Under the pieces are notes generated by a model, which was given only the letters and a program-made list of their open reading frames with translations, was not told where the DNA came from and did not search any database. Below are positions 1 through 47,537 of a stretch of DNA of 47,537 nucleotides, piece by piece. The stretch's first letter is position 1; each line of letters starts with the position of its first letter. Made by a program: the position numbers and the translations under genes. The stretch comes from Eubacteriales bacterium (GTDB taxonomy: Bacteria > Bacillota > JASUSC01), in contig JASUSC010000005.1 of the NCBI GenBank assembly GCA_030446285.1, forward strand, positions 1 to 47,537. Direction: 5' to 3'.

Positions 1-253
1 CCGACTTGAGAGAGTTCACGAACTTCGACAACTGTACTTGGGGTTTGGAAGCAAAAAGGATATGAATGTGGTCCAGCTCGGTTTCTTGCTCAATTATTTG
101 CACCCCAAACTTTTCAGCGACACTAAGGTTTATTTCTTTCAGACGCGAAGAAATCTCAGGAGTCAGCACCTTTTTCCGGTGCTTCACACAGCAGACATAG
201 TGGAACCGAAGTGAATATACTGAATGGCAACCTTTATCCAATTGGTATCTCAT
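1..253 (-). CDS. tnpA: IS200/IS605-family Y1 transposase TnpA, truncated by the window edge
   Basis: Minus-strand translation from ATG at 253: MRYQLDKGCHSVYSLRFHYVCCVKHRKKVLTPEISSRLKEINLSVAEKFGVQIIEQETELDHIHILFASKPQVQLSKFVNSLKS, with a HUH-type HIH motif and typical IS200 TnpA N-terminus. Not in the ORF track because it is cut. Confidence 0.9.
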   Translation of the reverse strand, partial: MRYQLDKGCHSVYSLRFHYVCCVKHRKKVLTPEISSRLKEINLSVAEKFGVQIIEQETELDHIHILFASKPQVQLSKFVNSLKS

Positions 254-302
254 GCCTTCATTTTACCGGAAGAACTGAAGAAAAACAATACCGCCTTTCA
301 TT

Positions 303-320
303 CCCTCCCTTACGGGAGGG
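303..320. repeat. Perfect hairpin CCCTCCC-TTAC-GGGAGGG, possible IS200/IS605 end hairpin
   Basis: 7-bp perfect inverted repeat with 4-nt loop about 50 bp upstream of the tnpA start; no U-tract on the minus strand, so a poor panB terminator. Confidence 0.5.
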
Positions 321-339
321 GACTTCCCGGCGGAAAAAG

Positions 340-1137
340 TTAAAAAGAATGCTCCGGTCCTGGAAAAATCCCTTCCCTGACCTCTTCTTTGAACCTGCGG
401 AGCGCATCCAGTACCAGCGGTCTCAGATCGGCATAGCGTTTGACAAAACGGGGAGTAAAGTCAGAAAAGAGTCCTAACAGGTCATAAGTGACCAGCACCT
501 GCCCATCGCAGCCGGCACCAGCACCGATGCCAATAACAGGAATGCTGACCGCCCGGGCAATTTCCGCTGCCACGGAGGCTGGAACACACTCCAGAACCAG
601 GGAAAAAGCTCCCGCTTCTTCAAGAAGCCGTGCGTCCTCCACTATTCGCCGGGCTGAATCTTCATCCCGTCCCTGCACGCGGTAGCCGCCGGTTACATGC
701 ACCGCTTGGGGCAGCAACCCCAGGTGTCCCATCACCGGAATCCCCGCAGCCACCAGGGCTTTCACCCGGTCTACTATCTCCCTTCCTCCCTCCAGTTTTA
801 CCGCATGAGCTCCGCCCTCCTTGAGCAGGCGTCCGGCGTTATAAAGACAGTCCTCAACACTCACCTGATAAGAGAGAAAAGGCATGTCCGCTACCACCAT
901 GGCCCGGCGCGCACCGCGGGCCACCGCCCGGCTATGGTGGATCATATCCTCCATGCTCACAGGAATGGTGGAGTCGTAACCCAGCACCACTTGGCCTAAG
1001 GAATCTCCCACCAACAACACGTCTATCCCGGCTTCATCCAGCAGCCGGGCCATGGAATAGTCGTAGGCAGTAAGAACGGTAATCTTTTCCCCTGCTTCCT
1101 TCATTTTTCTAAGCTGGACCGTGGTCACCCGGCTCAT
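340..1137 (-). CDS. panB: 3-methyl-2-oxobutanoate hydroxymethyltransferase
   Basis: PanB signatures (VLTAYDYSMARLLDEAGIDVLLVGDSLGQVVLGYDSTIPVSMEDM; IPVIGIGAG). Confidence 0.96.
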   Translation of the reverse strand: MSRVTTVQLRKMKEAGEKITVLTAYDYSMARLLDEAGIDVLLVGDSLGQVVLGYDSTIPVSMEDMIHHSRAVARGARRAMVVADMPFLSYQVSVEDCLYNAGRLLKEGGAHAVKLEGGREIVDRVKALVAAGIPVMGHLGLLPQAVHVTGGYRVQGRDEDSARRIVEDARLLEEAGAFSLVLECVPASVAAEIARAVSIPVIGIGAGAGCDGQVLVTYDLLGLFSDFTPRFVKRYADLRPLVLDALRRFKEEVREGIFPGPEHSF

Positions 1138-2056
1138 TTTTCTCCCCTCCTTGGCCCTTTTCTCCCTCTAAAAGTTTTCTCATTTCGGTGTACTTATCTC
1201 CTTCTATTCTTCCTCCCCGTCGGGCCAACTCCAAAGCAGCCCGGGCCAAAGTGCGATAAAAACCGTCCCATCCTTCGGCTGCCAGTGCCTGCAGGTGTTT
1301 TGCCACCGTCCCCACATCTCCCCGCACCACCGGGCCGGTTAAAGCCTTCTCCGGACCCAGGCGGCGCAAATTTGACCACGTTCCCATAACCAGCGGTTCC
1401 ACCGCTTCCAGAGCCTGTTCCTGTGCCAAGCCCGCTTTCTCCATCAGCAGGAGACAATAATCCATCAGCACCACCAAATAGTTGGAAGCAACACAGGCGG
1501 CAGCGTGGTAAAAAACCCTTCCCCCCGCCGGCAGGGAAAAAACCCTCCCTCCCAGCAAGCGAGCTATTTGCTCTGCCCTCTCCCCGGCTTCGCCCGTCCC
1601 TTCCACCGCCATCCATGCTCCGGGAAGGACCTTCTCGCCTCCTTCCCCAGGCAAAGACTGGAGGGGGTGTAAGGCAGCCACCAACGCCCCCATCTCTTTG
1701 AGGGGCAATAGTTCCTCCAATCCGCGGGAACCGCTCATATGGAGAAAAAGTTTCCCCGCCAGGGACAAGGAATTACGGGCAAAAATTCCCGCCAGATATT
1801 CTGCTGTGGTAGCAATAAAATCATCGGGGACGGTAAGAAAGACTACGCTGGCACGACAACAGGCAGTAACCAAATTTTCTTCCGCAGGAACCCCGGCAAT
1901 AATTTCCCCGTCTTTTCCGGCCAAGGTCGCAGCCAGTTGCCTGGCAGAAAGGCCGTTCCGGCTGAAAAGGCCCACCGCCTGCCATCCTTTCTCCACCAAC
2001 AAGCGGGCCACCGCACTGCCAGCTCTGCCGGTGCCGATAATAACAAATGCCGCCAT
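1109..2056 (-). CDS. Rossmann-like/DUF2520 domain dehydrogenase-type protein
   Basis: N-terminal Rossmann GTGRAGSAVARLL; HPLQSLPG and C-terminal helical region typical of the DUF2520 family found next to pan genes; overlaps panB by 29 bp. Confidence 0.85.
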   Translation of the reverse strand: MAAFVIIGTGRAGSAVARLLVEKGWQAVGLFSRNGLSARQLAATLAGKDGEIIAGVPAEENLVTACCRASVVFLTVPDDFIATTAEYLAGIFARNSLSLAGKLFLHMSGSRGLEELLPLKEMGALVAALHPLQSLPGEGGEKVLPGAWMAVEGTGEAGERAEQIARLLGGRVFSLPAGGRVFYHAAACVASNYLVVLMDYCLLLMEKAGLAQEQALEAVEPLVMGTWSNLRRLGPEKALTGPVVRGDVGTVAKHLQALAAEGWDGFYRTLARAALELARRGGRIEGDKYTEMRKLLEGEKGQGGEKNEPGDHGPA

Positions 2057-2088
2057 GGTGTATCAACCACCTAACTGGCCAAAAATAC

Positions 2089-2119
2089 AAAAAACCCTTC
2101 CGGCCTAAGTCCGAAAGGG
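2089..2119 (-). terminator. Rho-independent-type hairpin in the leader upstream of the DUF2520-panB operon
   Basis: Minus strand CCCTTTCGG-ACTTAGG-CCGGAAGGG-TTTTTTGTATTTTT, about 30 bp upstream of the start codon. Confidence 0.8.
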
Positions 2120-2120
2120 C

Positions 2121-2255
2121 GGTAAATATCTCCCTGCCTTCCGTCTCGGGCCTCGCGGCTCCAAGCGGTTTTCCTTTATTCTTGCTCGAGTAATAAAAAA
2201 CAGTTACCCTCATCCAGTGCAGTTCCCCAACGGGATACCGCCTGCTGACAGCATT
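2121..2255 (-). promoter_or_regulatory. Structured 5' leader of the pan operon, candidate pan-motif RNA
   Basis: Minus-strand leader contains tandem TTGGGGAACTGC...GAGGGTAACTGT elements followed by the 2089-2119 terminator; context (upstream of panB) fits the known pan motif. Consensus not checked. Confidence 0.4.
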
Positions 2256-2279
2256 ATTCTACCATAAAAACGGAATTTT

Positions 2280-2771
2280 TCAAACTAAATATTCAGAAAT
2301 TCTATTTACTTTCTGATCGGCCACTGCCGGAAGAAAATCCCGCAAAAACCTGCCGTCAGGCATGGTGAGATCGTCATCCAGATCCAGCAGAGGTACGAGC
2401 ACAAAAGCCCGTTGCAGTAGATAAGGATGGGGGATCTGGAGATCGGGCGCATCTACCACTTCGTGCCCGTAGAGAAGAATATCCAGATCTACTGTCCGCG
2501 GCCCCCATTTCTCTTTTCTCACTCGTCCCAGTTTGTTCTCAATTTCCTGAAGGAAGGATAAAAGTTCCCGGGGCGAATATGCGGTTTCCACCTGTATCAC
2601 CGTGTTGAGGAAAGGCTCCTGCTCTTTAAGCCCCCAGGGTTCCGTTTCGTAGAGGGGGGCAATAGCGGTTATCTGCAAATCAGGGAGCTCCCGCAGCATG
2701 TTTACCGCCGCCTGTAAATTGGCCCGGCGATTGCCCATGTTCGACCCCAGCCCGATGTAAACCGTAACCAT
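2280..2771 (-). CDS. folK: 2-amino-4-hydroxy-6-hydroxymethyldihydropteridine diphosphokinase
   Basis: IGLGSNMGNRRANL, ETEPWG, GPRTVDLDILLYG motifs. Confidence 0.96.
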   Translation of the reverse strand: MVTVYIGLGSNMGNRRANLQAAVNMLRELPDLQITAIAPLYETEPWGLKEQEPFLNTVIQVETAYSPRELLSFLQEIENKLGRVRKEKWGPRTVDLDILLYGHEVVDAPDLQIPHPYLLQRAFVLVPLLDLDDDLTMPDGRFLRDFLPAVADQKVNRISEYLV

Positions 2772-2785
2772 CTTCGATTCCTCCG

Positions 2786-3166
2786 CTAATCGTCATACTC
2801 TAGAGAACGGCTGCGGGTAATCTCCACTCCCATATAGTCGAAGATGCCGTTCACCGGCGCCCCAGGCTTCATTATCCGCAGTTTCACCGTGTCCACCGGG
2901 AAAACCTCCAGGAGGTCAGAGGCTATACTCTCTGCTAGAGCCTCAAGAAGGCGAAAAGGAGGACCTTCCATCCTCGCCCGGATTACCTCGTACACCTTGG
3001 CATAATCCACCGTGGTGTGCAGCTCGTCGGCTATGCCCGGTACCTGCAAAGAGACATACAGCTCCACATCAACAACAAAGCACTGTCCTAACTTGCGCTC
3101 CTCGGGAAGAACGCCGTGATGGCCGTAAAATTTCATCCCGGCCAGAATAATTTTGTCCGTCGCCAT
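2786..3166 (-). CDS. folB: Dihydroneopterin aldolase
   Basis: MATDKIILAGMKFYGHHGVLPEERKLGQCF; internal ATG at 3166 preferred over the 3208 ORF start, which overlaps folP. Confidence 0.94.
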   Translation of the reverse strand: MATDKIILAGMKFYGHHGVLPEERKLGQCFVVDVELYVSLQVPGIADELHTTVDYAKVYEVIRARMEGPPFRLLEALAESIASDLLEVFPVDTVKLRIMKPGAPVNGIFDYMGVEITRSRSLEYDD

Positions 3167-3167
3167 A

Positions 3168-4370
3168 TTACTCCTCCTCGTCCTGGCGGCGGTAACGAAC
3201 AATAGCATCGCTCATCCGTGCCACCCGCACCATTTCTTTGACATCGTGTACCCGCACGATGTCCACCCCGCTGGCAATCCCCAAAGCCACTGTCGCTGCC
3301 GTCCCTTCCATCCGCTCGTCTACGGGCAAATCCAGCGTTTTGCCAATAACAGATTTGCGGGAAGTGCCGAGGAGAATGGGCTGTCCCAGGGTCTTTAGCT
3401 CTTTTAGAGATTTTAATACTTCCAGGTTCTGCTCATAGGTCTTGCCAAGACCTATCCCCGGGTCAACGATAATTTTCTCCCGGCTAATCCCGGCCTCCAC
3501 CCCGATGCGGATGCTCTCGGCCAGAAAAGCGAGGATTTCCTCCATCAGGTTGCGGTAATTGGTATCATGGCGATTGTGCATCAACACCACCGGCACTCCG
3601 TACTTCGCACAAACTGCAGCCATTTCCGGATCCGCTCTGAAACTCCACTGGTCATTGATGATATGGGCTCCCTCTTCCAGAGCCAGCCGGGCGGTAGAAG
3701 CTTTATAGGTATCTACCGAAATAGGCACCTTAAGTTCCCGTACCAGCCGTCGCAGGACGGGTAGAAGCCTTGCCTGTTCCTCTTCCGCCGGTACCGGAGT
3801 GTGACCTGGCCGCGTGGACTCAGCCCCCACATCGATTATATCTGCCCCTTCTTCCACCATGCGGTGAGCGTGTTCCACCGCCCGTCCCGGGTCGAAAAAT
3901 TTGCCCCCGTCCGAAAAAGAGTCGGGAGTAACGTTCAATATCCCCATCACCAAGGTCCGTTGGCCAATGGGGAGCCGGTAACCGCGGCAATCCAGGATAT
4001 ACGAGGGCCTTTTCTCCATGTTGTTCAAAACTCTTTGTAACTCCTCTGCCAAGGCTGGAAGACCAAAAGCCTGCATCTTCAGTTTACTGATCAGTCGGCG
4101 GTACTGTTCCAAAGTACCCATGAGGAGGACATCGCTTTCATCCACAGAAAAATTGGCTGCCCCGCGGACAATTGCACATTCTCCACCCTTGGAAAGCATC
4201 TCCTGCTTGATGAGGTTGGCAGCCACCGTGCGCACTTTTTCAATTTTTATCACCCGGAAGACGGCTTTGGGGGCCATAATCCTTATTCCCGGCTCGTCCG
4301 CCCCCACCCGCCGAATTTCCCGCCGGGCGTCTTCCAGATCCTCAATTTCTACCACGCGAAAATTGGCCAT
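3168..4370 (-). CDS. folP: Dihydropteroate synthase
   Basis: VMGILNVTPDSFSDGG, DVGAESTRPG, DPGIGLGKT motifs; about 140-aa N-terminal extension. Confidence 0.96.
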   Translation of the reverse strand: MANFRVVEIEDLEDARREIRRVGADEPGIRIMAPKAVFRVIKIEKVRTVAANLIKQEMLSKGGECAIVRGAANFSVDESDVLLMGTLEQYRRLISKLKMQAFGLPALAEELQRVLNNMEKRPSYILDCRGYRLPIGQRTLVMGILNVTPDSFSDGGKFFDPGRAVEHAHRMVEEGADIIDVGAESTRPGHTPVPAEEEQARLLPVLRRLVRELKVPISVDTYKASTARLALEEGAHIINDQWSFRADPEMAAVCAKYGVPVVLMHNRHDTNYRNLMEEILAFLAESIRIGVEAGISREKIIVDPGIGLGKTYEQNLEVLKSLKELKTLGQPILLGTSRKSVIGKTLDLPVDERMEGTAATVALGIASGVDIVRVHDVKEMVRVARMSDAIVRYRRQDEEE

Positions 4371-4392
4371 CGTCCTTTCCTCCTCGGAAATA

Positions 4393-4941
4393 TTAGTAAA
4401 TCAGCAAACGCCTACTTGTTTCCATATCGCCGTACTTGTAGCACTCGGCATTGGCCGGACACTGCCGGCAGGCCCGGGAGAGATTGTCAGCCCGGAACAA
4501 TTTTTCCCCTAACACGGTAACACCCGCATCAATACCCCGGTGCTGGCGAATAGCCTGGGTGACAATCCGGATTTCCTGCGAGCTGAAACCATACTTGGCC
4601 ATCAACTCCGCCGCTATCTCCGCTCCGGCTTCGGAATGGTCCACTCCTTCCTCGTATTCTTTCCAGCGGGCAATGTCATGAAGCATTCCCGCCGTGTAAA
4701 TAAGCTCTTTTGCCTGTTGCAAATCCCTGAGCCCATTTTCAGCTATAAAATTTCTAATATCCCCTGACTCCAGCATGAGAATGTAGGTTATGCGGGAAAC
4801 ATCCACCATGTGCTGAAAATCGTGGTGGCAAAATTTCCTGTTAACTTCCGCCCGGGCATTTTGGTAAAGGCACTGCTGGTACAAGCTGTCCTCGAGGATT
4901 TTTTCCAGTCTGTCCATTTTTCCCTCCAACTTTTCTGCCAT
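4393..4941 (-). CDS. HD-domain hydrolase with C-terminal cysteine motif
   Basis: HDFQHMVDVSR and GMLHDIARW HD-type motifs; C-terminal CRQCPANAEC. Confidence 0.85.
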   Translation of the reverse strand: MAEKLEGKMDRLEKILEDSLYQQCLYQNARAEVNRKFCHHDFQHMVDVSRITYILMLESGDIRNFIAENGLRDLQQAKELIYTAGMLHDIARWKEYEEGVDHSEAGAEIAAELMAKYGFSSQEIRIVTQAIRQHRGIDAGVTVLGEKLFRADNLSRACRQCPANAECYKYGDMETSRRLLIY

Positions 4942-5065
4942 CCACCGGCAATAATCCTTCTTAAGAGAGATACTTAATTTTTTAATACCTTATTACTTAG
5001 ACACAAAAGGGAAAATTCCTCTTTACCCCCCAAAAAAAACCGCTCTTCCGCCTAAAAACCAAGAA

Positions 5066-5084
5066 GCCGGGCTTTTTGCCCGGC
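5066..5084 (-). terminator. Terminator-like hairpin downstream of tetR
   Basis: Perfect GCCGGGC-AAAAA-GCCCGGC (minus) followed by TTCTTGGTTTTTAGG; modest U-tract. Confidence 0.6.
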
Positions 5085-5104
5085 GCAGTAGACCGCAGCC
5101 CATG

Positions 5105-5671
5105 TTACCTTGCCAGACTGTGAAGAGCCAGGTTAACCAGCTCCTCTGCCAACTTCTTCCTATCCATTCCCGGCGAATTGAGCAACCAGTGGAAAGTAGC
5201 AACACTAACCATGCCAAAAAGAGCAGTGGCCGCCGTCCAGGAATCCACCTCTCTGAACTCACCGGCAGCAATCCCCTCTTCAATTAACCTGCCGATGAGG
5301 GAATAATAATCCTGCAGCCGGGAACGGAAACTTTCCCGCGGCAGAGTACTGCCAACAAAATCCCCCAGGATTAGACTTACCTCTTCCCTGTACTCGCTGA
5401 AAAAGTCCACCTGGTCGCGGATAAGCCGCGCCATCCTCTCCGCAGCAGTCCCCACCGCCGTTACTATCTCCTGTGTCCTTCGTTCCAGTTCGTCAAAAAT
5501 CGAAAGGGTAAGCTGGAGAAACAGGTTTTCTTTGTTCTGGAAATAGTAGTAAAGAGTCCCCTTGGCCACTTTGCTCATGCGGGCAATTTCGTCCATCGTG
5601 GCCTTCTCAAAACCCTTTTGTGACATGACAGTCGCTGCTGCTTTGAGGATAGCTTTAATTTTGTGATTCAT
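5105..5671 (-). CDS. TetR/AcrR family transcriptional regulator
   Basis: N-terminal HTH KAAATVMSQKGFEKATMDEIARMSKVAKGTLYYYFQNKENLF. Confidence 0.95.
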   Translation of the reverse strand: MNHKIKAILKAAATVMSQKGFEKATMDEIARMSKVAKGTLYYYFQNKENLFLQLTLSIFDELERRTQEIVTAVGTAAERMARLIRDQVDFFSEYREEVSLILGDFVGSTLPRESFRSRLQDYYSLIGRLIEEGIAAGEFREVDSWTAATALFGMVSVATFHWLLNSPGMDRKKLAEELVNLALHSLAR

Positions 5672-5683
5672 CTTCTTCCCCCG

Positions 5684-8227
5684 TTACTGCAGTACTAACC
5701 CTTCCTGGGGAGCGAGGTCAGATATTTTCAGCTTCCTGGCGGTGAAGAAATAAGTCAGGATTAAAGCTCCCAGTCCGAAGAAAGCCATGGCTGTTACCGC
5801 CGCACCATAGCTCATGCCGCTGCCGCCGGAAACGGCTTCCCGGAGTCCATAAACTCCGTAGGTCATAGGCAGGAAGGGTCCGATAGTCCGGAAAAATTCC
5901 GGCAAAAGCTCGAAGGGAAAAGCTCCCCCGCAGGAAGCCAGTTGAAGAATAAGCAGAGCCACTGCCAGAAAGCGTCCGGCAACACCAAAAGCGGTTACCA
6001 GAAAGCCAATAATAGCCATAAAGGTTAAAGACATCAGGATGTTAAAGAGGAAGAATTTCCCTTCGGAAACTACCTGCAAATTCAAGCCTTTTTCTAATAT
6101 TATACCAGAAATTACAGCCTGAAGCACACCAACAACTGCTACCGCGAGGTATTTGCCTACAAGGACCTGCCAGGAGTGAACGGGTGATAAGGCAAGCCGG
6201 AAGTCTTTCAAGTTAATGAGGAAGAAAAGGACCAACGCTCCTATCCACAGGGAAAGGGGCAAGAAATAAGGAGTAAAAGCAGTACCGTAGTTCTCCACGG
6301 GGTGCAGCCTTTTTTCAATCAATTGAACCGGCTTGGCGGTTATCTCTCGACGTTTCTGGATAAGAGCTGGAGAAAGCTCCTCTTTGCCCTTTGCCACCCC
6401 TTGCGCAAGCCCTTCCTCCAACTGGGAAGCTCCTTTTACTAGTTGCCCTAAGCCAGCGTGTAGCTCAGAAAGGGCGCCAGCAATTTTTTCCGTGCCACCT
6501 GCCAGTTCGGCCGCTCCGCTGGTCGCTTTTGCCGTACCCTCTGCCAATTGTTTTCCGCCTGTTGCTAACTGCTGAGCAGCACCCCCCAGTTTCCTGCTCC
6601 CTTCAACCAGTTGCGAAAGGCCAGCATAAAAATCACCATACCCGCGCTGCAGGCGGCCAAACCCCTCATCCAAAACGGCCATTTTCTCCGGCAGCCCAGC
6701 TGTGCTACTGACAATGGTCTGCAGCCCTTGACTCAAAGCACCAGCGCCATTCTCAAGTTGCCTGGAACCATCTCTTACCGCCAGAGCCCCTTCCTTTAGC
6801 GTTTCTGCCTCCCCTTGGAGCAAATTCATCCCGGGCAGAAGTTGTTGGTCATAAGTAGTTTGCGCCGCAACCAAAGCACCGGCAAAACCGCCATTGGTCC
6901 CAGCAAGGGTCTGTTGCCAAAGGGCCAGCTCGGCGCTGCCACTGCCAAAAAAGCTGTCCAGCGCTTTCCGGTCATCGGCCGTCCCATCTAAAGTGTTACA
7001 GGAATCTTCCAAAAGCGCTAAAACTCGGTCAACTTCCGGATCTGGATGGGTCTGTCGGTACTGCTGCAAGAAAAGACGAGCCTGATCCAGACTTTCTCTT
7101 GTCCCAATAATTGCTTGGTTAGTTCGCTGGTATGAAGTCGCCGCCTGTTGCAGGGAGGAGAGGAAAGCCGTCAGTCCTGCCTCTACCTGGCGGTAAGAAG
7201 TTAGTAGTTGATCTAAACCGCTTTTAATCTTCCCCCAAAACTGTTTAATACCGGCAATTAATTCCGCCGTCCCGTCTGTGTAAGCCTCCACCCCACAGGC
7301 CAGTTCTTCCGTCCCAGCAGCCAGCTCCCCCGTCCCTGCTTTCAGGGAAGCGGCTCCCGTTGCCGCTTCTTTAATTCCTCCTTGGAGCCGGCTTATTCCC
7401 GGTGCCAATTGCCCGGCAGGAAGGGCCGTTATTCCGGTAGCAATTGTCTTGCCCCCTGCCTGGAGCTCTGTCATCTTGGCGGCAAAGATCTCGACGTTTT
7501 TCTCATAGGCCTCCAAGCCGGCTGCCAGACTGTTGCTGCCATCAGCCAACCGAGTTAATCCTGTGCTCAGCTCCCCTGCTCCTGCCCTCAATTTCCCTGC
7601 TCCCTCATGCAATTTCCCCGCTCCTTCTCGGGCAGATGCTGCCCCCTGGGCAAGCTGTTTGCTGCCCTCGGCTGCCTGGGCTACCCGCTCTACAGAATTC
7701 GCCATTTCTGCCAGTACTCTTCCTATGGCTTCTGCGACAATCTTCTCCTCCACTTTTTGGGCCAGACCCTCAACCACCCGTTTGGTCAACTGAGCCGCCA
7801 GATAGTTTTTCCCTTCGTTGTACGTTACTTCAATTCCTACCTGGCGGGGATCTTTACTCCGCATCTGGTACAGTCTGGCTGAAAAATCTGACGGAATTCT
7901 AACGATCAGGTAATATTTTCTACCCTCCAATCCTCGCCTGGCTTCGTCCATGGTAACAAAATGCCATTCAACCGCATCACTCTTTTTCAATTCTTCAACC
8001 AGGTCACGGCCGCCCTCTATCTTTTCTCCTCCCCTCTTGTAGCCCTGGTCTTCATTAACTACCGCCACCGGCAACCGGGAAAGTTTCCCATAAGGGTCCC
8101 AGAAGGCAGAAAGATAAACAAAACTGTAAAGAAGAGGAACCAAAACCACGGCAGTGAGGGCTATCCGGGCAAAGCGGGTACTGAGCAGTTGCTTTAACTC
8201 CACTCTGGCTATCCGCAAAAAATTCAC
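5684..8227 (-). CDS. YhgE/Pip domain membrane protein
   Basis: N-terminal TM with DPYGKLSRLPVAVVNEDQG, long Ala/Gly/Leu coiled heptad-like repeats, C-terminal multi-TM ABC-2-like segment. Confidence 0.93.
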   Translation of the reverse strand: MNFLRIARVELKQLLSTRFARIALTAVVLVPLLYSFVYLSAFWDPYGKLSRLPVAVVNEDQGYKRGGEKIEGGRDLVEELKKSDAVEWHFVTMDEARRGLEGRKYYLIVRIPSDFSARLYQMRSKDPRQVGIEVTYNEGKNYLAAQLTKRVVEGLAQKVEEKIVAEAIGRVLAEMANSVERVAQAAEGSKQLAQGAASAREGAGKLHEGAGKLRAGAGELSTGLTRLADGSNSLAAGLEAYEKNVEIFAAKMTELQAGGKTIATGITALPAGQLAPGISRLQGGIKEAATGAASLKAGTGELAAGTEELACGVEAYTDGTAELIAGIKQFWGKIKSGLDQLLTSYRQVEAGLTAFLSSLQQAATSYQRTNQAIIGTRESLDQARLFLQQYRQTHPDPEVDRVLALLEDSCNTLDGTADDRKALDSFFGSGSAELALWQQTLAGTNGGFAGALVAAQTTYDQQLLPGMNLLQGEAETLKEGALAVRDGSRQLENGAGALSQGLQTIVSSTAGLPEKMAVLDEGFGRLQRGYGDFYAGLSQLVEGSRKLGGAAQQLATGGKQLAEGTAKATSGAAELAGGTEKIAGALSELHAGLGQLVKGASQLEEGLAQGVAKGKEELSPALIQKRREITAKPVQLIEKRLHPVENYGTAFTPYFLPLSLWIGALVLFFLINLKDFRLALSPVHSWQVLVGKYLAVAVVGVLQAVISGIILEKGLNLQVVSEGKFFLFNILMSLTFMAIIGFLVTAFGVAGRFLAVALLILQLASCGGAFPFELLPEFFRTIGPFLPMTYGVYGLREAVSGGSGMSYGAAVTAMAFFGLGALILTYFFTARKLKISDLAPQEGLVLQ

Positions 8228-8865
8228 TTTCTTGCCACCCCTTTCTCCATATCTATCACCTGGTCGGCTATGTCCAATTCCCCTTCTTTGACGGTAGTAA
8301 AAACAACTAGTCTGCCTTCTCCTTTTAACTCGCGAAAAATTTCCTTCACCTCTTCTTCCTCGTTTCTTTTCAAACTGCGGAAAGGCTCATCCACCAGAAC
8401 TATCTCCGGGGAACCAATCAACGCCAGCGCAATTCCCACTTTCAAGCGGCGCAAGGGATCGAGGCGGAAAAGAACTTCGTCTGGGCCAAAATCGGCCCGC
8501 ACTTTGCTAAGCAAAGTCTCAACAGTTCTTGTCTCTATTTTTTGTCCCTGCAAAGCAGCCTGAAAGCGGCAGTTGTCCGCCACCGTAAGCGAAAAATAAG
8601 GTTCGTAAATCCCCTCGACAAAGGAAAGTCCCACCCGCCGTCTAATCGCACGGGTCTGCCGGAGAGGGTCCATCCCCAGCACTGAGATTTCTCCCGCCAC
8701 CGGTTTAATACCCCCTATAATCGCCAGCAGCGCCGCCGTTTTCCCCGACTTGGCCCGGCCGTGAAAGGCGGCTATCCCGCTGGCAGGAAGAGAAAAAGTA
8801 AGAGGTGGAAACTCCTCGTGCCAGCTAAATCGGACCCCGCGGAAACTGACCGCCAAATTGCGCAC
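8224..8865 (-). CDS. ABC transporter ATP-binding protein with degenerate catalytic motifs
   Basis: Walker A GRAKSGKT and Walker B EIVLVDEP present; expected signature region reads LDPLRRLKVGIALAL. GTG start at 8865 with AAGGGGG SD; 4-bp overlap with the YhgE/Pip gene. Confidence 0.85.
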   Translation of the reverse strand: MRNLAVSFRGVRFSWHEEFPPLTFSLPASGIAAFHGRAKSGKTAALLAIIGGIKPVAGEISVLGMDPLRQTRAIRRRVGLSFVEGIYEPYFSLTVADNCRFQAALQGQKIETRTVETLLSKVRADFGPDEVLFRLDPLRRLKVGIALALIGSPEIVLVDEPFRSLKRNEEEEVKEIFRELKGEGRLVVFTTVKEGELDIADQVIDMEKGVARK

Positions 8866-8876
8866 CCCCTTTCTTG

Positions 8877-8890
8877 ACTGACTGGTCAGT
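8877..8890. promoter_or_regulatory. Palindromic operator candidate for the adjacent TetR regulator
   Basis: ACTGAC-TG-GTCAGT perfect 6-bp inverted repeat just upstream of the first gene of the ABC-YhgE-tetR operon, overlapping a TATACT -10-like hexamer. Confidence 0.75.
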
Positions 8891-9171
8891 ATATAATCAA
8901 TATAAAAAAAAACGCCATGCGATTCAACCCCCGAAAAAAGTAAATAAGCATGTTTTCTCTTTGAGCTTTCTTTTAAAGTTCTTGAGCCTTCTTTCTTACG
9001 ATCTAAAAAAGCCGGCAGATTGTCAGCCCTTTTCTCTTAACTGGATTTTTAACCGTAGCCTGTACCCCTTCGAAAAGGTCTTGGCCTACGTTCCCAAGAA
9101 TCTGGGGCAACAAAATTAAGTTCCCCAAAGAAAAGAAACCCACCTGTTTCCCGTAGCCTCTCGGAAAGAAA

Positions 9172-9200
9172 AAAGGGAAGGTGATTGCCACCTTCCCTTT
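9172..9200 (-). terminator. Rho-independent terminator of fhs
   Basis: Minus strand AAAGGGAAGGTG-GCAAT-CACCTTCCCTTT followed by TTTC tract; 12-bp perfect stem, 11 bp past the stop. Confidence 0.93.
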
Positions 9201-9211
9201 CCGTCTCTTGT

Positions 9212-10972
9212 TTAGAAGAGACCCTTGACCGCACCCGTGTTGACGTCGATGTCGATACGGCGGAAAGCCGGGTCGGAAGAAGTACCGGGCATCAGGCTGA
9301 TGTCGCCAGCCATGGGGCAGAGGAACTTCGCGCCGCTGTAAACCAGGATGTCGCGGATAGGCAGTACCCACCCTTTGGGAACACCTTTCAGGTTGGGATC
9401 GTGGGACAGGCTCAGGTGGGTCTTGACCATCATGGTCTGATAGTCGCGGTACTTGGGATCGGACTCGAACCGCTTGGCTTTTTCCTCCGCCACCGGCGAC
9501 CAGGATACGCCATCGGCACCGTATACTTCTTTCGCGATGAGCTCTACGCGCTGACGCAGCGGCATCTCCAGCGGATACAGGAACTTGAAGTCCACTTTTT
9601 CGTTGCAGGCGTCGATAACCGCATCCGCCAGCTCAAGCGCACCTTCGCCACCCTTGAGCCAGTGCTCGGACACAGCGCACCGGACACCCAGCTCTTCCAT
9701 TCTCCGCTTAACCAGTTTAATTTCCTCTTCGGTATCAGTAAAGAATTTGTTGATGCAGACGACTGGCACGATTCCGGACTTCTTGACCACGTTGACCATG
9801 TGAATGAGGTTTTCCAAGCCCTTGTCAACCAGCTCCAGGTTTTCAGAGGTGTACTCGCTGGGAATGGGCCGACCAGGCACAACTTTGGGACCGCCACCGT
9901 GCATCTTGAGAGCCCGGATAGTGCACACCACAACGGATACGTTGGGAATGAGACCGCTCAAGCGGCATTTGACGTTCCAGAACTTCTCGAAGCCGATATC
10001 AGCAGCAAAACCGCTCTCGGTAACATGGTAATCGAACATCTTGAGACCCATCCGGTCAGCGATGATGGAGCTCTGACCGATAGCAATGTTGGCGAAGGGA
10101 CCAGCATGCACCAGCACCGGCTGACCTTCAACCGTAGCACACAGGGTGGGATGGATGGTGTTCCGCATCCAAGCGGCCATCGCACCGGCAACTTCCAGGT
10201 CCTCGCAGGTAATGGGGTTACCACGACGGTCAAAAGCGACGGTAATTTCACCGATACGCTTCCGCAGGTCAGCCAAGTCAGTAGCCACAGCCAGAATAGC
10301 CATCAATTCGGAGCTAACGGAAATGCCAAACCAGGACTGCATCGGGTAGCCGTCTTTCTTCCCGCCGAGACCAATGACGATGTTCCGCAGAGCCTGGGCT
10401 GCAAAGTCGATCACCCAGCCCATCTGGACATTTTTCGGGTCAATGTCCAGACGACGGAGACCACGCTGGGCCAGCTCTTCGTCAGTGTAGTTGGCCTCGT
10501 GCTGCATGCGGGCAGTAAGAGCAACCATAGCCAGGTTATGAGCGTTGGTAATGTCATTGATGTCGCCCGTCAGACCCAGGGAGAACTCAGTCATGGGAAT
10601 CAGGAGAGCGTTACCGCCGCCAGCAGCCGTACCTTTAATGTTCATGGTAGGACCGCCAGAAGGCTGCCGGAGAGCTCCACCAACATTTACTCCCCGCTTA
10701 CCAAGACCTTCGATTAGGCCGATGGAAACGGTGGTTTTACCTTCTCCCAGCGGAGTCGGAGTAATAGCGGTTACCTCGATGAACTTGCCGTTAGGACGGT
10801 CCTTCAGCCGCTCCATTACCTTCAGGAAGTTAATCTTGGGAGTTCTCCCGTAGGGGATCATCTCGTCCTTTTCCAGTCCCAGCTTCTCGGCCCACTCTTC
10901 ATAAGTGGGAAGATATTTCTCCGCTTCCTGGGCTATTTCCCAGTCTTTCATTTTAGTAGGATCGTACGGCAT
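9212..10972 (-). CDS. fhs: Formate--tetrahydrofolate ligase
   Basis: [50 protein letters not shown] and C-terminal [21 protein letters not shown] motifs. Confidence 0.97.
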
Positions 10973-11282
10973 TCGCTAACCTCTCCCTTCGTTTTATTTT
11001 TTTATTTTTTCACAGGCCTCTCCTAACCTTCCCCCACCTGCGTCCTCCCCACCTCCCTTCAATTACACGCAGGATCAACACACCTTATGCCCTTTCCTAA
11101 AAGCCGGAAGAACCTTTCCTCCTCGTGTTTTGTGACTTAACTTACATTCTAGTATCTAACTTATAGTTATTCGCTGTCCAAGGCAAAACTCCTGCTGGTA
11201 AAGAAAAAATATTTGCAAAATTAAAATCGCAAACAATTATCGACAAAAAGGAAATAGTCGTTATTATCAAGTACAAGGGAAG

Positions 11283-11675
11283 TTATTCTCTTTTTGCTTG
11301 GGCTTTGGCTACAAATTTTTCCGTTTCGACAATATAGCGGGTATGTTCTCCCTCGCCAATGAGGTCCTTGCCGTCATAAGCCGTTACTTTAAACTTGAGT
11401 TTGCGTCCGTCGACCTCCACCAGTTCCGACCTGGCCACTACTTCCATTCCCACCGGGGTTGCCGCCAAATGCTTCACTTTTACCTTGGTCCCCACCGTCG
11501 TCATTCCTTCCGGCAGAAAGGGCTGGACCGATTCAAGAGCCGCTTTTTCCATCAAGGCAATCATCGCCGGCGTTGCCAAAAACGGCACGTTGCCGCTTCC
11601 GTGAGTTATGGCTGTATTAGCCTCTGAAACCACCGTCCTGGCTTCCCCCAGGATCCCAGGCTTGAGTTCGCTCAT
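11283..11675 (-). CDS. Hotdog thioesterase, fluoroacetyl-CoA thioesterase (FlK)-like
   Basis: VPFLATPAMIALMEKAA...VKHLAATPVGMEVVARSEL; conserved T/E/H positions of the family. Confidence 0.85.
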   Translation of the reverse strand: MSELKPGILGEARTVVSEANTAITHGSGNVPFLATPAMIALMEKAALESVQPFLPEGMTTVGTKVKVKHLAATPVGMEVVARSELVEVDGRKLKFKVTAYDGKDLIGEGEHTRYIVETEKFVAKAQAKRE

Positions 11676-11756
11676 AAACTCGCGCCTCCTTTCACTAATT
11701 TAAAGGTTTATTCGTCACAAAGAAACAAAATCCTGCCTGACCACACATAACCACTA

Positions 11757-12821
11757 TTAATTTTCAACCAGTCTGCCGCCGCCGTGCCCTGCAGCCACCC
11801 ATTTCCAGGGAGCCTTAGTTCCAGTGTATTCTTTCTCCGCCACCACCTGCCAGCGCTCTCCCTGCCAGCGGAGAAGGGTCATTTTTCCATCTCCTTTATC
11901 TTCGGGTTTATCCCAGGGCCGGTCGCGGAAAAGCAGCAACCATTCCGGCGGGCCGTCCTTGGACAGCAAAGGCACTAGTCCCCAGAAATACGGCGTCTTC
12001 CTCTCGTTCAACGTTGCCACGAGACTCCTGTCAGCCAGAACCCGCCGCCGCTGTTCTAACAACCAGTTTAGATCATAGTTTTCCGGTGGAACCATAACCG
12101 GCGTGAAATTTATGTCTAAAAGAGGAAAGCGCTCCCTCACCGCCCGGTGCCACTGTTCCACCCGTTCCGGGCTCATAGCAGAAAAGTGTTCGATGTAGTG
12201 GTAAAGGGCTAGTTCTGCTTCCTGCAGAGGGTAAGCCCAAATTCCTCCAGAGAGAGTAAAACCTTTTACATGGGTATAAGCCGGACCGCTCACTATATAC
12301 CGACCTTTGTTGCGCTCGTCGCTGTAGTCTTTTGCTCCCCCTTTTGCTACAGCGTAATCCATGTCAGCATGCTGTTTCCAGACCCATTCCTGAACACCTG
12401 GAGGAACTTTGCCAGTATAACGATACTTCCCTTCAGGGTCAAAAACTTCGATAAAGCCTAAGCTCTTGTTCGTGTACTTAAGGGGCACATCGGGTTTTTC
12501 CGGAGCATAGGCATAGAGAATTCCCGTGTCCTTTCCGTTCGGCATTGACCAGTCAGCCTCTTGAGGATAACCGTAACCGGGGTAGTCCTTGTCCAAACGG
12601 GGAAACACTTCCTGCTCCTTGGGATCCCGGTAGGGTACGTAAAGCATGGTGTAACCATTGGTGGTAGTATACTGGAAAAAGGTCGGTTTGGAATCTGGCA
12701 GGGGCCAGATCGCCAATTTTTCCCCCTCTTTTTTCTCACTTTTTGCCCCGGCACAGCCGGCAGTAATTACGATAAACACCAGCAGGAAAAGTGCGTGTCG
12801 CAGTAGTCTTTTCAATACCAT
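11757..12821 (-). CDS. Uncharacterised lipoprotein
   Basis: Signal peptide with lipobox ITAGC; start overlaps the end of the radical SAM gene by 10 bp. Confidence 0.8.
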   Translation of the reverse strand: MVLKRLLRHALFLLVFIVITAGCAGAKSEKKEGEKLAIWPLPDSKPTFFQYTTTNGYTMLYVPYRDPKEQEVFPRLDKDYPGYGYPQEADWSMPNGKDTGILYAYAPEKPDVPLKYTNKSLGFIEVFDPEGKYRYTGKVPPGVQEWVWKQHADMDYAVAKGGAKDYSDERNKGRYIVSGPAYTHVKGFTLSGGIWAYPLQEAELALYHYIEHFSAMSPERVEQWHRAVRERFPLLDINFTPVMVPPENYDLNWLLEQRRRVLADRSLVATLNERKTPYFWGLVPLLSKDGPPEWLLLFRDRPWDKPEDKGDGKMTLLRWQGERWQVVAEKEYTGTKAPWKWVAAGHGGGRLVEN

Positions 12822-14098
12822 CCCTCCTTTAATTTTTTCTTCTCCCTGCCCCGGGGACGGCTGAAATTGCCAATCTTCACCTCGGGCAATTCCCGCTGCA
12901 GGAGGTCCACCATGGCTCCCACTCCTATTCCTTTCTCCTGCGCCCGGGGTAGCCGCGAAAACAAATAATCGGGATCTATGTTCAGATTGCGCAGTTGAAC
13001 CATATTAACCCCCGTCTCCCGGATAAACTCCACCAGCGCTCTTATCTCTTTTGGTCTGTCCGTTAAGCCCGGCATGGTAAGAAGGTTCAGAGAAACGTAT
13101 ACTCCTGCCTTCCGGGCTTCCCGGATACTAGCCTTTACATCCTGGAGGGAATAATTGCGGGGGCAAAAATAAGCCCGAAAAACTTCTTCCCGGGCAGAGA
13201 TAAAACTCACCCGCATGGTATCCAGTCCGGCATCTACCAAAGCTGCGATTCCAGCGGTATGGCCGCCGTTGGTATTGATGTTAATAGTTCCGGCCGACGT
13301 TCTCTTTCTTATCTCTTTTATCGCCGTGGCCAACAAAGGCGCCTGTAAGGCCGGTTCTCCCTCGCAACCCTGGCCGAAACTGATTATGGCCTCTTCCCCT
13401 TCGCTCAAGTGCTTCCAACCGACTTCCACTATTTCTTCCCAAGTCGGCAGGAAATCAATTCTGCTCTGGGGCGCGGGACAGCACTCCGCCGGCTGGAAGG
13501 AAATACAGCCAAGGCAACCGGCGTTACACACCGGCGAAGAAGGTATCCCCCCCTCCCAGCGGCGATAAAAAATGTTCTGCGCCGTGAAACAATTGTACTC
13601 GAGGGCACAACGAGCCAGATGTTTTAACAGCCGGTTACCAGGCATCTCCTGTCGCCGCCGCTCGATCAGCCGGGGTAGTTGGGGAGTCGAATAATAACAA
13701 GGGTCCCACCGCTCGGGATCATCGGTCCGCCTGGCCGCCACATAAAACCCGTCCTCCCGCCAAGCTACAGCGGTAAAGCCGAAGAGGGGCAGGGGCTGGG
13801 CTTCCCTGCGCGCATAAGCTGGGAGATAAAGACGGGTAAAGCCCTGAGGCAGAAGAGCAGCCACCGCATACACCTTTCCCCAGCCCCGGTACGGGTCCCG
13901 GACCACTTCCTGCAGCTTCCCCCGCCGGTCAAAACCGAGGGGTCTTCCCTGCGGCACCAGCACCAGGGTTGCCCCCGGCGGAAGGGGTATTAGCTCCTCT
14001 TCGCTGAGGGGGACGATGCTATCCCCCGTCCTTCCCGCCGCCTGCAAAACCGGGTGTTCATATACCTCTCCTTTTTCATTGGCCAGGAGGAGTCGCAA
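12812..14098 (-). CDS. Radical SAM protein with about 200-aa N-terminal domain
   Basis: CNAGCLGC (CX3CX2C) cluster motif, GQGCEGEPAL, TININTNGG radical SAM features. Confidence 0.9.
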   Translation of the reverse strand: MRLLLANEKGEVYEHPVLQAAGRTGDSIVPLSEEELIPLPPGATLVLVPQGRPLGFDRRGKLQEVVRDPYRGWGKVYAVAALLPQGFTRLYLPAYARREAQPLPLFGFTAVAWREDGFYVAARRTDDPERWDPCYYSTPQLPRLIERRRQEMPGNRLLKHLARCALEYNCFTAQNIFYRRWEGGIPSSPVCNAGCLGCISFQPAECCPAPQSRIDFLPTWEEIVEVGWKHLSEGEEAIISFGQGCEGEPALQAPLLATAIKEIRKRTSAGTININTNGGHTAGIAALVDAGLDTMRVSFISAREEVFRAYFCPRNYSLQDVKASIREARKAGVYVSLNLLTMPGLTDRPKEIRALVEFIRETGVNMVQLRNLNIDPDYLFSRLPRAQEKGIGVGAMVDLLQRELPEVKIGNFSRPRGREKKKLKEGWY

Positions 14099-14102
14099 CT
14101 TC

Positions 14103-14591
14103 TCACCTCTTCCTTAAAAGCGAACGAACCACGGCTACGGCTTCTTCCGGAGTTTTTACGGGAATAAGCTGGCCGTTTTCATAGTAGGGTTTAAACTCAT
14201 CTCCCAAAGGAAAGTTAAGCAGCACAACCTTTTTTCCGCTCTTCAATGCCAAGGCTATTTCAGATAAGGTACCGGCACCACCGGGCAAAGCAATAACCAC
14301 CTGGCTGGCCAAGACGTTAATGCAGTTACGAGCATCGCCCATCCCGGTGGGAATGGGGATGTCGATGTACGCGGAAGCCTCCTCTGGATTCCTTCCCGGC
14401 AGGATGCCCACCGTCAGCCCGCCGCCTTCTTTAGCCCCGCGGGCTGCCGCTTCCATCACTCCCACTGGCCGGCCGCCGTTGAGCAGCACCCACCCTTCCC
14501 GGGCAATGAGATAGCCGGTGCGGTAAGCCAGCCGGCATACCTCCGGCGTACTCCTTTCGCCTCCGCCCATTACGCCAATTACCCTCATCAT
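14103..14591 (-). CDS. TIGR00725-type/LOG-like nucleotide-binding protein
   Basis: VIGVMGGGE, LLNGGRPVGVMEAAARGAKEGGG, ALPGGAGTLSEIALALKSGKKVVLL. Confidence 0.88.
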   Translation of the reverse strand: MMRVIGVMGGGERSTPEVCRLAYRTGYLIAREGWVLLNGGRPVGVMEAAARGAKEGGGLTVGILPGRNPEEASAYIDIPIPTGMGDARNCINVLASQVVIALPGGAGTLSEIALALKSGKKVVLLNFPLGDEFKPYYENGQLIPVKTPEEAVAVVRSLLRKR

Positions 14592-15586
14592 TCGCCTATC
14601 ACCAACACCGCTGCCCCCTGGAGTCTGCCGCTGCGGAGGTCATCCAGAGCCCGGTTGGCTTCTTCCAAAGGGTAGGGACTCACTTCTGTCCGTACCGGCA
14701 CCCGGGGAGCGATGGCGAGAAACTCTTCCCCGTCACGTCGGGTGAGATTGGCTACCGACCGCACTACCCTCTCTCCCCAGAGAATTTCATAGGGGAAAGA
14801 AGGGATATCGCTCATGTGAATTCCGCCACAAACTACCACTCCCCCTTTGACCACCGCCCGCAAAGCCACCGGCACCAGTTCTCCCACCGGCGCAAAAATA
14901 ATAGCCGCATCCAGAGGTTCCGGAGGCATCTCCGTAGAATCTCCGGCCCATACTGCCCCCATCTGCAGGGCAAACTGGCGCCCCTTTTCATCACCGGGCC
15001 GCACAAATGCAAACACCTTTCTTCCCTGCCAGCGAGCCACCTGAGCTATAATGTGGGCCGCCGCACCGAAGCCGTATATCCCCAAATTTTCCGCCTCTCC
15101 GACCATCCGGAGGGAACGGTATCCAATCAAACCGGCGCAAAGAAGGGGTGCAGCCATTAAATCAGGATAACCTTCCGGAATGGGAAAACAGAAACGGTAG
15201 TCGGCTACGGCAAACTCAGCGTAGCCCCCATCTATCTGGTATCCAGTAAAAAGGGCCCGGTCGCAGAGATTTTCCCTCCCACTTTTGCAATAGCGGCATT
15301 GCTGACAAGTCGCTCCTAACCAGGGAATACCCACCCGGTCGCCGGGAGCTATCCCCTGAACTTTTTCTCCCACTTCGCTCACCGTTCCCACAATCTGGTG
15401 GCCGGGAACGAGAGGAAGTTTGAGAGCAGGGAGCTCGCCGTCGACAATATGCAGATCGGTCCGGCATACCGCACAGGCCCGCACCCGCACCAGCACCTGT
15501 TCCGGACCAGGCTTGGGTACCGGTAATTCCATCAACTGTAAAGGCACACCCGGTTTGGTAAGAACCATAGCCCGCATTTTTCCCAC
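14588..15586 (-). CDS. Zinc-dependent alcohol dehydrogenase family protein
   Basis: VRACAVCRTDLHIVDGELP, GHQIVGTVSEVGEKV, four-Cys structural zinc loop CQQCRYCKSGRENLC. Confidence 0.93.
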   Translation of the reverse strand: MGKMRAMVLTKPGVPLQLMELPVPKPGPEQVLVRVRACAVCRTDLHIVDGELPALKLPLVPGHQIVGTVSEVGEKVQGIAPGDRVGIPWLGATCQQCRYCKSGRENLCDRALFTGYQIDGGYAEFAVADYRFCFPIPEGYPDLMAAPLLCAGLIGYRSLRMVGEAENLGIYGFGAAAHIIAQVARWQGRKVFAFVRPGDEKGRQFALQMGAVWAGDSTEMPPEPLDAAIIFAPVGELVPVALRAVVKGGVVVCGGIHMSDIPSFPYEILWGERVVRSVANLTRRDGEEFLAIAPRVPVRTEVSPYPLEEANRALDDLRSGRLQGAAVLVIGE

Positions 15587-15783
15587 CTCTCCTTTTCACC
15601 GCAACCTGCAGGATAACAAATATATTCCCCATTTCCTTATATTTTCCTGCTGTCAGCCGTCGAAAATGTGAACCCCCTCCCTGCCTCAACCTTCAGGCAA
15701 GCGGTAGAATGTCTATGAGTGACCCCAGCGTTTCTGTCCCGGACATCCTCCAGCTACCTTTAGCTGGAAGAGTAAAAATAAAA

Positions 15784-15812
15784 AGGACAACTACTCTGGC
15801 AGTAGCTGTCCT
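15784..15812 (-). terminator. Rho-independent terminator downstream of galE
   Basis: Minus strand AGGACAGCTACT-GCCAG-AGTAGTTGTCCT followed by TTTTTATTTTTA. Confidence 0.88.
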
Positions 15813-15911
15813 GGCCTCTTTCCTCGCAATTTACCTCTTCACCCCGCTTACCGGGCACTGGCACAGCCAGCTCAGTATCGATTTTTACCCTCAGATGTTG
15901 CCCTACTTCCG

Positions 15912-16940
15912 CTAAATTTCTTCTACCGCCGTCCCATAACCACAGGGGTTGTTCCGGTGCCAGTTCCAGGCCGTGGTTACTATGGAATTTAGATCAGACA
16001 AACACGGCTTCCAGCCTAACTCCTTTCTGATTCTCTCCCCGCTAGCTACCAGGATAGAAGGATCCTCCTCCCGCCGCGGGCTCACCGTACAATTCACCCG
16101 CCGGCCGGTAACCTCTTCTACCGTCCGTACCACCTGACCCACCGTATAGCCACAGCCGGTGCTGACGTTGTAAATCCGGGGCAACCCTTTCTCATATACG
16201 AGATATTCCAGAGCCAGGGCGTGCGCCGAAGCCACATCACAAACATGGACATAATCGCGCAAGCAGGTACCGTCAATAGTGGCATGGTTGTCCCCGAAAA
16301 TGGTAAACCGCTGCCGCTGTCCGAGAACGGTCTGCAAAGCCATGGGAATCAGATGGGTTTCCGGCCGATGGTCCTCACCTATATCACCAGCAGGATGAGC
16401 CCCAGCAGCGTTGTAATAGCGGAGGATGACATACCGAATACCGTGCAGGCGGTACAGCCAGTCCAGCATGCGTTCGAACATGAGCATGCTTTCGCCCATC
16501 ACATCGCCTGGGCAGGAAGGACTGTCCTCCGTCACTAGCTCCTGTTTAAAGTTACCGTAAACCGCCGCCGTAGACGAAAAGACAATGTGTTTCACCCGGT
16601 ATTTAATCATGGATCTGGCCAGGCGCATCCCTTTGACCAAGTTGTTTTCGAAATACTTCATGGGATTGGTAAGAGATTCACAAGGCACACTGTTGCCGGC
16701 CAGGTGAATGACCCCTTCAATTGAAAACTGGCGGAAAATGCTGTCCACCAATTCCTCGTCCCCAACATCCCCCCAGATAAACTCTGCTCCCTCCTGGACG
16801 GCCTGCCGATGACCCGTACTCAGGTTGTCGAGGACCACCACTTCATGCCCTTTTTCTACCAGATGCCTGACCACATGCGATCCCACATAGCCGGCTCCGC
16901 CAGTAACCAGAATTGCCAAGGGTGACACCTCTCCCCGCAA
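15912..16940 (-). CDS. galE: UDP-glucose 4-epimerase
   Basis: VTGGAGYVGSHVVRHL, SSTAAVYG, LRYYNAAGAHP, RDYVHVCDVASAH. Confidence 0.95.
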   Translation of the reverse strand: MRGEVSPLAILVTGGAGYVGSHVVRHLVEKGHEVVVLDNLSTGHRQAVQEGAEFIWGDVGDEELVDSIFRQFSIEGVIHLAGNSVPCESLTNPMKYFENNLVKGMRLARSMIKYRVKHIVFSSTAAVYGNFKQELVTEDSPSCPGDVMGESMLMFERMLDWLYRLHGIRYVILRYYNAAGAHPAGDIGEDHRPETHLIPMALQTVLGQRQRFTIFGDNHATIDGTCLRDYVHVCDVASAHALALEYLVYEKGLPRIYNVSTGCGYTVGQVVRTVEEVTGRRVNCTVSPRREEDPSILVASGERIRKELGWKPCLSDLNSIVTTAWNWHRNNPCGYGTAVEEI

Positions 16941-17058
16941 TTAAGATAATAGCAGTACTCAAAGAGATATTTTATTCAAAGAAACGACCTTCGCCAAGGT
17001 TTTTTTGCTTTTTTCGTCAGAAAAAATTAAAAGTCAGACAACTCTTCGCCGAAAGGAA

Positions 17059-17077
17059 AACCCGGCAAAGCCGGGTA
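17059..17077 (-). terminator. Terminator downstream of ferredoxin gene
   Basis: Minus strand TACCCGGC-TTT-GCCGGGTTTTCC. Confidence 0.75.
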
Positions 17078-17080
17078 CTT

Positions 17081-17272
17081 TTACTCCTCTTCTTTAATGG
17101 CCGCCGTAGGACAGCCTTCCACCGCTTCATGCGCCTCTGCTTCAAGCCCGCTGGGAACCGGATTTACTTTGGCCACCGCCTTATCATCGGGTCCCCATTC
17201 GAAAACCTCTGGACAGGTGTTAATGCAAGCTCCGCAGCTGATGCAGAGATCGTTGATAACTTCCACTCGCAT
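17081..17272 (-). CDS. Ferredoxin (4Fe-4S)
   Basis: CISCGACINTCPEVF ... EGCPTAAI. Confidence 0.94.
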   Translation of the reverse strand: MRVEVINDLCISCGACINTCPEVFEWGPDDKAVAKVNPVPSGLEAEAHEAVEGCPTAAIKEEE

Positions 17273-17276
17273 TCTC

Positions 17277-17966
17277 TTACCTCCTCCGGTTTTTACTCTT
17301 AGTATGACCTCTGTTTTTCTCTTTTATATCGGAGGAGACCCCTTTCCGGGGGCAAAGATCCGCCAGGCGGCAACTCTCACACAGAGGTTTGCGTGCCCGG
17401 CAAACCTGCCGGCCGTGATAAATTAGCCGGTGATGAGTAACGCCCCACAACTCTGGCGGAACAGCCTTTTCCAGTTCTTTTTCTACCGCTTCCGGTGTGG
17501 TGCCGGAAGCCAGGCCCAGCCGGCGGCTGACCCGGAACACATGGGTATCCACCGGAAAAGCCGGGAGCTGGAAAGCGTTGCTTAAAACCACCCCCGCCGT
17601 TTTCCGGCCTACTCCGGGAAGACGGAGCAACTCTTCCCAAGAAGCCGGTACCTCTCCGCCATATTCCTCTACTATTTTCCGGGCCAGTTCCACCAGATAT
17701 TTCCCTTTGGCTTTGTTCAAGCCAACCTTTTTGATGGCAGCAGCCATTTCCTCCGGAGAAAGGGCCGCCATTTCTGCCGGTCCGGGATATTTCGCAAACA
17801 GATCTCGGGTTACTTCGTTGACCTGCTTATCAGTGCTGCGAGCAGAGAGAACAACTGCCACCAGCAACTGAAAGGGGGTAGAAAAATTGAGGGCAGTTTT
17901 CGCTTCCGGGTAAAGCTCCTCCAACCGGTCCAGAACAGCCTTAACTCGTTCTTCCTCTCTCAGCAT
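17277..17966 (-). CDS. nth: Endonuclease III
   Basis: LPGVGRKTAGVVL HhH, VDTHVFRVSRRLGLA, C-terminal 4Fe-4S cysteines CRARKPLCESCRLADLC; ATG at 17966 preferred. Confidence 0.95.
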   Translation of the reverse strand: MLREEERVKAVLDRLEELYPEAKTALNFSTPFQLLVAVVLSARSTDKQVNEVTRDLFAKYPGPAEMAALSPEEMAAAIKKVGLNKAKGKYLVELARKIVEEYGGEVPASWEELLRLPGVGRKTAGVVLSNAFQLPAFPVDTHVFRVSRRLGLASGTTPEAVEKELEKAVPPELWGVTHHRLIYHGRQVCRARKPLCESCRLADLCPRKGVSSDIKEKNRGHTKSKNRRR

Positions 17967-19044
17967 CGTCCCTTTTCCTCCGATACTTTTCACTCAACGC
18001 CGTCGCTTCTCTGTTTATTTCTTCGCGGAGAAAAGCCGGCTCCAGTACTTCGGCTTCACTGCCAAAACTCAAAATCCACCTTTTTATTTCCTGGGTGCCG
18101 CTCACCGTGTACTCCATGCATACCCCATCTTCCTCTCGGGCAATCAGCCTCTGACTGGAGTGGTACCGGTTTTCCTCAACAAACCTAGCCGCTATGCCGG
18201 TAAATTTAACCCGAACGGTAACCTCTTCTCCCCTCGTTACCTGCCAGCTGCCTTTCATGTACTCTTCCAGAGAAAATTCCGGTGGTAACTGGAAAATTTC
18301 GCCAGTCAGCTCAACTTTTTTAATCCGGTTAACCCGGAAAATTCGCACATCATTGCGCAGATGGCACCTGCCTACCACATACCACACCCGGTCCCGCATC
18401 ATCACAGCATAGGGATCTATTTTTCTCTTGGTCACTCTGTCGTTGCTAAGAGAGTAATAAACAATGCTAATCGTGCGGTTTTCATTAACCGCCCGAACCA
18501 CTTCGTCAAAAATTGTCGAGTACCGGCTGTAATCAACAGGAGTACCCCAGCCTACGTCAAAACGCCGGTTAACCAGCTCCATAATTTTTTTCCCTTTTTC
18601 CGGAAAAGTGGAAAGCAGCTTTTCCCGCGCTCCCTGCAAAGTCCGCTCAAAGGGGGTTCCTTTCTGAACCGCCAGAGTAGAAGTACTCAACAACAGGCTC
18701 AGAGCTTCCATAGGGGTAAAATTCAGGGTAATAGAAGCAAGAGAAAAGTTACTTCCCTCTACCATCAGGTAGCAGTCCCTTTGCCGGTCATAATAGTAGG
18801 GAAAATGAAAAGCCTCTTCCAGCGTGCGGAGATCGCGAAAAATCGTTCGTTTATTTACGCCGAATTCCCGGGCCAAATCACTGGCTTTAACGGGTTTTCC
18901 ACTCTCCATATATAACATTATCTTGAGCAACCGCTGCAATTTTGGTATTTTTCCCTCCCCGGCCAATCCACACTCCCCCCTTTTAGTTTTCAAAATATTT
19001 CTTTCGACATTTTTTGCCATAATCCTTTTCTCCTGCCCGGCCAT
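17941..19044 (-). CDS. WYL-domain HTH transcriptional regulator
   Basis: N-terminal HTH (DLAREFGVNKRTIFRDLRTLEEAF) and WYL-type segment (RDRVWYVVGRCHLRNDVRIFRVNRI). Start moved to 19044 because the ORF-track start lies inside the PBP terminator. Confidence 0.9.
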   Translation of the reverse strand: MAGQEKRIMAKNVERNILKTKRGECGLAGEGKIPKLQRLLKIMLYMESGKPVKASDLAREFGVNKRTIFRDLRTLEEAFHFPYYYDRQRDCYLMVEGSNFSLASITLNFTPMEALSLLLSTSTLAVQKGTPFERTLQGAREKLLSTFPEKGKKIMELVNRRFDVGWGTPVDYSRYSTIFDEVVRAVNENRTISIVYYSLSNDRVTKRKIDPYAVMMRDRVWYVVGRCHLRNDVRIFRVNRIKKVELTGEIFQLPPEFSLEEYMKGSWQVTRGEEVTVRVKFTGIAARFVEENRYHSSQRLIAREEDGVCMEYTVSGTQEIKRWILSFGSEAEVLEPAFLREEINREATALSEKYRRKRDDAERGRTS

Positions 19045-19048
19045 AAAA

Positions 19049-19085
19049 AACCCTCCCGTCTCTTTTTCAAAAGGACAGGAGGGTT
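19049..19085 (-). terminator. Terminator downstream of the PBP1A gene
   Basis: Minus strand AACCCTCC...GGAGGGTT followed by TTTTATGG. Confidence 0.8.
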
Positions 19086-19090
19086 CATCT

Positions 19091-21289
19091 TTAACCACTG
19101 TCAGGGGAGGAAGTTCCCGGCGGCTGCTGGGAAGCTGGCGTCGAAGTTCCAGAGTTCTGCCCGTTATTTTTCTCGCTTTTCTCCTCTTCCTCTTTCCCCG
19201 TCGGCGGAGAAGAAGGAGAGGGAGAAGGGGAAGGCGTGTTTTGAGCCGGTGGAGGGCTGTTGCTGTTCTCGTTGTCTTTATTATTGCCGGAAGTATTACC
19301 GGTTTCGGGTTGAACCTGGACAGGAGTTGTCGTCTGCCCCTGAGGAGTGTCGTTCTGCTTCTCTTCCTTCTTTTCTTTTTTCTTCACTCCTCCTTCCCAC
19401 CATTTTATCCCCAGTCCTTTGTAGCTGGGTACCGGAAACTCCTGCCGGGGCACACCGGCCAGAGCACGACTCATCACCGCCTGCCACACCATCGCCGGGT
19501 ACTGGCCCCCGTAGGTGTACAAATAGTGGCCAGCATCGGTGTGGTCGTACCCCATCCAAACCGCCGCCACCAGCTGGGGAGTATAGCCGACAAACCAGGC
19601 GTCCTTGTTACCCCTGAGATACCTGAATTCCGGCAGATCGGGAAGCTCGGTGGTTCCCGTTTTTCCCGCCACCGGCTGGTTGGGCAGACGGGCTCTGGTG
19701 CCGGTACCGTACTGAACCACTCCCCGCAGGAGATCCGTCATTATCGCCGCCGTCTGGGCACTTACCACCTGCCTGCGCGCCGGGTGCGCTTCCCCAATTA
19801 CCTTCCCCTCGGCACTCTCGATCTTCAAAATAGTATGGGGCTCTACCCATACCCCTTTGTTGGCAAAAACGCCGTAAGCAGCGGCCATTTGTAAGGGAGT
19901 AACTCCTCTAGTAAGACCGCCTAAAGCCAAACTCAATCCCTTGTCTTGAGGAACCAGTTTAAAGCCAAAATTCTGAGCAGAGCGGTAGCCGGTATCCACC
20001 CCAATCCGGGCCAGCAATTTGACCGCATAAGTGTTTACCGAGTAGGCGATAGCCTGGCGCATGGTAATGGGGCCGCGGTAACGTCCGTCGGCATTTTTCG
20101 GCCGGTAGCCATTGATATTCACCGGTTCGTCGCGGAGAACAGTTTCCGGCGAGATTTTCATCTCTAAAGCCGGTGCGTAAACGGCTATAGGCTTAAAAGC
20201 AGAACCCGGAGAGCGGTACAAATCCACCGCCCGGTTTAATCCTCGTAATGTCTGCTGGTGACGCCCACCGATAAGGCCGCGAATTTCACCGCTGCCCGGC
20301 TCGATAACTACCATGGCACTCTGAACGATCTGGTCCGGTTTTCCCGGCGGGAAATAGTTATCATTGCTGTAAACGATCTCAATACTGTTCTGCACCTTGG
20401 GATCCAGCGCGGTGTATATGCGGAAGCCGCCGCGGAACACTTGGCCGGGTTCAATACCGTATTTTTCGCTAGCTTCCTCAATGACCACATCAATGTAATC
20501 GGGGTAACGGTAAACAGTTTCCTGGCGGGGTTCCCGAAAATGAAGGGGCTGTTTGCGGGCTACTTCAGCTTCCGCCGGAGTGATAAACCCTGCATCTACC
20601 ATCCGGGCCAACACCGTTTCCTGCCGCTCTTTCGCCGCCTTCCAGTCAACAAAAGGCGAAAAGCGGGTCGGATTTTTAGGAATCCCAGCCAAAAAGGCGC
20701 TTTCCGCCAAGTTCAACTGGGCTGCATCCTTGCCGAAATAAAACTGGGCAGCTGCTTGCACTCCGTAAGTTCCGTGGCCAAAGTAAATACGATTCAGGTA
20801 CATCTCCAAAATCTCATCTTTGCTGTACTCCCGTTCCAGTTTGAGAGCCAAAACAGCCTCCGTGGCTTTCCTCTTCCAGCTTTTTTCAGGAGTGAGGAAA
20901 GAATTTTTCACCAGCTGCTGAGTAATGGTAGAGCCGCCCTCTACTACCGTTCCGCTACGAAAATTTTTCCAGAGAGCCCTGACGATTGCCTTTAAGTCAA
21001 CCCCCGGATGTTCGTAGAAACGCACGTCTTCGGTCGCGATAACCGCCTGTCGTAAATAGGGGGAAATGCGACTTAAGGGTACAGGAACCCGGTTTTGTTC
21101 CCCGTAAAGGCGGGCAATCACGTTGCCATACCGGTCGTAGACAAAAGTAGTTTTATCGGTATCCAGCTTTTCCGGGGAAATGGCCGGGATACTGCGTCCA
21201 AAGGCAACTACCACCGAAAAGAAGATCAGGACAAAGACCAACAGAAGAAGAACCAACCAAAACTTTTTATTCTTCCGGACCTTGCTCAT
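19091..21289 (-). CDS. Class A penicillin-binding protein (PBP1A family)
   Basis: Glycosyltransferase EDVRFYEHPGVD..GGSTITQQLVKN; transpeptidase SPGSAFKP, SVNT, GKTGTT; low-complexity Pro/Ser/Asn/Glu tail. Confidence 0.96.
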   Translation of the reverse strand: MSKVRKNKKFWLVLLLLVFVLIFFSVVVAFGRSIPAISPEKLDTDKTTFVYDRYGNVIARLYGEQNRVPVPLSRISPYLRQAVIATEDVRFYEHPGVDLKAIVRALWKNFRSGTVVEGGSTITQQLVKNSFLTPEKSWKRKATEAVLALKLEREYSKDEILEMYLNRIYFGHGTYGVQAAAQFYFGKDAAQLNLAESAFLAGIPKNPTRFSPFVDWKAAKERQETVLARMVDAGFITPAEAEVARKQPLHFREPRQETVYRYPDYIDVVIEEASEKYGIEPGQVFRGGFRIYTALDPKVQNSIEIVYSNDNYFPPGKPDQIVQSAMVVIEPGSGEIRGLIGGRHQQTLRGLNRAVDLYRSPGSAFKPIAVYAPALEMKISPETVLRDEPVNINGYRPKNADGRYRGPITMRQAIAYSVNTYAVKLLARIGVDTGYRSAQNFGFKLVPQDKGLSLALGGLTRGVTPLQMAAAYGVFANKGVWVEPHTILKIESAEGKVIGEAHPARRQVVSAQTAAIMTDLLRGVVQYGTGTRARLPNQPVAGKTGTTELPDLPEFRYLRGNKDAWFVGYTPQLVAAVWMGYDHTDAGHYLYTYGGQYPAMVWQAVMSRALAGVPRQEFPVPSYKGLGIKWWEGGVKKKEKKEEKQNDTPQGQTTTPVQVQPETGNTSGNNKDNENSNSPPPAQNTPSPSPSPSSPPTGKEEEEKSEKNNGQNSGTSTPASQQPPGTSSPDSG

Positions 21290-21382
21290 CTTCTCACCCC
21301 GTTTAACCCTTCCGTTTTATATCGTAAATCATACTGGTAGAAAAGACAATTTATAACAAAAAGCTGTCGAAAGCCAAAAAAA

Positions 21383-21408
21383 AATCCGCGACAAAGTTTG
21401 CGCGGATT
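21383..21408 (-). terminator. Terminator downstream of the HTH gene
   Basis: AATCCGCG-N10-CGCGGATT with U-tracts available on both strands. Confidence 0.8.
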
Positions 21409-21420
21409 AGTTTTTCTTTT

Positions 21421-21741
21421 TCATTTTTCGTCCAACATTGACCTGTCTAACAAGGTTTTTTGCTCCAGGTACTGCTTCAGCCGCTCCCATCGCTCGGCCT
21501 GGCGGCGTCGCGGCAGAGTTTCAATAAGTTTTTCCACCGCCGTGAGCGGCAGCAGGTACTGGTATTTTCTGGTACTTCCTTCTCTCCGTACCGGGATTTT
21601 TTTCTCTCTGATGTGACGGCAAACCATGGTACGAGTTACATTGAGAATATTCGCCACCTGACCGGTGGTGAAATAAACTTCTTCTCTCTCCGGTGAAAAA
21701 GGGCCTCCCCTTCCTCTCTTCCGTCTCACTCCCGTCGGCAT
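21421..21741 (-). CDS. Helix-turn-helix (excisionase/MerR-like) DNA-binding protein
   Basis: VYFTTGQVANILNVTRTMVCRHIREKKIPVRREGSTRKYQY; the 70-aa N-terminal extension in the track looks non-coding, ATG 21741 preferred. Confidence 0.75.
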   Translation of the reverse strand: MPTGVRRKRGRGGPFSPEREEVYFTTGQVANILNVTRTMVCRHIREKKIPVRREGSTRKYQYLLPLTAVEKLIETLPRRRQAERWERLKQYLEQKTLLDRSMLDEK

Positions 21742-21959
21742 GGGATCCCCACCCTGCGCAGGTTTGCTAAAATTATAGCCCGCGCCCGGGCGTGAAAGCC
21801 ACGCTTCTCCCGCTAACGGTCGATTTTTCCGGTTAAAAGCCCGCAACCGGGGATGGTAGCAATTTCCGCTTCCGGCCGCTCTCCATAAGTTTCCATTGGG
21901 GGAGAAAAAACGCACTTTTACCCGGCAGAAAGGAATAGTTACTTTCCCCAAAGAAACTT

Positions 21960-22850
21960 CTATCTTACCGCCAAGCGCCGGCTCAAACCTTTTTCATCTT
22001 CGTCTCCTACAAAAATCCTGGGCCACAGAAAAGGGTTGTGATCGCGGCGCACTTTTCCGGGTGGCGTCATCAAAACCGCGCCTTTAAAGCCTGCTTCTTG
22101 CACCTGGGCAACCACCTGTCGGTTATGGTAACCGGTCGGATAGGCAAAAAAGTCCACTTTAATTCCCAGTCTGGTTTCCAGTTCCCTTTTACTCGTCAGA
22201 AGCTCCTTTTTAACTTCTTCAGAAGAAATCGCCGTGAGATCGGGGTGAGTCACAGTATGCGCCCCAATTTCTATCCCGTAATCCCGCAACTCCTCCAGTT
22301 GTTTCCAGGTAAGAAAATTAGGGTTTTGATCAACCGCTCCTGTTAAAACAAACAGGGTAGCCCGCATATCGTACTTTTTCAGCAAGGGATAAACAATGGT
22401 GTAAAAATCCACATAACCGTCATCAAAAGTCAAAACCACCGGTTTTTCCGGCAGCGGTTCACCACGCGTCACGTAGGCATACAGATCGGTAAGCGTAATG
22501 GTCTCATAACCTTGCTGTTTGAGGTAAAGGAGGTGTTTTTCAAAGTTTTCCGGACTTACTACCGCTTGGGGGTTGAAATCTTTATTGCCGGGAGGAAGCC
22601 TGTCCACCTTGTGGTACATCAGAACTGGAACCGCTAAATCACCAGCAGTGTAGGACCATCCCTTTCGCTTTTCTTCCCAGTGTTTCTGCCACTTCTGGGC
22701 AGGGGAAAGATTTTTATCTTCCTCTCCTTCCACCTTTGCTTCTTTCTTTTCCCGTTGACTGGCTGGGGGAGAATTGCCCGTCCTGCCTGCTTCAATACAA
22801 CCGGAAAAAATCAGCAGCAGTAAAAGTAAAACTGCCAGCCACCTCTTCAT
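21960..22850 (-). CDS. Polysaccharide deacetylase lipoprotein
   Basis: Lipobox IFSGC; VPVLMYHKVD, VVLTFDDGYVDFY, HTVTHPDL NodB motifs. Confidence 0.94.
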   Translation of the reverse strand: MKRWLAVLLLLLLIFSGCIEAGRTGNSPPASQREKKEAKVEGEEDKNLSPAQKWQKHWEEKRKGWSYTAGDLAVPVLMYHKVDRLPPGNKDFNPQAVVSPENFEKHLLYLKQQGYETITLTDLYAYVTRGEPLPEKPVVLTFDDGYVDFYTIVYPLLKKYDMRATLFVLTGAVDQNPNFLTWKQLEELRDYGIEIGAHTVTHPDLTAISSEEVKKELLTSKRELETRLGIKVDFFAYPTGYHNRQVVAQVQEAGFKGAVLMTPPGKVRRDHNPFLWPRIFVGDEDEKGLSRRLAVR

Positions 22851-22929
22851 GTCCTACCTTCCTTTCTCATTTTTGCTGTAAAAAACTTACGCTGAAAGAA
22901 AAGCACGGGAGGCCCTCCCTGCCTACAGG

Positions 22930-23361
22930 TTATTTCTTCTTCTTGCGCAAGTTCTTAATTAATTCTTCCAGCTGGTTGAGCTTCTCTTCATCTTCTCTAC
23001 TCAAACGGTCAACCAAATGAGATAGGGCCGGTTCTGCAAACTCTTCCATCAAACTGTCGATTATCTCCCCGGCCACGAGCCGGGTAAACTCCTCCCGGCT
23101 TAGAGCAGGGGAATAGACATAGGCCATCCCCTTCTGCTCTTTGTTGAGAAGTTTTTTGGTCGCCAGCCGGGACATCACGGTCATCACAGTGGTGTAGGCA
23201 ATCTCTCTTTTCAGGCGCAAATGTTCATAAACATCTCGTACCGTCGCCTGTTCTTTTCCCCACATGTATTCCATTATCTCGGCTTCTAAATCTCCCAATA
23301 CTTTTTTCAGCCCCATTTTGTGGGGCTTAAAATCCCCAATGAACCTGCGTCGGAAAAACAT
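22930..23361 (-). CDS. BlaI/MecI/CopY family transcriptional regulator
   Basis: LGDLEAEIMEYMWGKEQATVRDVYEHLRLKREIAYTTVMTVMSRLATKKLL; start at 23361 because the 23385 start overlaps the -10. Confidence 0.92.
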   Translation of the reverse strand: MFFRRRFIGDFKPHKMGLKKVLGDLEAEIMEYMWGKEQATVRDVYEHLRLKREIAYTTVMTVMSRLATKKLLNKEQKGMAYVYSPALSREEFTRLVAGEIIDSLMEEFAEPALSHLVDRLSREDEEKLNQLEELIKNLRKKKK

Positions 23362-23383
23362 CCCCGTCCCCCCTTTTGCCCCC

Positions 23384-23418
23384 ATTATATCACTCTGTCA
23401 TACTATGGTCAATAGTAT
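23384..23418 (-). promoter_or_regulatory. SigA-type promoter with a palindrome centred on the -35
   Basis: Minus strand TTGACC (23412-23407) - 17 bp - TATAAT (23389-23384); palindrome ATACTAT-GGTCA-ATAGTAT at 23400-23418. Confidence 0.85.
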
Positions 23419-23450
23419 TATGCCCCCTGGAAAAAGAAGAAAATAAAAAA

Positions 23451-23469
23451 GCAGGACCTTTAACCCTGC
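23451..23469 (-). terminator. Terminator downstream of the MCP gene
   Basis: Minus strand GCAGG-GTTAAAGGT-CCTGC-TTTTTTATTTT. Confidence 0.7.
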
Positions 23470-23471
23470 AG

Positions 23472-25169
23472 TCACTCCAGCTTGAAATGGCGGATAGTTT
23501 CCCGCAAAACATCGGCCATCTTAGCCAGAACATTGGCAGAAGACGCCATCTCGTGAATAGAAGCCGACTGCTCCTCGGCCGCCGCTGCCACTTCCTGGGC
23601 ACTGGCAGCCGTCTCCTCCGAAATGCTGGCAATGTCCTGCATGGTGCGCACCAGGGTATCTGCACCCGCAGCCATTTCTTCCGTTGCCGCCGAGACTTCT
23701 TCTGCTCTCACAGTGACGTTATGGAATTGTTCTACGATCCTGCGGAAGTTTTCCCCAACTTCGTTAACTGCTTCCGTGCCGTGCATCACTGCCTCCGTGC
23801 TTCTGTTCATCGCCTTTACCGCACTGGCCGTCTCTTCCTGGATAAGCTTGATAAGGTCGGCAATGCGGTTGGCCGAATTGCCCGATTGCTCCGCCAACTT
23901 GCGCACCTCTTCGGCCACCACCGCAAAACCACGGCCGTATTCGCCTGCTCGAGCTGCCTCGATAGCGGCGTTGAGAGCCAAGAGATTGGTCTGCTTGGCA
24001 ATAGTTGTAATAATTTCCACTATGGAGCCAATTTCAGTGGACCTCGCCCCTAAACTCCGGATTATCTCGGCGCATTCATTTACCGCCGTATTAATTTCCT
24101 GCATCTGCTGGATGGCTTTTTCCACCAGCCCCAGGCCGGACGAAGCGGCGTTGTTGGCCTCGTTGGCCGCCTCCAGCACCACCCGGGCGTTCTCGGCTAT
24201 TCGGACGATACCGTTGTGCATCTCGTCCACCGTTCTTACGGTCACATCCACTTCCTGGACCTGCCGTTCCGTCCCTCTAGCCACCTGCTGAATAGTGGAG
24301 GCAATCTGCTCCGTAGCCCGGGAAGACTCCTCCGACCCGGCACTGAGCTGCTGGGCCGAACCGGCCACCTGTTCGGCTACCCTGGCTACCTCCTGGGACA
24401 TTCGCTTGAGGCTGCTGATCATGAAATTAAACTTTTCCGCTAAGAAGCCGAACTCATCATCCCGCTCCAGTTGCAGAGCCACAGTCAAGTCCCCCGCCTC
24501 AGCCCGGGACATGGCTTCGACAAAATCTTTTACCGGCCGGGCCACCTGACGAGCTAAGAAGAAGAACACCAATCCGGCCAAAACTACGGCCACATAGGCC
24601 CCGATCATCATCCTGACCTGAAAATCTCTTACCACGGATAGATGCTCTGCCTCATTGAGAAACATGACCAGAACCCCAATGGTCTGCCCCCGGGAGTTTT
24701 TCAAAGTCCAGGCGTAGTAATGGTAAAGGAATTCACCTTCTTTGTCTTGAAAATTGCCAAAACCCTTGCCTTCACTGAGTATTTTGACAAACTCCTCATG
24801 GGGAAGCTGAGGGCGGTCTACATCCTCCCACGCCGGCATCTCTAATTCTTTGCCATCAGGGAGTAAGACGCTAAAGGTAAGATCGCTCAACTGACAAATC
24901 TGTTTGAAGAAGCGGGCCTGAGTGGAAATATCCACTCCCCCTTTGTAGATTTTTCCGTCTTTGAGCTCCCAGGGCCCGGGAAATCTCTCATCCAGCAGAC
25001 TGTAAGCCAACTCTGCCCCTTTCATTATCTTCTGGCGGACCAGATTATCCATATGCCCTTTTAACGCGCCTACGGCATAAATTCCGAGGCCGGTGGAAAT
25101 GAGCAACACCATCGCCACAAAAAGCACTACCAGCTTTACCACAAAAGAAAGCCGGATAGACATCTTCAT
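23472..25169 (-). CDS. Methyl-accepting chemotaxis protein
   Basis: Double TM with periplasmic dCache/sCache-like region, HAMP, and signalling tip [47 protein letters not shown]. Confidence 0.96.
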
Positions 25170-25239
25170 CCCAACCCCTCAAGCGTATAATCTCTTCTAA
25201 AAAAGTTTCGACAATTTTATAGCAAATCCTGCAAAAAAA

Positions 25240-26370
25240 CTAATTTTTCTCCCGGTAGTAGCGGGGAACCCTCTCCCCGAGCATGCACACTATTTCATAG
25301 TTAATCGTCCCAATTTTGGCCGCCAACTCTTCAACCGGTAGAGTTCCCCCGGCAGCCCGGCCGAAAATCAGTACTTCTTCCCCTTGCTTCACCTCAGCCA
25401 CGTCGGTCACATCTATCATACACTGGTCCATGCAGATCCGCCCTATTACCGGCACCCTTTTCCCCTTAACTAAAACTTCCCCTTTGCCAGAGAGAAGGCG
25501 GGTATAGCCGTCGGCATAGCCGATGGGAAGGGTGGCCACCACCGTGGGCCGCGGCGCCCGCCAAGTACAGCCGTAACTGACAGAGGTCCCGGCGGGAACC
25601 CTTTTTACTTGAATGATGCGCGACTTGACAGTCATGGCCGGCACCAACTCCACCTTTTCTTTTTTCACTTCGAGAGAAGGATAAAGGCCATAGAGGGCAA
25701 TTCCCGGTCGGACCATATCCAGATGAGTCTCCGGCAGATCAATTAAAGCAGCACTGTTGGCTGCGTGGCGAATGGAAAAAACAATCCCCTCTTGGTTCAG
25801 CCGGTTTATCAGTTCAAGAAAGATTTTCAGTTGCCGGTAGGTAAAAGTTTTATCACTAGCATCAGCCATAGCAAAATGGGTAAAAATCCCCTCCAAGTGA
25901 AGGTGGGGCAACGTCGCTATTTTCTTTATTTCGGCCACCGCTTCTTCGCCGGGTAGGAAACCAATTCTCCCCATCCCTGTGTCAATTTTTACGTGGATTT
26001 TTGCTTTCTTACCAAGCCTGCGGGCGGCATCAGAGAGAGCCCGGGCCACTTCCCACTGAAAGACGGTCTGACTGAGGTCGTATTTTACCACTTCTTCAGC
26101 CTGTTCAGGAGGCGTATAGCCCAAAATTAAAATGGGAGCGTCAATCCCCGCCCGTCGCAGTTGCAAAGCCTCGCCGAGAACAGCTACCCCCAGAAAATCG
26201 GCCCCTGCCGTTAAAACTTTCCGGCTTACCGGGACCGCTCCATGTCCGTAAGCGTTGGCTTTTACTACCGCACAAATTTTCGCTTCCGGCTTCGCAATCC
26301 GGCGCAGTTCCCGCAGGTTGTGAGCTATGGCATCCAGATCTATCTCCGCCCAGGTGGGTCTGTCCAGCAA
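25240..26370 (-). CDS. alr: Alanine racemase
   Basis: AVVKANAYGHGAVP PLP lysine motif; SYGCTWRAPRPTVVATLPIGYADGYTR; ICMDQCMIDVT. Confidence 0.96.
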   Translation of the reverse strand: MLDRPTWAEIDLDAIAHNLRELRRIAKPEAKICAVVKANAYGHGAVPVSRKVLTAGADFLGVAVLGEALQLRRAGIDAPILILGYTPPEQAEEVVKYDLSQTVFQWEVARALSDAARRLGKKAKIHVKIDTGMGRIGFLPGEEAVAEIKKIATLPHLHLEGIFTHFAMADASDKTFTYRQLKIFLELINRLNQEGIVFSIRHAANSAALIDLPETHLDMVRPGIALYGLYPSLEVKKEKVELVPAMTVKSRIIQVKRVPAGTSVSYGCTWRAPRPTVVATLPIGYADGYTRLLSGKGEVLVKGKRVPVIGRICMDQCMIDVTDVAEVKQGEEVLIFGRAAGGTLPVEELAAKIGTINYEIVCMLGERVPRYYREKN

Positions 26371-26592
26371 AAAATTTCTCCTCCTTTTTCCCTTTTTCTC
26401 TCAGCACAAAAATAAAATACCCCTGAAAAAGGGCCTAAAGATCACGTTCTTACTTCACAAACAGCACCCTCTATCCAAGCCTATGCTGTGCTTTTTAGTC
26501 TCAACACTAAAGGCCTTCGCCAAAAAGTGTACCTGTCAAACTATTTTAATACCCTGCTCCTTTTAAAAGCAAGGTTTTCTCCCTTTGCCACT

Positions 26593-27961
26593 CTATTCCA
26601 TTAACAAACAGCTTCCGCCGGCATTTTCCACGAGGTCTTCTGATGATTTTTGAAGAGGAGCTATTCCCCTAGCCCTTTTTCCCCGGCGTACCACTCCCGC
26701 ATAGCCGTCTACGGTAATTATTTCTCCGGCAGTAACGCAGGAGGTGGCTCTTCCCGTTCCCATTACCGCCGGAATGCCGTATTCCCGAGCAACAATAGCC
26801 GCATGGGAAGCCGCACCGCCGGTATCTCCTACTACGCCTGCCGCTACAGTAAAGAGAGGGATCCAGGTCGGATTGGTGTAAGCGGCAACGAGAATATCCC
26901 TTGGTTGCAAGTGGCCAAAATCCTCCGCTCGAGTAATTAGCCGGGCCGGTAGCAATCCCCTGGTTGCTACTCCCTTCACTACATCTCCTTCCTCTTCCTG
27001 GGTTAACCAGCGGTTGCGCCAGCGTACCGTTCTCTTTTGCAGCTCTTCCCGGCGCCGTTTAATTTCCTTTCGCACTTCCTGGGCATCGAGTTTTTTGTGT
27101 TTCTCAGAATAAGCATTATGCTTTTGGAGTTCTTCATCCGCCAAGGTAGTTATGGGCCGGGTCTGCAGATAATACAGCTCCCCTTTGAAATAGGCCTACT
27201 CTACATCCTGGTAATCTTGGTAGTATTGCTCTCTTTTTAAGGGCCAACTCCCGGACAACTTCCTCGGGAAGCATCTGTCCGTATTTCTCGCCACTTATTG
27301 GTTTGCTCTTAATTCCGACCCCACCTTTGGCCAACTACGTACCTGTCGCCCCTCACCTGGCCGGAAACCAGGGTTTCTCCAAGTCCTTGGACAGCTTCAA
27401 TGAGAATTTCCTGCCGTGAGTTACTCACCGGCTTAACGGTAAACATTACCCAGCTCCTTCCGCCGGCAGCATCTCCTGGACAATTACCGCCATGTAAACC
27501 CGGTTGTGGCCGAATCCCTGTCTTTGCCGGTAGCGAATAGCCCGGGCCATCCACAAAGAGGCCCAGCAGTGGCGCACCGCTGTAACCACTTCCTCCGTCC
27601 CGGCAGCGTTGAGAAAAGATTCCTGCCGGCCGGCAAAAGATGCATCGGGGAAATCCTCGGCCGTAGCCGATAAACGTACACCTACTTTGAAATCCAGCGC
27701 ACCACCGGAAAGTTGACGATAAGCGGAAAGAAGAGCTTCTTCTACCCGGGAGGTATGGGATAACGGAAAAACAGCTCGGCAGTACGGCTGCTTATCGTTT
27801 CTAGAGCCACCAAATCATCGCCTTTGGCTTCTCACAACAGGACGGCAATTTCTTCTTCAATTCCTCAGTGTTTAAAGGTTTCCCGGTAGGCATGTGCGGT
27901 AACACAAAATCTCGGCGGGATCCTAAGGTATCTGGCCATTTTTGCCAGATTAGCCATTTTG
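26593..27961 (-). pseudogene. Degraded PEP-utilising enzyme (PEP synthase / rifampicin-phosphotransferase-like)
   Basis: Pieces in different frames: MANLAKMARYLRIPPRFCVTAHAYRETFKH*GIEEEIAVLL*EAKGDD, VRLSATAEDFPDASFAG, VMFTVKPVSNSRQEILIEAVQGLGETLVSGQV, GELYYLQTRPITTLADEE, GGAASHAAIVAREYGIPAVMGTG. Confidence 0.9.
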
Positions 27962-28138
27962 CCGCCTCCTAGGGCTAAGTTCTTGCGTCGATCAATTTCG
28001 TTACCAAAGAATCAACTTCGACTCCATGCGGCAACGCCTCCAAATTTCCCTTTACCCTTTAACATATATACCCTTGTCTTATTCGCCATCGGCAAGGTAA
28101 AATCCTGCCCTCCTTGCAAACAGTTATCCCAGAAAAAA

Positions 28139-28155
28139 CCACCCCTCCCCGGTGG
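28139..28155 (-). terminator. Relic copy of the CBS-gene terminator hairpin
   Basis: Minus strand CCACC-GGGGAGG-GGTGG-TTTTTTC, similar to 32376-32393. Confidence 0.6.
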
Positions 28156-28159
28156 CCTT

Positions 28160-28355
28160 TTAAATTGAACTTCTCCTTTTTAGCTGCCAGCGCCCGCGCT
28201 ATGTCGTGCCTACTGATAATCCCCACCAGCTTACCATGGTTTACCACCGGTACCCCGCTAATTCTGTTTCCGGCAAGAATCTTAATTACCTTTTCTCCAG
28301 TATTATCGGGCTTTACCGCTATCACGCCTTACCTCATTATGTCGCGAGCAATCAT
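28160..28355 (-). pseudogene. Internally deleted copy of the CBS-domain gene at 32398-32868
   Basis: MIARDIMR*GVIAVKPDNTGEKVIKILAGNRISGVPVVNHGKLVGIISRHDIARALAAKKEK: joins start and end of the intact gene, with a premature stop. Confidence 0.9.
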
Positions 28356-28981
28356 TATCTTTATCCTCCTGTCCCTGACCGGGTTAATCGTGTTCAATTA
28401 AAGGGGGCTTTCTCCGACAACTCTAAGCCACCTTCGGGCCGTTACTTGCCGCTTTTAGCGTACCGGTAGCAGATTCGGAGCATCTCACCTGCCGAGAGTA
28501 GCTCCCTCTGGAGGAGAGCGGTTCGGCAGCACGGCCGCCCGTATCTTCTTCGAGGAACTTTCACCTAATATGTTCGAAGTCCCGTTGGGTTGGTATCCTA
28601 GATGCAGCCGTACTTTTCGCAAACAACCTTATTTTCTCCTCCACCTACTCGCACTGGCACAGGCACATAGGTAGGATTCAAGTCCTGGTTAAGTACCCTA
28701 CTCCTTAACACAATCCTCTTTCTCACCTCCGAGAAAGGGCTCATATTGTCCCCAGTGAGAGGGAAGAAGGCACGTTTGGAGCAGATAGCTTATGCCGCTT
28801 GCTCGGCCCCAACTGAAAAGCCGGTTTTCTGTCAAGTGCATTACACCGCCGACCTCAAACCCATCTCAGAACTCCTCTCTCTCGGAAAGAAGCTCCCGCA
28901 GAAACCCGAATCATGAAGAACAGGATAGGGTTAGTAGCTGCACACGCTTGCCCCAGCATCTTCAGAGTGGTAGTAACTCTT

Positions 28982-30058
28982 TTACGCGCCGGGTGCTTCA
29001 GTCGCTAGGGATATCAACTGGTCGAGGTTGCAGTGCGCCGCTACTACTCCCTTGGCCAAGGAGATCGCCTTTTCGTCATCCGGCCTGATAAGGCGGCTCA
29101 CATCGGCCAGCTGATTGATCACGGTGTACGTATCATGGTGTACCAAGAGAACGGGCACCCCTTTCTCCGCCGCCCGCACTATCACCTTCATGTCAGGGTA
29201 AATGCCGCCGGTGAGGATGAGCACCGCTACGTCCGTTTCCAGCGCCACCAACGCAATCTCCGTCCGGTCCCCCCCGGTAATCACCGCTTTATTGGCCGAG
29301 CGCCGGAAGTAAGCTAGAGCACTTTCCAAGGTCATGGCACCTACCAACACATCCTCCACCACGTTACCCAATTTATCCTCCCCAGTTAGGATCTCTCCAC
29401 CCAAGGCTTCGTAAAACTCGGCTACAGTGGGAGCGCTCAACTCCGTCCGGTGGGGGATAATTCCCAATGTTTCTATGCCCTGTTGGCGTAAAAGCTCACG
29501 GTAGAGGCCATGCGCTTTCGCCAGAAGCACCCGGGGAACGTTGTTGAAGATCACTCCAGCCAATTTAACCCCCATTTCCCGGGCACAACGCCCCACAAAA
29601 AACGCCTCATCCAAGCTGCGGTCGTTCGCCACGCGCAGCACATAAACCAGGGTAGCGTTCCAGTCCCGCGCCAGGGAAAGGGCATCAAGTCCGAAAGCTG
29701 CCATGGCCCAGGAACATGCCGCCCCATCTATAAGCAAAGCCTCTGCTCCGGTTCGCACTTTGTCATAGGCCTCTTCCACCAAACGGCGGCATAACTTGTA
29801 GTCGTGGTAGGTAGAAAGGTAGTAGTCCCCCAGCGTAAGGGGAACCAGTTCCTCGGGAGAAAAGGGCAGAGCTAGAACTGTTTGCATTAAAGCAGCATCT
29901 TGGTCTCCTGTTCCTGTAGCCCTCGAAGGATTACCAATAGGCTTAAAATAGCGCACCGCTATGCCTCTGTCGCGTAGATGCAAGGCTAGGCCTAAGGCCA
30001 CTGCTGTCTTGCCACTGCCGGCTGCTCCCGCAAAATAAAGAGTTGCCATCAAGACCAC
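28982..30058 (-). CDS. BioD-like P-loop + DRTGG domain protein (phosphotransacetylase N-terminal-like)
   Basis: LYFAGAAGSGKTAVALGLALHL; VITGGDRTEIALVALETDVAVLILTGG. Confidence 0.9.
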   Translation of the reverse strand: MVLMATLYFAGAAGSGKTAVALGLALHLRDRGIAVRYFKPIGNPSRATGTGDQDAALMQTVLALPFSPEELVPLTLGDYYLSTYHDYKLCRRLVEEAYDKVRTGAEALLIDGAACSWAMAAFGLDALSLARDWNATLVYVLRVANDRSLDEAFFVGRCAREMGVKLAGVIFNNVPRVLLAKAHGLYRELLRQQGIETLGIIPHRTELSAPTVAEFYEALGGEILTGEDKLGNVVEDVLVGAMTLESALAYFRRSANKAVITGGDRTEIALVALETDVAVLILTGGIYPDMKVIVRAAEKGVPVLLVHHDTYTVINQLADVSRLIRPDDEKAISLAKGVVAAHCNLDQLISLATEAPGA

Positions 30059-30059
30059 C

Positions 30060-32159
30060 TCACCCGATGGTTATTTTGATGTCTACCGATACCGCACCTT
30101 CAGGATAGGCAAAGACGGGATTAATGTCGAGTTCCACAATCTCGGGGAAGTCGGTGACCAAGCGGGCCACCCTCCCCACCACTTCCACCACAGCTCCCAG
30201 GTCACAGGGTTTCTCTCCGCGGAACCCCCGCAAAAAGCTGTAAGCTTTAGTCTCCCGGATCATGGCCTCTATCTCCTGCGGCCCCAGCCCCCAGGTGAGG
30301 CGGAAGGCCACATCTTTAAGGAGATTAACATAAACCCCTCCCAACCCGAAAGCAATAAGCGGACCGAACTGCAAATCGCGCGTCATCCCCACAATGAGTT
30401 CTACCCCCTTGGGGTACACCTTTTGTACCTCCACCCCGTAGATGGTAGCACGGGGAAAGTGGCGCGCCGCGCTATCCACGATTTCCCAGAAAGCCTGCCG
30501 GACCTCATCGGGACTCTGCAATCCCATGCGCACTCCGCCTATGTCGGTCTTATGCAGGATGTCGGGAGAGGCTACCTTCAACACCACAGGGTAGCCGTAC
30601 TCCCCTGCAATGTTTACTGCCTCCGCCACCTGCCGGGCAAGCCGTATAGGAACCACCGGTATACCATAGGCGGAGGCAACTGCTGCTGCCTCACTCGAAA
30701 GGAGGGTGCGCCGCCGCTCCTCCCGTACCCGCTTTATGATCCGCCGAACTACGTCGGGACGCACATCGAAATAAGAAGGTACCTCCTCCCTGGGGGGACG
30801 CCCCTTAATGCTCCCGTAGCGCACGAGACCCGCTAGGACTTCTACCGCTACCTCCGGGAAGGTGAAGCAGGGAATACCAGCCTGGCTGAGGATCTCTACT
30901 CCTCCCGCCATGCTCTCCCCACCCATGAAGACCCCCACCATAGGCTTCTGGGGAAAACAGGCGTGCAATTCTGCCATCACCTGAGCCGTCCCTTTGGGAT
31001 CCGTGACCGCCGTAGGGCAACAAAGGACCAGCACGCCGTCCACGTTCTCATCGGCCAGCACTTTCTCTATAGCCACCCGGAAGCGTTCAGGCTGGGCGTC
31101 CCCCAGCACGTCCACTGGGTTGAAGATACTAGCCTCACGGGGAAGCTTGTTTCGCAGTTCTTCCGCAGTTTCACGGCCGAGACGAGCCATCTCCAGCCCT
31201 TGCCGTGCTACGCTGTCTGCCGTGATTATCCCCGGGCCGCCAGCGTTGGTAACCACCGCCACCCTTTTACCCCGAGGGATGGGCTGCCGGGTAAAGACCA
31301 TCGCCAACTCGAAAAGCTCCCGCATGCTTTGCACCCGGATGACTCCCGCCTGCCGGAAAGCAGCATCATAGGCGATATTGGAACCCGCCAGAGCACCAGT
31401 GTGAGAAGAAGCCGCCTTGGCCCCCGCCTCACTTACTCCCGCTTTCAAAACCACTACCGGCTTTTCCCGGGTAACTTTTTCCGCCACCGTCAGGAAACGC
31501 TGCCCTTCCTTTATGTCCTCCAGGTAACAGAGGATCACCTTCGTATGGGGGTCATTAGCCACTGCCTCTATGAGGTCGGTCTCGTCGAGATCAGCTTTGT
31601 TTCCCATGCTCACGAATTGCGAAAACCCGATCTTTTCCCTAATGCTCCAGTCTAAAATAGCCACCAGCATGGCCCCGCTCTGGGAAATGAAGGCTATTTC
31701 ACCTTGGTGCGGGAAGCCAGCGGCAAAGGAAGCATTGAGCGGCGTGTGGGTGTCCATGACCCCCACACAGTTGGGTCCCAAAAGGCGCATGCCATATTGC
31801 CGGCATATCGCCACCAGCTCTTTTTCCCTTTCCAGCCCCTCTTTGCCTGTCTCTTTGAAGCCAGCAGAAATCACCACGAGAGCCTTGACCCCAGCTTCAC
31901 CACAGTCCCGGGCCACATCTAGCACAAAGGAAGCAGGTACTGCTACCACCGCCAGGTCCACCGCTCCTTTACCTACGGTCGAAACCGCCGGAAAGGCCTT
32001 CAGCCCTTCGATCTCCTCGGCGCGGGGATTTATCGGGTAAAGTTCGCCTCGGTAACCCGAAACCATTATATTGCGGAGAATGATGTTCCCTATCTTGGAT
32101 CGGTCCTGAGAAGCACCTATCACCGCCACGCTCTGTGGCCGAAAAAGGGCTTCTAACAT
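30060..32159 (-). CDS. Acetate--CoA ligase family protein (ADP-forming), fused alpha/beta
   Basis: SVAVIGASQDRSKIGNIILRNI, GPNCVGVMDT, ISQSGAM, SHTGALAGS; C-terminal ATP-grasp VVLKVASPDILHKTDIGGVRMGL. Confidence 0.95.
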   Translation of the reverse strand: MLEALFRPQSVAVIGASQDRSKIGNIILRNIMVSGYRGELYPINPRAEEIEGLKAFPAVSTVGKGAVDLAVVAVPASFVLDVARDCGEAGVKALVVISAGFKETGKEGLEREKELVAICRQYGMRLLGPNCVGVMDTHTPLNASFAAGFPHQGEIAFISQSGAMLVAILDWSIREKIGFSQFVSMGNKADLDETDLIEAVANDPHTKVILCYLEDIKEGQRFLTVAEKVTREKPVVVLKAGVSEAGAKAASSHTGALAGSNIAYDAAFRQAGVIRVQSMRELFELAMVFTRQPIPRGKRVAVVTNAGGPGIITADSVARQGLEMARLGRETAEELRNKLPREASIFNPVDVLGDAQPERFRVAIEKVLADENVDGVLVLCCPTAVTDPKGTAQVMAELHACFPQKPMVGVFMGGESMAGGVEILSQAGIPCFTFPEVAVEVLAGLVRYGSIKGRPPREEVPSYFDVRPDVVRRIIKRVREERRRTLLSSEAAAVASAYGIPVVPIRLARQVAEAVNIAGEYGYPVVLKVASPDILHKTDIGGVRMGLQSPDEVRQAFWEIVDSAARHFPRATIYGVEVQKVYPKGVELIVGMTRDLQFGPLIAFGLGGVYVNLLKDVAFRLTWGLGPQEIEAMIRETKAYSFLRGFRGEKPCDLGAVVEVVGRVARLVTDFPEIVELDINPVFAYPEGAVSVDIKITIG

Positions 32160-32375
32160 GCTTTAAATTTCTCCCTCCCTCTAGCTTATCCGAAACTGCC
32201 GCTAAGTTTTTAATCCTTTTGTTTTTCCAGAATTTTTCTAGGTTAGTTTAGTAAATATTAGTAATAACTTCCTTTGCTACTCCTCTTTTCCTGCTCCTAG
32301 GAACTCTCTTCTTCCATAGCTTGGAAGAAAACAGAAAAGATTATCCCCCCTTCCAAGCATTTACCTAGCAAAAAG

Positions 32376-32393
32376 CCATCCCCTCCCCGGTGG
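32376..32393 (-). terminator. Terminator downstream of the CBS gene
   Basis: Minus strand CCACCGGGGAGGGGATGG followed by CTTTTTGC; imperfect stem. Confidence 0.5.
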
Positions 32394-32397
32394 TTTT

Positions 32398-32868
32398 TTA
32401 AAAATCATCAACCTTCTCCTTTTTAGCCGCCAGCGCCCGCACTATGTCGTGCCGGCTGATAATCCCCACCAGTTTACCGTGGCTTACCACCGGCACCCGG
32501 TTAATCTTTTTCTTCAGCATCAGGGAAGCCACTTCTTCTACCGGGGTATCCTCCTCTACCGTAATCACGTCTTCGGTCATCAACTCTCGTACCTTTACCG
32601 CCACCATTTTCCGCAAATCTTCATCCAGTTGCCGGGGATCTTCCAAAAAAATCAAACTGCCGAGAACGTTGATGAAAGAAGGAACCCGCAGTTTGGCATC
32701 CCGGACCAGGAGGTCGGCTTCGCTGACAATGCCAATAACTCCTCCGTGGTCATTGACCACCGGCACCCCACTGATTTTATTCTCTGCCAGAATCTTAATC
32801 ACTTCCTCTACCGTGGTATCGGGCTTTACCGTAATTACCTCTTTGGTCATGATGTCCCGTGCGAGCAT
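32398..32868 (-). CDS. CBS-domain pair protein
   Basis: Two CBS repeats: ARDIMTKEVITVKPDTTVEEVIKILAENKISGVPVVND and VRELMTEDVITVEEDTPVEEVASLMLKKKINRVPVVSHGKLVGIISRHDIVRAL. Confidence 0.95.
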   Translation of the reverse strand: MLARDIMTKEVITVKPDTTVEEVIKILAENKISGVPVVNDHGGVIGIVSEADLLVRDAKLRVPSFINVLGSLIFLEDPRQLDEDLRKMVAVKVRELMTEDVITVEEDTPVEEVASLMLKKKINRVPVVSHGKLVGIISRHDIVRALAAKKEKVDDF

Positions 32869-32895
32869 CTTCTTAGCCTCCTGTTCCTTGCTGGG

Positions 32896-34452
32896 TTAAT
32901 TTTGCTTCGTTATCCGGCAAAAAGCCGCCGGCAGAAAATCCAAAAGATCGGTAGCCGCCAGCGAATATTCGCCTTTTTCCGCTGCAGCAAGGTCTCCTGC
33001 CAAACCATGGAGATATACCCCGGCCACAGCCGCTTCTTCTGCCTTAAGCCCCTGCGCCATCAGGCCAGCTATGATTCCAGTCAGCACGTCACCGGTTCCG
33101 CCACTGCCCATACCGGAATTGCCGGTAGGATTTATGTACACCTTCCCCTCTGGAGTGGCAATTACGGTGCGGGCGCCTTTGAGAACCGTTACCGCGCCGA
33201 AACGGCGGGCTGCCCGCAAGGCCGTACCCAGCCGGTCAGCGTTAACAGCATCAATTTCCATCCCCAGCAACCGCGCCATTTCGCCGGGATGGGGAGTTAT
33301 CACAGCCTCACCGCGGTAATTTTCCAAAAGGGAAGGCTGGCGGGCAACGTTATTTATCCCGTCGGCATCGAGAACCAGCGGTTTCTCACTTTCCTCAAGC
33401 AACCCGCGCAAAAAAGCAAGAACATCTTCTCCCTGACCCAGACCGGGCCCCACCGCCATCACATCGGCAGCAGCAGCAATTTCCCGCGCTTGTTCCCAAC
33501 TTTTCTCGCTCAGGGTGCCTTTTTCTCCTTCTGGCAGAGGCCGGGCCATGGCTTCGGTAAGCTTGGCTCCAACGATGGGATAAACCCCCTGTGGTACCGC
33601 CACCGTCACCAGACCGGCTCCGCTGCGCACCGCTCCATTACCCGCCAGGGCCGCCGCCCCGGTATAACCCGGTGAGCCAGCAAAAACCACCACCCGGCCG
33701 AAGGTGCCTTTATGGCCTTGAGCCGGGCGGGCCGGCAATAGCTCTGCTACCCTTTCCCCGGTAACGAGATACCGCTTGATACTGTACCTGTCCACCACCG
33801 TCCGGGGAATGGAAATGTCGGCAATGTACAGGGTCCCGGTATACTCTGCCCCTGGATAAAGCACCAAACCCACTTTGGGCAAGCCAAAGGTAACGGTAGC
33901 CGCTGCCTTAACACACGGCCCCCACACCTGGCCGGTATTGGCTTCCAGGCCCGACGGAATATCCACCGCCAGCACCGGCCGCTGGGAGGAATTGATTATC
34001 TCGATAACCCGGCCGGTAAAATCGTCAACCCGGCCTTTAAAGCCGGTGCCAAAAATAGCATCTACCACTAAGTGGCTGGAGAAAAGGGCCAGCCGGACAA
34101 CGTTGAGGCCGTTGTCGCGCAAAACCTGGTGAACCTTCTGGCCCATATTTTGGTAAATTTTCAGGTTGAGGAGGGCGTCCCCTTTTATCTCCTCTGGACG
34201 ACACAGGAGCAAAACTTTTACCTCCGCCCCCCGGTTGACCAAGTGACGGGCCAGGACCAGGCCGTCGCCGCCGTTGTTCCCCTTACCAACAAAGATCGAT
34301 ACTTTTTTCCCCGCTATCTCTCCCAGCATCTTTTCCGCAACTTCCAGCAACCGCAAGCCGGCGTTCTCCATCAACACCGGGCCGGGAATTCCGATTTCCT
34401 CTATTGTCGCCCGGTCCAGCTCCCGCATCTCTTCCGCCGTTACCAGCAGCAC
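32896..34452 (-). CDS. nnr: Bifunctional NAD(P)H-hydrate epimerase / ADP-dependent dehydratase
   Basis: VGKGNNGGDGLVLARHL; GPGLGQGEDVLAFLR; NPTGNSGMGSGGTGDVLTGIIAGL. Confidence 0.95.
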   Translation of the reverse strand: MLLVTAEEMRELDRATIEEIGIPGPVLMENAGLRLLEVAEKMLGEIAGKKVSIFVGKGNNGGDGLVLARHLVNRGAEVKVLLLCRPEEIKGDALLNLKIYQNMGQKVHQVLRDNGLNVVRLALFSSHLVVDAIFGTGFKGRVDDFTGRVIEIINSSQRPVLAVDIPSGLEANTGQVWGPCVKAAATVTFGLPKVGLVLYPGAEYTGTLYIADISIPRTVVDRYSIKRYLVTGERVAELLPARPAQGHKGTFGRVVVFAGSPGYTGAAALAGNGAVRSGAGLVTVAVPQGVYPIVGAKLTEAMARPLPEGEKGTLSEKSWEQAREIAAAADVMAVGPGLGQGEDVLAFLRGLLEESEKPLVLDADGINNVARQPSLLENYRGEAVITPHPGEMARLLGMEIDAVNADRLGTALRAARRFGAVTVLKGARTVIATPEGKVYINPTGNSGMGSGGTGDVLTGIIAGLMAQGLKAEEAAVAGVYLHGLAGDLAAAEKGEYSLAATDLLDFLPAAFCRITKQN

Positions 34453-34838
34453 CTCTCTACCACCCCCAGACTAACAGCATAAGCTACCGCGTACTCCCGG
34501 CTGTGGGAAAGGGAGACCAGTACTTCTTTTATCCCCTTTTGCCTGGCTACCTCCGCTGCCCTGCCCCGCAGGCATACCCGCGGGCTACCATCTCTCGTCG
34601 GTAGTATTTCCACCTCGGTCCAGGCAATTCCTCTCTTCCCTGTCCCTAAGGCCTTCAAGACCGCCTCCTTGGCGGCAAACCTGCCGGCAAAATGCTCCTC
34701 GGGTCGTGCCTTGCTCAAACAATATTTCCTCTCCGCCTCCGTAAAAACCCTTTCGACAAAGCGAGACCGGCGAACGGCACGACTGATGCGGCTGATCTCC
34801 ACTATGTCAGTTCCAATTCCCACAATCACCGGCAACAC
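34440..34838 (-). CDS. acpS: Holo-[acyl-carrier-protein] synthase
   Basis: GIGTDIVEISRI, HFAGRFAAKEAVLKALG, SLSHSREYAVAYAV. Confidence 0.96.
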   Translation of the reverse strand: MLPVIVGIGTDIVEISRISRAVRRSRFVERVFTEAERKYCLSKARPEEHFAGRFAAKEAVLKALGTGKRGIAWTEVEILPTRDGSPRVCLRGRAAEVARQKGIKEVLVSLSHSREYAVAYAVSLGVVERCCW

Positions 34839-34904
34839 CTCATACTTTTCCGTCCTTCACCCTCTCAGGAATATTTTTCCCCTGTTAGAGTATTCTCTAG
34901 AAAC

Positions 34905-34926
34905 AAAAAAAACCCTGCCACCAGGG
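34905..34926 (-). terminator. Terminator downstream of cheW
   Basis: Minus strand CCCTG-GTGG-CAGGG-TTTTTTTT. Confidence 0.85.
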
Positions 34927-34950
34927 CCTGAAATTAAAACATATCCGCCA

Positions 34951-35451
34951 TTACTGAGCCGTAACCTCACCTTCTACCTGCATCTCCTGGAGAGCAGCGT
35001 GCTCCTCGGCCGTAAGCAGCTTGTCTATGTCCAAAATTATCAGCAGCCTTTCCCCCACCTTGCCAACCCCGGCGATATACTGGGCATCGATAGCAGTGGC
35101 CATAGCAGGGGTCTTCTCTATTTCCTGTCCGGAAATGCGCAACACTTCCGAGACAGCATCAACAATGACGCCAAAAACCTGTTCCTGCACCTCCACCACG
35201 ATTATTCTGGCCTCAGACGTGTACTCACCCAGCTCCAAATCAAACCTCTTCTTTAAATCGATGATGGGGATAATCTGCCCGCGTAAGTTTATGACCCCTT
35301 CTACAAAAGAAGGCGATTTGGGAATTTTGGTGGGTTTGGCTAGGCGGTTAATCTCCCGCACCTGAGTGATGGGAACGCCGAACTCTTCATCGTTGAGTTT
35401 AAAGACTACCAACTGATATTCTTTGCCAGAGGTAAATTCCACCATGAGCAC
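34951..35451 (-). CDS. cheW: Chemotaxis coupling protein CheW
   Basis: YQLVVFKLNDEEFGVPITQVREI, FVEGVINLRGQIIPIIDLKKRF. Confidence 0.94.
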   Translation of the reverse strand: MLMVEFTSGKEYQLVVFKLNDEEFGVPITQVREINRLAKPTKIPKSPSFVEGVINLRGQIIPIIDLKKRFDLELGEYTSEARIIVVEVQEQVFGVIVDAVSEVLRISGQEIEKTPAMATAIDAQYIAGVGKVGERLLIILDIDKLLTAEEHAALQEMQVEGEVTAQ

Positions 35452-35615
35452 CTCCCTATAAGCTGCTAGTGTATAACTTTCTACACAGAATGGAAAAATC
35501 CTTTTCCTGCAACAAAAGTCGTAAATAATTTTTTAGCTAATTCTTTCCCTAGGTCTCCAGAAAACTTCCGCGCCAAAGGAGGAACACTAAGGACAAAAAC
35601 TCAATTAGGAGAGGG

Positions 35616-36011
35616 ATGACTATAGATTTAAAAATACTCCATAAAATAATCAACCTAGCCGGGAAACGCCCTCGCCACCTTATGGGACTCCGTTACTACC
35701 TGATCGTGAGCGACCGGCTGGGCATAGCCGCTCCTCCTGCTCCGGGAGCAATCGTTCTTGAATACGGCGGGCGGGAAGCCCGCCTGGACATCGTTACCCC
35801 CGAAAACGCCCACCTTTTCCATTGCCGGGTAAAACCGGGTACACGAAGCATTCCGGTTGCCACCTACATCCGGTCCCTGACCTACTTGCTTACCGGTGAA
35901 ACCATCCCCGACCCGGGTGATACATCCCCTGCTCAGAAAGCCCATTATTTCTGCCAGCGGGGTATCGAGATCCTGACCCCGCACTTTTTAGATGTTCCGG
36001 CAAAAAGATGA
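35616..36011 (+). CDS. Hypothetical protein, the only well-supported plus-strand CDS
   Basis: SD AGGAGAGGG before ATG; coherent 131-aa sequence; convergent with and overlapping the gppA 3' end by 24 bp. Confidence 0.75.
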   Translation: MTIDLKILHKIINLAGKRPRHLMGLRYYLIVSDRLGIAAPPAPGAIVLEYGGREARLDIVTPENAHLFHCRVKPGTRSIPVATYIRSLTYLLTGETIPDPGDTSPAQKAHYFCQRGIEILTPHFLDVPAKR

Positions 36012-36911
36012 CTCTTTTTCTTTCAGCAACCGGTAAATAACGCCCTCCAGCAAATCCGCTTCACTGACAGTTATTCTCTCCCGCCTTAGCTCCTCCATTA
36101 CCGTAAGGAGGATGGTCCCGCCGGCACAGATGATATCTGCCCGCTGCGGCATGAGTCCCGGCACCTTTTGCCGTTCGGCCAAGCTCATGCCTTCCAGACA
36201 GTGGAGGATTTGCGCCACCCGTTCCCGCGATAAAACATATCCCTGGACCTTTTCCCGGCTGTATTCCGTAAGCTCCAAATCCACTGCCGCGAAGGTGGTG
36301 GCCGTTCCCCCCACGCCCACTAAAGTAAAATCACTCCTTAAAGCAGCAAGGACACGCTTGGTTACAGGCTGCAGCATTTTCCTAATCTCCTCTTGGCCGG
36401 TCCCTTTTTCCGTCACCTTGACCGCTCCCACCGGTACACTCTCCGCCTGGACCTCTCCCTCTTCCTGCCACACCAACTCCGTGCTTCCGCCACCTATATC
36501 CACTACTACCAGCGGCCCCGGATTTTGAGTTGAAAAACTGCCCGCCACCCCGCTATAAGTGAGATAAGCCTCCTCTTTTCCGCTGATAACGGCAAAGGGA
36601 ATGCCGCTCTTTGCCGTAACTTCGGCCACGAACTCCTTCCCGTCTTCCGCCTCCCGGACCGCGCTGGTAGCTACTCCATAGGCCTTCATTACTCCCATTT
36701 CCTGACAGAGGCGGGCGTAATCAATCACCGCCGCTAGTGTCGCCTGCCGTGATTCAGGGTGGAGTTTTTTTCTTTGCTCCAACTCCCTCCCCAAACGGGT
36801 GGTAACCAGGCGGGTCAAAAGGGGAACAACTCGCCCCTCCTTCACTTCCGCCACCAGCAGCCGCACCGAATTGGTTCCCATATCCACAGCAGCATAGCGT
36901 GGTTTCATCAT
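35988..36911 (-). CDS. Ppx/GppA family phosphatase
   Basis: AAVDMGTNSVRLLVAEV; VVDIGGGSTELVW; GVGGTATTFAA. Confidence 0.95.
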   Translation of the reverse strand: MMKPRYAAVDMGTNSVRLLVAEVKEGRVVPLLTRLVTTRLGRELEQRKKLHPESRQATLAAVIDYARLCQEMGVMKAYGVATSAVREAEDGKEFVAEVTAKSGIPFAVISGKEEAYLTYSGVAGSFSTQNPGPLVVVDIGGGSTELVWQEEGEVQAESVPVGAVKVTEKGTGQEEIRKMLQPVTKRVLAALRSDFTLVGVGGTATTFAAVDLELTEYSREKVQGYVLSRERVAQILHCLEGMSLAERQKVPGLMPQRADIICAGGTILLTVMEELRRERITVSEADLLEGVIYRLLKEKESSFCRNI

Positions 36912-36949
36912 CCTCCTCCCCCATCCCGCGTCAAAGAATAAAAATAAAA

Positions 36950-36970
36950 AGGCCCCGCTCAGCGAAGCCT
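36950..36970 (-). terminator. Terminator overlapping the yabR stop codon
   Basis: Minus strand AGGCTTCGC-TGA-GCGGGGCCT-TTTTATTTTTATT; the stop TGA is in the loop. Confidence 0.75.
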
Positions 36971-37387
36971 GCTTTCCCAGTTATTTTTTCTCGTCCCGCG
37001 GTTGCTTTTTCTTTTTTCCCCTACTTTTTTGAACAAGTCTTTCTGCCTTTCTTCACTCTCCTTGAGAAACCTGGCCAGCCGGTCCTCAAAACTGAGCTGG
37101 GCAGACAGCCGCGCGGAGGATCGCAAAGCCGATCTTTCCTTGCCTTTATAGCCTTCCCGCGCTTGGCGGATGGAAAGACTGATCTTCCCTTTTTCGTCAA
37201 TACCGATTACCTTAACCTTAACCCGTTCCCTGTCTTTGAGATAATCGCGTACATCCCTTACGTACTCATCTGCTACTTCGGAAATGTGAACCAGACCCTT
37301 TTTCCCGCCGGGAAGTTCAATAAAGGCCCCAAAACTGGTAATCCCGGTAACGATACCCTCAAGAACAGCACCAATTTCAACTGCCAT
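36959..37387 (-). CDS. yabR: S1 RNA-binding domain protein (YabR-like)
   Basis: IGAVLEGIVTGITSFGAFIELPGGKKGLVHISEVADEYV. Confidence 0.93.
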   Translation of the reverse strand: MAVEIGAVLEGIVTGITSFGAFIELPGGKKGLVHISEVADEYVRDVRDYLKDRERVKVKVIGIDEKGKISLSIRQAREGYKGKERSALRSSARLSAQLSFEDRLARFLKESEERQKDLFKKVGEKRKSNRGTRKNNWESRLR

Positions 37388-37459
37388 GAAAAACCGAAAT
37401 CCTCCTCAATGCTGATTGGCTTCATTATAGACGACAGCCGCTCCCCCTGTCAAGAATTT

Positions 37460-37807
37460 TCACTCCCCGGCAGGCAGGCTGCTGTCCACAGCAGGTCTGA
37501 GAGCCTCTCCCTTTTGGGCTCTGATAATCACTTTTTCCCCGGGTTTAACCAGCCCTAACTTCTCCCGCGCCATCTTTTCCACATATTCGTCAGACTGGAG
37601 CATCTTAATTTTCTCCCTCAGTTCCCTGTTTTTCTCTGTCAAATCCTGCACCTGCCGCTCAACTTCCAGCATCTCCTTGTGGAGCTGATAGGCTTTAACT
37701 ATGTTCCCGGCTAAAGAAAAGAGAAAAAAGCCGAGGAGAGCGGCAAAAATTAAAAATCTCTTCTTGTTTTTAATTTTTAGCCTCCTTTTTCTTCCCCGTG
37801 TCTTCAC
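37460..37807 (-). CDS. divIC: Septum formation initiator family protein (DivIC/FtsB)
   Basis: TM followed by coiled coil VERQVQDLTEKNRELREKIKMLQSDEYVEKMAREKLGLVKPGEKVI; internal GTG near 37807 preferred. Confidence 0.88.
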   Translation of the reverse strand: MKTRGRKRRLKIKNKKRFLIFAALLGFFLFSLAGNIVKAYQLHKEMLEVERQVQDLTEKNRELREKIKMLQSDEYVEKMAREKLGLVKPGEKVIIRAQKGEALRPAVDSSLPAGE

Positions 37808-38033
37808 CCTCTTCCCTCCCGTCTTCACTGAAAATCCCCAGAACGGCCCCATCCAAAATAGCCACCACTTCAAACCCCTTGCTCCTCGCCCGGTTGTAAA
37901 GGGTAGCCACCGTCGCCGGGCTGATCCCCAGCCGCCGCCCTACTTCTTCATTGCTGTAACCCATTTCTTTGAGGACCACTACCTGTCTTTCCCGAAAACT
38001 GAGTCTTTCCAGGCCGCGAATTTCAATTTTCAC
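37770..38033 (-). CDS. Small HTH (sigma-70 region 4/LuxR-like) protein
   Basis: LSFRERQVVVLKEMGYSNEEVGRRLGISPATVATLYNRARSKG; acidic/basic tail. Confidence 0.8.
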   Translation of the reverse strand: MKIEIRGLERLSFRERQVVVLKEMGYSNEEVGRRLGISPATVATLYNRARSKGFEVVAILDGAVLGIFSEDGREEGEDTGKKKEAKN

Positions 38034-38126
38034 ACCCGTTACCGCCCTGGATTTATTACAAATCTTTTACGTTCTTATTACTTTTTCTTCTCCACCCCGC
38101 AAAAAACTCCTGCCAAAAAAGAAAAT

Positions 38127-38639
38127 TTATTTGCGCCGTCGGAAAAAAAATCTCCTTCTCCAGCGGCGGCAAAATTTTCCTCCTTCACCCTGGGAAGCTT
38201 GCGGGCGTTTGCGCCGTTTTCTTATTTTTCTCCGGCAACAACAAAAGGGAGCAGCTACCACCCGCCAGATTTTAACCCCTGTTCCTTTCACGGCGGTATA
38301 AAATTTCCCTGCCGTCCGGTAAAACCGGTTCATTCCCCGCAGACAAACGGTCATGAACTGCAAACAGGGAAGACTTAACAAACTAAAATAAATAATTCCC
38401 CCTAAAGCAATAGCAATAAATATATAAAACCGCACTTCACCGTTGTTTAAAAAAAGCAAGACGCAAAAGGTTACAACGGTAGCTATCAGCCAGTAAAGAA
38501 AATCTCCCAAATACACCCCCAGGCGGCGGATACGGAAAGTACCCCGCAAAAAGCGGTAGATATCGTAGAGAAATCCCAGGACCAGGCCAATGCCGATTCC
38601 CACCAAAAAAGAAAAGAGCTGTTCCGTCAGGGACAGCAT
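38127..38639 (-). CDS. yabQ: Spore cortex biosynthesis protein YabQ
   Basis: LTEQLFSFLVGIGIGLVLGFLYDIYRFLRG; location between yabP and divIC. Confidence 0.88.
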   Translation of the reverse strand: MLSLTEQLFSFLVGIGIGLVLGFLYDIYRFLRGTFRIRRLGVYLGDFLYWLIATVVTFCVLLFLNNGEVRFYIFIAIALGGIIYFSLLSLPCLQFMTVCLRGMNRFYRTAGKFYTAVKGTGVKIWRVVAAPFCCCRRKIRKRRKRPQASQGEGGKFCRRWRRRFFFRRRK

Positions 38640-38655
38640 GACTCACCCTTCTCCT

Positions 38656-38952
38656 TCATTTCAAAATACGCTCCAGCCAGTTCTGACTCTTCTTCTTCCA
38701 GTTGCCGCTATCCACATCAAAGGTCAGAGTGTTGAGTTGACCGCCTACTTCCATAATTCCCGCTTCCAAGTCCAGCTGGACAATGTCCAGTCCTTCTCCT
38801 TTCAGAAGGAGAGACCCCATCTTAGTTTCCGCCCTGATTTCGCCGGCATCAAAACTGTTGACATGGACTACTCCTTCTACCGTCACCAGACGCCGGTTCT
38901 TGATGGTGATACGATACTCGTTACCGCTTCCCTCAATTTCCATCTCTGCCAC
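38656..38952 (-). CDS. yabP: Sporulation protein YabP
   Basis: ITIKNRRLVTVEGVVHVNSFDAGEIRAETKMGSLLLKGEGLDIVQLDLEAGIMEVGG. Confidence 0.92.
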   Translation of the reverse strand: MAEMEIEGSGNEYRITIKNRRLVTVEGVVHVNSFDAGEIRAETKMGSLLLKGEGLDIVQLDLEAGIMEVGGQLNTLTFDVDSGNWKKKSQNWLERILK

Positions 38953-38957
38953 CTCCT

Positions 38958-39550
38958 CTAAGGGTGTTGCCCCTGTCCGCCTACCCGCCGGGATGACGCC
39001 AGTCCCATTCCCAGGCTGTTGCCACTATCTCTTCGATATTCCGGTAGCGGGGTGCCCAGCCAAAAACCCCTGCCGCCTTCCCGCTGGCCGCCACCAGCAC
39101 CGCCGGGTCCCCCGGCCATCTCTTTCCTACAACCCATTTGATTTGCCGCCCAGTCACCCTTTCCACTGACGTATTTCAATCCGTAAACCTGGCCATAATC
39201 GGCCAATATCTCCTCAATCATTCTTTTGGTCCGGCCGTAGAGGCTGGTTGGCCGGCAGGGGTTACTTTCAGAGGTAGGGATTTTTTCCGGCTCCCCGTAA
39301 ACCGCCACTGTGGAGGAAAAAATGAGACATTTCACTCCAGCCTGAAGCGTACCGTCAAAAAGATTGATGGCCCCGATAACGTCGTTGCGGTAATATTTGC
39401 CGGGATCAACCATCGACTCTCCCACCAAACTGGCAGCGGCAAAATGCATGACGAGTTGCGCTTGAAATTGTCCGATAACCGCCTCTGTTTTTTCCCGGTC
39501 CAACAGGCTGAATACCCAGCCCCACCACATACCAGCACTCTGACTGCCAT
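38958..39550 (-). pseudogene. UDP-glucose 4-epimerase pseudogene
   Basis: Fragments MAVRVLVCGGAGY, MHFAAASLVGESMVDPGKYYRNDVIGAINLFDGTLQAGVKCLIFSSTVAVYG, and frameshifted VTGRQIKWVVGKRWPGDPAVLVAASGKAAGVFGWAPRYRNIEEIVATAWEWDWRHP. Confidence 0.92.
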
Positions 39551-39664
39551 CCTGCTGCCTCCGGCTCTGTCGCTTTTTCTGGTAAATTATATTAACTCTT
39601 TCCCTTTTTATGCCTTTTCCAGGTAAAGGAAAGTGAAAGACCGGCCCTTCTTGAGTCCAAAAAA

Positions 39665-39687
39665 AATCCCGGGCAAATCCCGGGATT
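39665..39687 (-). terminator. Terminator downstream of rqcP
   Basis: AATCCCGGG-N5-CCCGGGATT followed on minus by TTTTTT. Confidence 0.92.
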
Positions 39688-39693
39688 AAATCT

Positions 39694-39930
39694 TCATTCC
39701 ACTATCTCATAAAGGGTGTGGGCTTCTGCTGCCGGCACGTTATCCCGCACCGCCAGGACCTTAACGGCAATTTTCCGGGTACCGAAATCGATCTCGATCC
39801 GGTCACCCGGCTTTACCTCACTTCCCGCTTTGGCTGGTCGGCCGTTTAACATCACCCGTCCTTGATCACACACTTCTTTGGCCAAGGTACGTCGTTTGAT
39901 GAGGCGAGAAACTTTCAGGTACTTGTCCAA
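39694..39930 (-). CDS. rqcP: S4 RNA-binding domain protein (RqcP/YabO)
   Basis: MDKYLKVSRLIKRRTLAKEVCDQGRVMLNGRPAKAGSEVKPGD. Confidence 0.94.
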   Translation of the reverse strand: MDKYLKVSRLIKRRTLAKEVCDQGRVMLNGRPAKAGSEVKPGDRIEIDFGTRKIAVKVLAVRDNVPAAEAHTLYEIVE

Positions 39931-39965
39931 TCTTATTCCCTTTCACCTCCGCCGCAAAAGAAGAA

Positions 39966-39990
39966 AAATCAGGTCACAACGACCTGATTT
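39966..39990 (-). terminator. Terminator downstream of HU gene
   Basis: AAATCAGGTC-ACAAC-GACCTGATTT perfect stem; minus-strand U-tract. Confidence 0.9.
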
Positions 39991-39997
39991 TCCCCCC

Positions 39998-40282
39998 TTA
40001 CTTCTTGGAGGCAGCAACAGCATCTTTCAAAGCTTTGCCCGCCTTGAAAGCAGGAACTTTGGCTGCCGGGATCTTAATCTCGGCACCGGTCTGGGGATTG
40101 CGCCCTTTCCGGGCAGCCCGCTTGCGAACCTCAAAGGTACCGAATCCTACCAGCTGCACTTTTTCCCCTTTGGCCAGAGCTTCTTCGATGGTAGCAAAAA
40201 CTGCATTTACCGCCTTTTCCGCGTCTTTTTTGGTGAGGGATGCTTTTTCGGCAACACTGCTCACCAGCTCTGCTTTGTTCAC
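39998..40282 (-). CDS. hup: HU family DNA-binding protein
   Basis: [66 protein letters not shown]. Confidence 0.97.
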
Positions 40283-40403
40283 CTGAAATCCCTCCTACAA
40301 AACCGTCTTGTTTTTTTATTATTGGTATTTCTAATATTGGATATTCGCTGCAATTCTTGAGTTTCCTGCTTTTTTAGAAAAATTTTCTTCTCAAATAGCA
40401 AAT

Positions 40404-41858
40404 TTACTCCCTTTCCAGCTGCGCTTTTTTTGCCTTTTCCCAAAAACGGTCCAGTTCCTCTAAGCTCATCTCTTCCATTTTTAGCCCCTGCCGCCGTATC
40501 TCCTGCTCCATCCATTGAAAACGGCGGCGAAATCTAAACACCGTCTGTGCCAAGGCCCCCTCCGCATCCAGCTGAAGCAGGCGGGCTAGGTTAACTACGG
40601 CAAAGAGGAAGTCTCCCAATTCTGCCTCAATTTCCTCCCGTTTTCCCTGCTGCAGAGCAGCAACCAGCTCTTCCCATTCCTCTTTCACTTTTGCCAAAGC
40701 TCCGGTGTAATCAGGCCAGTCAAAGCCCACCCGCGCCGCCCGCTCCTGGATTTTCTCCGCCCAGCGCAGGGCAGACAGGGACGCCGGTAACTTCCCCAGC
40801 ACCGACTCTTCCTCATCAACCCCTTTTTTCTCTGCCGCCTTAATCCGCTCCCAGTTACGGCTTACCTCTTCCCTGGAAGTCACCTCTTCTCTGCCAAAAA
40901 CATGGGGGTGACGGCGCAAAATCTTTTCGGTAATTCCCGCCACCACATCAGCGATATTGAAGTAGCCAGCTTCTTCCGCCAGCCGGGCATGAAAAACTAT
41001 TTGCAACAGCAAGTCCCCTAATTCCTCGCACAGCTTGTCCGGGTCATCTTCGTCAATGGCTTCCAGCACCTCTGCCGCCTCTTCTATCAGGTAGGGACGC
41101 AGACTACGGTGGGTCTGCTCCCGATCCCAAGGGCAACCGTCCGGTCCCCGCAACTGGGCCATAACTTCCACCAACCGCTGAAAATCCAGCGGTTCGGCGA
41201 GGGGAGGAACGTAGAGCGAAGTGAGATGATCCACTTCCTGGCGATCCACCTCGTAAAGGGGTAGTTCTTTCCGGGTCGCCTCCGCCATCCCGGCCCCGCG
41301 AATTAACAAAACACGGTGGTCATCGGGGTAATAGTTCATCAGATGCAGTTTTACCTCTGATGCCAGGAGGCGATTGTAGAGCTGGGCAACGAGAAGGGGC
41401 AGCCGGGGGTTTAATCCTCCGGGAAGGGAACAGGCATCGGCGACCACCAGCCCCTGCACTGGATCAATGGATAGCAGAGCATAAATTTCATCGAGAAAAC
41501 TGGGGGCACTGAAAATTTCAACCTCTATTTCTTTCGGCTTCTTCGCCAGGAGAAGACGGACCGATTCCTCCGCCACCAGGGGATGTCCGGGCACAGCGTA
41601 AATTAGGTCGTTCTTTTGGGCTTCCGCCAGTAGCCGTTCTACAATTTGCCGGTAAACCTGATCAAAACTGTCTGCCTCTTCGTAGAGAGCATCAAAGCTC
41701 GTAAAAGAAACGCCCTTCTGCTTTAGTTCCTCCGCGGCAGGATGTTTGGCTGTCCGCAGGTACAAAGGTCGTCCCTCGGTCAGCAAGCGATAATTGGCCA
41801 GCGGCAGCCGCTCCAAGCCAGCAGGTCCCAGCCCCACTACATATATTTTCCTTTTTAT
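40404..41858 (-). CDS. mazG: Nucleoside triphosphate pyrophosphohydrolase MazG with N-terminal methylase-like domain (YabN)
   Basis: KIYVVGLGPAGLE; LRGPDGCPWDREQTHRSLRPYLIEEAAEVLEAI; ELGDLLLQIVFHARLAEE. Start inferred at 41858 (ATA). Confidence 0.92.
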   Translation of the reverse strand: MKRKIYVVGLGPAGLERLPLANYRLLTEGRPLYLRTAKHPAAEELKQKGVSFTSFDALYEEADSFDQVYRQIVERLLAEAQKNDLIYAVPGHPLVAEESVRLLLAKKPKEIEVEIFSAPSFLDEIYALLSIDPVQGLVVADACSLPGGLNPRLPLLVAQLYNRLLASEVKLHLMNYYPDDHRVLLIRGAGMAEATRKELPLYEVDRQEVDHLTSLYVPPLAEPLDFQRLVEVMAQLRGPDGCPWDREQTHRSLRPYLIEEAAEVLEAIDEDDPDKLCEELGDLLLQIVFHARLAEEAGYFNIADVVAGITEKILRRHPHVFGREEVTSREEVSRNWERIKAAEKKGVDEEESVLGKLPASLSALRWAEKIQERAARVGFDWPDYTGALAKVKEEWEELVAALQQGKREEIEAELGDFLFAVVNLARLLQLDAEGALAQTVFRFRRRFQWMEQEIRRQGLKMEEMSLEELDRFWEKAKKAQLERE

Positions 41859-41907
41859 GGTCCCCACCTCCGCACCAGAATTTACCTGCTTCTCTAACCA
41901 ACAAAAG

Positions 41908-41929
41908 AGGAGGTGGAAACCCACCTCCT
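41908..41929 (-). terminator. Terminator downstream of spoVT
   Basis: Minus strand AGGAGGTGG-GTTT-CCACCTCCT-CTTTTG. Confidence 0.85.
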
Positions 41930-41933
41930 TCTT

Positions 41934-42497
41934 TTACTGCTCCATCTGTTTGGCCAAGAACCCAGCTGCCGTTTCCGCTAACTTCAATTCCAGCTCGCCC
42001 ATCTTTACCCCTTCCTCTTTGGAAGCCAGGATTACTGCGCCGATGGGGTCGCCTTCAGCGATAATGGGAGCAATCACTTCTGCGGAAAAGCGGCAGCAGT
42101 TATCGTCATCAAGCACAACGCAGTCTTTGCAGTTGGGATCCTGACCGGGATTGTTGATAATTACCGGTTTTCGTTCCTCCATGATTCTCTCTACGGCCGG
42201 ACCAATAGGACGGTTGAGAAACTCTTTCTTAGGAGCTCCAGCTACGGCAATGATGGTATCCCTGTCGGCGATACAGGCGATGTGACCGGTGGCCTCGTAA
42301 AGGGAATCGGCGTATTCTTTGGCAAAATCCCCGAGCTCACCGATAGGCGAGTATTTTTTCAGAATTACTTCCCCTTCCCGGTCCACAAAAATCTCCAAAG
42401 GATCTCCTTCCCTTATCCGCAAAGTTCTACGTATCTCTTTCGGTATAACCACACGACCCAGGTCGTCTATCCTGCGCACAATTCCCGTCGCTTTCAA
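41934..42497 (-). CDS. spoVT: Stage V sporulation protein T
   Basis: MKATGIVRRIDDLGRVVIPKEIRRTLRIREGDPLEIFVDREGEVILKKYSPIGE AbrB domain plus GAF-like C-terminus. Confidence 0.97.
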   Translation of the reverse strand: MKATGIVRRIDDLGRVVIPKEIRRTLRIREGDPLEIFVDREGEVILKKYSPIGELGDFAKEYADSLYEATGHIACIADRDTIIAVAGAPKKEFLNRPIGPAVERIMEERKPVIINNPGQDPNCKDCVVLDDDNCCRFSAEVIAPIIAEGDPIGAVILASKEEGVKMGELELKLAETAAGFLAKQMEQ

Positions 42498-42540
42498 TTT
42501 CGTCCCCTCCTTGCGGAAATTAGATTGCCCTGTTTAATCA

Positions 42541-42571
42541 TAGTATATAACCGCTCAGAGGGGATTATTCA
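42541..42571 (-). promoter_or_regulatory. Candidate forespore (sigma-G/F-like) promoter of spoVT
   Basis: Minus strand TGAATA - 18 bp - TATACTA, one mismatch from a CATnnTA-type -10; SpoVT is a known sigma-G regulon member. Confidence 0.5.
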
Positions 42572-42596
42572 TTTTTTACCAAGGAGGGCTTTCTTC

Positions 42597-43616
42597 TTAC
42601 TTGCTGCTGGAGCTTACAAACTTCTCAATCTTGGACTTCTTCTTGAAGTCGTCCAAGTACTTCTTGAAAGCCTCGTTCTTTTTGCTCTGCAGCAAATCCT
42701 CTTTTACTTTGTCCCTTACCTCTTCAAAAGTAGGCATTTTTTCAGGCCGCTTGTCCTCCAGCTTAATGATATGGTAGCCATAAGAGCTCTTCACCACTTC
42801 TTTGGTAATCTCCCCAGGCTTCAGAGCAAAGGCAGCGTCGGCAAAAGCTTTATCCAGCATATCTCGGGAGAAATATTGATCTTGAGTAGCCTGGTTAACC
42901 AGGAGACCACCGTTGTCTTTGCTGCCGGGATCCTCCGATTTCTCTTTTGCCAGTTGAGCAAAATCTGCACCAGCTTTAATTTTCTTCAGGATTTCTTCGG
43001 CTTCTTGCTTGGCTTTTTCTTCCGTCCGGCCTACTCTTTCGTTCTGAGTATCAAAACGAATGAGGATGTGCCGCACTTTTACCCCTTCCGGGATTTTGTA
43101 GTTCTCTTTGTTCTCCTCAAAGTACTTCTTCACCTCATCATCGGTAACAGAAACGTTGCGGGTAACTTTTTCAAAGAGCTTGTTGGTAGCCAACTGCACC
43201 TTAAGGTATTCTCTCATGTCGTCTTCGGTGTAGCCGTACTCTTTGAGGGCTTTCTTGAACTCTTCCTCGGAACCAAAAGACTTGATTATCTGGTCCATGC
43301 GCTCTTCTATTTCCTTGTTGCTAGGCATTACACCCTCTTTTTTAGCCGCCTGCAGGGTCAGCTCCTCACTGATAAGCTGCTCCAGAATCTGGACCCGCAG
43401 GGCATCCAGCATCTTCTTACCGCTTTCACCTTCAAATTTGGCCCCGTTTTTTTCCATCACCTTTTTCTGTTTTTCCAGCCGTTTCTCCAGTTTAGACTTA
43501 GGAATAGAAACCCCATTTACTTTGGCCGCGGCGTCAAAATTACAACCCGTGACAGCAAATGTTAAAACCACCACCGCCAGCAGCCCTGCTAACCACCTTA
43601 TTTTACTCCTCATCAT
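42597..43616 (-). CDS. Peptidylprolyl isomerase lipoprotein (PrsA/SurA-like, parvulin)
   Basis: Lipobox FAVTGC; VRHILIRFDTQNERVGRTEEKAKQEAEEILKKIKAGADFAQLAKEKSEDPGSKDNGG parvulin domain. Confidence 0.93.
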   Translation of the reverse strand: MMRSKIRWLAGLLAVVVLTFAVTGCNFDAAAKVNGVSIPKSKLEKRLEKQKKVMEKNGAKFEGESGKKMLDALRVQILEQLISEELTLQAAKKEGVMPSNKEIEERMDQIIKSFGSEEEFKKALKEYGYTEDDMREYLKVQLATNKLFEKVTRNVSVTDDEVKKYFEENKENYKIPEGVKVRHILIRFDTQNERVGRTEEKAKQEAEEILKKIKAGADFAQLAKEKSEDPGSKDNGGLLVNQATQDQYFSRDMLDKAFADAAFALKPGEITKEVVKSSYGYHIIKLEDKRPEKMPTFEEVRDKVKEDLLQSKKNEAFKKYLDDFKKKSKIEKFVSSSSK

Positions 43617-43673
43617 TAGACCTCCTATAGAATATCCGCACAAGTTTTATTATAAGAGGAGCTTCCTTAAACC

Positions 43674-46600
43674 TCAAGCACTTATTTTCACCATTTCCGC
43701 AAGCTCCTGCAAGATGCCGGTGACCTCCTGCAAACGCCCCTCTTCGTCTTTCTTTTCCCCTTCCAGCCGGATGGTAAACCCGCTACTAAAGTCAAAGGTT
43801 ATTTTTTGTGGATCCTTTTCAGCTAATTTTACCAGCATTTCTCCGGTTACGGGATGCTGCTCGGCGAACTCCAGGACAATCTTTCTCCCCTCCTCCCGGA
43901 CCGCCTGAATACCCACTTCCCGCGCCAGGGCTTTTATCAGAGCAATCTGCAGCAAATTAACCACCGGTTGCGGCGGTTCGCCAAACCGGTCAACCAGTTC
44001 GTCTAGGAGGTCCTGCAGATCCTTCTGGCTGGCAATACGCATTATCTTGCGGTAAATTTCAACCCTGGTCGCCTGGTCGGCAATATAGTTTTCTGCAATA
44101 TAGGCGTTAACCTTCAGCTCGATAACCGGCTCTATGTGTTGCGGTTTCTCTTCTCCCTTCAACTCCCGCACAGCTTCTTCTAAGAGGTGGCAATACATAT
44201 CAAAGCCCACGGCCACCATATGCCCAGACTGTTCCGGCCCCAAAATATTCCCCGCACCGCGAATTTCCAGGTCCCTCAAGGCAATTCGCAGTCCCGAACC
44301 TAATTCGGTAAATTCGCGAATGGCCTGGAGCCTCTTCTCCGCCTCCTCGCTGAGCAGCTTATCCTTGCGGTAGGTAAAATAGGCATAGGCAACCCGGTTG
44401 GATCGTCCCACCCGACCGCGGAGTTGGTAGAGCTGGGCCAGGCCGAAATTGTCTGCCTCGTCTACGATGAGGGTATTCACGTTGGGCATGTCTAAGCCCG
44501 CCTCGATAATGGTCGTGCAGACGAGAACATCGTATTCCCGGTTCAAAAAAGCCATCATCCGGTTCTCTAACTCTTCTTCCTCCATCTGTCCGTGGGCCAC
44601 CAGCACCCTAGCCCGGGGAACCAGTTCCCTCACTTCCCAGGCCACCTGGTCAATATCCTGAACCCGGTTGTGGACGAAAAACACCTGCCCCTGCCGGTCC
44701 AGCTCCCTTTCAATAGCTTCTCTGATCAATACGGGGTTGTACTCCACTACATAAGTCTGCACCGGAAATCGATCTTCGGGAGGGGTGTTAAGGAGGCTCA
44801 TATCCCGCATACCGGCGAGAGCCATGTGGAGGGTGCGGGGGATGGGGGTAGCCGTCATGGTAAGAACGTCAACGTTCTTTTTCATCATTTTTATTTTCTC
44901 TTTGTGGGCCACTCCGAAGCGCTGCTCCTCGTCGATAATGAGAAGCCCTAAGTCTTTAAACCCAACGTCCTTCTGGAGAAGACGGTGGGTACCGATAACG
45001 ATGTCGATCTGGCCCTTTTTCAGTTTTTCAATTATCTTTTTCTGTTCCCGGGGAGTGCGAAACCGGCTCAACATCTCCACTTCCACGGGATAGCCCGCCA
45101 GTCGCTGCCGGAAAGTAAGGTAATGCTGCTGGGCCAAAACGGTGGTAGGAACCAGGACAGCTACCTGTTTGCCGTCCATGACCGCTTTAAAAGCTGCCCG
45201 CAAAGCCACTTCCGTCTTACCAAAACCCACATCCCCACAGAGGAGTCTGTCCATGGGGCGGGGTTTTTCCATGTCCCTCTTAATCTCTTCCGTAGCTCGT
45301 TTCTGATCGGGAGTATCTTCGTAAGGGAAAGATTCCTCGAATTCCTTCTGCCATACGGTGTCGGGAGAAAAAGCATAACCCTGGATCTTCTCCCGCTCGG
45401 CGTAGAGCTCCAAAAGCTGCCGGGCCAGTTCTTGCACAGAGGCTTTAACCCGGTTTTTTACCCGCGCCCATTCCTGGCCACCCAAGCGGTTTAAGCGGGG
45501 GGTCCGCCCTTCCAGCCCGGAATAGCGTTTGAGAAGCCCAATCTGGTCTACCGGCAGGTAAAGGGTATCTTCTCCGGCATATCTGATGACGAGATAATCC
45601 CGCTGGATGCCGCCGATCTCCATGCGGGTGATGCCGTCGTAACGTCCGATCCCGTGGTGTTCGTGAACCACATAGTCACCGGGTTTTAGATCGGGCAGTT
45701 TAAGGCTCTCTTCCCTTTCTCTCTCCCGTACCGTTCGTTTTTTCCGCCGCCCTAAAACTTCCCGGGGCCCTGCTACCAGTAAACCGGCGGCTGGAATAAC
45801 AAAACCGTAGCTCAAATTCCCCTGACCGATTACCACCTGACCCGGCCGGGGCTCCGGCACCGCTTCCTCTGCCAGAATGGCCAAAATTCCTTCCCCTCGC
45901 AGTTGCTCCTGTAATCGTTTGGCCCCTTCCGCCGTCCCGGCCAGGAGAACGGCAGCCCCTTCCCGACCAGTCCAGGACCGGAGTTCCTCCGCTAAGAGAT
46001 CCGGGCGTCCGGCAAAATTCATCCCCTGTTTGATTCCGGCGTTGATTATCCGCTGGTAGGACAAAAAACGAGGATTTTTGGGCAGGAGGGAAAAAGCCGT
46101 AAAGGGACGGCGACTCAGAAAAGCGGCGATGTCAGTTCTACTCCAGTATAAACCCGGCGCTCCTGCCGCCCAGTAGAATCTGTCCACCGGGTTCCAGGGA
46201 GACTCGACCCGCTCCTGCTCCAGGGCGGCAATTTTTTCGCCTATCCTTTCTGGGTCGTAGAGAAACACAGCCCCTTCTGCCGGCAAAAAGTCAAAAAAGC
46301 TGCCTGATTGCGGGTACAAAAGAGGCAGATAAATTTCCGTCTCTTCCGGATACAAACCAGCGGCCAGCTTTTCCACTCCGGCCAGGAGGGAAGAAAAATA
46401 GTTTCGTTCCTCCCCTTCCCGGCCTTTTTTGCCGCTGCTTTTCAGCTTTTCCGCCAGAACCTGGCGCAGGCGACCGGTAGCAGCCGCCTCTTCTTCTCGG
46501 CAAACTCCTTCCCGGGCCGGCCCTACTGATACCTTTTTTGTAGAAGCCAGCGAGCGTTGAGTCTCCGGATGGAAAAAGCGCAGGGAATCCACCTCATCAT

Positions 46601-47207
46601 CAAACAGCTCAATCCGTACCGGCAAAGCATGCTCAGGGGCGAAGACATCCAAAATCCCGCCCCGGAGACTGAACTGCCCGGGCTCCTCTACCATCTCCAC
46701 CCGCTCGTACCCCTGGCGAACGAGGAGGGAGAGAATCCGCTCTAATTCTACCCGCTGCCCCACCTCTACTTCCCAGAAAAATTCCCGATAAACGGGAAAA
46801 GGCGGTAGCCGACGGAGCAAGGCCTCCACCGGCGCTACCACCAAACAGGAAAAACCAGCGGCGAGACGGTTAAGCCCTTTGGTGCGTTCGACGCGGGTCC
46901 CGCGGCTGGTAGCCAGCATTCCGGGAAAAATGGGTTCCGGAGGTGGAAAATAAATAACATCTTCTTCCGGCAAGAAAAAAGTCAGATCTTCTTTTATTTC
47001 CCGGGCCTGACCCTCCGTTGCAGTAACAACAACGGCCGGCGGTTTCTTCTCTCGCCAGAGGGCTGCCACTAAACAGGCAGCAGCCCCTTCCGGCACACCG
47101 TGGACCAACTGGCTCTCTCTCTGGAAAAAACGAAAAATCTCAGCAATCTCAGGCGCTCTCCGGACAAAAGTGAAAAAATCTCCCTGCCCGGTTTTTTTCT
47201 TGCTCAT
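43674..47207 (-). CDS. mfd: Transcription-repair coupling factor
   Basis: GDYVVHEHHGIGRYDGI (RID), LLCGDVGFGKTEVALRAAFKAVMDGKQVAVLVPTTVLAQQH, DEEQRFGV, VVCTTIIEAGLDMPNVNTLIVDEAD. ATG at 47207 (MSKKKTG) preferred. Confidence 0.97.
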   Translation of the reverse strand: MSKKKTGQGDFFTFVRRAPEIAEIFRFFQRESQLVHGVPEGAAACLVAALWREKKPPAVVVTATEGQAREIKEDLTFFLPEEDVIYFPPPEPIFPGMLATSRGTRVERTKGLNRLAAGFSCLVVAPVEALLRRLPPFPVYREFFWEVEVGQRVELERILSLLVRQGYERVEMVEEPGQFSLRGGILDVFAPEHALPVRIELFDDEVDSLRFFHPETQRSLASTKKVSVGPAREGVCREEEAAATGRLRQVLAEKLKSSGKKGREGEERNYFSSLLAGVEKLAAGLYPEETEIYLPLLYPQSGSFFDFLPAEGAVFLYDPERIGEKIAALEQERVESPWNPVDRFYWAAGAPGLYWSRTDIAAFLSRRPFTAFSLLPKNPRFLSYQRIINAGIKQGMNFAGRPDLLAEELRSWTGREGAAVLLAGTAEGAKRLQEQLRGEGILAILAEEAVPEPRPGQVVIGQGNLSYGFVIPAAGLLVAGPREVLGRRKKRTVREREREESLKLPDLKPGDYVVHEHHGIGRYDGITRMEIGGIQRDYLVIRYAGEDTLYLPVDQIGLLKRYSGLEGRTPRLNRLGGQEWARVKNRVKASVQELARQLLELYAEREKIQGYAFSPDTVWQKEFEESFPYEDTPDQKRATEEIKRDMEKPRPMDRLLCGDVGFGKTEVALRAAFKAVMDGKQVAVLVPTTVLAQQHYLTFRQRLAGYPVEVEMLSRFRTPREQKKIIEKLKKGQIDIVIGTHRLLQKDVGFKDLGLLIIDEEQRFGVAHKEKIKMMKKNVDVLTMTATPIPRTLHMALAGMRDMSLLNTPPEDRFPVQTYVVEYNPVLIREAIERELDRQGQVFFVHNRVQDIDQVAWEVRELVPRARVLVAHGQMEEEELENRMMAFLNREYDVLVCTTIIEAGLDMPNVNTLIVDEADNFGLAQLYQLRGRVGRSNRVAYAYFTYRKDKLLSEEAEKRLQAIREFTELGSGLRIALRDLEIRGAGNILGPEQSGHMVAVGFDMYCHLLEEAVRELKGEEKPQHIEPVIELKVNAYIAENYIADQATRVEIYRKIMRIASQKDLQDLLDELVDRFGEPPQPVVNLLQIALIKALAREVGIQAVREEGRKIVLEFAEQHPVTGEMLVKLAEKDPQKITFDFSSGFTIRLEGEKKDEEGRLQEVTGILQELAEMVKISA

Positions 47208-47290
47208 CGCCCAACCCCACCCAAAATAATACAGAAAAAAGAGCTCCGGCCTTTTATCGCCAAAGCCCTTTCCAGGCTTTTTCTCTATCT

Positions 47291-47537
47291 TTAGTGTATG
47301 CGCGGGGTAAGAAAAGTAATATCCGGACCTGTCCCTAATTCCTGGGCACATTCGGGACAGACCCGGGCCACTACCGCCCACATTCCCCGCAAATCTAGGT
47401 CAATTATATCCCAGCCCCTGGTCAGCGTCAAGGCTTCGGCTAGAAGTTCCACCTCATCCTCACCACCATCTGCCCCTTGCAGCAGCTTTTCTCTTTCTTC
47501 GGCCAAAATCTTGTCGTAACCGTTGATGGCATCGCAG
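47291..47537 (-). CDS. Partial hypothetical protein cut by the window edge
   Basis: Minus frame open to the window end: CDAINGYDKILAEEREKLLQ...GWDIIDLDLRGMWAVVARVCPECAQELGTGPDITFLTPRIH*. Confidence 0.45.
   Translation of the reverse strand, partial: CDAINGYDKILAEEREKLLQGADGGEDEVELLAEALTLTRGWDIIDLDLRGMWAVVARVCPECAQELGTGPDITFLTPRIH

Follow-up and report, generated by a model that had tools for sequence, protein, structure and literature searches.

Why should YhgE/Pip, a long membrane protein of the cell surface, be encoded together with an ABC-type nucleotide-binding domain (NBD) whose hydrolysis motifs are degenerate? Proteins of the YhgE/Pip family are found widely among Gram-positive bacteria, where phages use them as receptors. 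Here, we analysed a stretch of 47,537 nucleotides (the window) on contig JASUSC010000005.1 of the Eubacteriales bacterium assembly GCA_030446285.1, in which NBD, yhgE/pip and tetR genes follow each other in this transcriptional order, all on the minus strand (Table 1). A first-pass annotation had described three packed minus-strand genes, with the ABC and YhgE reading frames overlapping by 4 bp, and the ORF positions together with the shared GTGA bear this out; translational coupling of NBD and YhgE via this overlap is likely. The gene families that it had named were recovered as well. The NBD scores above the PF00005 gathering cut-off (25 bits), YhgE reaches 189.5 bits against TIGR03061 (cut-off 96.15) and 216.3 bits against TIGR03062 (cut-off 102.2), and the regulator falls into the TetR/AcrR family with 63 bits against PF00440 (TetR_N helix-turn-helix) and 52.3 bits against PF17932 (TetR_C_24). 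The middle part of YhgE, which is single-copy in this genome, carries TIGR03057 heptad repeats, and its C-terminus scores as an ABC-2 membrane domain (PF12698, 120.5 bits). The TetR protein stays below the NCBIfam FadR equivalog cut-off (87.7 versus 200 bits); its C-terminal domain and this sub-threshold match hint, weakly, that its ligands may be lipophilic. A defence role for the cassette was considered and is unsupported, the PADLOC matches being weak and generic.

Table 1 Features of the NBD-YhgE-TetR cassette in window coordinates.
Feature	Position	Strand	Remarks
Intrinsic terminator 3' of tetR	5066-5084	-	7-bp all-GC stem, T-rich tail
TetR/AcrR-family repressor	5105-5671	-	188 aa; last gene of the NBD-YhgE-TetR unit
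YhgE/Pip membrane protein	5684-8227	-	847 aa, GTG start; termini ABC-2-like, with a large middle part of heptad repeats
NBD stop/YhgE start overlap	8224-8227	-	4 bp, GTGA, read from the sequence
ABC-type NBD	8224-8865	-	213 aa, GTG start; degenerate hydrolysis motifs; PF00005 43.3 bits
H-loop position VVFTTVK	8284-8304	-	residues 187-193; no His (VVFTTVKE)
Walker B and catalytic Glu EIVLVDEP	8383-8406	-	residues 154-161; intact, catalytic Glu = Glu160
Signature position LDPLRRLKVG	8434-8463	-	residues 135-144; LSGGQ absent
Q-loop replacement GLSFVEGIYEPYFSLT	8584-8631	-	residues 79-94; Gln absent; 16 residues long, ordinarily 14-15
Walker A GRAKSGKT	8737-8760	-	residues 36-43; Lys42 and Thr43 intact; Lys at the fourth position, where GxxGxGKS/T has Gly
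Putative TetR-type operator TGACTGACTGGTCAGT	8875-8890	.	16 bp; 6-bp arms ACTGAC/GTCAGT around 2 bp
Promoter-like TTGAAT-17-TATATT	8899-8927	-	shortly before the operator; fits the consensus, at no more than shuffle expectation

The alignment confirmed the first reading of the NBD, according to which Walker A and Walker B are kept and the Q-loop, LSGGQ, the D-loop and the H-loop His are gone. The Q-loop area reads VGLSFVEGIYEPYFSLTV, the Q-loop Gln being absent from its FVEGIYEP segment, and FRSLKRN stands at the D-loop position, where a SALD D-loop is absent. The complete catalytic set expected from the partner NBD of a canonical ABC-2 exporter is thus missing from the window's NBD, whose best NCBIfam match, DrrA, lies at 64 bits far under its cut-off of 312. 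Structure predictions for NBD and YhgE, based on two-sequence alignments, reached mean pLDDT values of only 53 and 49, a confidence too low for use; hence, we drew no conclusions from the models and ran no fold search on them.

Is the NBD simply a gene in decay? Genome searches at order and class level returned only the window's own genome and were therefore widened to the phylum. Carboxydothermus islandicus (L013) and three genomes from a single genus (G047, G086 and G122) carry NBD, YhgE and TetR in the same order as far as the contigs reach; as G122 represents the same contig as L013, three Carboxydothermus-type genomes were counted. The neighbourhood search proposed in the first-pass annotation has thus recovered the three-gene unit, including TetR at its position in C. 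islandicus. Identity to the window amounts to about 54% for the NBD, 50% for YhgE and 58% for TetR (the latter from C. islandicus). Of 399 genomes sampled in the phylum, only 4 contain an NBD or YhgE of comparable closeness, namely the window's and the Carboxydothermus-type ones, and a search for related loci with the window cassette yielded, besides C. islandicus, mostly ordinary ABC genes without YhgE. The Carboxydothermus NBDs show motif losses identical to those of the window's NBD. Decay of a single copy is hence rejected, and the suggested comparison of homologues at the Q, signature, D and H positions turned out in favour of a shared loss rather than a uniquely decayed window copy. With dN/dS values of 0.12-0.25 between them, the Carboxydothermus NBDs are under purifying selection. 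The four closest NBDs agree without exception at K42, T43, D159, E160, R140 and K142, and their longest stretches of identity, VGLSFVEG and YEPYFSL, make up the replaced Q-loop.

Relatives are also found beyond Bacillota. Of 30 Actinomycetota loci sampled, 15 have an NBD-like gene directly upstream of YhgE on the same strand, and the same position is taken by an NBD on four actinobacterial plasmids, from Rhodococcus (L157), Arthrobacter (L156 and L166) and Tsukamurella (L165). The useful plasmid loci came from the YhgE query, the NBD query having returned mostly ordinary ABC proteins. Together with the window and the three Carboxydothermus genomes, this gave 23 YhgE-linked NBDs. None of them has LSGGQ. 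All 23 share a 16-residue G-to-T Q-loop segment, compared to 2 of 49 ordinary NBDs, 44 of which have 14 or 15 residues there, and the H-loop His is absent in 21, with L125 and L111 aligning a His at this position. The Walker A Lys is kept in the window, in Carboxydothermus and in L106; a Streptomyces-like group has GPSGSGRT at Walker A and DD replacing DE; in other actinobacterial groups the P-loop is unrecognisable, and the two members tested were Pfam-negative. By this comparison of sequences, erosion is graded, from the window copy, predicted to be competent for ATP binding, to proteins without a recognisable P-loop. Most actinobacterial members have lost both the Walker A Lys and the catalytic Glu and retain the pairing with YhgE. 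An NBD that remains the neighbour of YhgE although its catalytic residues disappear is presumably retained for a purpose other than ATP hydrolysis, and motif loss common to relatives in two phyla speaks for a repurposed subunit rather than a broken gene. The earlier idea of a non-canonical nucleotide-binding subunit tied to YhgE/Pip is thereby strengthened as regards conserved pairing and motif loss; what it had missed is the breadth of the Actinomycetota family. Public records name several YhgE-linked NBDs 'ABC transporter ATP-binding protein' or 'hypothetical protein', an annotation that is misleading, and no description of a degenerate NBD partner of YhgE was found in the libraries and open-access papers searched. 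The cassette is a conserved, under-described variant of the YhgE/Pip system.

Do the YhgE-linked NBDs belong together? In our tree, a single branch separates the 23 from the 49 ordinary NBDs, also after removal of the motif columns (97/96), with the reservation that the YhgE-linked NBDs all have long branches and long-branch attraction is possible. As the Q-loop columns were dropped from this tree, the shared 16-residue Q-loop length provides separate support. Patterns at Walker A, Walker B and the signature were among the criteria by which the 49 ordinary NBDs had been chosen, which makes conservation at these sites partly circular; Q-loop length and the H-loop had no part in the choice. Profile comparisons with hhalign connected the window pair to the Streptomyces-type group at 99.1% (E 1.6e-18) and to the Pfam-negative actinobacterial group at 96.6% (E 6.8e-10), and the latter two groups to each other at 98.6%. 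On a tree of the YhgE N-domain, the presence of an NBD requires three changes, and all NBD-bearing YhgE proteins fall into one half (99/95), among nine NBD-less ones. This would fit an early NBD-YhgE pairing with later losses of the NBD; alternatively, transfer may have produced the distribution. In Bacillota, YhgE is as a rule accompanied by TetR but by no NBD, which indicates that an NBD motor is dispensable for YhgE.

The palindrome ACTGAC-N2-GTCAGT, which had been proposed as the cassette's own operator, stood up to a genome-wide search. This putative operator is the sole site with at most two mismatches in the window's assembly (1.7 Mb), which is about 82% complete, so that further sites could be missing there; within the window, one perfect match and one with three mismatches compare with 0.18 expected by chance. 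In the window and in the three Carboxydothermus genomes, which are 94-99% complete, it is located immediately upstream of the NBD start, and when up to two mismatches were allowed, it was found once per genome in four of four genomes, either exact or with one mismatch. A reversed-pattern control gave no matches in these four genomes. The simplest reading is that TetR would be a repressor dedicated to its own operon.

How might such a unit work? We give an even chance to a self-regulated operon for YhgE/Pip and a dedicated, hydrolysis-impaired NBD that would hold YhgE as a clamp, either nucleotide-sensing or structural. TetR would occupy the operator between promoter and ribosome-binding site until freed by a small, perhaps lipophilic, ligand. 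NBD and YhgE would then be made in step through the 4-bp overlap, and the NBD would dock to a YhgE dimer from the cytosolic side, a contact suggested by gene order only. It would bind Mg-ATP via its intact Walker A and B motifs and, since LSGGQ is gone, would be unable to form a normal ATP sandwich. With the Q-loop exchanged for a new conserved contact segment, the NBD would be mainly a nucleotide-sensing or structural clamp and no motor, and transport or conformational work by YhgE, if any, would depend on a power source other than canonical ATP hydrolysis. The window copy would be a mild stage in a family that goes on to lose its Walker motifs in Actinomycetota. For the clade as a whole, comprising Actinomycetota and two Bacillota lineages, we suggest tentatively, and just short of an even chance, that its NBDs turned into non-hydrolytic YhgE/Pip subunits, that is, a motorless YhgE with a pseudo-NBD as clamp or sensor, the window representing an ATP-binding intermediate.

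A counterpoint to the clamp is that none of the four closest members has lost the Walker A Lys, the Walker B Asp or the catalytic Glu, from which one could conclude that hydrolysis is still selected there. An ordinary ATP-driven ABC-2-type exporter with altered chemistry would exploit these residues, with R140 and K142 replacing LSGGQ in contacting phosphate across the dimer. The invariance of both residues along with K42, D159 and E160, and the ABC-2 membrane domain score of the YhgE C-terminus, are in line with it. We nevertheless consider it unlikely: the NBD lacks the signature and the D-loop as well as the Q-loop Gln and the H-loop His, sister NBDs that lack the Walker A Lys and Glu still adjoin YhgE, and many YhgE proteins have no NBD at all. 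The missing residues might instead be supplied in trans, if the degenerate NBD formed one half of a heterodimer in which a canonical NBD from elsewhere in the genome contributes signature and active site. The first-pass annotation had recognised that a second intact NBD could be the true partner. No second NBD lies inside the cassette in any genome seen, whereas 22 full-length canonical PF00005 matches are present elsewhere in the window's genome, so that this objection is only partly answered. Heterodimeric ABC exporters with one degenerate site usually have their subunits encoded together, and here YhgE is single-copy and its cassettes come without a second NBD throughout, which makes a partner in trans rather improbable, even though one-site-degenerate exporters are well known (review PMC7756269). 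Least probable by far is a functionless NBD gene in decay. Several lost motifs and the existence of related YhgE proteins that manage without an NBD would agree with it, but the reading frame is open in all genomes and the dN/dS values largely refute it, the operator is conserved, NBD and YhgE overlap by 4 bp, and conservation is strict in both Walker motifs and in the segment that replaces the Q-loop. We keep to the clamp as our preferred working model; the NBD-YhgE pair offers a direct way to tell whether YhgE acts as transporter or scaffold.

Comparison with known systems places the cassette between several of them. It resembles the B. subtilis-type cassettes, made up of yhgD (TetR) and yhgE, and the lactococcal and enterococcal Pip in that a YhgE/Pip protein stands beside a TetR-family regulator. 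Those cassettes have no NBD and TetR lies upstream, while the window has an NBD and TetR lies downstream. Work on YhgE/Pip as a phage receptor (PIP-EF) describes its domain as one without known function (PMC4999554), and in ginkgolic-acid-resistant E. faecalis the YhgE gene was among the mutated ones, with its role unestablished in that study (PMC8754111). In its N-terminal architecture, the window's YhgE resembles EsaA/YueB of type VIIb secretion. It scores 76.7 bits against T7_esaA_Nterm, under the 122-bit cut-off, and is therefore not assigned to EsaA; no T7SS genes were detected among the genes seen adjoining the cassette. The type VIIb system likewise contains an enzyme fold devoid of catalytic activity, that of the pseudokinase YukC/EssB (PMC9600267), a parallel to the degenerate NBD that is suggestive only. 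With DrrAB-like ABC-2 exporters, the cassette has a PF12698 membrane domain and an adjacent NBD in common, but DrrA-type NBDs possess LSGGQ, the Q-loop Gln and the H-loop His, all three of which the window's NBD lacks. Degenerate catalytic motifs in an NBD are likewise found in ABC exporters with one degenerate site. These keep one canonical site, whereas a homodimer of the lone, signature-less NBD encoded here would have both sites degenerate, and the cassette would be a rare ABC system whose sole encoded NBD is without a complete catalytic site.

The ABC-type ATPase subunits (NBDs) encoded directly upstream of YhgE/Pip reach their most eroded form at four of the sampled loci, and the two of these that were tested, the one on the Tsukamurella plasmid (L165) and L112, are not recognised by Pfam. 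In the public record, the L165 protein is labelled 'hypothetical protein', and the Arthrobacter one (L156) 'ABC transporter ATP-binding protein'.

Features of the window and of the sampled loci
Feature	Location	Strand	Context
Most eroded YhgE-linked NBD	L165:1321-1989
Most eroded YhgE-linked NBDs	L112, L156, L166
Inverted repeat and T run, TTTGACCGG...CCGGTCAAATTTTTTT	L013:5915-5950 (also L162-L164)		Upstream of operator, Carboxydothermus genomes
HPPK gene	window 2280-2771	minus	Flanks YhgE cassette
Dihydropteroate synthase gene	window 3168-4370	minus	Flanks YhgE cassette
Formate--tetrahydrofolate ligase gene	window 9212-10972	minus	Flanks YhgE cassette

The Carboxydothermus inverted repeat with its T run probably serves to terminate transcription of the gene that comes before it. 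In the window, folate genes border the cassette on both sides (2280-4370 and 9212-10972, minus strand); no functional tie to YhgE is evident. Order- and class-level genome searches returned the window genome as sole match, and its lineage is thus sparsely sampled.

Protein shape was compared between the window YhgE (5684-8227) and those of L156, L157, L158, L159 and L160. In this very small sample, the cytosolic start seemed slightly longer in NBD-bearing than in NBD-less proteins. In most NBD-bearing proteins the C-terminal membrane domain also seemed to have a longer first cytosolic loop, a trend to which L158 is an exception.

Four actinomycetotal loci (L119, L120, L123, L124) carry two YhgE genes in tandem without an NBD. 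L092 and L093 encode shorter YhgE-like ABC-2 permeases (about 400 aa) scoring below the cut-off of TIGR03061, the YhgE/Pip N-terminal domain model. The NBDs adjoining them have near-canonical signatures and H-loops, in contrast to full-length YhgE.
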